Of a DNA stretch of 53,105 nt, positions 1 through 53,105 are shown in pieces. A program made the position numbers and the translations under genes. Each line of letters opens with the position of its first letter. The stretch's first letter is position 1. The notes under the pieces are model-generated. The model did not search any database. It was not told where the DNA came from and saw only the letters and a list, made by a program, of their open reading frames with translations. Location of the stretch: positions 1 through 53,105 of the forward strand of contig JAAVZE010000101.1 of assembly GCA_022791495.1 (NCBI GenBank). Direction: 5' to 3'. This stretch comes from Eubacterium sp. (lineage in GTDB: Bacteria > Bacillota > Clostridia > Lachnospirales > Lachnospiraceae).

Positions 1-903
1 CCAAATGGACGTCCTCTGGATATCGTGCTGAATCCGCTGGGTGTGCCTTCCCGAATGAACATTGGACAGGTGCTGGAGATTCATCTGAGCCTTGCTGCCA
101 AGGCGCTGGGCTTTAATGTGGCGACGCCGGTATTTGACGGAGCCAACGAGATCGATATTATGGATACACTTAAGCTCGCCAACGATTATGTCAATACCCC
201 GCTGGATGAGTTTGAAGAGAAATACAAAGATATTCTTGATCCGGAGGTTATGCAGTATCTTCTTGAAAATGAGGAATACCGCAAGGAGTGGGCAGGAGTG
301 CCGATCAAGGAAGACGGAAAGGTTCAGCTTCGTGATGGCCGGACAGGAGAATTCTTTGACGGAGAGGTAACGATCGGATTCATGCATTACCTCAAGCTCC
401 ACCATCTGGTAGACGATAAGATCCATGCCCGTTCTACCGGACCGTACTCCCTGGTTACCCAGCAGCCACTGGGTGGTAAGGCACAGTTCGGAGGACAGCG
501 TTTCGGAGAGATGGAGGTTTGGGCTCTGGAGGCATATGGTGCCGCCTACACGCTTCAGGAAATCCTTACTGTCAAATCCGATGATGTGGTTGGACGTGTG
601 AAGACCTATGAGGCGATTATCAAAGGAGATAATATTTCCGATCCGGGTATTCCGGAATCCTTCAAGGTGCTTTTGAAGGAGCTTCAGTCCCTGGCGCTGG
701 ATGTAACGGTTCTGGATGAGAATGGCGAAGAAATTCAGATGACAGAGACCGTAGAGGAAGGTACTGTAGAAGATGTATCCGGCCTGATTGAGGGAGATAA
801 GTTTGAACTTCAGGAAGAATCCTTTGAGAGCGCAGGCTTTAGAGAGGCTGAGCTGGAGGATCTGGATGATGACAGTAACATTGGAGTCGCAGAAGAGTTT
901 TAA
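1..903 (+). CDS. rpoB: RNA polymerase beta subunit, C-terminal part (5' end outside window)
   Basis: This is the last 300 codons of the beta subunit of DNA-dependent RNA polymerase; the reading frame is open from base 1, so the gene starts upstream of the window. Visible are the conserved [14 protein letters not shown] segment near the left edge and the [20 protein letters not shown] block near the C-terminus, both hallmarks of the beta-subunit region that contacts the active centre and clamps onto beta prime. The last ~90 residues are an acidic tail typical of clostridial RpoB. It ends 17 bases before rpoC, the usual rpoB-rpoC operon order, and both are surely co-transcribed. Confidence 0.98.
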
Positions 904-920
904 GAATTGGAGGAAGGAAT

Positions 921-3900
921 ATGCCACAGGTAAGTGATGTTATACAGGAATCATTAACATACGATAAAATAAAGATCAAACTTGCTTCTCCAAGTAAGAT
1001 TCGTGAGTGGTCCAGAGGAGAGGTGAAAAAACCGGAAACCATCAACTATAGAACTCTGAAGCCGGAAAAAGACGGTTTGTTCTGCGAGAAGATTTTCGGT
1101 CCAAGCAAGGACTGGGAGTGTCATTGTGGTAAATATAAAAAAGTTCGTTATAAAGGCGTAGTCTGCGACCGATGTGGAGTAGAAGTAACCAAATCCAGTG
1201 TCCGCAGGGAGCGCATGGGACATATCGAGCTGGCGGCGCCGGTATCCCACATCTGGTACTTTAAAGGGATTCCAAGCCGTATGGGCCTGATCCTTGATAT
1301 TTCCCCAAAGGTATTAGAAAAAGTGCTATATTTTGCAGCATATATCGTACTGGAATCCGATGTGAAAGAAGTACAGGTAAAGCAGGTGCTCTCTGAGCAG
1401 GAATACCAGAAAGCCAGAGAGGATTTTGGCGATACTTTTCGTGTGGGAATGGGAGCAGAATCAATTCAGGAGCTGCTGCAGAGGATCGATCTGGAGGAGG
1501 AATCCAAGGAACTGAAGACAGATCTTAAGACCTCCACCGGACAGAAACGTGCCCGTATCATCAAGAGACTGGAAGTCATTGAGGCATTCCGTGAGTCCGG
1601 CAATAAACCGGACTGGATGATCCTTACAGTGATCCCGGTGATTCCGCCGGATCTTCGTCCGATGGTACAGCTGGATGGCGGACGTTTTGCCACCTCAGAT
1701 ATGAATGATCTGTACCGTCGTATCATCAACCGTAATAACCGTCTGAAAAGGCTTTTGGAACTGGGCGCACCGGATATCATTGTGCGAAATGAAAAACGTA
1801 TGCTTCAGGAAGCAGTGGATGCGCTGATTGACAACGGACGCCGTGGACGTCCAGTGACAGGACCGGGTAACCGTGCTCTGAAATCTCTGTCAGATATGCT
1901 CAAAGGTAAGCAGGGGCGTTTCCGTCAGAACCTTCTTGGTAAGCGTGTGGATTATTCCGGTCGTTCGGTTATCGTGGTAGGGCCGGAACTCAAGATCTAT
2001 CAGTGTGGTCTGCCGAAGGAAATGGCGATTGAGCTGTTTAAGCCTTTTGTTATGAAGGAACTGGTGGCAAATGGAACCGCCCACAATATAAAAAATGCTA
2101 AGAAAATGGTTGAGAAACTGGAGCCGGCTGTATGGGATATCTTAGAGCAGGTGATCAAAGAGCATCCTGTTATGCTGAACCGCGCTCCTACACTTCACCG
2201 TCTCGGTATTCAGGCATTTGAGCCGACATTGGTAGAAGGTAAGGCGATCAAACTGCATCCGCTGGTATGTACCGCGTTTAATGCCGACTTTGACGGAGAC
2301 CAGATGGCCGTGCATCTTCCCCTCTCGGTGGAAGCCCAGGCGGAGTGCCGTTTCCTGTTGCTCTCACCAAACAATCTGCTGAAACCATCGGATGGCGGTC
2401 CAGTGGCAGTGCCTTCCCAGGATATGGTACTTGGTATCTATTATCTGACCCAGGAAAGACCGGGAGCAAAGGGAGAGGGAAAAGCATTCCGTAATATGAA
2501 TGAGGCTATTGTTGCCTATGAAAACCATGAGATCACGCTTCACGCCAAGATCAAGGTAAGACGTGAGGGTATCAATAAAAAGGGAGAGAAAGAGACCCGT
2601 ATCATCGAGTCCACTCTCGGACGGTTTATTTTCAATGAGATCATTACTCAGGATCTCGGATTTGTAGACCGTGAAAAGGACGAGAATTTCCTGAAGCTGG
2701 AGGTAGATTTCCACGTAGGAAAGAAGCAGCTGAAGCAGATTCTTGAGAAATGTATCAATAACCATGGCGCTACGAGAACGGCGGAAACGCTGGATGCCAT
2801 TAAATCACTGGGGTATAAATTCTCCACCAGGGCTGCGATGACCGTATCCATCTCGGATATGGAAGTGCCGGAAGCGAAAAAGACGATTCTGGCGGATGCA
2901 GAGGCGACAGTGGAAGACATCTCCAAAAATTTCCGGCGTGGACTTCTCACTGAGGAAGAGCGCTATAAGGCAGTTATTGAGACCTGGAAGAATGCCGATG
3001 ACGATATTACAGAGGCACTTCTGACAGGCCTGGATGAATATAACAATATCTTTATGATGGCGGACTCCGGAGCCCGTGGATCTGACAAGCAGATCAAACA
3101 GCTTGCCGGAATGCGTGGGCTGATGGCAGATACATCAGGACGTACCATCGAGCTTCCTATCAAGTCAAATTTCCGTGAAGGTCTTGACGTACTGGAGTAC
3201 TTCATTTCCGCCCACGGTGCCCGCAAGGGACTTTCCGATACCGCGCTGCGTACAGCAGACTCCGGATATCTGACGAGACGTCTGGTAGACGTATCCCAGG
3301 ATCTGATTATCCGTGAGACAGACTGCTGCGAGGGCCAGGACGAGATTCCGGGTATGTGGATCAGCGCCTTTATGGATGGAAAAGAAGTTATCGAGACATT
3401 AGAGGAAAGAATTACCGGACGCTATGCCTGTGAAAGTATGTATGATGATGAGGGAGACCTGATTGTCAAGGCAAATCATATGATCACACCAAAGCGTGCT
3501 GCGAGAATTGTAAATACAAAAGCGATCATCGATGCCGGGGATAAGGCGAAGGTGAAGATCCGTACGATCCTTACCTGTAAATCCCATATCGGTATCTGTG
3601 CGAAATGCTACGGCTCCAATATGGCAACCGGTGAGCCGGTGCAGGTGGGCGAAGCCGTGGGAATCATCGCCGCACAGTCCATCGGAGAGCCGGGTACACA
3701 GCTTACGATGCGTACCTTCCATACCGGTGGTGTGGCAGGAGACGATATCACACAGGGTCTTCCCCGTGTGGAGGAGCTGTTCGAGGCGAGAAAGCCAAAG
3801 GGACTTGCGATCATTTCCGAATTTGGCGGCAAGGTAACTCTGAGAGATACCAAGAAAAAACGTGAAGTTATCATCAGTGATGACAAGACCGGCCAGACAA

Positions 3901-4649
3901 AGGCATATCTCATTCCTTACGGTTCCCGTATTAAGGTAATGGATGGTCAGGAGTTAGAGGCAGGCGACGAATTGACAGAGGGTAGTGTCAATCCTCATGA
4001 CATCCTGAAGATCAAAGGCGTCCGCGCCGTTCAGGATTACATGCTCCGCGAGGTACAGCGTGTATACCGCCTGCAGGGTGTTGAGATCAATGACAAGCAT
4101 ATCGAAGTGATTGTTCGTCAGATGCTTAAGAAGGTTCGGGTTGAGAACAATGGAGATTCGGATTTCCTTCCAGGCACACTGGTAGATACTCTGGAATTTG
4201 ATGATAAGGTTGAGGAACTGGGAGAAAAGGGAATGGAAGTGCCAGAGGGCAAGCAGATCATTCTCGGTATCACGAAAGCCTCCCTTGCTACGAATTCCTT
4301 CCTGTCGGCAGCGTCCTTCCAGGAGACGACGAAAGTGCTTACGGATGCAGCGATCAAAGGAAAAGTAGATCCGCTGATCGGTCTGAAAGAAAATGTTATT
4401 ATCGGTAAGCTGATCCCGGCGGGAACGGGTATGAAACGTTACCGCAACATCGGGCTTCACAGTGACCTGGTAGACAGTCTGGAGCCACCGGAACCGGTCT
4501 TTGAAGAAGAGGTCGTGAAGGAGGCCGATGAAGATGATATGCAGAATGATGCAGCGATGACGGATGAAACCGAAGCGCTTTTTATGACAGAGGAATTGGA
4601 TGAAGGTATTTTTACCGAAGAGGAAGAACTGATTCCACTGGATGAGTAA
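921..4649 (+). CDS. rpoC: RNA polymerase beta prime subunit
   Basis: The largest core subunit of RNA polymerase, 1242 residues, the usual size in Clostridia without lineage-specific insertions. The N-terminal zinc site ([20 protein letters not shown], about residues 69-88), the catalytic magnesium-binding NADFDGDQ motif (residues 454-461) and the second zinc site ([13 protein letters not shown]) are all intact, as are the trigger-loop region and the [20 protein letters not shown] block. The start follows a GGAGGAAGG ribosome binding site, 17 bases behind the rpoB stop. The last ~50 residues are highly acidic. A terminator follows 20 bases after the stop, so the rpoBC transcript ends here. Confidence 0.99.
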
Positions 4650-4670
4650 GATTAAGAAAATTAAAGAATA

Positions 4671-4718
4671 TTCCCCCGGTTTGGTCGCTGGAAGGTGACG
4701 GAATTGGGGGATTTTTTT
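4671..4718 (+). terminator. Rho-independent terminator after rpoC
   Basis: A C5...G5 stem extended by G-T and T-A pairs (about 4672-4680 with 4702-4710) is followed directly by a run of seven T. It sits 22 bases after the rpoC stop. Confidence 0.85.
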
Positions 4719-4849
4719 CGTTGGTTGAAAGGATGCTATACCAATAGTTCCTATGAACCTTACCTTTTGCGTGTTTTAAAATTTGGAAGAATATGTTACA
4801 CTACCTAATGCAACTATATTGAAATTTTTTAGAACTAAAAAAGTAAAAA

Positions 4850-4892
4850 AATAAGTCCTGGCGGACTTATTCACGAGTTTTTTCAAAACTCG
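4850..4892. repeat. Two adjacent perfect hairpins upstream of the decayed CBM2-like gene
   Basis: AATAAGTCC/GGACTTATT (4850-4858 with 4863-4871, loop of 4) is followed two bases later by CGAGTTTT/AAAACTCG (4874-4881 with 4885-4892, loop of 3). Neither is followed by a T-run on the plus strand. They lie in the leader of the next gene. Function unknown; they could be an mRNA 5' structure or the scar of a small element. Confidence 0.5.
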
Positions 4893-4904
4893 ATATGTGT
4901 AAAA

Positions 4905-6933
4905 ATGTATAAAACCAGTGGAAAAGGTTAATTACTTCTATGTTGATTGTTTGTCTGCTGTTTAATAGTATAGTGGCAGCCGGCACAAGAGATGTAAAAG
5001 CGGAGCAGGCGATAGGGAAGAACACTGACGCTGATATGACAGAGGAATATGATGTAAAGCTGACTTATGATGTCAATAGCACATGGGATGGTCACAGTAA
5101 TGTCGAAGTGAAGCTTACCAATATCCTGGAGGAGAAGATCGAGGATTGGGAAATAAAGATTCCTGTCGATTTTGAGATCGAAAATATCTGGAATGCCAAG
5201 GTAGTCTCTGAACAGGATAATGAGTATGTAATACACAATGCGGACTGGAATCAAGATATAGATGTAAAAGGCAGCGTGTCATTTGGGATGACGGTTCGCA
5301 GCGAAACGAAAATAGAACTGCCAGAGTATTGTACCGTAAACAGAATATGTATAAGTGTTGAAGAGGAAAATTATAAATTAGAATACATAGAATACAGCAG
5401 CTGGGATGATAAAGTTAATGGAAAGATTGCTATTACTAATACAAGCGATGCGCGGATTGAGGATTGGAGCCTTATGCTGGATGGCAATTTCCAGATCGAA
5501 AATATCTGGAATGCTGTCATTACTGAAAGATTTGAAGAGGAAGACGAGCAGGATACATATTATTATGATCTTGAAAATGCCGTGCATAACCAAAATATTG
5601 AATCCAGGCAATGTGTGGAATTTGGATTTATCGCAAAATGTCAGGATAAATTAAAGATTACAAATCATGAGTTATTTGAAATGGGGATGATTTTAGAAGA
5701 TTATATGGAAGAGGATGTGGAAGATGAACCGGATTATGGGGAAGATGAATTTGTATACGATGCGGACTTCTTTGATTCCCTTGAAGAATATTATGCTTAT
5801 CTGAACAGTATCATGCCAAAGAAAAATTCTCCTGCTAAAAGCAGAGCTTTGCAGGAAGCTCCGGTAATAACACCGCCGCCAACACCAGCGACGACAGTAG
5901 CACCAACACCGACACCAATATCAGCTACTATAAAACATGAATTGATGTTTAATGGTATTGAAGGAAATAAAGCTGTTCAGAATTATCTTCCATTATCCAA
6001 TGGAATCTATACAATGCAGCGCAATGGTAACGATGTGGTATTAAGGAAAGGTAAACTGGAAGAAAAGGGGTATAGTTCCTTTGTAAAAAAGACAGATATG
6101 ACTGGATTTGCCCATGGTGATACCTTTGAGCAATTCTTTGTAAAAGGGAAAGAATACTATCTTATCGCGGGAAATGCTTACAAAGAGTTTGGGCAAAATT
6201 TATTAATTATCTCAAAAAAGAATTTTGACAAAAACATTAATAGAAAAGAGTTTGAATTTGAAAAAAATAGTAAATTGTATCTTCAGATGTCTAAATTGGA
6301 TATGCGAATAAGAGTGGCAGAAACAATGGCAAGTCAGTAACCCGGGTGGCAGGGGCACTTACAGCAGATGGTTCCACGCTGGTTATGTGGAAGCAACTGA
6401 CAGAAAAAAAGGGAAAACGCATGGAACTTAGTCTCTATGATATGAAGAAGATCAGAAAGATTATAGGTGGAAAATTTGAGAAGACATTGTCCTTTGGTGG
6501 AAAACTGAAAAAAGAGTTGAAAAAAGCATGTAGTGGCTCAATTCAAAAACATTATTACCAGGATGATATATCAAAACGTCTGTTACATCCCTATACATCT
6601 TTTCAGTCACTGGATATAGAAAAAAATGGAGGCGGATGGAAGATTTATATAACTGGTGGATGTGAAGGGGCTAATAATCCTTTAACTATTACTAGAATGG
6701 ATGTCCGCCGGAAGGGAAAAAGCATTCATTACAACGCTTTTCGGGAGTTTGTCTCCCTGCCAGCTCTTTTGGGACAGAATAACTCAGTTAATCCAAAATT
6801 TGAGTTAGAGGGATGCCATGTGGTGGGAAATAATCTGGATTTTGGGGTTGTGGCAAAAAATGAATCTGAAGTGAAGCAATATATTGCCTATGTTCCATTA
6901 AACTCGATTCAGAGGCCGCTGATAGAAAAATAA
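4905..6933 (+). pseudogene. Secreted CBM2-like protein, disrupted by two single-base frameshifts
   Basis: Three open pieces belong to one secreted protein of about 675 residues. Adding one A to the A-run at 4922-4925 joins the ATG at 4905 to the frame at 4940 and gives a complete signal peptide (basic start, hydrophobic core, VAAG end). Adding one A to the A-run at 6291-6293 joins the first large frame (to 6340) to the one ending at 6933, which otherwise would have to start at a GTG at 6346 without a ribosome binding site. Two tandem modules (about 5050-5330 and 5390-5660) show the pattern of family 2 carbohydrate-binding modules: WN/IENIWNA, then HN..WNQ.I or HNQNIES, then a V.FGF/M strand. 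An acidic stretch, a proline-threonine linker (5860-5925) and a C-terminal domain I do not recognise follow. No ribosome binding site is obvious at 4905. True decay and sequencing error at homopolymers are both possible. Confidence 0.6.
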
Positions 6934-6985
6934 GAATATAAATTTGAAACAGAGAAACACGTAATAAAAGACGGTATGAACGAGA

Positions 6986-7033
6986 GAAGAGAAAAATGTT
7001 TTTGTTGACTACTTCATTAGCTTTTTTCTCTTC
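6986..7033. terminator. Possible terminator between the two decayed surface-protein genes
   Basis: An 11-base perfect inverted repeat (6986-6996 with 7023-7033) of purine-rich and pyrimidine-rich arms encloses a 26-base loop; the right arm contains six T. The loop is long, so this is a weak terminator call. Confidence 0.35.
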
Positions 7034-7066
7034 GTCTTGTTTCATGCGCTGTGGGATGGAGTTATT

Positions 7067-8281
7067 ATGAAAAAAAGCATATTTACATTTTTACGTTTGT
7101 TGTTTGGGGTCTGCCTTACACTAACCATAAAACAAACCGCCGATGCAAAAGGCTATATCCGATATTATTTATCAGAGGATGGAGTACTTTCCTTTTATGG
7201 GAAAGGGGAATTAAAACGTGCTGATTATTTACTCAGTATTGAAAAAGATTGTATAAAAAAGATTGTTATTGGGGAGGGAATTACGTCATTGGGAAAAAAC
7301 TCGTTAACATATTTTCCAAATGCCAAAAAAGTGATTCTTCCCTCATCTTTAAAAAAAATTGGAGACAATGTATTTTCTTACATGTCATCAATGAAAACAA
7401 TTAAAGTACCGAATTTAGTAATAAGTATCGGAAAAGGTGCATTTAGCGACTGTGATTTATTGAAAAAGCTGGTTCTTCCGGATTCGGTAACAAGTATCGG
7501 AAAAGGTGCATTTAGTGACTGTGATTCTTTAAAAAAGCTAGTTCTCCCAGCCTCTCTGAAATCATGGAAAAAAGTTATTGCTCAGAATTGACCCAGTCTC
7601 AGCACGGTCGTAAACCGCTCTAAAGTATCCTGTTATCTTGACGATTGCCGGGGATGGCGTATCTGGAAGGTAAATAGTAAAAAAACCAGGGTGCTCCCGA
7701 AAAAGAAGACAGCCAGAGCCAGGGGAAAGAAAATACCTATTACATATGACTTTGCAGGGGGAAAAAGAACCGGAAAACTGCCAAAATATTATGAATATGG
7801 TACAAAACTGACACTTCCCCCTAACATCAAAAGAAATGGCTATGAGCTTTTATGCTGGTATAGTGAATAGCGGTATAAAACCTTTTATCCGGCGACATAT
7901 CCATTGTATTATATAGATCACAATAGTTTTTTATATATGGAAGAGCAAGAGGAAGAAAATAAAAGGCTGGAAGAAATAAGACTGACTCCCTGCTGGTTTA
8001 AGTTTGAGATTCAGAATAGTAAAGAGGGAACGGTCCAGATTTATCTGGATGGCAGCAAGAACCCGTTGGACATCTTTATGTATGAGGTTCGGTATTCGGA
8101 GTTTGAAGATATGTCATCTGCACATAGTCAAAATCTCTTAGGTGCCAGGGATAACAAAGTAATGGGGGAGATAACGAATCTGGACATGGGAAAAACATAT
8201 TATTTTGAATTTCGGACATGGGAAGATCATCAAAGTGAAATAGATTCCTGGATGGGGAAGAGAAAAATCCTGGTGAACTAA
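7067..8281 (+). pseudogene. BspA-type leucine-rich-repeat surface protein with two in-frame stops
   Basis: A single reading frame runs from the ATG at 7067 (signal-peptide start MKKSIFTFLRLLF) to 8281 but is interrupted by TGA at 7589 and TAG at 7868. The part before the first stop (174 residues) has several BspA/LRR_5 leucine-rich repeats with the motif SIGKGAFSDCDSLKKLVLP. Between the stops is a basic linker and one Flg_new (InlB B-repeat-like) module, recognised by ITYDFAGGK, YGTKLTLP and GYELLCWY. After the second stop comes an acidic hinge and a fibronectin-III-like domain. No frameshift is needed, so the domain order makes sense only if the two stops are point mutations. Such proteins are secreted and bind host or matrix surfaces; this copy would make only the leucine-rich part. 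Confidence 0.75.
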
Positions 8282-8502
8282 AGAGTAAAAGCGGGGATTG
8301 CTTAACTTAAAGATAATACACAGCCTGCTGATACATTGCTTGCAAATATGCTCTGCAGTAACTAATTTATACAGAAAGTTTCTGATGCAGATTATCAGAA
8401 GGCAGAGGAAAGCGGACAGGAAGGAGGAATTAGAGATTACGCTATTTCCAAATAATGTATTGTATAATATTAAAGGAAAAATTATTACGGAGGTACGAAA
8501 AA

Positions 8503-9153
8503 ATGACATTTGAGGAAGTAAAATCAAAAATCGAAAGTAGCACGATGGTTTCAATCACAGAGATTAAGAAAATACAGTATGGAAAATGTATTTGCTTAAA
8601 TAATGGAGGGAAAGTGAATTGCTATGATACTGGAAAATATAATGTCCAAGGAAAGGGGCAAGAAGAGATAAGAGCTATTTTAGAGGGAACCATTCAAAAA
8701 AGTAGTCGTAAAATATTTGTTGTATATGGTCATGATGAAATTGCGCGAACACAATTAGAGGCATTGTTACGACGATGGGATTTAGAACCAATTATTCTTG
8801 ACCAACAGGCTTCGGGTGGACAAACTATCATTGAGAAACTTGAAGAATATGGTAGTGATGTGGGATATGCTATTGTTTTAGCTACACCTGATGATGAGGG
8901 AAAAGCTAAAGACGAAAGCGTATATAAATCTCGCGTTCGTCAAAATGTTGTTTTGGAGCTGGGAATGTTTTTGTCAAAATTAGGTAGGGAACATGTAGCC
9001 ATTTTGCTTAAAGAGGCAGTTAATTTTGAAAAACCATCAGATATTCAAGGACTGGTTTACATTCCCTTTCAGAATAAAGTAGATGAGATTTCTGTCAGTT
9101 TACTCCGAGAACTTAGTAAACAAGGATATGTAATTGATACAACAAGAATTTAA
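8503..9153 (+). CDS. TIR-like nucleotide-binding protein with a small N-terminal nucleic-acid-binding-like domain
   Basis: A 216-residue soluble protein. Residues ~69-215 match the TIR-like family PF10137 (predicted nucleotide-binding, also found in CBASS/Pycsar effectors): KIFVVYGHDEIARTQLEALL, then ASGGQTIIEKLE, VGYAIVLATPDDEG, and RQNVVLELGMF with the putative catalytic Glu152. Residues ~20-60 (YGKC...NNGGKVNCYDTGKYNVQGKG) resemble the TBP-like domain at the N-terminus of RNase HIII, which grips nucleic acid; this part is inference. The start at 8503 is chosen because an ACGGAGG site lies 9 bases upstream; an earlier in-frame ATG at 8455 has none. No cyclase or partner gene is adjacent. 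TIR effectors of this type usually degrade NAD+ on activation. A terminator follows at 9234. Confidence 0.75.
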   Translation: MTFEEVKSKIESSTMVSITEIKKIQYGKCICLNNGGKVNCYDTGKYNVQGKGQEEIRAILEGTIQKSSRKIFVVYGHDEIARTQLEALLRRWDLEPIILDQQASGGQTIIEKLEEYGSDVGYAIVLATPDDEGKAKDESVYKSRVRQNVVLELGMFLSKLGREHVAILLKEAVNFEKPSDIQGLVYIPFQNKVDEISVSLLRELSKQGYVIDTTRI

Positions 9154-9233
9154 AGAATAATACTGAACAATAGCCACAACGGTGGCGCAATTGAGGAGAA
9201 AATCTAATATAGTTCTCTGCTTTTAGTTTATAT

Positions 9234-9286
9234 AAGTGTAAGGGATAACACCATATCTTTAGTGTTCTGTCCCTTACACTTTTTTA
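9234..9286 (+). terminator. Terminator after the TIR-like gene
   Basis: AAGTGTAAGGG (9234-9244) pairs perfectly with CCCTTACACTT (9271-9281), an inner AACAC/GTGTT stem adds stability, and six T follow. It sits 80 bases after the stop codon. Confidence 0.85.
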
Positions 9287-9327
9287 TGATAATGGAGAAA
9301 TCGGTCTGGCAAATTGTTTTTTGCATT

Positions 9328-9691
9328 ATGAAATCATTATTTGAACAGTCAGGCGGCATATATCATGGAGAAAATGGGTACTCGTTCAAAATTTGAGATT
9401 ACCAGAGGAAGAAGAAAGGAAAATAGGTATCTGAGGGTGAGCGAGTGCCAGTGGGACTCAGGCTGCGAACTGACCGAGTTGGCAGGCAAGACAAAGACAT
9501 TTGGAATGTCTGAAACAGCACCATAAGGGTATATAACATTAATCTTGTTACAAGCGGCAGGCTGAATACATATTTAGTCGACATTGACAGACAGGCACAG
9601 GGCAACGGAACAGCTAAAGGCGGAAAACGCCTTAAAGTGGACAGGAAGGCTTAATAATATAAGAATGTGTGCCAGGGAGATTGTGAATTAG
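9328..9691 (+). pseudogene. tnpV: tnpV remnant, multiply frameshifted
   Basis: No single frame is open, but translating the pieces in the right order gives a TnpV-like protein, an accessory protein of Tn4451-type and related mobilisable elements. Frame 1 from 9328 gives MKSLFEQSGGIYHGENGY; frame 0 from 9393 gives LRLPEEEERKIGI; frame 1 from 9538 gives INLVTSGRLNTYLVDIDRQA; and frame 2 up to the TAG at 9689 gives TEQLKAENALKW and NNIRMCAREIVN. At least three frameshifts and a premature stop are present. It shows that a mobile element once sat beside the TIR-like gene. The 61-codon open frame at 9341 is an artefact of this decay. Confidence 0.75.
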
Positions 9692-9816
9692 GAAATAATT
9701 CACGCATAAGCGACAACAGCGTCAAGGAGAAATCTTTGTTGCATTTTGTTTGCACGCCAGTGGCGGATCTGAAGGGAAAAGAGCAAGTGGTCATTCATCC
9801 TCCGCCATCTCTCTCC

Positions 9817-10146
9817 TTACTGTCTGCCAATCGAGCTATTTAATCTTTTGCGTGGGCTGTCCAGCCATGACTTATTTCCACGGATAAGTTCATCGCAAAA
9901 TCCGGCAACATCTTTTCCCGTGACATCCAGGACTCCAAGCCCGTCGGCAGCGGCTTCTGTAAAAAGATCGATCAGTTTATACTGGGTTTCAAGGGTATCC
10001 ATACCATCTCCACCGGCAAAACTCCATATATAGTTTGATATTTTTTCAAATACAAATTGATAATCTTCAGGCAGGGTGTTTACTTTTTCCATTTGTTTCC
10101 GATATATTTTTTTGTCCTGGCGAATTTTAAAAAGTTTACTAATCAT
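9817..10146 (-). CDS. DUF1048 family protein, distal gene of PadR operon
   Basis: A 109-residue soluble protein of the DUF1048 family, which occurs almost only next to PadR regulators in Bacillota; its function is unknown. The core LPEDYQFVFEKISNYIW, the YKLIDLFTEAAADG helix and the VTGKDVAGFCDELI motif match the family. It overlaps the upstream DUF1048 gene by four bases (ATGA), so translation is coupled. The two DUF1048 proteins are recognisably paralogous (LP.....F.KI, DLFE.AADG, G.D...FCDELI), suggesting tandem duplication. Confidence 0.85.
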   Translation of the reverse strand: MISKLFKIRQDKKIYRKQMEKVNTLPEDYQFVFEKISNYIWSFAGGDGMDTLETQYKLIDLFTEAAADGLGVLDVTGKDVAGFCDELIRGNKSWLDSPRKRLNSSIGRQ

Positions 10147-10502
10147 CCCTCGATTCCTTTCCTGTCAAAATATTCTGCGATCTCCTGGTTCAGCTTATCA
10201 CGCCGCGTCTTTCGGTTTGTGTTGGCGGCAAGAATTAGTTCATCACAAAATTTTGCAGCGTCATTTCCTATGACATCGGATAAATCTTTTCCGTCGGCGG
10301 CGCTGGTTTCAAACAGATCAATTAAATCATCGAAAATCGCCAGATTGCCTCCGTCTTCACCGTGGAGATACAGGTATTTTTGGATTTTTCTGAATGCCGT
10401 GCGGTAATTTTCTGGCAGTGCCTTTACCCGTTTCATTTTTTTGCGGTAGGCACTTTTTTCATCCAGATCACCTAAAACAATTTGAAGTATCGATTTGCTC
10501 AC
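10143..10502 (-). CDS. DUF1048 family protein
   Basis: A 119-residue DUF1048 protein (motifs LPENYRTAFRKIQKYLY, LIDLFETSAADGKDL, GNDAAKFCDELI). The start is a GTG at 10502 because AAAGGAGG lies 7 bases upstream; the longer open frame would begin inside the padR gene without a ribosome binding site. It overlaps padR by four bases and the next DUF1048 gene by four bases, so the three genes form one translationally coupled operon read on the minus strand. DUF1048 proteins may modulate or partner the PadR regulator, but this has not been shown here. Confidence 0.85.
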   Translation of the reverse strand: MSKSILQIVLGDLDEKSAYRKKMKRVKALPENYRTAFRKIQKYLYLHGEDGGNLAIFDDLIDLFETSAADGKDLSDVIGNDAAKFCDELILAANTNRKTRRDKLNQEIAEYFDRKGIEG

Positions 10503-10834
10503 CGTGATTCCTCCTTTAATTGATTGAGTTTGGAAACGACGAAAGCCCATTTTTCCCAAAACTTTTTAAGTTCTTTTTGCCCTAAGTCGTTTAAGGCGAA
10601 AAATTTTCGCGGGGGGCCTAGTTCAGATGGTTTTTTTGTTATGTTCACTAAGTTGTTTTTTTCCAATCGGATTAGGATTGTATAAACAGTTCCTTCCACG
10701 ACATCTGTAAACCCGAGGGCATTTAGTTGACGGGTGATCTCATAACCATAAGTTTCTTTTCGGCTGATTAATTCAAGAACACAGCCTTCAAGTATACCTT
10801 TTAGCATTTCTGTTAAATTATCCGTGACAGCCAC
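10499..10834 (-). CDS. PadR-family transcriptional repressor
   Basis: A 111-residue winged-helix regulator of the short PadR subfamily. It has the canonical core LEGCVLELISRKETYGYEI, the recognition and wing region VVEGTVYTILIRLEKNNLV, then GPPRKFFALNDLG and a C-terminal dimerisation helix with WEKWAFVV. The apparent start is the GTG at 10834, which sits immediately after AGGAG; the next in-frame start (ATG at 10810) is 27 bases from it, so the exact start is uncertain. It leads the PadR-DUF1048-DUF1048 operon and very probably represses its own promoter through the operator at 10863-10875. Confidence 0.9.
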   Translation of the reverse strand: MAVTDNLTEMLKGILEGCVLELISRKETYGYEITRQLNALGFTDVVEGTVYTILIRLEKNNLVNITKKPSELGPPRKFFALNDLGQKELKKFWEKWAFVVSKLNQLKEESR

Positions 10835-10909
10835 CTCCTACTCTGTGTAATAGATATGCAGTAGTACTTAGTACTGCTATATCGTAACACAGAGTAGGAG
10901 AGCTGTCAA
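10835..10909 (-). promoter_or_regulatory. padR promoter with operator and 14-base flanking inverted repeat
   Basis: On the minus strand a perfect -35 TTGACA (plus 10904-10909) and -10 TACGAT (10881-10886) are 17 bases apart. The expected start of transcription falls in AGTACT-T-AGTACT (10863-10875), a typical PadR-type operator. In addition CTCCTACTCTGTGT (10835-10848) and its exact complement (10887-10900) flank the operator. One arm of this repeat fills the promoter spacer and the other contains the padR ribosome binding site, so the arms do not lie in the same transcript and must work, if at all, as DNA. Confidence 0.8.
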
Positions 10910-10920
10910 GATTCTTTGCA

Positions 10921-10951
10921 TAAAAAGGCGGCAGAAAAATCTTCCTGCCGC
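10921..10951 (-). terminator. Terminator after the XRE regulator gene
   Basis: Read on the minus strand, GCGGCAG and CTGCCGC (10945-10951 with 10928-10934) form a 7-base stem followed by CTTTTT. It lies about 60 bases past the XRE stop codon. Confidence 0.7.
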
Positions 10952-11012
10952 TACATGATTGTTTAAGGTATTGTCATTCTTTCATAATATGCTGTGCTTG
11001 CTTCATTTGCTA

Positions 11013-11345
11013 TTACGGATTGTTCTTTGCCAGTTCCCCGGCGATCTCCATAAGGTGCTTAATTAGTTCAATGGTATCTGGAGTGAATTTTTCGATTGTG
11101 GAAGTCAGTTCTTGATCATACCTGTTTATTTCCCGTCCAAACAGGATGTAGTCTGCCGTAACATTTAGAGCCTGGCATAGTTTAACCAGTGTCTGGGCAG
11201 AAAAGCCTTTATCTTTCATTTCTATCTCGTATAGAAATTTAGAAGATATTCCCGTTCTGGTTGACAGCAGTTCCCGTGTGTACCCCTTATGTTTTCTTAA
11301 ACTATAAATTCTTTTTCCTATACCCAGCTTTTCTGTGTGCTTCAT
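11013..11345 (-). CDS. XRE-family helix-turn-helix regulator
   Basis: A 110-residue protein with an N-terminal Cro/C1-type helix-turn-helix at residues ~8-65: GKRIYSLRKHKGYTRELLS, then ISSKFLYEIE, FSAQTLVKLCQALNV and ADYILFG. The remaining ~40 residues form a helical tail with no known domain. The start at 11345 is set by GGAGG six bases upstream; an upstream in-frame ATG at 11372 has no such site. It stands alone between the PadR operon and the pantothenate operon and is read away from the latter. Its target is unknown. Confidence 0.85.
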   Translation of the reverse strand: MKHTEKLGIGKRIYSLRKHKGYTRELLSTRTGISSKFLYEIEMKDKGFSAQTLVKLCQALNVTADYILFGREINRYDQELTSTIEKFTPDTIELIKHLMEIAGELAKNNP

Positions 11346-11455
11346 AATATTCCTCCGTTCACAGTAAATCATCTATTTCTATAGTATATCATGTAGTACA
11401 CGCAGAAATTGTCGAAAAAAGTCGAACAGAGGAAAAACAATTACAAGTCCTGGAT

Positions 11456-11484
11456 TTGCATTTTTTTGTCTGATGTGGTATTCT
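11456..11484 (+). promoter_or_regulatory. Promoter of the pantothenate operon
   Basis: TTGCAT (11456-11461) and TATTCT (11479-11484) are separated by exactly 17 bases, about 80 bases before the panG start. No riboswitch-like structure was seen in the leader. Confidence 0.6.
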
Positions 11485-11566
11485 ATGCTTTGAGCGGTAT
11501 TCGTAGGAAACTGCATCAGATGATTATGTGTTGTCACTGCATTCTGAAAGAACGGAAGGTGATAGC

Positions 11567-12451
11567 ATGCAGATAGGTATAATTGGAGCAGGAAAAGTAG
11601 GGTGTTCAATGGGCAGGTATATGCGGGAACATGGACTTTTTTTGGTGGGATATTATAGCAGAAGTATTGACAGCTCGGAAGAAGCTGGGACTTTTACGGA
11701 TACAAAGGTATTTGAAGATTTAAAAAGCATTATAATGGCATGTGATATGCTCTGCATCGCCACGCCGGATGACGCCATCGCGCAGGTGTGGGCAGAGATA
11801 CGAAGGATATCAGAAGAATTTCCGGAAACATGCTCATTAGAACACAAGGTACTATGCCATTTCAGTGGCTCATTATCATCTGAAGTATTTTCTGGGATTG
11901 ACAGCACGGGAGCTTACGGCTGTTCGATTCATCCAATGTCCGCATTCAGCGACAGATTCACATCGCATTATAAATTAAAAGAAGTGATCTTTACCATGGA
12001 AGGCCAGCCTGAAGCATGCCGTGTTTTGACAGAGGTTTTTTCTTTTTTGGGAAATAAGGTTCTGCAGATCGAGCCGGAAAAAAAGTCCCTATATCATTGT
12101 GCCGCCTCCCTTGTGAGCAATTTTATGATTGGTCTCTATCAAATGGGACTGGATTTGCTGGAGGAATGTGGAATTGGCAAAGAGGAAGGAGAAGAGCTTT
12201 TTCAGCCGTTGGTGGAAAAAAACGTGCACCGGATGCTGTGGGATGGAGCGGCGGAGGCATTAACCGGGCCGATTGAGCGTGGAGATGCAGGGACAGTTCA
12301 AAAGCATCTGACAGTGCTTGGAGAATCGGATGCACAGATTTACCGGCTGCTGGGGCAAAAGGTGCTGGCGGTGGCGAAAGAAAAAAATCCTGAGAGGGAT
12401 TATGAGACCATAAAAAATATAATAATGGGGAGCACACCGGAAAAAGTGTGA
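11567..12451 (+). CDS. panG: Ketopantoate reductase, PanG type (Rossmann/DUF2520)
   Basis: A 294-residue oxidoreductase with an N-terminal Rossmann fold ([14 protein letters not shown], residues 3-16) and the C-terminal DUF2520 helical domain ([35 protein letters not shown]). Proteins of this type reduce ketopantoate to pantoate with NADPH and replace PanE in Francisella, Enterococcus and some Clostridia. The family is known only loosely by sequence; the specific call rests on its position as the first gene before panB and panC. The start at 11567 follows GGAAGGTGATAGC; an earlier in-frame ATG at 11528 has no ribosome binding site. The gene ends 19 bases before panB. Confidence 0.85.
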
Positions 12452-12470
12452 CTCGATGGAGGCAATAATC

Positions 12471-13298
12471 ATGAAAAATACTGTAATGACATTTCAAAAG
12501 GCCAAGGAAGAGGGGGACAAGCTGACGATGCTTACCGCCTACGATTATTCTACTGCAAAACTGTTTGATGAGGCGGGGGTAAATAGTATTCTGGTGGGGG
12601 ATTCCCTGGGAAATGTGATCTTAGGTTATGAGGATACCATCAGTGTGACTATGGAGGATATGATCCATCACGGAGCTGCGGTGGCGAGGGGGGCGAAAGA
12701 AGCACTAGTCATTATTGATATGCCATTTATGTCCTATCAGACATCCGTGTATGATGCCCTGGTAAATGCTGGGAGGCTGATGAAAGAAGGAAGGGCGGAC
12801 GCGGTGAAACTTGAAGGGGGAGCAGAGGTGTGTCCCCAGATCAAAGCTATCGTAGAGGCGGGGATTCCGGTCTGTGCCCATATTGGCCTGACACCGCAGT
12901 CTATCAATGCCTTTGGTGGCTTTAAGGTTCAGGGAAAAAGTGAAGCGGCAGCGAGAAAACTTTTGGAAGATGCCAGGGCGGTAGAGAAGGCGGGAGCCTT
13001 TGCTGTGGTGATCGAGGGAATACCGGGTAAACTGGCAGATATGATCACAGAACAGCTCAAAATTCCGACCATCGGTATCGGTGCAGGGAATGGATGCGAC
13101 GGACAGGTGCTTGTCTATCAAGACATGCTGGGAATGTTTTCTGATTTCACACCAAAGTTTGTAAAGCGGTTTGCCAATATCGGCGAGGTGATGAAAACAG
13201 CGGTGAAGCAGTATATCGGTGAAGTACGGAGTGGAGCATTTCCGGCGGAGGAACACGAGTACACAGTTGACGACAGTGTGATCGAGAAATTGTATTGA
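12471..13298 (+). CDS. panB: 3-methyl-2-oxobutanoate hydroxymethyltransferase
   Basis: First committed enzyme of pantothenate synthesis: transfers a hydroxymethyl group from methylene-tetrahydrofolate to 2-oxoisovalerate, giving ketopantoate, in the cytoplasm. The 275-residue protein has the family signatures [33 protein letters not shown] (metal and substrate loop), [28 protein letters not shown] and [17 protein letters not shown]. The start at 12471 has GGAGG eight bases upstream. It is followed directly by panC, and with panG covers the route from oxoisovalerate to pantoate. No panD is present in the window. Confidence 0.97.
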
Positions 13299-13315
13299 TG
13301 GAAGGGGAAATAGAG

Positions 13316-14155
13316 ATGCAGATTGCAGAGACGATAAAGGATGTCAGAGAACAGGTAAAGGCATGGAAAAAGGAAGGCTTGTCTGTGGGACTGGTGCCTA
13401 CCATGGGATATCTTCATGAGGGACACAAGAGTCTGATCGATAAGGCAGTAGAGGAAAATGACCGGGTAGTGGTCAGTGTGTTTGTAAATCCGATTCAGTT
13501 TGGTCCCAGCGAGGATCTGGCGAGCTATCCCCGGGACCTGGAACGGGATGGAAAGATCTGCAAAGAGGCGGGAGCAGATCTGGTTTTTCATCCGGCAGAT
13601 GGAGAAATGTATTTTGAGGATTTTTGTACCTTTGTGGATATGGATGATCTAACCAAAGGGCTTTGTGGAAAGTCCAGACCTACCCATTTCCGGGGTGTGT
13701 GTACCGTGGTGTCAAAGCTGTTCCACATCGTAGCGCCAGACCGGGCATATTTTGGCCAGAAGGATGCCCAGCAGCTGGCTGTGATCCGCCGGATGGTAAG
13801 GGATCTGAATTTTGACCTGGAGATCGTGGGCTGTCCTATTGTGAGAGAAGAGGACGGACTGGCGAAGAGTTCCCGCAATACCTATTTGAATGAAGAGGAA
13901 AGAAAAGCGGCGGTGATTCTTCATAAGGGCTTAGCAGAGGGAGAAAAGCTTCTGCGGGATGGCGAGAAGAGTGCAGAAAAGATCGTGGCGGTGATCCGGA
14001 GCGCCATAGAAAGTGAAGCATTGGCAAGGATCGACTACGTTGAGTTGGTGGACTGGAATACATTGAAACCCGTAAATCAGATCCAGGGAGAGGTTCTGGC
14101 AGCAGTGGCTGTTTATATTGGAAAGACGAGGCTCATCGATAATTTTATCGCCTAG
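13316..14155 (+). CDS. panC: Pantothenate synthetase (pantoate-beta-alanine ligase)
   Basis: Joins pantoate to beta-alanine using ATP. The 279-residue protein contains the nucleotidyltransferase HIGH-like motif in MGYLHEGHKSLI, VVVSVFVNPIQFGP, YFGQKDAQQLAVIRRMV and the KMSKS-like segment with REEDGLAKSSRNTYL. The ATG at 13316 is preferred because GGAAGGGGA lies just upstream; the open frame also contains earlier starts that overlap the panB stop. Last gene of panG-panB-panC. The gene does not encode PanD, so beta-alanine must be made elsewhere or imported. Confidence 0.97.
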   Translation: MQIAETIKDVREQVKAWKKEGLSVGLVPTMGYLHEGHKSLIDKAVEENDRVVVSVFVNPIQFGPSEDLASYPRDLERDGKICKEAGADLVFHPADGEMYFEDFCTFVDMDDLTKGLCGKSRPTHFRGVCTVVSKLFHIVAPDRAYFGQKDAQQLAVIRRMVRDLNFDLEIVGCPIVREEDGLAKSSRNTYLNEEERKAAVILHKGLAEGEKLLRDGEKSAEKIVAVIRSAIESEALARIDYVELVDWNTLKPVNQIQGEVLAAVAVYIGKTRLIDNFIA

Positions 14156-14245
14156 TACATCATAAAATAAGTTCTTGATAGTACAACGAATACTAAGTAT
14201 CTGGCTATACCATGCAGAGAATGAAGTTATTAGGAGAGGCGACAG

Positions 14246-15094
14246 ATGGACAACATACAATTTGATCTGGTTACGGAGGAATTAAATCCTACCTTTTTAT
14301 TTGGGGTAAAGATTGACCGCAAAGAAAGCGAAAATAATTATCATAGCCATGATTTTCCGGAAATTGGAATTATTTTGGAAGGTGAGGGACTCTATCATCT
14401 GGATGACGAGTATATACCAGTGAAAACTGGAGATGTGCTGATTTTTAACCCTGGAACAAAACATGAGAGTATCATCGGTAACAGAGAAAAGGGACGGGTG
14501 GAATTCTTTTTCGGTTTCACTGATGTAAAGTTCTGTGGTATGAGACCGAATCATATCGAGTTGAGAGACGGTGGAAATGTTCTGCATACGAAGGGAAAGA
14601 CACAGAGGAGGATATTCCGGATCTGTGAGGAGATGGTGAAGGAAAATCAGACAAGGATGCCGGGGCGCTATTTTATGCTCAAATCATTCCTTGTACAGCT
14701 GCTATTGAACATTGTCAGGGAGCAGACAGGGCAGGTGGAACTGGCGGAGGGAAGGGAATTTAATTATGCAGGAAAGAAAGATACTGCTGAAAAGATTGCT
14801 GACTATCTGGAGGAACATTATGCGGATAAGATCTCGCTGGACCAGATCGCAGAAAATATGTATCTCAGCCCGTTTTATATCTCTAAGATCTTCAAATCAG
14901 AGATGGGGGAATCCCCCATCCATTACCTGATCCGTGTGAGGATGGAGAAAGCGAAAGCAATTCTGGAATCGGGGGCTTCTTTGTCTATAGGAGAGATAGC
15001 CGAGAGAGTCGGTTATGAAGATGCTTATCATTTCAGTAAGCTATTTAAAAAAGCGTATGGTGTTTCTCCTTCTAAGATGCGAAAAGAAGCCTAA
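14246..15094 (+). CDS. AraC-family transcriptional regulator with cupin sensor domain
   Basis: A 282-residue regulator. Residues ~10-110 form a cupin-like ligand-binding domain (NYHSHDFPEIGIILEGEG, DVLIFNPGTKHE), typical of sugar-responsive members. Residues ~180-280 contain the two helix-turn-helix motifs (ISLDQIAENMYLSPFYISKI and LSIGEIAERVGYEDAYHFSK). The ribosome binding site is AGGAG 10 bases upstream. It sits alone after panC, with no adjacent sugar genes to suggest a ligand, and is followed by a terminator shared with the convergent chemoreceptor gene. Confidence 0.9.
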   Translation: MDNIQFDLVTEELNPTFLFGVKIDRKESENNYHSHDFPEIGIILEGEGLYHLDDEYIPVKTGDVLIFNPGTKHESIIGNREKGRVEFFFGFTDVKFCGMRPNHIELRDGGNVLHTKGKTQRRIFRICEEMVKENQTRMPGRYFMLKSFLVQLLLNIVREQTGQVELAEGREFNYAGKKDTAEKIADYLEEHYADKISLDQIAENMYLSPFYISKIFKSEMGESPIHYLIRVRMEKAKAILESGASLSIGEIAERVGYEDAYHFSKLFKKAYGVSPSKMRKEA

Positions 15095-15099
15095 CAATA

Positions 15100-15139
15100 C
15101 GTGGGAGGCAGTCTGAAAGATTTCAGGCTGCCTCCCACG
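15100..15139. terminator. Bidirectional terminator between AraC and chemoreceptor genes
   Basis: A long inverted repeat pairs CGTGGGAGGCAG with CTGCCTCCCACG and includes an inner CTGAAA/TTTCAG stem, giving a near-continuous stem. The T-tract is poor on both strands, but it lies between two converging genes. Confidence 0.7.
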
Positions 15140-15188
15140 CATTTATATGGTATAGGAAAGAACTATGACTACCTTTGACGCGAATTTC

Positions 15189-17132
15189 CTATAATATATA
15201 TTTTTCTACATTTCCTTTTAACGTGTTTGAACTGGCAAGCAGCTCTTCTGTGCTGGAACAGCAGGTATCTGTCATGGATACATTTTCTTCGCCAAGCTTT
15301 ACGGAGACCAGGAGTTCTGATTCAATCTGCTGGGTCTGGTCCAGCAGGGAATCCAGGATGCTGGTGATCTGTTCCATCTTTTCCGCCATTTTACGGTTAT
15401 CACTCAGGGAGGCAAGAAGGGTTTCTCTTGTGGAGTCTGCGATCTCAATTCCTTCCCTAACGTAGGAATTGTTATCGTTGATGATCTGGGCGATCTCAAG
15501 GTTTGCCCTCATGGTATCTTCACTGAGCTTGCTGATCTCACCAGCTACTACCGCAAATCCTTTTCCGGCTTCTCCTGCCCGCGCCGCCTCGATGGAAGCA
15601 TTCAGTGACAGCATCTGGGTCTGGGAAGAAATACTTTCTATTTTATTTACAAATTCGGAGATGGACTCGGAACTTTTCTGGATCTGGCTTATGCTTTCTG
15701 TCAGCTTTTTCATTCCGTTGCTTCCGATATGATTCAGTGCCTCGCTGTTGACAGCAATCGCCTCATTGGTGGTGGTAACCTGCCCGTGAATCTGCGTCAT
15801 GTCCTGACGGAACCGGTCGAATTCCTGGCGGAGTTCTCCCATGGAACGGGTTTGTTCCGAACTGTTGCCGGCGATTTCTTCTGCCACGGCGGCGATGTGT
15901 CCGGAAGAGGTGTTCAAATCGGCGGAGACGGTATTGATGTCTCCGATAATATTTCTAAATTTTTCTATGATCTGGTTGATGGCAGACTGAATTGCCACAA
16001 AATCCCCCCGGTAGGTGATTTTACTTTTGGCGCTGAGATCATTGTCAGATACCTGGGACAGGATCTGGCGTATGTCCTGGATGTAACTTTGTAAGGTGGA
16101 AGTCATGGTGTCCAGAGCATCCTGTAGTTCCTTGATGTCTTTGATGTTCGTGTCTTCTCCAAAACGCACATCCAGCTGACAGTCGGAAAGAGCCAGGATT
16201 TTTTTCTTGATTCGTTCAAAGGGCTGAAAGCCTTCGGTGATTACCCTGGTGATCAACTTTTTAAACCCAATAATAAAGAAAAACAGGATCAGCACGTATG
16301 CAGAGATCAACAGGGCAAACTGGATCATAATGTTTCTTGTTCCGGTGCTGACATAGAGCTGATAGGAGATGTTTTCCAACGGTACAGCCGTCGTAAAATA
16401 ATAACGGAGCCCAGAGGTACGGATCAATGAACTTTTGTTTTCCCTGATAGAGCCAAAGGGGGTGTCGGCTGCTTTTACAGAGTTTTTATCCGTCATGGCA
16501 TATTTCTCCAAGGGGCATGTGACGACCGTGCCCTCAGAGGAGATAAGGCTGACCATCTGAAGATCGGTACAGAAACTATTTATGGCTTCTTGAAGGGTAG
16601 TCAGCGTGATATCAATGGCGATGACGGCATCGGTACCGGGAACCGGCTTGGATATTGTGATACAGAGTTCGCCGTAGGTGGCATCCACATAGGGTTCGGA
16701 TACAAAAAGCCCGTCATTTTTCGTAGCGCCGGAATACCATTCCCGTTCTGTCACGACGTAGTCATCTTCTGGAATCCAATTGTCATTGCAAATCATTTTT
16801 GTTTGAAAGGAAGGGGATCCAATGTATGCACTTAGAAGATCTTTGTGCTTCTTTGCGGCTGCCTCCAGATATTTTTGTGTAGCGTCATAATCATTCATGA
16901 TATTTGTATCATAGCTGATATAGGACATGAAAGAATCAAGAATACTTATTCTGTCATGAAACCAGCTTTCAACATTATGGTGGCTCTGGGATTTCAGCAT
17001 TGCATTTTTATCCTGAAAGGAAGTGATTTCAAGCCAGCCTACCAGGACCAGTGCCAGCGTAAGAATGGAAATGATACTGATTCTAAGGTACTTTACAATT
17101 TCTTTTTGAAATTTTTCACTGTAGCTCTGCAT
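15189..17132 (-). CDS. Methyl-accepting chemotaxis protein with extracellular dCache-like sensor
   Basis: A 647-residue transmembrane chemoreceptor. TM1 lies near residues 18-40, the extracellular sensor spans ~45-265 (dCache-like, with [10 protein letters not shown] and [10 protein letters not shown]-type strands), TM2 is at ~267-291, and a HAMP segment follows. The cytoplasmic signalling hairpin carries the conserved tip [20 protein letters not shown] followed by [18 protein letters not shown]. The start is the ATG at 17132, eight bases after GGAGG; an in-frame TTG further upstream overlaps that site. No chemotaxis or flagellar genes are nearby, so it is an orphan receptor here. Ligand unknown. 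Confidence 0.93.
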
Positions 17133-17216
17133 TTGCTTTTCCTCCAAATGGTCATAATTATAGACATTTTATCATAGAAATCCTCTGCGTGGCAATTAAA
17201 TAATTATGATTTTTTA

Positions 17217-17245
17217 TTGAAAAAAGAATGTAAGTATAATAATAT
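17217..17245 (+). promoter_or_regulatory. Candidate promoter of the BceRS-like pair
   Basis: TTGAAA (17217-17222) and TAATAT (17240-17245) are 17 bases apart. Just downstream (about 17253-17291) an imperfect inverted repeat pairs ATGATG, GGGG and AAAA with TTTT, CCCC and CATCAT, which could be an operator or leader hairpin. Confidence 0.45.
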
Positions 17246-17351
17246 AATATCATGATGCCAGGGGCAAAATACCTTTTGACCCCAACATCATATCATAAAA
17301 AAGAGCAAAGAATGTAGCCTGGCATTGTCTGGCTTAAAGAGGGAGAATGAC

Positions 17352-18020
17352 ATGAAAAAAATAGCGATCGTCGAGGATGATCCGGTGATCAGCGGCCAGC
17401 TGGCGGACTTTCTCGTGAACAACGGATATGAGTGCAGCAGTGTGACGGACTATACGGATTGTGCAGAGCAGATCCTTGCAGCCGGGGCAGATATGGTTCT
17501 CCTGGATCTGACGCTGCCGGGGGCAGATGGAACTGCGATCTTAAAAAAGGTAAGGCAGAACTCAGAGGTACCTGTCATTATCGTGACAAGTAAAAATACA
17601 GAGATGGACGAAGTGATCTGTATGAGTTATGGCGCGGATGATTTTATCGCGAAGCCCTACAATCCGGCGATTCTTTTACTGCATATAGAGGCAGTATTTA
17701 AGCGGCTTGTGCACTCTTCTGAACAGACGGTGCTTACCTGTGGCTGTCTGCGCCTGAACATAGAGCGGGGAACCCTTCACATCAGGGAGGAAGAGGTGGA
17801 ACTGACAAAAAATGAGATGAAGATACTGGTGTATCTCATGAAACATCAGGGAAAGATCGTGGCAAGGGATGAACTGATCAGCTATCTCTGGGATACGGAA
17901 GAATTTGTGGATGATAATACTTTAACGGTGAATGTAAATCGTGTCCGGACAAAACTAAAGGAATATGGAGTGGAAGATCTGATCCGGACCAGGAGAGGGA
18001 TCGGGTATGTGATGGGATGA
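17352..18020 (+). CDS. OmpR-family response regulator, BceR-like
   Basis: A 222-residue response regulator with an N-terminal receiver (acidic pocket EDD at residues 8-10, phospho-acceptor Asp52 in LLDLTLPG, IIVTSK, and AKPY Lys switch) and a C-terminal winged helix (LTKNEMKILVYLMKHQGKIV, VNRVRTKL, IRTRRGIGYVM). The start at 17352 follows GAGGGAG. It overlaps the next gene, an intramembrane-sensing kinase, by four bases. This pairing is typical of peptide-antibiotic sensing in Bacillota, but the BceAB transporter that usually accompanies it is not in the window. Confidence 0.92.
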   Translation: MKKIAIVEDDPVISGQLADFLVNNGYECSSVTDYTDCAEQILAAGADMVLLDLTLPGADGTAILKKVRQNSEVPVIIVTSKNTEMDEVICMSYGADDFIAKPYNPAILLLHIEAVFKRLVHSSEQTVLTCGCLRLNIERGTLHIREEEVELTKNEMKILVYLMKHQGKIVARDELISYLWDTEEFVDDNTLTVNVNRVRTKLKEYGVEDLIRTRRGIGYVMG

Positions 18021-19021
18021 GAGGAAGAGACTTTTTAAAAGAAAAAGCAGGATGGATCGCCATTTTGCTGCTACAGATGCTGTTGATAGCACTCATCGGT
18101 TTCGCGTTGGAAGTTCACGCCTTTTTCTGGGGGAGTGCTTTATTTCTCGAAGCTGTGATTCTGGCTGTGATGTGGGTGAGTGAATATCAGAAAAAAAATG
18201 CGTTTTATAGGGAACTGTTTCAAAGTCTGGAAGAGCTGGATAAAAAGTACCTGATCACAGAGATGGTACGCAAACCGGAGTTTCTGGAAGGCATACTGTT
18301 CTATGATGCGTTATATGATATCAATAAATCCATGAATGAGAGTGTGGGAGATATGGGGCGTCTGGTCCGGGAGTTTAAGGATTATGTGGAGATGTGGATT
18401 CATGAAATCAAGATTCCCATTTCAGCCCTGTCTCTGATGAATTATAATGAAAAGATCGATATCGGAAGTTACCGTCTGCAGGTAGCGAAGATCTCCCAAT
18501 ATGTGGAACAGATTCTGTATTATGTACGTGCGGATGCGCCCCAGAAGGATTACCTGATGAAAAAATGCAGGCTGGACCAGCTGATCAACGAGGTGCTTCT
18601 GGAACATAAGGAAGAGCTGATTGAAGGTCACTTTAGGATTGAGAAGGAAAATACGGAAGTAACTGTCGTATCTGATGCGAAGTGGATCAAATTTATGTTA
18701 GGGCAGATCATAAATAATTGTGTCAAATATCAAAAACCATCGAAAGCTTATATAGGCTTTTCTGTTGAAGAAGACTCCAGCATGGCGAGACTGACTGTGG
18801 AGGATCATGGTATCGGCATTTGTGCTGGGGACATCCAGCGGGTTTTTGATAAATCATTTACCGGAGAAAATGGAAGAAAGGTGACCGCCTCTACCGGTAT
18901 GGGATTGTATATCTGCCGGAAGATGTGTGAGAAACTGGGACACCGGATCTGGCTGGAGTCAGAGGAAGGGAAATATACAAGAGTTATGATAGAGTTTGGC
19001 CGAGATGATTATTATTTATAA
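18017..19021 (+). CDS. Intramembrane-sensing histidine kinase, BceS-like
   Basis: A 334-residue kinase with two membrane helices at residues ~12-31 and ~36-55 joined by only a few residues, so it has no extracellular sensor domain. The phosphorylated His129 lies in WIHEIKIPISAL, the variant H-box typical of BceS-type kinases. The ATPase domain has N-box NNCVKYQ, the G1 DHGIGI and the G2 TGMGLYICRKM motifs. Kinases of this type usually read the state of an ABC transporter rather than a ligand. No such transporter is adjacent, so it is an orphan pair or works with a distant one. Overlaps its response regulator by four bases. Confidence 0.92.
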   Translation: MRGRDFLKEKAGWIAILLLQMLLIALIGFALEVHAFFWGSALFLEAVILAVMWVSEYQKKNAFYRELFQSLEELDKKYLITEMVRKPEFLEGILFYDALYDINKSMNESVGDMGRLVREFKDYVEMWIHEIKIPISALSLMNYNEKIDIGSYRLQVAKISQYVEQILYYVRADAPQKDYLMKKCRLDQLINEVLLEHKEELIEGHFRIEKENTEVTVVSDAKWIKFMLGQIINNCVKYQKPSKAYIGFSVEEDSSMARLTVEDHGIGICAGDIQRVFDKSFTGENGRKVTASTGMGLYICRKMCEKLGHRIWLESEEGKYTRVMIEFGRDDYYL

Positions 19022-19055
19022 AAAGCCGCAAACCTGAAAGAGGTTCCGGCTTTTT
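19021..19055. terminator. Terminator between convergent kinase genes
   Basis: AAAAGCCG and CGGCTTTTT with an inner AACCT/AGGTT stem form a strong hairpin with T on one side and A on the other, so it can serve both converging genes. Confidence 0.85.
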
Positions 19056-19062
19056 ATATTGT

Positions 19063-21618
19063 CTATTCATTTTCTGGCAGAAAACGTGCCAATACCCGTG
19101 TCAAGACGTCCATATCGATGGGTTTGGAAGTATGGGCGTTCATTCCATGATCCAGGCATTTTTTTACGTCTTCGGAAAAGGCATCCGCTGTCATAGCGAT
19201 AATCGGTATATCGGAATCAGAACGATCCAGGGTACGTATTTGAGCACTTGCTTCATACCCAGTCATAATCGGCATCCTTATATCCATAAGTATCGCATCA
19301 TAATAGCCTTCTTCTGAATTCTGAAACATCTCTACACATATCTGGCCATTCTGTGCCCATTCGATTTCCATGCCTATGCTGGTCAGCAGTTCATTGGCAA
19401 TCTCATAGTTGAGGTCATTGTCCTCAGCCAGCAGGATCTTAACACCGTTGAAATCTCTTTTCTTTTTGGTCTGTTCCTGCTGTTTGCCCTGGATCGGCTC
19501 CATAAACTGCATGAGTCCGTGGTACAGGGTGGATTTGAATAATGGTTTGCCAATGAATCCGCTGATTCCAGCGCCTTTGGCATCTTCTTCAATATCGCTC
19601 CAGTCGTAAGCGGATATGAGAAGAATTGGAATGTCGTTACCAAAACGCTTACGCAGCTCCTTTGCAGTTTCGATACCACTCATTCCCTGCATCTTCCAGT
19701 CCAGCAGTACGATCTGATAGTCATTGTGTTTTCTTAGATGATCTTCCACCATCTCAATGGCGGACTGACCGTCAAGGGTCCAATCACATGTGACAGACAT
19801 TTCTTTTAGATTTGCTGCGGTATCTTTGCACAGCTGCTCGTCATCATCTACAAGAAGCATATTCCAGGGGGGAAGAATCATATCTGCTTCTGAGACGGTA
19901 GCCCTTTCCAGGTCAAGGATGACATGGAACTCAGTCCCCTTTTGAGGTTCGCTGTGGACTTCTATGGTTCCTTCCATGGCATCAATAATGTGCTTGTTAA
20001 TTGTCATACCAAGACCGGTTCCTTCTGTTTTGTGTACTCTCAGATTGTCTTCCCGTACAAAGGCGTCAAACATCTTTTCCTGGAATTCCGGCGTCATACC
20101 CATTCCGCTGTCTTTAATATGGAAATGGACGCGTACAAAATTGTCTCCCTTTGGCGATTCCTCCTGATCAACATAGACATGGATCTCACCGCCTTCCGGT
20201 GTGAACTTGAAGGCATTGGACAGGAAGTTGATTAAAACCTGATTCAGCCGTACGCTGTCACAATATACATTCTCAGACAATATGTTGGAGATAAATATAT
20301 CAAATTTCTGATTTTTTGCTTTTACCTGGGGCTGAATTACGCTTACAATACTTTCCATCGCCTCCCGCAGGGAAATCAGTTCTATGTTCAGTGTCATTTT
20401 CCCGCTCTCAATTTTTGACATATCAAGAATGTCATTGATAAGTCCAAGAAGATGTCGGCTGGACAGTGTTATTTTCTTCAGGCAGTTTAATAGCTGCCCT
20501 TTGTTATCAATATTCGCTGTGGCTATCGTGGTCATACCCACAATAGCATTCATAGGAGTGCGGATATCGTGGCTCATATTTGACAGGAACTCACTCTTTG
20601 CCTGGTTTGCTTTAATGGCCTCATTTCGCGCCTGCTTCACTTCCATAAGCTGGTTTTTCGTCAGCTTATAAAATACCACAAATACCACCATAAATATAAT
20701 GTACATCAATGATAATGCTATCAAAAAGGAGTTTAGTCTCTGCTCATCCAGATCAAGTATAATATCATCCAGTGAATCATAGGACATAGCCGTTACCAGA
20801 TACCATTCGGAATAAGAAAGCGGTGTACAATATACACATTTTATCCCCTCATTGGTGGATATGATATCGGAGTACAAAACTCTTTTATTTATCGCATTCT
20901 GAAAATTCTTTACATAATAATCCACGCCTCGTTCATCCGTATCAAGCACCATTTTATCCAAGCGTTCATAATAATTATTCAATACGGCGGTACCGCTCTT
21001 TATGACAAAATCTCCGTTTCTTCTTATAATATGTGAATAAGTCTCGGTATTCTGATCGTCAAGAGAAAGTGTGTCACTTATATATTCAATATCAATGCCG
21101 CCTACCAGTGCCATACTTTTTTTCCCATCGTTCATTTCATACTCGCATGGAATTCCCAGCAGCACAAGTTCTAATTTCGGGTCAGGGGTACTTGCAATCG
21201 CTATTTTTTTATCTCCGTTTTTTAGGGAGGAAAAAAATGGTTCGGAGTCGGCGATGGTTACATCGTCACCGAGAATCAGTTCCACACTGCCATCCTCTGC
21301 ATAAAGGCCTAGAAAGTTAAAATTCCTGGAAGCAGCGCTTTCCGCCATGGTTTTTATCAGTTTATCGCCTTTCAGGGCGCCGCCAGGGGGTGTTGCGTTG
21401 ATCATGCCTTCCACCTGGGACAACTTGATATCCATCGTTGTTTCAAAGTGCTTTGTGATCTCAGTACTCATTCTTTGCATATAAAAATTTCCGATCTTGA
21501 CGGACGTTTCCCTGCTCTTGTCTGCCATGCGGTTCATAAGGAAGATAAATATGCATGCACTTAATATAAATACCAGAATAAAGCTTCCTATAAGAAAGCG
21601 GGATGTTTTGTTTTTCAT
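19063..21618 (-). CDS. Hybrid sensor histidine kinase with two receiver domains
   Basis: An 851-residue membrane sensor. TM1 is at residues ~8-30, an extracellular Cache-like sensor covers ~35-295, and TM2 lies at ~300-320. The HisKA domain has the phospho-His near residue 350 in [19 protein letters not shown]; the ATPase domain has [25 protein letters not shown] and GTGLGMTI. Two receivers follow, the first starting near residue 587 ([16 protein letters not shown]) and the second near 726 ([25 protein letters not shown]). There is no Hpt domain, so the phosphate must pass to a separate protein. The start at 21618 follows AGGTG; the longer frame upstream has no ribosome binding site. Stimulus unknown. 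Confidence 0.93.
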
Positions 21619-21788
21619 GTTATTCACCTCATATATGACTAAAGTACTTTGACCCTGTAGAATACTGTAAATTGTTGTTTGGCTGCCCCTGAATGATTCC
21701 ACGAATTGCTTCGCACTGCGTGACCCTGGTATCATTATATAACAGAAAGGAAAAATCTACAAGACTTGAAAATATCACATTTACTCAA

Positions 21789-21817
21789 TTGATATTGTCT
21801 TAGTAAGTTGCTATAAT
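21789..21817 (+). promoter_or_regulatory. Strong promoter of the eight-gene sensing and export operon
   Basis: TTGATA (21789-21794) and a consensus TATAAT (21812-21817) are separated by exactly 17 bases, 37 bases before the start of the response regulator. No other promoter this good was seen between the genes downstream. Confidence 0.8.
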
Positions 21818-21854
21818 AAATAAAGCATAATTGTTCCCAAAGGAGGCTGGCAGT

Positions 21855-22529
21855 ATGAGTACAAAAATGGCACAGAACAGGGTATTGATCGTGGAGGATG
21901 AGATCTCCATTGCAAAGATGATAGCGATGAATCTGAAAGTGGCGGGTTACGAAACCAGGATGTTTCATGATGGCAGAGAGGCGGCGGAAGCGTTAGAAGA
22001 AGAGCACGACTATGATATTGCCCTGCTGGATGTTATGCTTCCAGGAATGGATGGATTTGCCCTGTTTGAAATTGTCAACTCCTTTGAGATACCAGTTATA
22101 TTTTTGACTGCGAAAGACGATATTAACTCGAAGATACAGGGGCTGCAGGGCGGAGCAGAAGATTATATCGTAAAGCCCTTCGATATGCTGGAGCTTATGG
22201 TGCGGATGGAAAAGGTGCTGGAGAGGACGAAGAAACTCGGAGATGTTATCCGCATTTTGGATGTGGAGATTAATTTTCTGGAGCATTCTGTTAAAAAAAA
22301 TGGCAAGGAGATATTATTGAAGCCCATGGAGTTTGACCTGCTCTGTGTGCTGGCGAGGAATAAAAATATCGCTATATCCAGAGAAGAGCTTCTGCGGCGG
22401 GTGTGGGGAGTGGATTATCTCGGAGAGACGAGAACGGTGGATGTGCATATCGGGCAGCTCCGAAAAAAGCTTTCCTTAAATGACAATATAAAGACTGTTT
22501 CTAAGATGGGTTACCGGCTGGAGGATTAG
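21855..22529 (+). CDS. OmpR-family response regulator of the ABC operon
   Basis: A 224-residue response regulator: receiver with VEDE pocket, phospho-Asp59 in LLDVMLPGMDG, FLTAKDD and the VKPFD switch, then a winged-helix domain (LKPMEFDLLCVLARNKNIAI, REELLRRVWG, VDVHIGQLRKKL). AAAGGAGG is 10 bases upstream of the chosen ATG. First gene of an operon that continues with a kinase, lipoprotein, transporter parts and secreted proteins, so it probably controls its own operon. Confidence 0.92.
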   Translation: MSTKMAQNRVLIVEDEISIAKMIAMNLKVAGYETRMFHDGREAAEALEEEHDYDIALLDVMLPGMDGFALFEIVNSFEIPVIFLTAKDDINSKIQGLQGGAEDYIVKPFDMLELMVRMEKVLERTKKLGDVIRILDVEINFLEHSVKKNGKEILLKPMEFDLLCVLARNKNIAISREELLRRVWGVDYLGETRTVDVHIGQLRKKLSLNDNIKTVSKMGYRLED

Positions 22530-22532
22530 ATC

Positions 22533-23915
22533 ATGAGATTAAAGACAAAGATTATTCTCATCTGCTGTATCAGCACTTTGTGCTCATGTGCTCTCTGCAG
22601 TGTGGCGGTTTATGGTCTGGTAAAAAGAGTTTCACTGGAGGCGGCAGAAGGACAGAGTTTTAAAAATGTGACAGACGGGATTTCACAGCTGGAAGACAGA
22701 TTTATAACAATTAGTGACGACATGAGTTTTTCCCTGGATACAGAAGTACTGAAATACATTCTGAAACAGCATAACGATGATCTGATGGTCTGCTTTTCCA
22801 CAGAAAAGGATGGGGAGGCGATCTATAATGAAACGGTTTTTGAACAGAAGGAGCTGAATGCTTTAGAGTATAGGTATATTTCTGATTCAGATCTGAAGAT
22901 GGCGCAGATGGAGTGGGAAGATCAGCATTTTTTTGTTTATAACACGTATATAGGGAATAAATGTACTCTTTATAAACTGGAGGATATCACCTATGTGTGG
23001 GAGCGTATGAGACTGCTGGGATTCGGGCTGGTCGTTCTGACCTGTATTATCACGATGGCGGTCTGTCTGCTGCTTTTTATGGTGTTAAATAAGGTACTTT
23101 TCCCTCTGCTGCAGTTAAATGCCGGGGCAAAACAGATCGCCAGGGGCCAGTACGATGAGAGAATTCAGGTGGAGAGAAAGGATGAGATCGGAGAACTAAG
23201 CGAGAACTTTAACCAGATGGCGGAAGCGGTGCAGCTCCGCATCGAAAAGCTGAAGGAGACGGAGTGGAAGCGGACATTATTTATGGGAAATCTGACCCAT
23301 GAATTGAAAACTCCCATGACAGCGATCTCCGGATATGCCAGGACACTACTGACAGTAAAACTCCCGGAAGAGGATAAAGAAGAGGCGCTTTCTTATATTT
23401 ATGAAGAAAGCTGCCGGCTGGAGAGACTTTCACGAAAGATGATGGATCTGTTGCTGCTAGAGGAAAATGACAACATTCATTTTGAAGAAATAACGGCAGG
23501 CATTTTATTTCATAGAGCGGTGGAGGCCTGCAGCCATAGTCTGGAGCAGGACGGTATCCGTCTGGAATGTCAGGAAAAAGGAGAAGTTTTTCTGGTGGAT
23601 GCCGACCTGTTTACTGAGGTACTGATCAATCTGATCGACAACGCGAGAAAGGCGAGCCAGAGGGGAGACCGGATCCTTCTTTCCGCCGCAGGGAATAGGA
23701 TCTGTGTCAGAGATTTTGGAACTGGTATTCCAGAAGAGGAGAGGGAGAGGATTCTGGAACCATTTTACATGATCGACAAGTCCAGGAGCAGAAAAAGCGG
23801 CGGCGCCGGACTTGGACTTGCCATCACAGCGATGATACTAAAAAGGCACAACTGCCGCATCCGGATCGAGAGCGAAATGGGACAGGGAACTCAGATGATT
23901 TTACAATTTGTTTAA
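22533..23915 (+). CDS. Sensor histidine kinase of the ABC operon
   Basis: A 460-residue membrane kinase: TM1 residues ~5-28, an extracellular sensor of ~130 residues with no recognised fold, TM2 ~160-188, HAMP (NAGAKQIARGQYDERIQV), HisKA with phospho-His256 in GNLTHELKTPMTAISGYA, and an ATPase domain with NLIDNARKAS, DFGTGI and GGAGLGLAI. It starts three bases after the regulator stop, with GGAGG inside the end of that gene. It should phosphorylate the regulator just upstream. Confidence 0.93.
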   Translation: MRLKTKIILICCISTLCSCALCSVAVYGLVKRVSLEAAEGQSFKNVTDGISQLEDRFITISDDMSFSLDTEVLKYILKQHNDDLMVCFSTEKDGEAIYNETVFEQKELNALEYRYISDSDLKMAQMEWEDQHFFVYNTYIGNKCTLYKLEDITYVWERMRLLGFGLVVLTCIITMAVCLLLFMVLNKVLFPLLQLNAGAKQIARGQYDERIQVERKDEIGELSENFNQMAEAVQLRIEKLKETEWKRTLFMGNLTHELKTPMTAISGYARTLLTVKLPEEDKEEALSYIYEESCRLERLSRKMMDLLLLEENDNIHFEEITAGILFHRAVEACSHSLEQDGIRLECQEKGEVFLVDADLFTEVLINLIDNARKASQRGDRILLSAAGNRICVRDFGTGIPEEERERILEPFYMIDKSRSRKSGGAGLGLAITAMILKRHNCRIRIESEMGQGTQMILQFV

Positions 23916-23998
23916 AAAACAATGAATACTTGATGAATGCGTCCATGTTAGAATGATTTCAACATGGACGTTAGTAATTTTGACAGGAGGGAACAGGC

Positions 23999-25534
23999 AT
24001 GAGAAAAAAATGCATTGCGCTGATGTTATCAGGAATGATGGTTTTAACACTGGCTGGATGCGCCAGCAATCCGGAGAAATCTGTGGTTAAAGAAAAGAAT
24101 ATGGATAAAATGCTGCAGGAGGCACAGAAGACGGGTGATACAAATACTTACAAGCAGATCAAGGAAGAAGTGAAAAAGTATGAGACATACAAGACCCGCA
24201 TTGAGGATAACAAATTAAAGGTTGTTGTTGATGTGGATGCAAAGGTAGAGGTGCCGGAAGTAGAAAAGCTTTCGGTATACCGGGTGCGGGCACAAAAGAT
24301 CAAGCAGGATTTTTTAGACCGCGTTCAAAAGACTCTGACCCCGGGGATGGCTTATTATGACGGCAGTAAAGCTAAGTCCCGGACAAAATCCGATGTCGCC
24401 AAAGAAATAAGAGACTGTAAAAAGGAATTAAATGATGCTAAAAAATCAGGCGATACCGCTATGGCCGAAGAGTATGAAGGTGACATCGCGGAACTGAAAA
24501 AGGAATATGAAAAAGTGCCGGATCATGTGAAGCTTACCGATTATCCGTCCCAGAACAAAATTCTGAGCATAAAGAGCCTGTATGACAGCGATCCGAAAGA
24601 TACGTTCTACAGCTGGCTGCACGACCTGCACGGAGATGGGGAGATGTATTATGGATTGAGCGATGGAAAAGATGGAAACTATCATACCCTGTTTGTGCAG
24701 AATTCTGAAAATTATGGCAACTGCCTGCGGTACGAGAGCAGCAAAAATGGTTATAGTGACAATCTGACATCTGCTGTTGTAGATAATGATTTTCAAATGA
24801 TCACACCGAAAAAGGAGGGGCAGGAACCGGAGTTTTCGATGGTCGATCCAGGGGGAACCATATCTTGTGCCGGCAATGAACCTCTGACCCTGTCTCAGGA
24901 AGAGGCGGAACAGAAGGCGAATACTCTTCTTAAGCAACTGGGACTTGAGGATTATAAATGTTATGAAAAGGGGGTATACTCCCAGCTTTTACAGAATGGA
25001 GATGTGACAGATAAATATAGGAATGTATATCGTTTTCTGTGCCTGAGAAAGCTGGATAATGTGTTTGTCAATAATCAAGCTGGTTTCAAGCTGACAGATG
25101 GCTGGCAGGGCAAAGATTACGTAAAAAAAATGTGGGGAAGCGAAGCGGTAGCCATCGCTGTAAATGACAGTGGCATCGTGGGTTTCCATTATCTCTCTCC
25201 ACTTTCCATAAGTGAAACCGTGGTGAAAGACAGCCGCATAAAGTCCTTTGATGAGATCAAAGAGACCTTTGAGAAAATGGTTGTCATAGAAAATGCAGCA
25301 CAGGATAAGGAGGCAGAGGGAAGTGTATCTGTTAAAGTAACAGATGTAAGTCTCGTATATACCAGAATCAGTGAAAAAGACCGTTTTGATACAGGACTGG
25401 TAGTTCCTGTCTGGAATTTTGAGGGAACGGTGGTGGACGAATACGGAGGTGGAAAGGCGGGGAAAAAGACAGGCAATATCCTTTCCATAAATGCTATCGA
25501 CGGTTCCGTTATAAATCAGGAACTGGGATATTAG
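23999..25534 (+). CDS. Secreted lipoprotein of unknown function (DUF6034-like)
   Basis: A 511-residue lipoprotein: lysine-rich start, hydrophobic core and the lipobox LAGC, so lipid is expected on Cys21. The body is hydrophilic with a lysine-rich helical stretch near residues 125-165 (EIRDCKKELNDAKKSGD) and a large C-terminal part with aromatic strands. It resembles lipoproteins annotated DUF6034 that sit in two-component/ABC clusters of Lachnospiraceae; I am only moderately sure of the family. Its position between the kinase and the membrane proteins suggests an extracellular receptor, chaperone or substrate partner of the transporter. A GGAGG site is nine bases upstream. Confidence 0.75.
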   Translation: MRKKCIALMLSGMMVLTLAGCASNPEKSVVKEKNMDKMLQEAQKTGDTNTYKQIKEEVKKYETYKTRIEDNKLKVVVDVDAKVEVPEVEKLSVYRVRAQKIKQDFLDRVQKTLTPGMAYYDGSKAKSRTKSDVAKEIRDCKKELNDAKKSGDTAMAEEYEGDIAELKKEYEKVPDHVKLTDYPSQNKILSIKSLYDSDPKDTFYSWLHDLHGDGEMYYGLSDGKDGNYHTLFVQNSENYGNCLRYESSKNGYSDNLTSAVVDNDFQMITPKKEGQEPEFSMVDPGGTISCAGNEPLTLSQEEAEQKANTLLKQLGLEDYKCYEKGVYSQLLQNGDVTDKYRNVYRFLCLRKLDNVFVNNQAGFKLTDGWQGKDYVKKMWGSEAVAIAVNDSGIVGFHYLSPLSISETVVKDSRIKSFDEIKETFEKMVVIENAAQDKEAEGSVSVKVTDVSLVYTRISEKDRFDTGLVVPVWNFEGTVVDEYGGGKAGKKTGNILSINAIDGSVINQELGY

Positions 25535-25578
25535 TACAACGAAAATTAAGGGGGCTGCCCAGAGAAAGGATTGCGGCT

Positions 25579-26205
25579 ATGAATAGTTTTGAAACGGATA
25601 TAAAACGGGCATTCTGCAGTATGAATTTTCTCGCGGGGCTGCTGATCGAGTGTATCATTTTATGGCGGGCAGGGTTTGAGTCGGAACTGTTCCAGATCAG
25701 TGTGCCGGTACTTGCCTCTCTGCCCTATTCCACGGCATGGCTTGGCGATTATCAGAGCGGCTACATCAAAGAATACCTGCCCCGGTGTGGGAGAACATCG
25801 TATATACTGGGAAAGTTTCTCGCCTGCGGCATAAGCGGGGGCAGTCTGCTCACAGCAGCATGTTTATTCAGCCTGCTGACCGGCGGCGGAGAGGATGTGG
25901 AGTGGAAGCTGATTCTGATCTTCCTTTCCGGGATGCTGTGGGCGGTGGTGGCAGCGACTCTCGCTGCTGCTGCAAACAGCAGATATGTGGCTTACGGTGG
26001 TGCATTTGTATTGTTTTATATGCTGGTTATATTGTACCAGCGTTATTTTAAGACATTGTACTGCCTGAATCCAGTGGAATGGTATGCCCCGGAACATACG
26101 TGGGTCCTGGGGGACACGGGGGTCGTGGTAATGCTCACCGGGATAATCCTGATCATCGGAATTATCTATTATGAGGTATTAAGGAGGTGTATCGACAGTG
26201 CTTAA
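25579..26205 (+). CDS. Integral membrane protein, probable ABC permease subunit 1
   Basis: A 208-residue polytopic protein with about five to six predicted membrane helices (for example LAGLLIECIILWRAG, LILIFLSGMLWAVVAATLAAA, AFVLFYMLVILY, VVVMLTGIILIIGIIYYEVL). The pattern is that of ABC-2-type permeases, though no strict signature is visible. It overlaps the next membrane gene by eight bases and precedes an ABC ATPase, so the two small membrane proteins probably make a heterodimeric channel. Confidence 0.75.
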   Translation: MNSFETDIKRAFCSMNFLAGLLIECIILWRAGFESELFQISVPVLASLPYSTAWLGDYQSGYIKEYLPRCGRTSYILGKFLACGISGGSLLTAACLFSLLTGGGEDVEWKLILIFLSGMLWAVVAATLAAAANSRYVAYGGAFVLFYMLVILYQRYFKTLYCLNPVEWYAPEHTWVLGDTGVVVMLTGIILIIGIIYYEVLRRCIDSA

Positions 26206-27100
26206 GATCAGACAGATTCTGTACATCGCCCGCTCAAATTTTAGAAAATGGCATAGAAATCCCCAGATTATTATGTGTTTTCTCCTTGCCTTTATATTTT
26301 GTTTTCTGCTGTCTGATAAGGTGATGCAGTTTGCACAGGAACATGGCACGTATCTGCAGGGGATGGAAGCTTTTATATGGACCTTCGGAGACGCCCAGTC
26401 GGTACTCGCCATCTCGATCTTACTGCTTCTTCTTTTTTCAGATATGCCCAGCCTCTCCAATGAAGTACCCTATTTTATGGTAAGAACAGACCGAAGGGTA
26501 TGGATGCTGGGGCAGATCGTATATCTGATATCTGCCACTTTTTGTTTTATGCTCTTTATCCTTTTTGCGACGGTGCTCTTGTCAGCGGGAAGGGCATATC
26601 CGGCAAACTTGTGGAGTGATACGGCGGCAATCTTAGGATATTCGGGCATCGGAGAAAAGATCGCAATTCCCTCATTTGTAAAGGTACTGGAGTTGACAGA
26701 CCCTTACCGCTGTACTTTGCACATCTTTTTATTGATGACGGGCTATGCGGTCTCCATGGCTGGAGTTATTTTGTTTTTAAATCTTTGCAGAAGCAATGGC
26801 GGAATGATAGGTGGTGTGATCTTTAGTGGATTCGGGCTCCTGATGAATCCGGATATCGTGGCGGAATGGTTTGGGATTTCCATGGAGAAGATCCGTTTTG
26901 CCAATATTATAAGCGGCTGGATTTCGCCTCTGAATCATGCCACCTATTATATGCACAGCTTTGGCTATGACAATCTGCCCAAATTGTGGCAGTCCTATCT
27001 GTTCTTTTTGCTGTTTAGTATGATGCTTTTCGCGGTTTCCCTTATGAAAATAAAGAATTACCCATTTTCTTTTACTGGCAGCCAGGCAGCATCGAATTAA
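26198..27100 (+). CDS. Integral membrane protein, probable ABC permease subunit 2
   Basis: A 300-residue polytopic membrane protein with about six helices (IIMCFLLAFIFCFLLS, VLAISILLLLLFS, ISATFCFMLFILFATVLL, IFLLMTGYAVSMAGVILFL, and a last one near FFLLFSMMLFAVSL). Arg and aromatic residues sit between helices 2 and 3 (VRTDRRVWMLGQ), a common feature of ABC-2 permeases. It overlaps the preceding membrane gene. After its stop comes a perfect 22-base palindrome before the ATPase gene. Confidence 0.75.
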   Translation: MLKIRQILYIARSNFRKWHRNPQIIMCFLLAFIFCFLLSDKVMQFAQEHGTYLQGMEAFIWTFGDAQSVLAISILLLLLFSDMPSLSNEVPYFMVRTDRRVWMLGQIVYLISATFCFMLFILFATVLLSAGRAYPANLWSDTAAILGYSGIGEKIAIPSFVKVLELTDPYRCTLHIFLLMTGYAVSMAGVILFLNLCRSNGGMIGGVIFSGFGLLMNPDIVAEWFGISMEKIRFANIISGWISPLNHATYYMHSFGYDNLPKLWQSYLFFLLFSMMLFAVSLMKIKNYPFSFTGSQAASN

Positions 27101-27122
27101 AGCTCAATGGTGCCATTGAGCT
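27101..27122. repeat. Perfect intercistronic palindrome between permease and ATPase genes
   Basis: AGCTCAATGG, TG, CCATTGAGCT: a 10-base perfect stem with a two-base centre starting one base after the permease stop. No T-run follows, so it is not a simple terminator; in RNA it would form a hairpin just before the ATPase ribosome binding site region. Confidence 0.7.
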
Positions 27123-27142
27123 GACATGGAGGGAGATTCATC

Positions 27143-27790
27143 ATGGAAGAAAATACAGGAATCGTAGTAGATCATGTATATAAATCATTTGGAAAAGAGC
27201 AGGTGCTGACCGATGTAAATATCTCAATCCCGCCGGGAAGCATCTATGGGGTAGTGGGAAATAATGGAAGTGGCAAGACGGTACTTATGAAATGCATATG
27301 CGGCTTCATGAAATGTGACAAAGGAAAGATCGTTGTAAATGGCAGGCAGGTGGGGAAAGAAGTAGATTTTCCGGACCGGCTGGGTGTGATCATCGAGACG
27401 CCGGGTTTTATCCCTAATCTGTCTGGATACAAAAACCTCAAGATTCTTGCTGCACTAAAGGGAAGAATTGGAAAATCAGAAATTTGGGAGACGCTGCGAA
27501 GGGTGGGGCTTGATCCAGGCATGAAAAAGCCGGTGTCAAAGTACTCTCTGGGAATGCGTCAGAGGCTGGGCATCGCCCAGGCGATTATGGAAGATCCGGA
27601 TGTGCTTGTCCTGGATGAGCCATTTAACGGGCTGGACCGGTACGGGGTGGTGGAAATCCGGGCGCTGCTCAAAGACTTGAAAGCCGATGGAAAATCTATT
27701 CTGCTGGCAAGCCATAATGCACAGGATATCGAAGAGCTTTGCGATCATGTAAAGGATCTGATGTTGGAAAGGAATGAGATGAATGAGTAG
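27143..27790 (+). CDS. ABC transporter ATP-binding protein
   Basis: A 215-residue ATPase with Walker A GNNGSGKT (residues 39-46), Q-loop in IIETPGF, signature YSLGMRQRLGIAQAIM, Walker B with VLVLDEPFNGLD, and the H-switch in LLASHNAQDIEEL. It is short, with no C-terminal extension. It most resembles single-domain ATPases of bacteriocin/antibiotic or ABC-2-type exporters. It should energise the two membrane proteins just upstream. It overlaps the next gene by eight bases. Confidence 0.95.
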   Translation: MEENTGIVVDHVYKSFGKEQVLTDVNISIPPGSIYGVVGNNGSGKTVLMKCICGFMKCDKGKIVVNGRQVGKEVDFPDRLGVIIETPGFIPNLSGYKNLKILAALKGRIGKSEIWETLRRVGLDPGMKKPVSKYSLGMRQRLGIAQAIMEDPDVLVLDEPFNGLDRYGVVEIRALLKDLKADGKSILLASHNAQDIEELCDHVKDLMLERNEMNE

Positions 27791-29714
27791 TAGATGGAAA
27801 AAAGCAGCGGCTATATTGTGTCTGATGAGCTGTCTCGCATTGGATGCAGGTCCGGAAGTTTCCCAGATCTGGGCTGCGGGGCAGGAGAAAACAGACAATT
27901 CCGGAGCGGATTCTTCGGAGGGAGACGGTAAACAGGGCATGTCCGATTCCGAAGGTATGTCTGGTTTTAGCATTGATAATCAAAATATATACGAGGGAAT
28001 GGAAAGTTCCTATGCCGGAGGGTATGTTCCGAAGATTGAAAAAAACAAAGCGGTGATTGTACTGCCGCTGCAGGCAAAAAGAAAATTGTCGGGAAATAAG
28101 ATGACGGTCACCCTCCGCTTTGGGGAATCGGAAAATCACCCCTTTATGTATAAGAATTACGAGAAGGCGGTTTCCTTTGGATACCATAAGACAGGAAAAC
28201 AGGGACAAACGGCAGGTTGTTATCTTGTGACATTTCGGCTGGATCTAAAGAAGGAACGTTATAATGGAAGTTACCCTGTCACATTGTCTGCCAGTGCCCA
28301 GGATGAATCCGGCAATGAAATCCTCCAGGAATTTACAGTGTATGTTACGATTACAGATGGAAAAAAGGCAGAGGGTGACGCAAAGGGAGATGCGGCCGAA
28401 GGTGGTGGTGCAGCGGGCTTTGTGATCGACAATCAGAATGTCTATAAGGGAATGGAGAAGTCCTATTCCAGAGGATATGTTCCAAAGGTAGGGAATGATA
28501 GTGCAGTTCTTGTACTGCCACTGCAGGCAAAGCATAAGATCTCCGGAAGCCGGGTGACAGCTGCCCTCAAATTCGGAGAGGGAGAAAATCTTCCTTTTGT
28601 TCATAAGAATTACGAAAAGGCGGTAAAGTTAAGGTATTATAAGACGGGAAGACAGGGAAAAAAGGCAGGGCGCTACCTTATTTCATTTAATCTTAAGTTA
28701 AAAAAAGACCGTTACAATGGAAGCTATCCTGTGATCGTGACTGTAAGCGGACAGGATGAATCCGGAAATGAGATCAGCCAGGAATTTACGGTGTATGTCA
28801 CTATTACGGATGGAAAAAAGGCAGGGGAGACAGAGGGCACCCAGGAGGGAGGGGAAGATCATACGGCAAAATTTGCTCCCAAGGTGATGATCGATTCCTA
28901 TCAGTTTTCCAAGAAAAAGATTCTGTGTGGAGAGAAGTTTACCGCAAAGATTACCCTGCATAATACCAGCAATACAGAACCAGTGAAGAACATGATGGTC
29001 TCCGTCGCCCCTGGTGAAAATGTAGAACTCCTTGGCAGGACGGACAGCAGTTATGTGCAGGAACTGGCAGCCGGCGGCAGCTGTGATCTGTCCTTTCGTT
29101 TCAGGGTAAATGCATCGGCGCCCCGGGGACAGTACAGTATTGGAATTGCCATGGATTATGCGGATGCCAGGGGGGGAACCCATACGGCGGAAGGGTCGAT
29201 GAAGGTATCCGCCGAGCAGTCGGTGCAGATTCAGCTGCCTCCGGTGAGTGTGCCCAAAACGATACAGCTGGGGGAGACGGTGGAGCTTCAGACCCAGGCG
29301 ATGAATCTGGGGAAGGGAAAACTGTATAATGTACGTGCTACGCTGGAGGCGGAGGGACTGACTCCTTCGGGCACTGCATTTATCGGAGATATCGAGGCAG
29401 GCACTTCTATGGCAGGAAGCATGGAGATCACAGCGGAGGGACTGACTGGTAAGAATCTGTATGGTACTACCCAGGGAAAGATTACATTTTATTATGTGGA
29501 TGAGGCGGGAAACGAGATGACTCAGGAACAAACCTTTGAGACGGATATTTTATCCCCGCTGAGTGGTGAAAATGAGGAAGAGTCAGAGGACGATACCAGG
29601 CAGTGGTGGATCATAATGGCTGTGATCGTGGTATTTCTGATTCAGGCAGCAGTGATATTTTTTATGAGAAAGTCAAAGGGAATACAGACCGGAAGCGGGG
29701 AAGTGAATGAATAA
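27783..29714 (+). CDS. Secreted, membrane-anchored protein with duplicated module and CARDB-like domains
   Basis: A 643-residue protein: signal peptide (residues 1-31), two near-identical ~134-residue modules (about 60-193 and 212-345, each beginning G-F-x-I-D-N-Q-N and ending EFTVYVTITDGKKA), two beta-rich domains resembling CARDB/NEW3-type adhesion folds (~360-590), then a C-terminal membrane helix (~608-630) and a short basic tail. It would stand on the outer face of the membrane. The modules are not a family I recognise. It sits between the ATPase and another anchored protein, overlapping both genes by eight bases, so it is part of the machine rather than a chance neighbour; it could be an adaptor or cargo receptor. 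Confidence 0.8.
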   Translation: MSSRWKKAAAILCLMSCLALDAGPEVSQIWAAGQEKTDNSGADSSEGDGKQGMSDSEGMSGFSIDNQNIYEGMESSYAGGYVPKIEKNKAVIVLPLQAKRKLSGNKMTVTLRFGESENHPFMYKNYEKAVSFGYHKTGKQGQTAGCYLVTFRLDLKKERYNGSYPVTLSASAQDESGNEILQEFTVYVTITDGKKAEGDAKGDAAEGGGAAGFVIDNQNVYKGMEKSYSRGYVPKVGNDSAVLVLPLQAKHKISGSRVTAALKFGEGENLPFVHKNYEKAVKLRYYKTGRQGKKAGRYLISFNLKLKKDRYNGSYPVIVTVSGQDESGNEISQEFTVYVTITDGKKAGETEGTQEGGEDHTAKFAPKVMIDSYQFSKKKILCGEKFTAKITLHNTSNTEPVKNMMVSVAPGENVELLGRTDSSYVQELAAGGSCDLSFRFRVNASAPRGQYSIGIAMDYADARGGTHTAEGSMKVSAEQSVQIQLPPVSVPKTIQLGETVELQTQAMNLGKGKLYNVRATLEAEGLTPSGTAFIGDIEAGTSMAGSMEITAEGLTGKNLYGTTQGKITFYYVDEAGNEMTQEQTFETDILSPLSGENEEESEDDTRQWWIIMAVIVVFLIQAAVIFFMRKSKGIQTGSGEVNE

Positions 29715-30588
29715 TAAGATCCGTAGTTTTCTAAGACTTAGAAAACAGAGCGATACAGTAAAAGTGATCTGCCTTTTTGCATTGGCAGCAACCGCTTTTT
29801 TTGCCAGTGTAATATACCACACATGGGATATCTACCGTTTTGTCAATACGCCGGCGGAATATGTGCTGACGGGTGAGGGGACGATTTCCCAGAAACGGAT
29901 GGATGAACTGACGCAGATGGGGGATGTGGCAGGAGTGAGCCGTCAGATGGAAGTTTCCATCACAGTGATGTACCGGGGAATGAGTACTGCGATCAACTGC
30001 AGTCTGCTGTCCCAGGACTATATGGAGAAATTGTTAGATATAAAAATTCCCGGTGGTACAAAGAGGATTTATATGAATGACACTGCATTTTCAGAGATGC
30101 TGCAGGGGATCTCTGATGAGAATGAGGGTTTGACGGATGTAGAAAGTCTGAAGCTGGCAGCTGGCAGTACTGGTGTGGATATCCGCTATTCCATGGAGGA
30201 GACCATGACAGATCCGAAAGGGGATGGTGCGTCGGTCTCTATGGAGCCTTCTGTAGCAGAGGTATATAAGTCGGGGAAGCTGATCGTGGTGAAGAAGGAT
30301 GGACAGGAGGAGAAAGTCCTGACTTGCACCACAGAAGCGGAGGGACGGCTGCGAAAAGAGGCCTTTAGCCTGAGGGTGTTGTTTGACAAACATGATCTGG
30401 ATGGGCTGCATGTGGAACAGTTAAGAAAACTGGGGTATACAATAGAAAATGAAGAAGCGGTGATCACGGAAGAGAACGAGATTGGGACAAAGCTGCTTCA
30501 TATACAGTATGGACTGCTCTCTTTCGGGATCTGCCTTATTGCTATCTTTGCCCTGAAACACGCGGCGCAGAAAGGCTGGGGCAGATAG
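29707..30588 (+). CDS. Bitopic membrane protein with a large extracellular domain (FtsX/MacB-like periplasmic domain)
   Basis: A 293-residue protein with membrane helices at ~18-38 (VICLFALAATAFFASVIYHT) and ~268-287 (SFGICLIAIFALKHAA) and ~220 residues between them outside the cell. The MDELTQMGDVAGVSRQMEV segment recalls the start of the extracellular core of MacB/FtsX-type permeases, where residues after TM1 scan a conversion of one residue pair, but the usual three further helices are missing. Last gene of the operon, overlapping the preceding gene by eight bases. Likely an accessory of the ABC exporter; function not known. Confidence 0.65.
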   Translation: MNNKIRSFLRLRKQSDTVKVICLFALAATAFFASVIYHTWDIYRFVNTPAEYVLTGEGTISQKRMDELTQMGDVAGVSRQMEVSITVMYRGMSTAINCSLLSQDYMEKLLDIKIPGGTKRIYMNDTAFSEMLQGISDENEGLTDVESLKLAAGSTGVDIRYSMEETMTDPKGDGASVSMEPSVAEVYKSGKLIVVKKDGQEEKVLTCTTEAEGRLRKEAFSLRVLFDKHDLDGLHVEQLRKLGYTIENEEAVITEENEIGTKLLHIQYGLLSFGICLIAIFALKHAAQKGWGR

Positions 30589-30603
30589 CACGCTGCCTTT
30601 GTA

Positions 30604-30766
30604 CTTAACGCAATACAATAATATGAATACTTTGTCAAGATAAAAGTACAATTATTTTTAAAAGAAGCGAATCATTGGAACGATTTCCGGTGAACGCTTC
30701 TTTTTTGTTGGAAGTTTTCCCCTTTTTTCCGTCTATAGGCGCTTAACACAATATTGTAATATGTAT
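30604..30766 (+). repeat. Imperfect 25-base direct repeat flanking the operon terminator
   Basis: CTTAACGCAATACAATAATA... (30604-30628) recurs as CTTAACACAATATTGTAATA... (30742-30766), 20 of 25 positions equal. One copy lies before and one after the terminator at 30659-30706. They could be binding sites or the edges of an old insertion. Confidence 0.4.
30659..30706 (+). terminator. Terminator after the eight-gene operon
   Basis: AAAAGAAGCG pairs with CGCTTCTTTT (about 30659-30669 with 30695-30705) around a 25-base loop, and the right arm runs into six T. It lies 70 bases after the last stop codon. Confidence 0.75.
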
Positions 30767-30846
30767 ATAAAGCCGGGTACGAAGTGAAATATAAATTTTT
30801 CAATCAACAAGTTTGTGACAGGTAACGCAAGAGAGGAGAAAATAAC

Positions 30847-31992
30847 ATGAACATTAATTTTCATTATTATTTGATTAAAGCCATGGCCATCGAGGCAGGA
30901 TTAAGTGAGGATGAGGCACAGGTCCTGGCGCTGACTTCCCAGATGGTGGACGACGTGACACCGGACTTTTTCAAAGGAGAACAGTTTCCTACACAGAAGG
31001 GAAAGATGCTGAAAATCTATGTAGAAAACCAACCCCCGGGATATTTTCAGGAAAATGCCATGGTGGGGGCGGCAGGGGACCATTATTATGAGTTCCTGCC
31101 TTCGATCACCTCCTTTGGCCTGCTGGATGCGAGAAAAGAATTTTATCAGCTCGAAAGTGTGACGCCTTTCCACTTTTATGTGGAAAATTATACGGAGAAT
31201 CCAGCGGACCGCAGTACTTTGCGGACAAAGCCGGCATTGCGGGGAAGTAATCTGTATAACGCCATCGATGCCATCGTAGACAGTATGGTTCAAGACAGGG
31301 AAGCGGGGGATGACTCGAAGAGGCTTTGGGACTTAGTTCATTTAGGAATGCTTCTTCATGTGTTTGCCGACACTTTTGCCCATGATGGTTTCAGTGGATC
31401 CCTGGGATGGGAAAACGATGCAAAGATCATCAATATTTTCGATGCGGGGCTTCAGGAGAGAGGAAGAGAAGGGATCGAGCATTTTTCAGACCGTCTTGGA
31501 AGTCTTACCGCCTGTGGACACGGACAGCTGGCGCATTTGCCGGATGTATGCAGTGCCACCTTCTGGTATCGGTATAGGGCGCAGGAAAATGACAATTTTT
31601 CCAAAGAAAAATGCCGCTGTAACCGCATTGTGTTTGAGCAGTGTGCGAAGTATATTTTTGAGTGGCTTATGAAGTTGGCAGGGGCACAGGATCACACCGC
31701 AGGCAGATGGGAGCAGATTAGAACGCCACTGCTGGAAACAGCATGTTTGGTCAGCAGTGAGATGGATGACGTAAAGCATGCCCAGGAGCTTTCAGCCCTA
31801 TGGGCGGTAAATTATTTCCATGACCAGAATAAGATCTCCTGGCTTGAGTACAGTACACAGAGTTTATTTGGACAGGAAATAGCTGGAAATGTAAATGGCG
31901 TTCCTGTGTACCGTTTTGAAAATGAAGAGATCTTTTATCTGTTTAATCAGGTGACTTATGAGATGAGAAAGCACGTGACAGGTAAATATTAG
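30847..31992 (+). CDS. DUF6765-like protein, predicted helical metal-binding hydrolase fold
   Basis: A 381-residue soluble protein without signal peptide. The N-terminus (INFHYYLIKAMAIEAGLSED, then LALTSQMVDD) and the segment LGMLLHVFADTFAHDGFSG with His171, Asp175 and His179 match DUF6765-type proteins. The H...D...H spacing on a helix is that of zinc-dependent phospholipase C and S1/P1 nuclease folds, so a metal-dependent hydrolase is plausible but not shown. GAGAGGAG lies nine bases upstream. First gene of a six-gene unit with DUF2589, SLATT-like and CHAP genes; the same order is not one I know from a described system. Confidence 0.75.
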   Translation: MNINFHYYLIKAMAIEAGLSEDEAQVLALTSQMVDDVTPDFFKGEQFPTQKGKMLKIYVENQPPGYFQENAMVGAAGDHYYEFLPSITSFGLLDARKEFYQLESVTPFHFYVENYTENPADRSTLRTKPALRGSNLYNAIDAIVDSMVQDREAGDDSKRLWDLVHLGMLLHVFADTFAHDGFSGSLGWENDAKIINIFDAGLQERGREGIEHFSDRLGSLTACGHGQLAHLPDVCSATFWYRYRAQENDNFSKEKCRCNRIVFEQCAKYIFEWLMKLAGAQDHTAGRWEQIRTPLLETACLVSSEMDDVKHAQELSALWAVNYFHDQNKISWLEYSTQSLFGQEIAGNVNGVPVYRFENEEIFYLFNQVTYEMRKHVTGKY

Positions 31993-32024
31993 AAATTTTT
32001 ATTAGGCTAGAAACAGGCTTTTCT

Positions 32025-32052
32025 GCCGGTGGCCGAGGCGATGCCGCCCGGC
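32025..32052 (+). repeat. GC-rich hairpin in the gap before the first DUF2589 gene
   Basis: GCCGG-T-GGC (32025-32033) pairs with GCC-GC-CCGGC (32043-32052) with small bulges. There is no T-run. It lies between the DUF6765-like and DUF2589-like genes and could set relative expression by RNA processing. Confidence 0.4.
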
Positions 32053-32084
32053 TGTACAAGAGCAGTCCGAAAGGAGTAATGAGA

Positions 32085-32561
32085 GTGAGACAGCAGAATT
32101 TTGATGAGTTGGTAGCAGCTATCCAGAAGTCTTTTTTACAGTGCAGCCGACTTGCAGAGAGACAACATATAGAAATGTTATCAGGGTTCTTTGATTCGGA
32201 AAATAAACCGGTTAGTATACCTCTTAGTATGCCTCAGTTCGATGACAGTGGAAATATTACATATCAAGATGTATCCATTCCCAAACTGTGCCTTGTTCCT
32301 ATATCATCACTGAAACTGGACGGGATCAAAGTAGATTTTAAGGTCAGGCTCACAGGAGAGGTTTCACTGGAGGAAAAGGCGGGAGAAAACTCTTCACATA
32401 ATACGGACAAAAAAGGACGTTCTTTTGTCGGTTATCTCCCAGGAGGAGGGCTCAAAAGAAATTCAGATGATTTTGCCAATATTACGCTGCAGTTTACTTC
32501 TCAGGATCCCCCGGAGGGGATCATGCGCATACAGGATGAGCTCATTCGGGTATCGCTGTAG
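32085..32561 (+). CDS. DUF2589-like protein (short form)
   Basis: A 158-residue soluble protein from the GTG at 32085. AAGGAG lies eight bases before that GTG; the ATG at 32079 is only two bases from it and less likely. After a helical start (NFDELVAAIQKSFLQCSRLAERQ) come beta strands with the DUF2589 pattern: ISIP-like PLSMP, VSIPKLCLVPISSLKLDGI, VDFKVRLTGEV, and the closing ITLQFTSQDPPEGIMRIQDEL. It is the shorter of two DUF2589-type genes in the unit and lacks the glycine-rich tail. DUF2589 has no known function. Confidence 0.75.
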   Translation: MRQQNFDELVAAIQKSFLQCSRLAERQHIEMLSGFFDSENKPVSIPLSMPQFDDSGNITYQDVSIPKLCLVPISSLKLDGIKVDFKVRLTGEVSLEEKAGENSSHNTDKKGRSFVGYLPGGGLKRNSDDFANITLQFTSQDPPEGIMRIQDELIRVSL

Positions 32562-32631
32562 CGTGCTGTCAGGAAAGTCTTTTCTATAAATCATCATATG
32601 CACAGGTATATGTGCAGGAAAGGAGGACATT

Positions 32632-33381
32632 ATGGCAGATGAATTGGTAAAAATGCAGGATCAGTTCAGTGGACTGGACATGGGAGCATTGATCGGCGGG
32701 CCCTTGAAGGCGGCGTGTGACGCCCAAATCATGATGGCAAAAGCAACATCTGATTTTATCCAGCATGTTGGTATGGATGATGTGGATGCCAGTGGGATTA
32801 GAAAGGTAAGAACGGTAGATTTTTCTTTCCAGAGACCGTCCACAGCGGGAGATGGAAACGGAATTGGCATGGAAAAGGTGAATTTAAGTGTTCCCCTCTT
32901 ATCCATCGTGAAAATTCCGGCGCTTTCTGTAGACGATGTGAATGTGTCCTTTGATATGGAGGTAAAATCTTCTGTCAGCAGTGAAAAGACTTCCGATAAA
33001 TCGGGATCGCTGGATGCCAAGATGGGATTGAAGATTGGTCCATTTACCGCGGATGTAAGCATTAAGGGTTCCGTTTCCGCCCATGAGAGCAATACCAGGA
33101 AAAGTGATAATTCGGCGAAGTACCATGTAGAAGTGCATGCAAAGGATACGGGAATGCCGGAGGGTCTGGCTAAGGTGCTGGATATTCTTTCCACAGCAAG
33201 TGCACCGGCTCAGATCGAGGCGGTAAAGAATGAAAGGATACCTGGCAGCACCACGGGTGGAACGACGCCAGGAAGCAGTCCATCTGGTGGCAGCACGCCA
33301 GGAGGAGGCACATCCAGTGGCGGTTCATCGGGTGGCAGCGGCTCAGGAGGCTCGTCCGGCGGACATTCTGGTAAGAACTAA
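32632..33381 (+). CDS. DUF2589 protein with glycine-serine-rich tail
   Basis: A 249-residue protein. Residues ~1-55 are helical (LGALIGGPLKAACDAQIMMA-like), ~60-190 carry the DUF2589 core (VNLSVPLLSIVKIPALSVDD, VSFDMEVKSSVS, GPFTADVSIKGSV, YHVEVHAKDTGMPEGLAKVL), and the last ~45 are a low-complexity tail of Gly, Ser, Thr and Pro. AAAGGAGG is six bases upstream. Together with the preceding gene it forms a paralogous pair; DUF2589 proteins often come in twos, which suggests a hetero-oligomer. Not secreted by any visible signal. Confidence 0.88.
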   Translation: MADELVKMQDQFSGLDMGALIGGPLKAACDAQIMMAKATSDFIQHVGMDDVDASGIRKVRTVDFSFQRPSTAGDGNGIGMEKVNLSVPLLSIVKIPALSVDDVNVSFDMEVKSSVSSEKTSDKSGSLDAKMGLKIGPFTADVSIKGSVSAHESNTRKSDNSAKYHVEVHAKDTGMPEGLAKVLDILSTASAPAQIEAVKNERIPGSTTGGTTPGSSPSGGSTPGGGTSSGGSSGGSGSGGSSGGHSGKN

Positions 33382-33412
33382 TCAATAAATAGTGCGCAAA
33401 TGGAGGTATAGT

Positions 33413-33682
33413 ATGGCGGAGACATTTTCTGTGGCGGATGTAGGGTATGTTCACCGAATCATAGTGGGGAACGACAATCCGGAAAAACAGCCGGATGAAG
33501 AGCATTACAGGAAGCAGACGGAGTTTTTGAACCGGTGTCTGAGTGAGTTCCCCAAAGGGAAGATCATCGCTCAGGAGAAAAATTTTTATATTCTGAACAT
33601 CGGGGAGCATCAGGTAGTCATGCAGTATGTGGTGTATCATGTGGGGTTCGCCAGAAAACCTCCATGGCTTGCGCCAAATTGA
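33413..33682 (+). CDS. Small protein of unknown function in the DUF2589 unit
   Basis: An 89-residue soluble protein. GGAGG lies seven bases before the chosen ATG; an upstream in-frame GTG at 33392 includes that site and is not used. The sequence has a polar N-terminal half and a hydrophobic strand-rich C-terminal half (FYILNIGEHQVVMQYVVYHVGF). I recognise no family. It lies 31 bases after the DUF2589 gene and ends 41 bases before the SLATT-like gene, so it is co-transcribed; an adaptor or immunity role is possible but not supported by anything specific. Confidence 0.65.
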   Translation: MAETFSVADVGYVHRIIVGNDNPEKQPDEEHYRKQTEFLNRCLSEFPKGKIIAQEKNFYILNIGEHQVVMQYVVYHVGFARKPPWLAPN

Positions 33683-33723
33683 TCCTGCCGGCAAAGAACA
33701 TTGCTACAATGAAAGGAAATGAT

Positions 33724-34335
33724 ATGAAAAGTTATAGCTATAACAATGATATGGAATTTCTGGAGATGGTTGATGAATATGTCACCAACGATTATGTACG
33801 AAGATGTCTTCTTGGCTGTCTGGAATGGTACATGGTCATGTACCACAAATACAAATTCCGCTATCATGTGAGCAGTCTGCTTGGTCTTGTTCTTCCGCCT
33901 TGTGTCATTGTGATTAATGGCATTCAGGATTTTGAAGGGATGCATGTTTTTTGTAAGGTGGCAATTTCTGTTATTTCTGCTGTCGCTGCTATTGCCAACG
34001 GACTCGGGAGTCTTTATAAGTGGCATGAGAAATCAGTAGGGTACCGTAGCTGCATCGAACAGATCAAATGCGAGGCAGTTTATTACATGGCAGAGATCGG
34101 GAATTATGATGATCCTGAGCTGCGGGACAGCAATTTCCTTGAGAAGATAGAAGATATCACCACAAAGGAAAATCAGGGATGGTCCCAACTGGAACTGAAA
34201 AAACAGGAGGAAGATGTTCCACCGACAGAAGAGGAACAGGAAGAAAAAAAGCCGAAAAAGAAAAAGGAGGAAAAGCATGGGAGAAAAGAAAAAAATAACG
34301 CCCGACATGATTGTTGCACAGGCGAAGAAGTTTGA
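33724..34335 (+). CDS. Two-helix membrane protein, SLATT/DUF4231-like
   Basis: A 203-residue protein with two membrane helices (~46-66 and ~75-97) followed by a helix with the SLATT/DUF4231 pattern: YKWHEKSVGYRSCIEQIKCE, where Trp100, Arg108 and Glu112 take the places usual in the family. The C-terminal ~50 residues are very highly charged, first acidic then lysine-rich. SLATT proteins are predicted pore-forming effectors in bacterial conflict systems, usually next to a nucleotide-producing or -sensing partner; none is adjacent here. AAAGGA lies about six bases before the chosen ATG. The last 59 bases overlap the start of the next gene. Confidence 0.75.
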   Translation: MKSYSYNNDMEFLEMVDEYVTNDYVRRCLLGCLEWYMVMYHKYKFRYHVSSLLGLVLPPCVIVINGIQDFEGMHVFCKVAISVISAVAAIANGLGSLYKWHEKSVGYRSCIEQIKCEAVYYMAEIGNYDDPELRDSNFLEKIEDITTKENQGWSQLELKKQEEDVPPTEEEQEEKKPKKKKEEKHGRKEKNNARHDCCTGEEV

Positions 34336-34777
34336 GGGAGTGAAAGAGTCCCCGGCAAACAGCAATAATGTAATATTCAATACTCATTATTATGGTCATG
34401 AGGTAAAAGGAGCTGCGTATCCGTGGTGCTGTGCCTTTGTCTGGGACGTGTTCCGGATGTGCGGTGCTTCTAAATTGTTTTATGACGGCCAGAAAACAGC
34501 GCTTTGTGCTGCTGTGGAGAGCTGGGGAAAAAGTAAGCACCTGGCAATCAGTGATAAGAGCAAGGGAAAAAAAGGCGATCTTGTGATCTTTGACTTTACA
34601 CATAGTGGAAGGGCCTGCCACATTGGGATTATTATAAAGAAAATTGACAACAAAAACTATAAGACGATCGAGGGAAATACTGGTTCTGGAAATAACAGCA
34701 ACGGTGGTATGGTGATGGAACGGAGCCGGAACGTAAACCTGATCCGGTGCATCATACGTCCTAAATATGATACATAA
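34277..34777 (+). CDS. CHAP-fold cysteine amidase/peptidase without signal peptide
   Basis: A 166-residue NlpC/P60-superfamily protein of the CHAP type. The nucleophile is Cys51 in YPWCCAFVWDVF, the general base His115 in CHIGIII, and Glu132/Asn134 in TIEGNT complete the site; GDLVIFDF is the usual strand before the His. Such enzymes cut peptidoglycan peptides or spermidine-type amides. It has no signal peptide or membrane helix, so it either acts in the cytoplasm or needs another route out. The start at 34277 is set by GGAGG seven bases upstream. The gene begins 59 bases inside the SLATT-like gene and is the last of the unit before a strong terminator. Confidence 0.85.
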   Translation: MGEKKKITPDMIVAQAKKFEGVKESPANSNNVIFNTHYYGHEVKGAAYPWCCAFVWDVFRMCGASKLFYDGQKTALCAAVESWGKSKHLAISDKSKGKKGDLVIFDFTHSGRACHIGIIIKKIDNKNYKTIEGNTGSGNNSNGGMVMERSRNVNLIRCIIRPKYDT

Positions 34778-34795
34778 CAGGGGTTTGTAAGGAAG

Positions 34796-34838
34796 AAAGG
34801 CTGGTGCCGTTTAGAAACAAGAATGTACCAGCCTTTTT
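34796..34838 (+). terminator. Terminator after the DUF2589/SLATT/CHAP unit
   Basis: AAAGGCTGGT (34796-34805) pairs perfectly with ACCAGCCTTT (34827-34836), and the T-run continues to 34838. It marks the end of the six-gene unit and separates it from the recombinase gene. Confidence 0.9.
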
Positions 34839-34940
34839 CCTGCTTTTGGCAAAAAAGATATGCACCTTGGACATACAGAAATTATTCAGCTTTTTATTCG
34901 TGTTATTATACATTTTAGTAATAGAAATGGAGCGTGTACG

Positions 34941-35756
34941 ATGAAAGATAAAACGATGGAAGCGTATAGGGAGTTTTTGGTTGCAGAGGACAAAGCAAAT
35001 AGTACAATTTCTACCTATATACGTCAGGCGAGGCGTTTTGTGGCAGTTTGTGGAAAGTCCCCGGACAACAGAAGCGTGGTAGAGCATTACGTGGACATGT
35101 TAAAAAGACAGTATAAACCTGCCACGGTAAATTTGTATGCGATCGCCATTAACAGTTATCTGAAATGGAGCGGGAATGAGGATATGAAAATACATACAAA
35201 GAAGCTTAAGAAAATGTTTGTGCTGGACAACGTTATTTCCAACGAGGATTACCGGATGATGCTGGATTATGCCAGAGAGACGGGGCGCGAAAAATATTAC
35301 TATATTATGAAAGTGCTTGCCGGGACGGGAATACGGGTGGGAGAGCTGAGGTATATAACGGTGGAAAATGTAAAGCGTGGTCGGGGTGTCGTATACAACA
35401 AGGGAAAATACCGTGAGATCTTTATTTCTCCCGGACTTCAAAATATTTTAATGGAGTACTGCAGGCAGGGAAATATCCGTCAGGGAGCTATCTTCACTGG
35501 AACGAAAGGGAGTGTCCTGTCCCGCAGCGCCGTGTGGCAGATGCTTATGAAGATCGCCGACAGGGCAGGGGTGGATAAGGCAAAGGCACATCCCCACTCC
35601 TTCCGTCATTTTTTTGCAAAGACATACATCAATAAGTGCGGGGATATCACGGCACTGGCTGACATCCTGGGACACAACTCCCTGGAAACGACGCGGATCT
35701 ACACCATGCGCACCGGGGAGGAGATCAGAGAGCAGATGGACGCCCTGGGGCTGTGA
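34941..35756 (+). CDS. Tyrosine recombinase (XerC/D-like integrase)
   Basis: A 271-residue site-specific recombinase: N-terminal SAM-like DNA-binding domain (residues ~5-85, STISTYIRQARRFVAVCG) and a catalytic domain with the first Arg in GTGIRVGELRYI, HPHSFRHFFAKTY (His and second Arg), LGHNSLETTRIYT (His and nucleophile Tyr). All catalytic residues are present. GGAG lies eight bases upstream. It stands alone between the DUF2589 unit and a low-GC restriction-modification pair. Whether it is a Xer-type housekeeping enzyme, a phase-variation invertase or the integrase of the flanking DNA cannot be told; no clear attachment repeats were seen. Confidence 0.93.
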   Translation: MKDKTMEAYREFLVAEDKANSTISTYIRQARRFVAVCGKSPDNRSVVEHYVDMLKRQYKPATVNLYAIAINSYLKWSGNEDMKIHTKKLKKMFVLDNVISNEDYRMMLDYARETGREKYYYIMKVLAGTGIRVGELRYITVENVKRGRGVVYNKGKYREIFISPGLQNILMEYCRQGNIRQGAIFTGTKGSVLSRSAVWQMLMKIADRAGVDKAKAHPHSFRHFFAKTYINKCGDITALADILGHNSLETTRIYTMRTGEEIREQMDALGL

Positions 35757-36007
35757 TGGGGGGATGAAAAAGATGCAATTTTATATGATATGGCAAATGC
35801 GCAAAATTCTTACGATATTTAATGGCCGTAGCAATATATTGGATTTCGGAACACAATGAGTTTCTAAATATCCGTTATCCGGATGCTTTTCTTTTGATAA
35901 ATCACCAAACCTTAAATATTATAATTTCTTCATTGAAAAAAACGTCGTTTTATGCTACTATTTTTTCATATATCTGTTACTGTAGACAGGAATAGGAGAC
36001 AACCACT

Positions 36008-36664
36008 ATGAAACCAATATTGACGATAGATAGTCTTATTAAAACTGCGAGTCGTTTCTGTGAGATTGAAAGTATAAAAAACCATAGAGAACTTATTGGT
36101 GTTACAGATGGGAAAGCTGTTGGAACATATGTTGAACATAAATTTCAGAGTTTTCTCCATTCACAGTATATTGTTGAGATAGGAAGTAGCGCGAAGGGGA
36201 TTGATTTACCTGGTATAGATATTCAGACAGATATAAAGGTTACTTCAATCACGCAGCCACAATCAAGTTGTCCGTTTAAAAATGCTCGTCAAAAGATTTT
36301 TGGGTTAGGTTATAATCTTTTGGTTTTTGTTTATGACAAACGGGATACAAGCGATGCTTGCATGTTGCATTTTACGCATTGTACATTTATCCATAAGGAA
36401 AGGACTGCTGATTTTACTATCACTAAACGCTTGCGTGAAATGGTATATGATGGAGCAAACAGGGAAGATATTATTGGATTTTTGCAGGATAGAAATGTTC
36501 CTGGTGACGAAATAGTCTATAATGACCTCGCCAATGAAATACTTGACAATCCTCCGAATCAAGGATATCTAACCATAAGTAACGCATTGCAATGGCGGTT
36601 GCAGTACGCAAGAGTTATTGTGTTAGATAACAGCGTTCAAGGGGTTGTTAATTATGAGTGGTAA
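36008..36664 (+). CDS. Type II restriction endonuclease, PD-(D/E)XK fold
   Basis: A 218-residue soluble protein. The segment KGIDLPGIDIQTDIKVTS fits the PD-(D/E)XK nuclease active site with Asp, then D-I-K; GTYVEHKFQSFL upstream supplies the conserved helix glutamate, and QPQSSCPFKNARQKIFG and YNLLVFVYDK strands follow. It overlaps by 11 bases with an adenine methyltransferase gene, the standard arrangement of a type II pair. Its base composition is clearly lower in GC than the genes before 35.7 kb, which suggests horizontal gain. Recognition sequence unknown. The start follows AATAGGAG at about nine bases. Confidence 0.85.
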   Translation: MKPILTIDSLIKTASRFCEIESIKNHRELIGVTDGKAVGTYVEHKFQSFLHSQYIVEIGSSAKGIDLPGIDIQTDIKVTSITQPQSSCPFKNARQKIFGLGYNLLVFVYDKRDTSDACMLHFTHCTFIHKERTADFTITKRLREMVYDGANREDIIGFLQDRNVPGDEIVYNDLANEILDNPPNQGYLTISNALQWRLQYARVIVLDNSVQGVVNYEW

Positions 36665-38174
36665 GCGTGAATATGGTGATTATCAAACTCCGTTTGATTT
36701 CGCAGAAAGAGTATGCCATTATTTGAAAGATTGCCGCCACATTAAACCATCTGCAATAGTTGAACCTACTTGCGGAATGGGTCATTTCTTAAAAAGCAGC
36801 CTTTTATTTGGTGCAAACGAATATTATGGGATAGAGATAAACCCACAATATTGTGAGTATTGTAAAAAATTTGTAAATAGTGACAAGGTAAAAATCGTTA
36901 ATACAGATTTTTTTACATTTTCTTCAAAGTCCTTGATAAAAGACAAACGGCAAGTTCTTGTTATTGGCAATCCCCCATGGGTAACTAATAGCACGTTGTC
37001 TGCCCTTGGTTCTGAAAATATACCAATAAAAGCAAATTTCAAAGGTTTAAAAGGCATTGATGCTATAACAGGTGCAAGTAATTTTGATATTTGTGAATAT
37101 ATTATTTTACAATTAATTAATGAATATAAAGATACTAATACAGTTATTGCTATGCTCTGTAAAACATCTGTTGCAAGAAACGTGTTTAAAGAATTGAAAA
37201 GGAATTACATTGCTTTCTCATCGTGTGATATTTTGGAATTTGATGCTGCAAAAGTATTTGCTATAGGTGCAAGTGCTTGTGTACTGGTTGTTCAACTTAT
37301 AGACAACTTCATTTCACAAGATGTTTGCAATGTCTATGATTTTGATTATCCTCAAAAAATTAAATCACAATTCGGATATTCAAATGGGCAATTTTATAGC
37401 AATTTAGGCGTAGAAATAGAAAATTTTTCTGGGAGATGTTGTTTTGAATGGCGGCAAGGGGTTAAGCATGACTGTTCAAAAATAATGGAACTTACTATGT
37501 ATAATGGAATGCTTCAAAATGGAAGAAAAGAAAGTGTTCAGATTGAAGATGATATTGTTTTTCCTTTAATTAAAAGTAGTATGTTCAAGGCACCTATTAT
37601 TCATACCTTTTCAAAATATGTTATTGTAACGCAAAGGAAGGCTCGTGAAGAAACAGAACATCTTGAACAAGAGGTGCCAAAAACATGGGGGTATCTTAAT
37701 GAGAATAAAGAATTTTTCGAGAATAGAAAAAGTTCAATTTATCGTGGTGCCCCTCCGTTTTCTATGTTTGGTGTAGGCAATTATTCATATTCAAAATATA
37801 AAGTAGGGGTTAGTGGTTTTTACAAGAAACCTCTATTCTCCGTACTATATTCAAATGACAATAAGCCTGTTATGACAGATGACACAAGCTATTTTATTTG
37901 CTTTGACAGCTATGATATGGCATATGTTGCCATGCTTTTGCTAAATTCTAAAAAAGTTCAGCGTTTTCTTACGAGCATAGCATTTTTGGATGCTAAAAGA
38001 CCATATACAAAGAAAGTCCTTGAACGCATTGATTTTGATAAAATTGTTAATACTTTGACATTAAATGAACTGACTGCGACAGAAAATGATTTAAACCTCT
38101 CAAATTATGTTACTTTACCTATGTATGATGCTTTTAAGTCATTACTTGGTATGGGACAAATGAGTTTTACTTAA
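36654..38174 (+). CDS. Adenine-specific DNA methyltransferase
   Basis: A 506-residue N6-adenine methyltransferase. Motif I for S-adenosylmethionine is in AIVEPTCGMGHFLKSSL, and the catalytic NPPW is in VLVIGNPPWVTNS. The C-terminal ~250 residues form the target-recognition region and resemble TaqI/Eco57I-class enzymes. The ATG at 36654 lies within the end of the endonuclease gene; a TTG three codons earlier is possible. It should methylate the same site the upstream endonuclease cuts, protecting host DNA. Low GC content like its partner. No terminator with a clear stem follows; a weak hairpin lies at about 38183-38205. Confidence 0.93.
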   Translation: MSGKREYGDYQTPFDFAERVCHYLKDCRHIKPSAIVEPTCGMGHFLKSSLLFGANEYYGIEINPQYCEYCKKFVNSDKVKIVNTDFFTFSSKSLIKDKRQVLVIGNPPWVTNSTLSALGSENIPIKANFKGLKGIDAITGASNFDICEYIILQLINEYKDTNTVIAMLCKTSVARNVFKELKRNYIAFSSCDILEFDAAKVFAIGASACVLVVQLIDNFISQDVCNVYDFDYPQKIKSQFGYSNGQFYSNLGVEIENFSGRCCFEWRQGVKHDCSKIMELTMYNGMLQNGRKESVQIEDDIVFPLIKSSMFKAPIIHTFSKYVIVTQRKAREETEHLEQEVPKTWGYLNENKEFFENRKSSIYRGAPPFSMFGVGNYSYSKYKVGVSGFYKKPLFSVLYSNDNKPVMTDDTSYFICFDSYDMAYVAMLLLNSKKVQRFLTSIAFLDAKRPYTKKVLERIDFDKIVNTLTLNELTATENDLNLSNYVTLPMYDAFKSLLGMGQMSFT

Positions 38175-38291
38175 AAAACAATGGCAAGCATATAATATGC
38201 CTGCCGTTTGTAATGTATAGCAGTTCATCACGCTATGTTCTGCGCTTACTATATTTCAGTTTTCTTTTACTCCGTTTTCTTTAAGATTAAG

Positions 38292-39302
38292 TTACGAAAT
38301 AAATTTCATCCGGGTATCTTCGCGAAACTTTCTGCGTGATGGATTTCCCTCAACCCTGTAAATTCTTCGGTTTCTGATATCGTAAATAACAGACCATACG
38401 GTATCTGCCCCCGTGTTTCTGTCATACTGGCACATAAAGCCATATTTGCCCGATAGAATATTCTTTGCTAAATCAATGGAAAAAGATTTTTTGTTTTCCT
38501 TTAGTGCATGGCAGGAAGTTAAATATCTTTCATCGGAATGCCAGTTATCTATTTTGTGGTTATTATATTCTTTCATTTGAGGCGAAACAAAAGCATTTGC
38601 CGCCACAACAAAGCCGTCATGCTCTGTTCCCTGTATTACTTCAACATGCCTGCAGTTACATTCTATTACAGCAAAATTTCCAATGCTGTCCATAACGGTA
38701 AGCGTTTGCTGTGAAGCAATGGGTAACACATTCAGGCGTTCAATCACTTCATCAGTAGTTCTGCATTTTTCTAATAAATAACGTACCAGCATGCCTGAGT
38801 TAAATCCTGCTCCCGTAATTTTGGGGTATACAAATGTAAGGCCAATTGCCAGGCCATATTCATTTATCCCATCTTCCATTTCTATAAATGCGGTAGTATT
38901 TCCGTTAAAGCGATATCCCCCGTCTAATTGATACAGACAGTTCATGTACAGTTTTTCCAATTCAACCAGAAAATCACTGTTTCTGCCAAAAATAAGATGG
39001 TCTTTATCTTTCAATGCAAAACAGGTGCAATGGTTTTGAAACTCAAAGCAATACATACTTAACAGAAAAGTGCAGAAATCTTCATACCTGCCTTTTTGTC
39101 CATCTGCCAGTCCATGAATTTCCCCTAAGACTTCGGGATAATATTTTTCGTAAATGGGCAGACATTCTTTTGCAAATTTCTCCCGTTCTCCTGTTATGTT
39201 AAAGGTGGGATTCTGGGCTATGTTTTTTCCGTTTCGGTATAACATGTTTCCCCAATGGCAGCCAGCTTCATAATGGCTTCTCCTAAATCGTCCATGAAAC
39301 AT
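38292..39302 (-). CDS. C45-family amidohydrolase (Ntn hydrolase, acyltransferase-like)
   Basis: A 336-residue protein of the C45/linear amide C-N hydrolase group, related to penicillin acyltransferase. After self-cleavage the nucleophile would be Cys92 in HCTCFALKDKDHLIFGRNSDF-like context; the GRNSDF motif and EYGLAIGLTF and GNFAVIECN strands follow. In the gut such enzymes cut N-acyl amides, including conjugated bile acids or acyl amino acids, but the substrate here cannot be told. No signal peptide. GGAGG is nine bases upstream. A decayed second copy lies at 48421-48957. Confidence 0.85.
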   Translation of the reverse strand: MFHGRFRRSHYEAGCHWGNMLYRNGKNIAQNPTFNITGEREKFAKECLPIYEKYYPEVLGEIHGLADGQKGRYEDFCTFLLSMYCFEFQNHCTCFALKDKDHLIFGRNSDFLVELEKLYMNCLYQLDGGYRFNGNTTAFIEMEDGINEYGLAIGLTFVYPKITGAGFNSGMLVRYLLEKCRTTDEVIERLNVLPIASQQTLTVMDSIGNFAVIECNCRHVEVIQGTEHDGFVVAANAFVSPQMKEYNNHKIDNWHSDERYLTSCHALKENKKSFSIDLAKNILSGKYGFMCQYDRNTGADTVWSVIYDIRNRRIYRVEGNPSRRKFREDTRMKFIS

Positions 39303-39583
39303 TTTCTTTATGCCTCCTGTGTTTTAGAGGGATTTTCCCCTGCTATTTTTTGAGTAGGCGCCTGCTCTAATTAAATGCTAACAGAATAAAAAATTTAAGT
39401 CAATGAAATAAAAAACGCTATGATGCTGTTGCTATTGAAGCCTTTGACAGTTAGGGGGGAAACCATAAGCAATACCACAAGGAAAAAGCTGTTGCGTGTC
39501 AGCGAGCTGGATGAAAAATCAGATACGTATACTATGTATATTTGAAGTAAAGTTATTTTGCCCCACAACATAAATCCACATGC
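39303..39583. other. Gap between the C45 gene and a MerR gene
   Basis: AT-rich. A short frame near 39460-39540 (SNTTRKKLLRVSELDEKSD) has no ribosome binding site and looks like a remnant, perhaps of a mobilisation gene. Nothing else seen. Confidence 0.3.
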
Positions 39584-40393
39584 TCATTCCACCGGCAGGG
39601 CAATTCTTGAACAGTAGCGTCTTTCCTCGATATTGCGTCCGGTGGCGGGTGCGACGATGCCAATGCCTCTTACATGTCCTGCAGGCTTCAGTCCCCGCTT
39701 TTTGATTTCTTCTCCCAGGAGCAGATAAGCTGCGTCCAATCGCTCGTAGCTGCCGTAATATAAAAGGGACAGGACCTTGCAGGCAGGAAAGCGGACTATA
39801 TTCTCAGCTGCTGGGATGTTTTCCGGTATAACAGGGACACAGCAGGTTTTCATAAACGGTTCTTTGGTAAGATAACCTTCCAGGTAATCCGTGCGCTCGT
39901 TGATATTAAAAAATGGTTCTCCTGAAATGACAAGACCTTTTTCTATACATTCCTCATACGCTTCTGCCATTATGTCATAGGTGTCTTGTGCTGTAAGTCC
40001 AAGTCCGCTTTTCGTATAGCACGTTACCGGCGGCAGATGGAGAATCTGCAGGGATGTTTCCTGCTCTTTCTGGGCAAACAGGCGCATTTCTTCTAAAAGT
40101 CTCTGCATGAGCTGCAGCCGGTCTTCCAATGTACTTAACAGGGCGTCGCAGTTGCCGTTTGCGCCATAGTAAGCCTGTATCTCTTCATTAGTAAACCCCA
40201 TCGTCTGAAATTTTAATATCTGTGTACAGGAGGACACATTGAATTTATCATAATACCGCCGTCCGCTTTTCGGATTCGTATAGGCCGGTTTGATTAAGCC
40301 CCTTTCTTCCATGCGCAGAAGCGTACTGCGTGATATGCCGCAGGCTTTCGCTGCCTGTGATATGGTAAACAGTCGGTTGCTTTTGTCATTCAT
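39584..40393 (-). CDS. MerR-family regulator with GyrI-like effector domain
   Basis: A 269-residue regulator. Residues ~8-75 form the MerR helix-turn-helix and wing (TISQAAKACGISRSTLLRME, then YYDKFNVSSCTQILKFQTMG), a short coiled coil follows at ~80-115, and ~130-265 is a GyrI-like small-molecule-binding domain (EPFFNINERTDYLEGYLTKEP, VLSLLYYGSYERLDAAYLLL). This is the BltR/multidrug-sensor layout. It points away from the giant secreted protein gene, from which 318 bases separate it. Target and ligand unknown. Confidence 0.9.
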   Translation of the reverse strand: MNDKSNRLFTISQAAKACGISRSTLLRMEERGLIKPAYTNPKSGRRYYDKFNVSSCTQILKFQTMGFTNEEIQAYYGANGNCDALLSTLEDRLQLMQRLLEEMRLFAQKEQETSLQILHLPPVTCYTKSGLGLTAQDTYDIMAEAYEECIEKGLVISGEPFFNINERTDYLEGYLTKEPFMKTCCVPVIPENIPAAENIVRFPACKVLSLLYYGSYERLDAAYLLLGEEIKKRGLKPAGHVRGIGIVAPATGRNIEERRYCSRIALPVE

Positions 40394-40711
40394 GTTGTCG
40401 TATCTCCTTGTAAAATATAATTTTACTTAAAAATCTGAAAAACACTTGATTCGTTCATGGGTGGACATGTTATTATATTAAATATATTAGGCATAAATTT
40501 GGTTTTTGTCAACCAAATATTTTGCGGTATTTTAGCAGGTAACTTTGTATGGATAGCGGTTTTGTGTCGTGTTTGTGGGACGTGGTGTTGTTTGAATGTT
40601 ATCTCTAAGGGAGAATTATCATATAGAGTATTTTTTTGAAAAGGACGAATGTAAATGTTTCCGGAATGGAGGATTAAATTGAAAAAATGTAAGAAATGGA
40701 GGGAAAGGAAA
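40394..40711. promoter_or_regulatory. Intergenic control region between MerR and the giant secreted protein gene
   Basis: The main feature is a perfect palindrome ATTTGGTT-TTTGTC-AACCAAAT (40497-40518), a likely operator. Inside it TTGTCA (40506-40511) lies 16 bases before TATTTT, a possible promoter reading into the secreted-protein gene. A 60-codon open frame from 40457 has no ribosome binding site and is hydrophobic by chance. Confidence 0.45.
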
Positions 40712-43700
40712 ATGAAAAACAGTTTTATGCGTACAGGATTTTACAAAAGTGTTGTCGGCCTTGTGATGATTTTTGCACTGGTATGTACAAACTTAAGCGG
40801 TGGTGCGGTTGTGAGCAGGGCGGCAACTCCGTCTCCGGGCAGTGTCATAACTTCCAACCAGGACTGGGGGGAGCAGACACTGCAGGCAGGAACCTATACG
40901 ATTAACCCGGGCGTGACGGTGACGGTATCAGGAAGACTTACAGTCAGTGGAACTGTCACGATAAAAGGAGGGGGAAAGCTGGTAAGAAGCGGTAGTTATA
41001 AGGGAAAGGATAAAGACTCTTCTTCCAGCAGTATATTTTATTTATCAGGTGGAACACTGAATCTGGAAAATATTACGGTAGATGGCGGCAATGTAGCAGC
41101 TTATGGTGTCGCTGTGTATATAGATTCAGGTACTGTAAACATGAAAACCGATGCCGTCGTTGAAAACAATATCAATATGAATACGAATACAACCGGCGCT
41201 AATGCGGCAGGAGGTATTTATTGTGGGAAAAACGGAACATTAAATATAGACGGTGGGACGATTCGGAACTGTCGTACAAGTGAAGTAGTGGGAAGTGATG
41301 CGTATGAGCATGCAGGGGGGGGAATTTATCTCAAGGGAACCTGTAACATGACCAGTGGAAATATCACGGGAAATAAAGCGTCGAATGGCGGCGGCATCTA
41401 TCTGGCTTCTACTGATGCGGTATTACGCTTGTCAGGGGGTGTGATTTCGGGCAATTCTGCTGCTGGAGCCGGTTCTGGGATTTATTATTCTACTCTGAAT
41501 GCTGCCACAAGTAAAGTATATATTGGTGGAATGGCAAATGTAAAGGATATCATTTATCTGGATAATAACAATGGAGAATTGTTCCCCTATATTACTTCTG
41601 TGATTCGTTATCCAGTCACGTTGAGCTGTAGTTCCAGAGACGAGGGAAGAGTTTTGGCAGGTGGCGGTGACGGCTATATACTTACCAGTGTGGATGCCAG
41701 CAAGATTTCTATGACAGGAACGACGTTATATTCCAGATTGGACAAGACGAGTAACCAGATCTATCTGAGTAAGACAGAGGAACCGGAGGCAATGTGGCAG
41801 GAGAGTGCCGGTGGTGCGTGGAAGCAGGGGAGATTTACGGCGGCGCTGACAAATGTTTATGACGGTGGTACGATCAAGCTTTTGACAGCGGTTGTCATTA
41901 CGGAAAAGGCGGAGATTACAAAGGCAGTTACCATTACCAGTAACGATGCCTCTGCCCCCTGTGTTATGACAAGGATGCCTCTTGGACAGTGGGGAAACAT
42001 AACGATAAATGGTGGTAGTTTAACGCTGAAAAATGTGATTTATGACGGAAACCGCGATTGGATACAGGGAACAGAAGATGCTAAAAAGCAGTCACTGATA
42101 AAGGTCGGAAATAACGCCGCTGATACAGGAGCCAGCCTGACGCTGGGGAATGGTGCAGTCGTCCGGGACGGTTATAAATCGAGTGGCTCTGGTGTGTTCG
42201 CCGTATATGGAACGATGATAATAAATGACGGTGCCGTTATAGAAAACTGTGAAGTGACAGGTACCGGTGGAGGTATCTGGATAAGCCAGGACGGTACTTT
42301 CACGATGAATGGAGGAACGATTCGCAGATGTAAGGCAGGTGGCGGCGGTTCAGCTATTTCTGTTGATGGGACATGTACCTTAAGGGGAGGTAGCATTACG
42401 GGAAATGTAGATTCGGAAAAGAACTGTGCTGTCTATCTGCGAAAAAATAATTGCGGTGATCTGACCATGGGAGGCATTACGATTGCCGACAATGAGTACA
42501 GTGTTTATAATGAAGACAAGGATGATGACAGGGGCATCTCTGTCACAGGTGATTCTACGCTTTCAGGTAGTATTTATACAATGGATGCTATTATTGCATC
42601 GGACAAAGCCGTGAGCAGCCTGACAAAAACGTATGAGATTATGTGGGCGGCTTCTCCGGTACCGGGAACGATTGTAGTGAAAGGAAGTAAGGATACACAG
42701 CATTATCGTTTGGCGAATACCGGCTATGGACTGAATCCAGCAGGTGATGGGAGCAGTAACCTTGTTGTGGCACAGAAATATAACGTGTCATTTAATAAAA
42801 ACGGAGGGAGCGGCACCGCTTCTGACATAGAAGTAATCTGTGGGGGAACTTATGGAACGCTCCCCAGTTTGACAAGGACAGGTTATACATTTGATGGTTG
42901 GTATACGGCAGTAACAGGCGGCAGTCAGATAACGGCACAGACAACTGTGACTGCCACAGCGGCACATACACTTTATGCTCATTGGACGGCAAACACTTAT
43001 ACGGTAACGTACAATAAAGACGGGGGAATAATTGCAAATGAAAACAAATATAAAAGCTATACATATGGTACAGGTCTGACGTTGCCGACACCGACAAAGA
43101 CGGGTTATACGTTTGCCGGCTGGTATACAAGTGCTGGCTTTTCCGGGTCAAAGCAGACAAGTATTTCAGGAACAGCCACCGGAAACAAGACGTATTATGC
43201 GAAGTGGAATCCTGCCACATATAAGATTACATATATCCTGGATGGCGGAACGGTCACAGGCAATCCGGCGGGCTACACGATTGAAAGCAGTGCCATTACC
43301 TTAAAGAATCCGACGAAAAAGGGTTATACCTTTACCGGATGGAGTGGAACGGATTTAACGGGCAGCAACAATATGACCGTTGCCATTGCGGCAGGAAGTA
43401 CGGGAGAACGTACCTTTACCGCACATTGGGCGGTGGGAGGGTATACAGTTACGCTGCATACAAACGGAGGCAGCGGCGGTACAGAGTTATCTTCCTATAA
43501 CTATGGAACAGGGGCAGTCCTGCCGACGAACTGGACAAAAACAGGCTATACCTTTTCAGGCTGGTATGACAATGAGGGTTGTAGCGGAACAGCAGTGACG
43601 AATATAACAGCCACGGATACCGGAAATAAGGAATATTGGGCAAAGTGGACGGACAATATTGCTCCAGTCATCGGTTCGCTGCAATACAGCTATCAGCCGG

Positions 43701-46429
43701 AAAGTTTCTGGCATTGGCTGATTGGCAAGGACAGCCTGATTATAACAGTGCCCGTAACGGAAGAAGGCAGCGGAGCAGATGAAATAACCTATATCGTGAC
43801 ACCGGAAGGAGGCACAGCGGGGACTAAGACCTCGGCTGTTGTGAATGGCGAAGCAAAGATTACCGTTTCTGCGGACTTTAAGGGAACGATAGTGATTTCC
43901 TGCACAGATAAGGATGGAAACACATCGGCAGGCGTGACCGTGGGAACGGACTTAAATGCAACAGGCATTCTAATAGAGGATCATGCGCCGCAGATTATAT
44001 ATAAGCCGGAAAATGTTGATATATTAACAACAGGCGAGTATGAGACGGCTCCTGTTATTACTGTGACCGTAACAGATAACAAGGACAATGTGATTTCCAG
44101 TGGAATTGCTTCTGTCAGCTATCAAATTGGAAACGGCGGTGTAAAGACAGTAGACCATGACTATACAACAGGCATGATTGTAAATGACAGCTTTACGATT
44201 CCGGCAAGTGAGATTCCTGCGGGTGAAACGGTCATTACCGTGACAGCGGCAGACCATGCAGGAAACACCGTTACGGCAACGCAGACAATCAAAGTGCACA
44301 GCCACAGCGGAACATTGGTTCCGGAAAAGACACCGACCTGTACCGCAGCGGGAAACAAGGAATACTATACTTGTACCTGTGGAAAATGGTTTGAGGATAG
44401 TAGCTGCACAAAGGAGACTGCAGACCATGAAAGTGTAGTAAAAAATGCTTTAGAACATAATTTCGATGACAGCGGTTATGTGTATAACGAAACACAGCAT
44501 TGGAGAAAGTGTTCCCGGTGCGACGTGTCAGAGCAGAAAGAAGACCATGATTATAACGATACTGCAGATAAGTGTAAGGTGTGTGGTTATTCCAGGCTGG
44601 TTGATCCGGATCATACCCATAGGGGCACATTGATTGCAGCGACCGAGCCAACGTGTACCCTGCCAGGCAATATAGAGTACTACTTCTGCGATTGTGAAAA
44701 GCTGTTTTCTGACAGCGCCTGCACGGTTGAGGTTACGGAGTCGGAAATTAAGCGGGAGGCATTCGGGCATGACTTTGGCAGCTTTGAACACGACCAGAGC
44801 GAACACTGGAAGAAGTGTGCCCGTTGTGGAGAAGAAGAGGAAAGAGGTAATCATGTATACGATGATGACAGTGACCGTGACTGCAATGAATGCGGATATG
44901 AAAGAGCGACCGGGCATACGCACGGCGCAGTACAAACGGTAAATGAAAAAGCGGCGACCTGTACAGAGGATGGAAATACGGCATATTACATCTGTTCCTG
45001 CGGCGAATGGTTTTCTGACAATGCCTGCACGAATGAGATTATCAATCACGCAAGCGTAGTAATAGGAAAGTCAGGGCATGATTTCAGCGGACAATATCAG
45101 TCTGATGAAAGTGACCATTGGAAAAAATGTTCCCGATGCGATGAAATACAGTCAAAAGAAAACCATATTTACGACAATGCCACAGATAAAGACTGTAATG
45201 TGTGTGGTTATGAAAGAATGACAGAGAATCCGCCGGAACAAGAGACAGGGTTCGTCAGCAAAGATGTAGAAAAAGGAGAAAATGTTCCGGACACACAATT
45301 TGCCACCAGTACGAAGGAGCTGGAAGATATGCTTCTGACAGAAGCGGAGAAGAGGCAGGTGGAGAGTGGAACAGACATTAAATTTGTCCTTGATGTAAAA
45401 GACGCATCGACTACGGTCAGCAGTGAGGATAAAGCAGCAGTGCAGACGGCACTGGGAGAATTTGCGGTGGGACAGTATCTTGACATAGGTCTGTTTAAGA
45501 TGATCGGAGAAAACCGCAGCCTGATATCCAAGACGGCAGAAAAGATTACGATTGTGATTGATGTGCCGGGCGGTCTCAAAAATACAGATAACAAAACGGC
45601 AAGGAACTTTGCGGTAATCCGTGTGCATAACGGAAAAGCAGACATTCTGAATGACCTGGATAACAGTGCTGACACGATTACCATAGCGACAGACCGATTT
45701 TCTGCCTATGCGATTGTCTATAAGGACACCACAGAGGAAGAGAACAAGGGTGCTGCCCCGGAGCCGAAAGAGGACAAACCACAGGAACCAAAAAAGGATA
45801 AACCTCAGACGAAAAAGCCGTCAGAAAAAGAAACAAGGATAATTACATTAAATTCCGGTCTGAAAACAGTTCAGACTGGAAAGGAACTCCGCATATCATG
45901 GGGCAGGGTCTCCGGTGCAGACGGTTATAACGTCTATATGCAGTATTGCGGGAAAGATTTTACCGCCAAATCCCTTCATGCGGTAAAAAGCGGAAAGACA
46001 AATAAAATAACGGTAAAGAAGATAAACGGAAAGGAACTTGACACCACAAAGAATTATAAAGTGTATGTAGAGGCATACAAGATGGCAGGGAAGAAAAAGG
46101 CCAGTCTGGCAAAGAGCATAACTGTCCATATCGCAGGAAAGGACAGTAAAAAATACACCAACGTCAAGACGGTTCAGGTAAATAAAACCTCTTTTACACT
46201 GAAAAAAGGAGGGAGCGTAAAAATACAGCCCAAAGCCGTATTATACAATAAGTGGAAAAAGCAGCTTTCTGCGAATCATACCAAACAATTCCGCTTTAAG
46301 AGCAGCAACCCAAATGTGGCAACGGTATCTTCTGGTGGAAAGATTAAGGCAAAAGGGACGGGCGAATGTATCATCTATGTATATGCCAGAAACGGCTGTA
46401 GAAGAAAAATTAAGGTAAAAGTAAAGTAG
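40712..46429 (+). CDS. Giant secreted beta-helix protein with Flg_new, cysteine-pair and Big_2 domains
   Basis: A 1905-residue secreted protein. Residues 1-38 are a signal peptide. Residues ~45-680 are a right-handed beta-helix with many GGGIYL, LNIDGGTIRN and GGTIRRC turns, similar to pectate-lyase-like adhesins. Residues ~690-983 are four Flg_new (InlB B-repeat-like) modules marked by TKTGYTFAGWYT. An Ig-like region follows. Residues ~1196-1505 hold three ~100-residue repeats with paired Cys-X2-Cys motifs (CSRCD, CKVCGY) and CTCGKWFEDSSC, probably metal binding. A P/K/E-rich linker precedes a fibronectin-III-like domain (~1714-1806) and a C-terminal Big_2-like domain (~1815-1905). There is no LPXTG anchor, so attachment is non-covalent or the protein is released. 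GGAAAGGAAA upstream sets the start at 40712. The disrupted genes at 4.9-8.3 kb are of related type. Confidence 0.9.
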   Translation: MKNSFMRTGFYKSVVGLVMIFALVCTNLSGGAVVSRAATPSPGSVITSNQDWGEQTLQAGTYTINPGVTVTVSGRLTVSGTVTIKGGGKLVRSGSYKGKDKDSSSSSIFYLSGGTLNLENITVDGGNVAAYGVAVYIDSGTVNMKTDAVVENNINMNTNTTGANAAGGIYCGKNGTLNIDGGTIRNCRTSEVVGSDAYEHAGGGIYLKGTCNMTSGNITGNKASNGGGIYLASTDAVLRLSGGVISGNSAAGAGSGIYYSTLNAATSKVYIGGMANVKDIIYLDNNNGELFPYITSVIRYPVTLSCSSRDEGRVLAGGGDGYILTSVDASKISMTGTTLYSRLDKTSNQIYLSKTEEPEAMWQESAGGAWKQGRFTAALTNVYDGGTIKLLTAVVITEKAEITKAVTITSNDASAPCVMTRMPLGQWGNITINGGSLTLKNVIYDGNRDWIQGTEDAKKQSLIKVGNNAADTGASLTLGNGAVVRDGYKSSGSGVFAVYGTMIINDGAVIENCEVTGTGGGIWISQDGTFTMNGGTIRRCKAGGGGSAISVDGTCTLRGGSITGNVDSEKNCAVYLRKNNCGDLTMGGITIADNEYSVYNEDKDDDRGISVTGDSTLSGSIYTMDAIIASDKAVSSLTKTYEIMWAASPVPGTIVVKGSKDTQHYRLANTGYGLNPAGDGSSNLVVAQKYNVSFNKNGGSGTASDIEVICGGTYGTLPSLTRTGYTFDGWYTAVTGGSQITAQTTVTATAAHTLYAHWTANTYTVTYNKDGGIIANENKYKSYTYGTGLTLPTPTKTGYTFAGWYTSAGFSGSKQTSISGTATGNKTYYAKWNPATYKITYILDGGTVTGNPAGYTIESSAITLKNPTKKGYTFTGWSGTDLTGSNNMTVAIAAGSTGERTFTAHWAVGGYTVTLHTNGGSGGTELSSYNYGTGAVLPTNWTKTGYTFSGWYDNEGCSGTAVTNITATDTGNKEYWAKWTDNIAPVIGSLQYSYQPESFWHWLIGKDSLIITVPVTEEGSGADEITYIVTPEGGTAGTKTSAVVNGEAKITVSADFKGTIVISCTDKDGNTSAGVTVGTDLNATGILIEDHAPQIIYKPENVDILTTGEYETAPVITVTVTDNKDNVISSGIASVSYQIGNGGVKTVDHDYTTGMIVNDSFTIPASEIPAGETVITVTAADHAGNTVTATQTIKVHSHSGTLVPEKTPTCTAAGNKEYYTCTCGKWFEDSSCTKETADHESVVKNALEHNFDDSGYVYNETQHWRKCSRCDVSEQKEDHDYNDTADKCKVCGYSRLVDPDHTHRGTLIAATEPTCTLPGNIEYYFCDCEKLFSDSACTVEVTESEIKREAFGHDFGSFEHDQSEHWKKCARCGEEEERGNHVYDDDSDRDCNECGYERATGHTHGAVQTVNEKAATCTEDGNTAYYICSCGEWFSDNACTNEIINHASVVIGKSGHDFSGQYQSDESDHWKKCSRCDEIQSKENHIYDNATDKDCNVCGYERMTENPPEQETGFVSKDVEKGENVPDTQFATSTKELEDMLLTEAEKRQVESGTDIKFVLDVKDASTTVSSEDKAAVQTALGEFAVGQYLDIGLFKMIGENRSLISKTAEKITIVIDVPGGLKNTDNKTARNFAVIRVHNGKADILNDLDNSADTITIATDRFSAYAIVYKDTTEEENKGAAPEPKEDKPQEPKKDKPQTKKPSEKETRIITLNSGLKTVQTGKELRISWGRVSGADGYNVYMQYCGKDFTAKSLHAVKSGKTNKITVKKINGKELDTTKNYKVYVEAYKMAGKKKASLAKSITVHIAGKDSKKYTNVKTVQVNKTSFTLKKGGSVKIQPKAVLYNKWKKQLSANHTKQFRFKSSNPNVATVSSGGKIKAKGTGECIIYVYARNGCRRKIKVKVK

Positions 46430-46933
46430 AATTAAATTACAGTCAGATGATCGGGGGAAAATGAGAAGACAATAAAATGTAAGTACGGAAGCAAATAAGT
46501 TTACGGATATGGTCTTAATTTCTGAACTGCAAGGGCAACAATGGAAGATAAGGAACGGATTTACATTTTATTACAGTGGCTAAGGTATGATAAATATACC
46601 GTATCCCGACAATATATAAAATACACATAAGGATACAGTTTGTTTGGAGGAAAAACTCCAGCAGACGGTATCCTTTTTTGTGGATGTCAAAAAATATGAA
46701 TTTACCAAGAATGGTATAGACCGCCGCTACACTTCGGTTGACAGTCCTATAACCAGACAGCAACGGACAAAATACAGATATTTACCACGAATACACTCCA
46801 ACCTTACAAAACCGTAAGAACAAATTTTTTTACGAAATCCAGTATTTACAGGTATTGTAGGAGTTGTGAATAGGAAATTTACACGATATTTACACAAAAC
46901 CAAAAGAGTTCTGATACGATTATAAAAATTTTG
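46430..46933. other. Noncoding stretch after the giant secreted protein gene
   Basis: No supportable gene. Apart from the terminator at 46629-46679 it holds AT-rich sequence with short broken frames; a frame through 46690-46870 has stops and could be transposon debris. Confidence 0.4.
46629..46679 (+). terminator. Terminator of the giant secreted protein gene
   Basis: AAGGATAC (46629-46636) pairs with GTATCCTT (46668-46675), with an inner GGAG/CTCC stem, followed by T to 46679. It is 200 bases past the stop codon. Confidence 0.7.
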
Positions 46934-46999
46934 AGAAAAGGTTGCCTTAGTTTTGATATTTGAAGCTTACGCTAATATCAGGCAAAGGCAACCTTTTCT
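46934..46999. terminator. 15-base perfect inverted repeat, bidirectional terminator
   Basis: AGAAAAGGTTGCCTT (46934-46948) and its exact complement (46985-46999) enclose a 36-base loop; A- and T-runs lie on both sides. It ends the broken MerR gene read from the right. Confidence 0.75.
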
Positions 47000-47019
47000 A
47001 ATAGAATGTGTTGGAATAA

Positions 47020-47430
47020 TTATTCTTCATAGAAATGCCGGATTGCTTCGGCAAAAAATTTCGCAACTTCCTCCACCTCTGTTTTGCTGAATACTTCAAA
47101 ATCCATATTGTTTTCTCCTTTCAGAATGTCATCAATGCTGGCAATCAAACGCTCCAGACGTTTTTTTTGCCATCAGCATCGTTCGCTGCATTTGCAGAAT
47201 CTGTTTTTTATTAAGAGCCGGATTTTCCATGACAGACTTGATTTCCCGTAAAGAAATATCAAATTCCCGAAAGTATAGTATTTGACGCAGAGTCTTTAAA
47301 GTATTATCGTCATAAAGCCGGTTCCCGCTTCACTCCTGACAGTCGGTGTCGATAGGCCGATTTCATCATAATAGTGAAGTGTGCGCACGCTGATACCTGT
47401 GATTTCTGCCAATTCTTTCACTGTCCTCAT
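47020..47430 (-). pseudogene. MerR-family (TipA-like) regulator broken by two frameshifts
   Basis: Read on the minus strand from the ATG at 47430 (GGAGG eight bases upstream), the protein begins [26 protein letters not shown], as in TipAL/SkgA-type MerR regulators. Frame is lost near 47330 (one base missing after SEA), continues in another frame as [18 protein letters not shown] and FDISLREIKSVMENP, and is lost again in an A8 run near 47165, after which KKRLERLIASIDDILKGEN and a short C-terminus reach the stop at 47020. Correcting both restores a protein of about 137 residues. Its promoter and operator (47461-47491) are intact. Confidence 0.75.
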
Positions 47431-47460
47431 TTGCATGACCTCCTTATTCTTGATACAATT

Positions 47461-47491
47461 ACTTTAAGCTATGACGTTCCGTAAAAGTCAA
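47461..47491 (-). promoter_or_regulatory. MerR-type promoter and operator of the broken MerR gene
   Basis: On the minus strand TTGACT (47486-47491) and TAAAGT (47461-47466) are 19 bases apart, the long spacer typical of MerR-controlled promoters. The spacer includes the palindrome TGAC-GTTCCGTAAAA-GTCA (47472-47490), the classic operator form. Confidence 0.7.
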
Positions 47492-47571
47492 TAGGTTTTT
47501 GATATTTTTTCATTATACTAGAAAATGAGAATTTCCGTAAATGTTAATCTGCTGTTTCTTTCAGAAAACTC

Positions 47572-47952
47572 TCACAGGATTTTTCTTTCTGTAAAAACTT
47601 TTTTTGCAACTGTTATGGCGTTTAATACTCTTGGGAAACCGACATATGGAATACACTGGATAAATGTTTCTATGATTTTCTGTGGAGTAATGCCGATATT
47701 CAAAGAACCATTAATATGTACCTCTAATTGTGGCTCACACCCGCCAGAGGTCAATAAACTTGTTATGGTTACCATTTCCCGTTCTGGTAAAGACAATTCT
47801 TCTCTTGGATATATCTCCCCAAAAGCAAATTCAATGATAAACCTGCCAACATCGGGGGCGATGTCCTCCAATGATTTTATGACATTCTCTCCGCCGATTC
47901 CATCAATCTTCTTTAACTGTTTCATTCCTGTTTCAAAACGTGTCTGTTCCAT
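47572..47952 (-). CDS. Carboxymuconolactone decarboxylase-like (AhpD-fold) protein
   Basis: A 126-residue protein of the CMD/AhpD-like fold: REMVTITSLLTSGGCEPQLE followed by HINGSLNIGITPQKIIETFIQ, CIPYVGFPRVLNA. In AhpD-type enzymes a Cys-X-X-Cys is used; here only one Cys (in GGCEPQ) is present, so it is of the CMD type without peroxidase chemistry. GGAGG is nine bases upstream. It is read divergently from a small MerR gene and has a MerR-type promoter, which suggests that regulator controls it. Confidence 0.88.
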   Translation of the reverse strand: MEQTRFETGMKQLKKIDGIGGENVIKSLEDIAPDVGRFIIEFAFGEIYPREELSLPEREMVTITSLLTSGGCEPQLEVHINGSLNIGITPQKIIETFIQCIPYVGFPRVLNAITVAKKVFTERKIL

Positions 47953-47984
47953 TTGATTTTACCTCCTGATTTCTTTATAATGTG

Positions 47985-48015
47985 AGCATAATATTTAAAC
48001 CATAGTTTAAGTCAA
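47985..48015 (-). promoter_or_regulatory. MerR-type promoter and operator of the CMD gene
   Basis: On the minus strand TTGACT (48010-48015) and TATGCT (47985-47990) are 19 bases apart, and the spacer contains the perfect palindrome TTAAAC-CATA-GTTTAA (47995-48010). This lies between the CMD gene and the divergent MerR gene. Confidence 0.8.
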
Positions 48016-48037
48016 GAACTTTTTTGGGAGGTACATG

Positions 48038-48394
48038 ATGACAATCGGAGAAATGTCTAAAAAAATAAATCTGCCTGAAAGCACTTTACGGTATTATGAA
48101 AAAAAGAAGCTTCTGGTAGTGAAACGTGACAAACATGGCAGACGTGTATATTCGGAAAGCGATATGGAATGGATTAAATTTATCCGGCGATTAAAAGAAA
48201 CCGGTATGCTGCTGAAAGATATACAGCATTATTCAGAATTACGCTATTCAGGCAGGGAAACGATGCCCGAACGGCTGGAAATGCTGCAAGTACACCGGGA
48301 GTATGTTTTAGAGCAACAGCTAAAGTGGAAAGAATATCTGCAAAATCTGGATAACAAAATTGAATATTATAAGGAATCTATAAACAATAATTAA
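48038..48394 (+). CDS. MerR-family regulator, short type, divergent to CMD gene
   Basis: A 118-residue regulator: MerR helix-turn-helix (MTIGEMSKKINLPESTLRYYE, about residues 1-22), wing, then a helix-turn-helix second half (MEWIKFIRRLKETGMLLKDI) and a short dimerisation helix (YVLEQQLKWKEYLQNLDNKI). No ligand domain, as in regulators of small stress genes. The second of two adjacent ATG codons is six bases from GGAGG; the first, at 48035, is only three and less likely. Very probably controls the divergent CMD gene through the operator at 47985-48015. Confidence 0.9.
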   Translation: MTIGEMSKKINLPESTLRYYEKKKLLVVKRDKHGRRVYSESDMEWIKFIRRLKETGMLLKDIQHYSELRYSGRETMPERLEMLQVHREYVLEQQLKWKEYLQNLDNKIEYYKESINNN

Positions 48395-48420
48395 ACCTTA
48401 ATTTTTTTGTTCTTCAGGGT

Positions 48421-48957
48421 TGTTATATTCCTTCATTTTTGGCGAAACAAAAGCATTTGCCGCCACAACGAATCCGTCATGTTCTGTTCCTTGAATTACT
48501 TCGACATGCCTGCAGTTACATTCGATTACGGTAAAATTTCCAATGCTGTCCATAACGGTAAGTGTTTACTGTGAAGCAATGGGTAATGCATTTAGACATT
48601 CCATTACTTCAGCGGTCGTCTTGCATTTTTCTAATAAATAGCGTACCAGCATGCCTGCGTTAAAGCCTGCTTCCGTAATTTAGGGTATACAAATGTAAGA
48701 CCGACCGCCAGTCCGTATTCATTGACTCCATCTTCCATTTCTATAAATGCGGTAGTATTTCCATTAAAGTGATATCCCCCATCTAATTGATACAGGCAGT
48801 TCATGTACAGTTTTTCTAATTCAACTAGAAAATCACTGTTTCTGCCAAAAATAAGATAATCCTTTCCTTTAATGCAAAACAGGTGCAGTGGTTGTGAAAC
48901 TCAAAGCAGTACATACTTAACAGAAAAGTGAAAAAATCCTTATATCTGCCTTTTTGA
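48421..48957 (-). pseudogene. Decayed second copy of the C45-family amidohydrolase gene
   Basis: This stretch matches the inside of the intact C45 gene (about 38555-39095) at the DNA level, with the same order of AAACAAAAGCATTTGCCGCC and CTGCAGTTACATTC segments. It covers residues ~71-250 and lacks both ends. It has a stop where the intact gene has CAA, a deletion near 48680 (CCGTAATTTAGGG for CCGTAATTTTGGGG), another near 48855, and many point changes. An old paralogue, beyond repair. Confidence 0.9.
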
Positions 48958-49282
48958 ATTGTTGTTTCTAATTTCAAAATGCAAAATAGAAATATGGTGT
49001 AGGAATGATACACCAATACCATATTTATATAAATATTAGGAGCTTTAGGGTATATTTCCCCTGACCAGAGGCGTTTTTCGGACGTTGTCTGACAAAATGC
49101 GTATCTGGCAATGTGCCTGCACCATGGTCAGAGCACATTTAGGATATGGAAAAATTTCTACCTGTGGCATGGATGAAAGAATTAAAAAAGGCGGCTGACC
49201 TTTGTGAACAAGCGCGGTATAATGCAGTCAGATAAAGATAAGCGTTTTTTATCTCTATTAAAATTGGAAGGAGGAAAACTTG
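48958..49282. other. Gap with short decayed frames
   Basis: A 27-codon frame (MEKFLPVAWMKELKKAADL...) at about 49147 has no ribosome binding site. Nothing supportable seen; likely mobile-element debris. Confidence 0.3.
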
Positions 49283-49512
49283 ATGAAAATTGAAGATATG
49301 GTGGATTTGATTGCCATGTATGACACGCAGGCAGCGGTAGATAAAATAATCTGTCTGGCAACGGGCCAAGATATACCATATCGGCACTGGAGTATGTGGG
49401 CAGTGGATTGTTTGGAATTTATATGAAGCTGGAGAAGATGATTGAGAGTAAATGCAGTGACAGGATAAGAAGTGCCATATTTTGGAATGGTGTTGGATGG
49501 GACGTGGAATGA
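49283..49512 (+). pseudogene. Small unknown gene broken by a frameshift, upstream of a tnpV fragment
   Basis: With AAGGAGG nine bases upstream, the ATG at 49283 opens a 47-codon frame (MKIEDMVDLIAMYDTQAAVD, LATGQDIPYRHWSMWAVDCLEFI). The frame is lost at 49424; one base on, KLEKMIESKCSDRIRSAIFW and NGVGWDVE continue to a stop at 49512. The two pieces read naturally as one ~77-residue protein. I recognise no family. Confidence 0.45.
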
Positions 49513-49696
49513 ATATCTGCACGGGGAGGATGAAGAGTGTTACAGAGAGCTGGAAATGGCAGTGAAATGGATAAAAGAAAAAGAAGGGGTAACAGAGGGT
49601 TTGAAGAACGAGAATCCCATGCTGTGGGTTGAAAAGGTCAATAATATTATGGCAAGGGCGGAGGAAGAAATACTAAGAGAAATTATATATGTGTAG
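49487..49696 (+). pseudogene. tnpV: 3' fragment of a tnpV-like gene
   Basis: Frame open from about 49472 to the stop at 49696. The tail has the TnpV pattern MVLDGTWNEYLHGEDEECYR, then GVTEGLKNENPMLWVEKVNN and EEEILREIIY. The N-terminal half of TnpV is not found upstream and there is no ribosome binding site at the only possible start (GTG 49472), so it is a 5'-truncated remnant. It is a different variant from the tnpV wreck at 9.3-9.7 kb. Confidence 0.6.
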
Positions 49697-49855
49697 GAAA
49701 TGGGCGGTCTTGGTATGCAGGACTGTCCTCTTTATGATATCTATATCACAGGGGTGCAATTGTCATAAAATTGTGGAAAAGTGTGTGTTGGTATGGTAAG
49801 ATTTTATATATAAGTATCAAGGGGTTATGTTGGTTTGAATCAGGAGGAATATTGC

Positions 49856-50486
49856 ATGGCAAATCGGTACAAGATAATAGACGAAAAAACATGGGAAAGG
49901 GCAATGCACTGTATGATTTTCAGAAACAGTGTGGAACCTGCATTTTGCGTAACCTTTGAAGCGGATATTACTCATTTCCTGAAAAGAATTAAGAAACAGG
50001 GGGTATTCTTTTACGATTGCTTTTGTCTATGCTGTATGCAGATGTGCCAATGACATAGAAGCATTCCGGTACCGTTTTTTGGATGGGAAGGTTGTGTTGT
50101 TTGACAAAATTGACACAGCCTTTACTTATCTGAATAAAGAAACGGAATTGTTTAAGGTAATCAATGTTCCCATGCAGGAAACGATGGAAGAGTATGTGGA
50201 GTTGGCGGCAAAGATTACACAGGAGCAGAAAGAATATTTTACCGGTCCTTTAGGAAATGATGTATTCCAGTGTTCCCCGATGCCCTGGGTTACTTATACA
50301 CACATATCACATACCAATTCTGGACAAAAGGATAATGCGACTCCTTTATTTGACTGGGGAAAATACGATGAGAAAGCTGGGCAGATTGTAATGCCTGTGT
50401 CTGTTCAGGCACACCATTCTTTTGTAGATGGCCTCCATATTGGAAAGTTTGTGGATTTGTTGCAGGAATATCTGGATGCATATTGA
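49856..50486 (+). pseudogene. Chloramphenicol acetyltransferase-like gene broken by one frameshift
   Basis: The ATG at 49856 follows GGAGG by eight bases and starts a CatA-type protein (YKIIDEKTWERAMHC, then FEADITHFLKRIKKQG). The frame breaks in the G5 run at about 49999-50003; with four G the protein goes on as YSFTIAFVYAVCRCAND, then the rest of the CAT fold, ending with VMPVSVQAHHSFVDGLHIGK and a 209-residue total. The catalytic HHxxxDG motif is present. One homopolymer slip separates this from an intact acetyltransferase, so it could be an error or a phase-variable or recently inactivated gene. Substrate specificity within the family cannot be told. Confidence 0.75.
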
Positions 50487-50612
50487 AACAAATGACCAAT
50501 CAAACAGGTAAAAAATCTTGCAAAACAGGAGAAATAAATATATCATAATAATAAGAAAGGTATTCCATTTTTTCGATAAAGGTGCTGGATGCATGGGGAA
50601 GCAAAGTGATTT

Positions 50613-50810
50613 TTACTTGTTATTAGGGATGTGTTTTATACGGAGCTGAAAGAGGTGGGTTGTATATCTACCAGACTAATGCAGGAAATTATTTTATTTT
50701 CAAAAGAAAAGGATTTGGATTTTATTGAATTGAGTGCAACAGAGGAAGGATATCCATTATATAAGAAATTAGGATTTAAAGAATATAAGACACCGTATGT
50801 GCCTATGTGA
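50613..50810 (+). pseudogene. C-terminal fragment of a GNAT acetyltransferase
   Basis: An open piece with no start or ribosome binding site carries the end of a GNAT fold: STRLMQEIILFSKEKDLDFI, ELSATEEGYPLYKKLGFKEY, KTPYVPM. The N-terminal half, including the acetyl-CoA loop, is absent. Confidence 0.6.
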
Positions 50811-50851
50811 TTTGATTTTTGATATATTATTTTGTTAAGGAGATGATGATT

Positions 50852-51136
50852 ATGACAATGAAACAGATAGAAATCAATGTACCGGAGGCGGTAGTACCAT
50901 ATGCAAATGTGGAAGGGGACAGTGCGGTTTTGCTTAGAAATGCCATGCTGTTATATCCATATATTAAAAATGACACCATATCGCATGGAAAGGCGGCAGA
51001 AATGCTTGGGATACCCAAAATGGAGCTGATTGAATTATATGGTTCACTGGGGATTGCATATTTTGATATGACAGAAGAGGAACTTGCAGAGGATTTGGCA
51101 ACTCTTAATAAAGTTGGGAGTGTGACAACATGTTGA
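50852..51136 (+). CDS. UPF0175 family antitoxin
   Basis: A 94-residue protein with the UPF0175 pattern: MKQIEINVPEAVVPYA start, then LLYPYIKNDTISHGKAAEML, GIPKMELIELYGSLGI and YFDMTEEELAEDLATL. The family provides helix-turn-helix antitoxins in pairs with DUF3368 PIN-domain toxins. AAGGAG lies eight bases before the chosen ATG. It overlaps the toxin gene by seven bases, the usual coupled arrangement, with the antitoxin first. Confidence 0.9.
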   Translation: MTMKQIEINVPEAVVPYANVEGDSAVLLRNAMLLYPYIKNDTISHGKAAEMLGIPKMELIELYGSLGIAYFDMTEEELAEDLATLNKVGSVTTC

Positions 51137-51624
51137 TTGTATCGGATACCACACCGATTATTACCTTGATGAAGATGGGGCATTTGGATATTTTGAAGCA
51201 CGTATATGGGAAGGTGCTGATTCCGAATGCTGTATATATGGAATTGACAGGTAATGAAAAATTTGTAGCAGAGGCTTCTCAGGTAATAGACAGTGATTTT
51301 CTGAAAGTAGCAGAGGTTGACAATGAAGTTGCTGTAACGATTCTGCGGGAAGTGTCCGGTCTGGATGCCGGGGAGAGTGAAGCGATTGTTATGGCGAATA
51401 GCAGGAAAGCAGATTTGCTGGTTATGGATGAACATAAGGGCAGGGGTGTGGCAAAGAAGATGGGGTTGCCGATTACGGGAACGATTGGTCTGCTGCTGAA
51501 AGCCTTTGATGAGGGAATGCTTACCGCTGGGGATATTGAGGAGTGCATTGAGAAATTGAAAGAAACCAACGTGAGGATAAGTGAGGGGCTTTTTGATATT
51601 ATGAGGGAGCATATAAAGAGATAG
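51130..51624 (+). CDS. DUF3368 PIN-domain toxin
   Basis: A 164-residue PIN-fold RNase of the DUF3368 family. The metal-binding acidic residues are in LIVSDTTPIITLMKMG (Asp6), VYMELT (Glu), LDAGESEAIVMA (Asp, Glu) and LLVMDEHKGRG (Asp). Such proteins cut RNA when freed from the antitoxin. It follows the UPF0175 gene with a seven-base overlap and is intact, unlike most of its neighbours. Confidence 0.92.
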   Translation: MLIVSDTTPIITLMKMGHLDILKHVYGKVLIPNAVYMELTGNEKFVAEASQVIDSDFLKVAEVDNEVAVTILREVSGLDAGESEAIVMANSRKADLLVMDEHKGRGVAKKMGLPITGTIGLLLKAFDEGMLTAGDIEECIEKLKETNVRISEGLFDIMREHIKR

Positions 51625-52243
51625 AAATTAGGAGCACTTTTATAGGCAGATTAGGTAGATTCTTGGAAAGAGTATATGAATTGAAATATGAAAATGTAAT
51701 GGAGAAAGCTTTATGAAGCAAGAGGCTTCTTTAGATATGCCCGATTTTCCCTCTATATTATGTTTGGAGAGGTAAAGGGAATACGATGCAAAAATTGTAA
51801 GTAAAGTTTCAGAAATTATTATAGATAGTCCACCTAAAAATAGTTTTTATGTAGCAAAATTCCTAAATTATGCTTATCAAGAAACAACAATCAATTTGAT
51901 ATTGGATTTATTTTTGGATGAATACATAGAACATCATATGAGCATAAAGTATTTGAAAATATTTGGGAGATGGATAATTATCAGAAACTAATTCAAATTG
52001 CATATGAGAATATGTTGGGCGACTACTTTGGGTTTATGGTAGAAGATGAATAGAGTTTTTGTTGGAATTGATGAATCATACAAAAGATATTGAGGTATTT
52101 AAGACTATACCTTTGTTTGCGAGTGATTCATCTTGAAGTGGTAGTGAAGTACCCTTTATTGAAAAAAAGATTGATTTTTTAAGCGATTTAATTACATCTT
52201 TTAAAGGGGCAGATTTTATTTAGCCATAAGGCGGTGCAATCTT
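51625..52243. other. Decayed stretch before the xis gene
   Basis: No complete gene. Pieces in different frames read as parts of one or two soluble proteins (for example IIDSPPKNSFYVAKFLNYAY near 51820 and LIQIAYENMLGDYFGFMVED near 51990-52050), with stops between them and no ribosome binding sites. I do not recognise the family. Confidence 0.4.
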
Positions 52244-52456
52244 ATGGCAGGCAGAGAAATTACAGAAATTCCATTATGGCAGAAATACACATTGAGCGTA
52301 GAAGAAGCCTCAAAATATTTCCGTATCGGTCAGGCAAAGCTGCGCAGGCTTATCAATGAAAATGAGGAGGCTGACTTTATCCTGTGGAATGGGAACCGAC
52401 CGCAGATAAAAAGAAAGCAGTTTGAGGAATTTATTGACAAATTAAATGTAATATAG
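52244..52456 (+). CDS. xis: Tn916-type excisionase
   Basis: A 70-residue protein that closely follows Tn916 Xis: [20 protein letters not shown], then [33 protein letters not shown]. It is a small winged-helix protein that bends DNA at the element ends to drive excision by the integrase. It is followed 79 bases later by the remains of int, the standard order at one end of Tn916-like elements. Confidence 0.92.
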
Positions 52457-52535
52457 GCATGGCGCAAAGAGATTTAGTGCGGTATATTATTCTTATATCG
52501 TATTAGGGCTCTTTTTTATGAAAGGGGCAGATACT

Positions 52536-53105
52536 ATGGCAGCAAAAAGAAAAGACAGCAAGGGCAGAATTTTAAGAAAAGGGGAAGGACAGCGCAGTAA
52601 CGGGCGTTATATGTTCCGCTATACAGATTTATGTGCAACCGGAAATTTGCTAATATACAGATTCAGGCAGTACGGAAAACGCAGATTCCAAATCTGCCCG
52701 CCTAAGACAATCAAGGGCATACGAAAAATTCCGTTGACAGCAAAAGCACTGTACGCTTTGAAGAAGCAGAAAGAGTATATGCTGAAGCATGGAATGCTGG
52801 AAAATTTTGCGGTGGATTCCCGCAGTGGCTTTGTGTTCCTTACAAAAAGATTTCAGTTATGGAGTGCTGCACAGTTGGATAGTATTCTTCATAGGATTGT
52901 CTACGATTATAACAGTATCGAGGTGGCGAATGCCATCATGGAGGACAGGGAGCCGGAGTTGTTACCGAATATCACAGCACATATCTTAAGGCATACCGCC
53001 TGCACCAGAATGGCGGAGGCAGGGATGGACCAAAGGACGCTGCAGGAGATTATGGGGCACAGCAATCTAGCAATCACTATGAAGGTATATAACCATGTGG
53101 ATGAC
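52536..53105 (+). pseudogene. int: Tn916-type integrase with in-frame internal deletion (3' end outside window)
   Basis: The ATG at 52536 opens a frame that stays open to the end of the window (190 codons). Residues 1-33 are the arm-binding domain (KRKDSKGRILRKGEGQRSNG, RYMFRYTD). Then the sequence jumps to the late catalytic domain: PPKTIKGIRKIPLTAKALYA, ITAHILRHTACTRMAEAGMD and MGHSNLAITMKVYNHVDD, which hold HxLRH, the GH motif and the nucleophile Tyr. Compared with Tn916 Int (405 residues), roughly 230 residues are gone, including the core-binding domain and the first catalytic Arg, so it cannot recombine. The frame continues past base 53105. Confidence 0.8.

Follow-up and report, generated by a model that had tools for sequence, protein, structure and literature searches.

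A chromosomal DUF2589 gene pair that recurs with a small nameless protein family and exchangeable peptidoglycan hydrolases

Results

Gene content of the locus

The window analysed here, a 53,105-nucleotide stretch of Eubacterium sp. contig JAAVZE010000101.1, carries six codirectional ORFs on the plus strand between positions 30847 and 34777, which we call A to F (Table 1). Gene starts were corrected by eye from ribosome-binding sites and by comparison with relatives. This places the start of D at 33413 and that of E most likely at 33724, because a matching methionine opens a relative's protein. There is therefore no D/E overlap; with its start at 34277, F overlaps E by 59 bp. The strong terminator described at 34796 is a perfect 10-bp inverted repeat whose fold stands out from 200 shuffled sequences, and it is missing from the pattern scan because its loop exceeds 8. 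All six genes are real; dN/dS values lie between 0.03 and 0.24 for A to F, each where present in five relatives, and between 0.03 and 0.08 for D in the same comparison.

Table 1. Features of the DUF2589 cassette and its 3' border, with positions in the window.
Feature	Coordinates	Strand	Matches and remarks
A: DUF6765 protein, 381 aa	30847..31992	+	PF20551 2.6e-37; accessory gene
B: short DUF2589 protein (S), 160 aa	32079..32561	+	PF11655 6e-18, 66.1 bits; core
C: long DUF2589 protein (L), 249 aa, Gly/Ser-rich tail	32632..33381	+	PF11655 6.8e-45, 153.6 bits; core
D: nameless 89-aa family	33413..33682	+	no family match; core in bacterial loci
E: SLATT/DUF4231 membrane protein	33724..34335	+	NF033634 59.9 bits; PF14015 8.7e-09; accessory
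F: CHAP peptidoglycan hydrolase, endolysin type, 166 aa	34277..34777	+	PF05257 2.8e-08; phrog_21357 endolysin 1.7e-36
Transcription terminator hairpin	34796..34836	+	fold -22.1 kcal/mol, z -5.5
Tyrosine recombinase adjoining the cassette	34941..35756	+	PF00589 1.8e-25 on ORF 34860-35756; start by eye

Pfam and NCBIfam searches returned the DUF6765, DUF2589 (twice), SLATT and CHAP families that had been named from the sequence. Both B and C score above the PF11655 curated cut-off of 23, and E exceeds the NF033634 cut-off of 41. The product of D retrieved no Pfam, NCBIfam, PADLOC or PHROG match up to an E-value of 1 and none among PDB sequences. By a crude limit on N-terminal hydropathy, none of A to F qualifies as carrying a signal peptide, and no virion or packaging genes were recognised among them by PHROG.

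The conserved core

What is conserved across loci is the pair of DUF2589 genes together with D, not all six genes as one unit. Exactly two DUF2589 genes and one D occur in 75 of 84 non-duplicate bacterial loci, and D is present in 77 of the 84; the combination of two DUF2589 genes and D recurs across four named phyla, and DUF2589 itself across six. The DUF2589 genes form a short/long pair that is common to the bacterial loci and to uncultivated viral records. A conserved neighbourhood as proposed in the initial annotation thus exists for the pair and D, in most cases accompanied by a wall hydrolase, but does not extend to DUF6765 and SLATT, whose cluster members were found in 5/84 loci, all close kin, and are lacking at the equivalent site in two close relatives (loci L025 and L148). 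DUF6765 was found in 17 of the 348 host-phylum genomes searched, and 16 of these 17 have no DUF2589 match.

The structure model of D has a pLDDT of 91, and that of C a mean pLDDT of 64, with an amphipathic segment modelled at low confidence around residues 113-157. C contains a Ser-rich segment of 41-46 aa, in whose middle part hydrophobicity alternates more than in shuffled sequences (mean z 2.1 over 72 related sequences, of which 98.6% exceed 1 and 61% exceed 2), the stretch having been picked after inspection of the model and being the sole one tested. Foldseek searches against the PDB gave no match for C or D at an E-value of 0.001. In the papers searched, DUF2589 has no known function and receives one passing mention: the Archaeoglobus DUF2589-related genes AF0414-AF0417 are upregulated on lactate, in a passage silent on the family's function, on pairing and on any lysin linkage (PMC3949148).

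The accessory genes A and E and the question of defence

Protein A scores 14.9 bits against PF00882 (Zn_dep_PLPC), under the curated cut-off of 26.8, and is possibly a metal-dependent hydrolase. On the longer ORF, hydropathy places two hydrophobic segments in E, which matches no holin-annotated family. We propose a holin-like role for it; the window holds no proven holin.

The SLATT domain of E, the wall hydrolase F and the adjoining restriction-modification pair might together suggest a suicide defence in which infection leads to host lysis through SLATT and CHAP, the immune device of the initial annotation. Anti-phage defence nevertheless finds no support in the PADLOC search of A to F, in which the sole match listed is that of E to Cmr5 at an E-value of 0.23. 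No sensor domain was recognised in A to F, and the SLATT cluster is confined to the five loci noted above. The restriction-modification pair that had been taken to indicate a defence island is real, but in five CHAP-type relatives other genes follow the recombinase. We consider defence very improbable.

Wall hydrolases beside the core

The CHAP enzyme F was correctly described as lacking an evident signal peptide (its N-terminal hydropathy is 0.5 in the crude test), and it is of the phage-endolysin type, with additional weak matches to tail-lysin families in PHROG. Residues Cys51/Cys52, His115, Glu132 and Asn134, which we take to be the CHAP active-site positions, are invariant in 7/7 aligned sequences, the window included.

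Of the 84 loci, 61 have a peptidoglycan hydrolase, drawn from seven classes, no more than 3.5 kb away; among the 69 loci with full flanks the figure is 52. The class profiles detected no hydrolase in the other 23 loci (17 with full flanks). By these profiles, the 584 kb of near non-core DNA contains 63 matches (a pair in L070 may represent a single split gene) and the 822 kb of farther DNA contains 3. This roughly 30-fold difference was obtained with profiles seeded from near genes, which would miss far-set hydrolases of other families. Representative hydrolases were confirmed by Pfam, and the CHAP, GH108, GH19, PG-binding and Amidase_2 types have PHROG endolysin or amidase matches. The crude hydropathy limit is passed by 2/63 members of the lysin sets, duplicates included, both of them GH73. 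In Pfam tallies of 105 dereplicated proteins each, which are too dilute to give enrichment per locus, Amidase_2 (3) and PG_binding_1 (2) appear among the 25 families listed of 128 in the near set, and no wall-hydrolase family appears among the 25 listed of 132 in the far set. Along the DUF2589 tree, the hydrolase-bearing rows require 8 class changes, the minimum for seven classes being 6. The class of hydrolase beside the DUF2589 pair is exchangeable.

Other enzymes and membrane proteins beside the core

Some other Bacillota loci carry different enzymes beside the core, in place of or in addition to wall hydrolases: Colicin-DNase/WHH (L043, L046), an EEP nuclease (L044, L050), patatin (L052), HNH (L040, and L047 by cluster) and TcdA/TcdB-type glycosyltransferases (L028, L029, and L076 by cluster). 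The glycosyltransferase-type proteins are 507-533 aa long, and the Pfam families listed for those of L028 and L029 are of that type, except for a weak DUF7064 match in L029. In four of the loci where the profiles detected no hydrolase (L043, L044, L046 and L050) a DNase directly follows D. Within five genes of the core, 23 loci encode a small family whose N-terminus is hydrophobic. One cluster found near 8/84 loci has one member that matches a PHROG holin (2.3e-12); a second tested member gave no PHROG match. Genes with hydrophobic segments are not enriched near the core (79/339 near and 170/637 far).

This variety of enzymes underlies the main rival to the interpretation we prefer below, namely that the two DUF2589 proteins and D form a particle or pore that brings cassette enzymes into other cells, with wall hydrolases, DNases, patatin and glycosyltransferases as alternative effectors and immunity proteins among the accessory genes. 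The small family with the hydrophobic N-terminus could supply such immunity, and the alternation in the Ser-rich segment of C is what tube loops or the stem hairpins of a beta-pore protein would show. Ordinary beta-hairpins, however, commonly alternate in this way too, C finds no PDB match better than an E-value of 0.77, and no targeting or injection machinery was recognised among the neighbours read or scanned. We regard this delivery role as possible but doubtful.

Viral and plasmid records

An alignment query recovered 144 viral stretches encoding DUF2589. A first viral scan with C of the window as its only query had found no relative, and the reading of the cassette as unconnected with phages that early viral searches gave was overturned by the alignment query. 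In IMG/VR the DUF2589 pair occurs without D in 77/82 viral loci, and an endolysin-like gene lies within 3.5 kb of the pair in 34 of the 45 loci with full flanks. Bacterial versions of the pair mostly add D, which was found in 3 of the 82 viral loci, in 2 records. Of 50,697 isolated-phage records, one has DUF2589 (query C), and none has D or the viral short DUF2589. C was also found in 4/72,556 plasmid records; in both of the two matches inspected, a gene annotated as 'peptidoglycan-binding protein' lies about 2.5 kb away or closer.

The adjoining endolysin-like genes of the viral records, the presence of the window's recombinase cluster within five genes of the core in 13/84 bacterial loci and the absence of cassette parts from the same site in two relatives are all compatible with late phage genes, for structure or lysis, stranded in the chromosome and of little or no use to the host. 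Against such a remnant stand the low dN/dS of A to F, the spread over several phyla, the rarity of D in viral records and a PHROG tally of the 105 near proteins, in which the 25 families listed of 128 include several of endolysins and a single one of tail proteins. We consider it unlikely.

Discussion

We tentatively favour, at less than even confidence, a chromosomal phage-derived cassette that couples opening of the envelope to the release of cytoplasmic enzymes, in the manner of holin/endolysin (type 10) secretion with an added DUF2589 module. The pair of DUF2589 genes would have been acquired from phages, and the short and long DUF2589 proteins and D would form a heteromeric assembly, either membrane-active or virion-derived. 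The leaderless hydrolase may then gain access to the wall by way of a membrane protein, which here would be the SLATT protein and in some Lysobacterales one of a holin family, and folded cassette enzymes could leave the cell: the DUF6765 protein here, and DNases, patatin or glycosyltransferases elsewhere. The cost would be expected to fall on some producing cells only. Several observations count against this release cassette. The DNase that stands right after D in four loci does so as if the hydrolase were itself cargo; in some loci the profiles detected no hydrolase, and the holin match comes from a single cluster. Moreover, L148 retains CHAP and the recombinase without DUF2589, and DUF2589 is nearly absent from isolated phages.

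A further reading, which we offer as speculative and rather improbable, is that the two DUF2589 proteins and D are a new translocation or pore module, distinct from holins and known secretion systems, that served phage lysis first and then became a general multi-phylum platform whose interchangeable enzymes are wall hydrolases, DNases, phospholipases and glycosyltransferases. With DUF2589 tied to exchangeable endolysins, to phages and to a new partner family, orphan families become parts of one machine that can be put to the test, and DUF2589 cassettes may reveal a widespread route for releasing or delivering enzymes without signal peptides.

Comparison with known systems

SLATT conflict systems typically encode a nucleotide-signal or sensor partner alongside the SLATT protein. 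E shares their domain, but no known partner was recognised among A to F, and no nucleotide-signal or sensor family was found in A to F, the recombinase, the restriction-modification pair or the upstream gene; D and others have no family, and a partner may possibly lie among such genes.

In Clostridioides, toxins without signal sequences are secreted holin-dependently (PMC12150058). This TcdE-type secretion resembles the present case in belonging to Clostridia and in involving enzymes without evident signal peptides, and the TcdA/TcdB-type glycosyltransferase domain occurs in some DUF2589 loci. It differs in that no TcdE relative was recognised at DUF2589 loci, and in the 507-533 aa length and Pfam content of the glycosyltransferase-type proteins there.

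Release of a folded toxin complex by a lytic type 10 system is described for Yersinia entomophaga (PMC10847048). The cassette resembles type 10 secretion in having a chromosomal endolysin-type hydrolase, with no evident signal peptide, beside possible cargo genes, and in the holin-family member of the cluster seen near some loci. A holin is found in few DUF2589 loci, however; what the DUF2589 loci add is the DUF2589 pair and D, together with a lysin whose class varies.

Gene content and variation at the site

The six genes proposed in the initial annotation (30847 to 34777) lie where they were placed and belong to the families given, namely DUF6765 (gene A), two DUF2589 genes (short B and long C), one gene without a family (D), SLATT/DUF4231 (E) and CHAP (F), and a hairpin was found at the proposed terminator. 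Across the window and five relatives, dN/dS was 0.03-0.24 for each of A-F where found, and 0.03-0.08 for D; one of these relatives, locus L025, lacks A and E.

At the same site, the gene order is A-B-C-D-E-CHAP-recombinase in the window, B-C-D-CHAP-recombinase in L025 and CHAP-recombinase in L148, the latter two from the window's genus. The leader and ribosome-binding site in L148 resemble, by eye, those preceding A in the window, so the simplest reading of L148 is a deletion within a fuller cassette.

Coordinates of features in the window and in related loci
Sequence	Feature	Start	End	Remarks
Window	A, DUF6765	30847	31992	
Window	B, short DUF2589	32079	32561	
Window	C, long DUF2589	32632	33381	
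Window	D, 89-aa family	33413		likely start, read by eye
Window	E, SLATT/DUF4231	33724		likely start, read by eye
Window	F, CHAP	34277		likely start, read by eye
Window	Terminator hairpin	34796	34836	fold -22.1 kcal/mol, z -5.5
Window	Tyrosine recombinase (+)	34941	35756	
Window	Type II restriction endonuclease and adjoining type II methyltransferase	36008	38174	NF052465, 1e-96; PADLOC, 2.8e-122
Window	1924-aa open reading frame	40655	46429	
L148 (genome G004)	CHAP and recombinase	3400	4983	all that remains of the cassette
L032	Divergent DUF2589 without D	8638	12095	next come two unknown genes, then a lysozyme-type protein (by profile) and one resembling ELLD endolysin (3.4e-70)
L028	TcdA/TcdB-type glycosyltransferase	5887	7488	Pfam
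L029	TcdA/TcdB-type glycosyltransferase	4973	6499	Pfam
L076	TcdA/TcdB-type glycosyltransferase	10651	12174	by cluster
L058	c3, small protein with hydrophobic N-terminus	11597	12076	example of cluster
L048	c33, small module	1545	1856	example; own gene beside Amidase_2 lysin
L109	GH24 lysozyme	8130	8846	c33 seems to be its N-terminus (by eye)

The DUF2589 pair and its partners

Few genomes of the host phylum carry DUF2589 (2/348 evenly drawn genomes, the window's own counted). It was found in 11 of 145 relatives, again counting the window's genome, with two family matches each; in G025, and in G341 of the 348-genome set, both matches share one open frame and hence one gene. The literature library searched held one passing mention of DUF2589, DUF6765 or their Pfam accessions. 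A scan of genome contigs that used an alignment of C as query picked up 214 relatives, of which the best 80 loci were kept: 45 from Pseudomonadota, 24 Bacillota, 5 Thermodesulfobacteriota, 2 Myxococcota, 2 Actinomycetota, 1 Campylobacterota and 1 unplaced (NCBI phyla, later-dropped loci included). Adding the window and ten relative stretches, and removing six duplicates and L083, in which a single DUF2589 was parsed, gave 84 loci, whose counts do not represent independent events because many are close kin.

Allowing for intervening genes, the order is DUF2589-DUF2589-D in 55 loci and DUF2589-D-DUF2589 in 20; five have two DUF2589 genes without D, and four are arranged otherwise. D is present in 77/84 loci from four named phyla, and identity to the window's D is 33-99% among eight kin and 36-93% among 59 broader kin; in bacteria it is thus D that accompanies the DUF2589 pair most faithfully. 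The conserved neighbourhood that the initial annotation implied holds for this core (the pair plus D), usually with a wall hydrolase, and is not supported for DUF6765 and SLATT, present in 5/84 loci (counted by BLAST cluster, the Pfam scan having covered only some genes). These two are part of an accessory layer around the core, and the six-gene unit as such is not supported.

Wall hydrolases and other neighbours

Profiles of seven classes placed a hydrolase near the core (within 3.5 kb) in 61/84 loci (52/69 with full flanks, 9/15 with cut flanks): GH108 (22 loci), GH19 (12), Amidase_2 (9), CHAP (6), a PG-binding type (6), GH24 (4, including L109, which also has Amidase_2) and GH73 (2). There were 63 matches in 584 kb near the core versus 3 in 822 kb far from it, a ratio biased upward by the use of near genes as seeds for the profiles. 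Representatives exceeded the Pfam cut-offs for CHAP, GH73, Amidase_2, GH108, GH19 and phage lysozyme; PG_binding_1 was the sole Pfam domain assigned to the PG-binding type. On a DUF2589 tree (84 rows, L032 excluded and L083 retained; short search, 28/79 inner branches open) hydrolase class is clustered, with 8 changes among hydrolase-bearing rows against a minimum of 6 for seven classes, thus showing few repeat swaps beyond one origin per class. The c33 module matched no Pfam family below E 0.1.

Genes with hydrophobic segments are not enriched near the core (79/339 near vs 170/637 far). One cluster, at most five genes from the core in 8 loci, has a member matching a PHROG holin (2.3e-12); a second stretch of it, taken at approximate coordinates, gave no PHROG match. 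The c3 cluster, at most five genes from the core in 23 loci, matched no Pfam family and is possibly an immunity protein or a lysin partner.

Other enzymes lie beside the core in Bacillota loci: Colicin-DNase/WHH (L046, L043), Exo_endo_phos (L044, L050), patatin (L052), HNH (L040, barely above cut-off; L047, by cluster) and short TcdA/TcdB-type glycosyltransferases (507-533 aa), directly after the long DUF2589. Four loci in which no lysin was recognised have DNases next after D, an arrangement that a delivery particle, a reading we consider doubtful overall, would explain better than lysis-coupled release. A protein in L038 and L039 has an HExxH motif (by eye) and a SprT-like match at just 0.013. 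LuxR-type regulators neighbour the core in 20 loci and winged-helix regulators in 7.

Viral records

In IMG/VR, 144 stretches encode DUF2589, and the best 80 were kept. Two DUF2589 genes without D were found in 77/82 parsed viral loci, two with D in 3 and a single DUF2589 in 2. D occurs in two IMG/VR records. Among the parsed loci, L153 and L234 share a single record; this record matches Roseateles locus L054, which is chromosomal, and is perhaps not viral there. In L239 (194-kb viral record G501), long DUF2589, D and short DUF2589 cluster among phage-like genes, by eye, with no terminase match. Proteins of the viral loci are closely alike, and the record names presumably reflect few source projects.

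In 34/45 full-flank viral loci (54/82 overall), the DUF2589 genes have an endolysin-like gene at most 3.5 kb away. The label comes from one member of that family, in which a PG_binding_1-like stretch matches a solved endolysin (2.8e-16) and the catalytic part has no assignment. Viral neighbours were read by eye as RecT, a YqaJ-type nuclease, SSB and a helicase; 3/20 records have a terminase match, two above cut-off, and one 73-kb record includes a block encoding proteins of 2568 and 1265 aa. Isolated phages are almost without the family (1/50,697 records). That the cassette is a phage remnant is less likely, and we think it improbable.

Structural predictions and interpretation

The model of C (mean pLDDT 64, best blocks 80-92) begins with a long helix, continues with long antiparallel strands and ends in another helix. 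Its inter-strand segment (41-46 residues, 21% Ser) alternates in hydrophobicity at its middle: among 72 related sequences, mean z was 2.1 versus shuffles, above 1 in 98.6% and above 2 in 61%. This fits a predicted beta-hairpin that would order upon assembly; ordinary hairpins alternate too. D was modelled at pLDDT 91. Foldseek against the PDB gave no match at E 0.001 for either, and one viral protein in BFVD, likely a sequence relative, matches C (1.7e-11, 38% identity).

We tentatively favour a lysis-coupled release cassette. The immune device suggested initially, taken as a suicide defence, is very unlikely and ranks below both the release cassette and the delivery particle. What can be said most safely is that short and long DUF2589 make up a paired module associated with genes for cell-wall lysis, both in viral records and in bacteria, and that most bacterial loci add D. 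Among the hydrolases, five classes (CHAP, GH108, GH19, PG-binding and Amidase_2) match PHROG lysis families.
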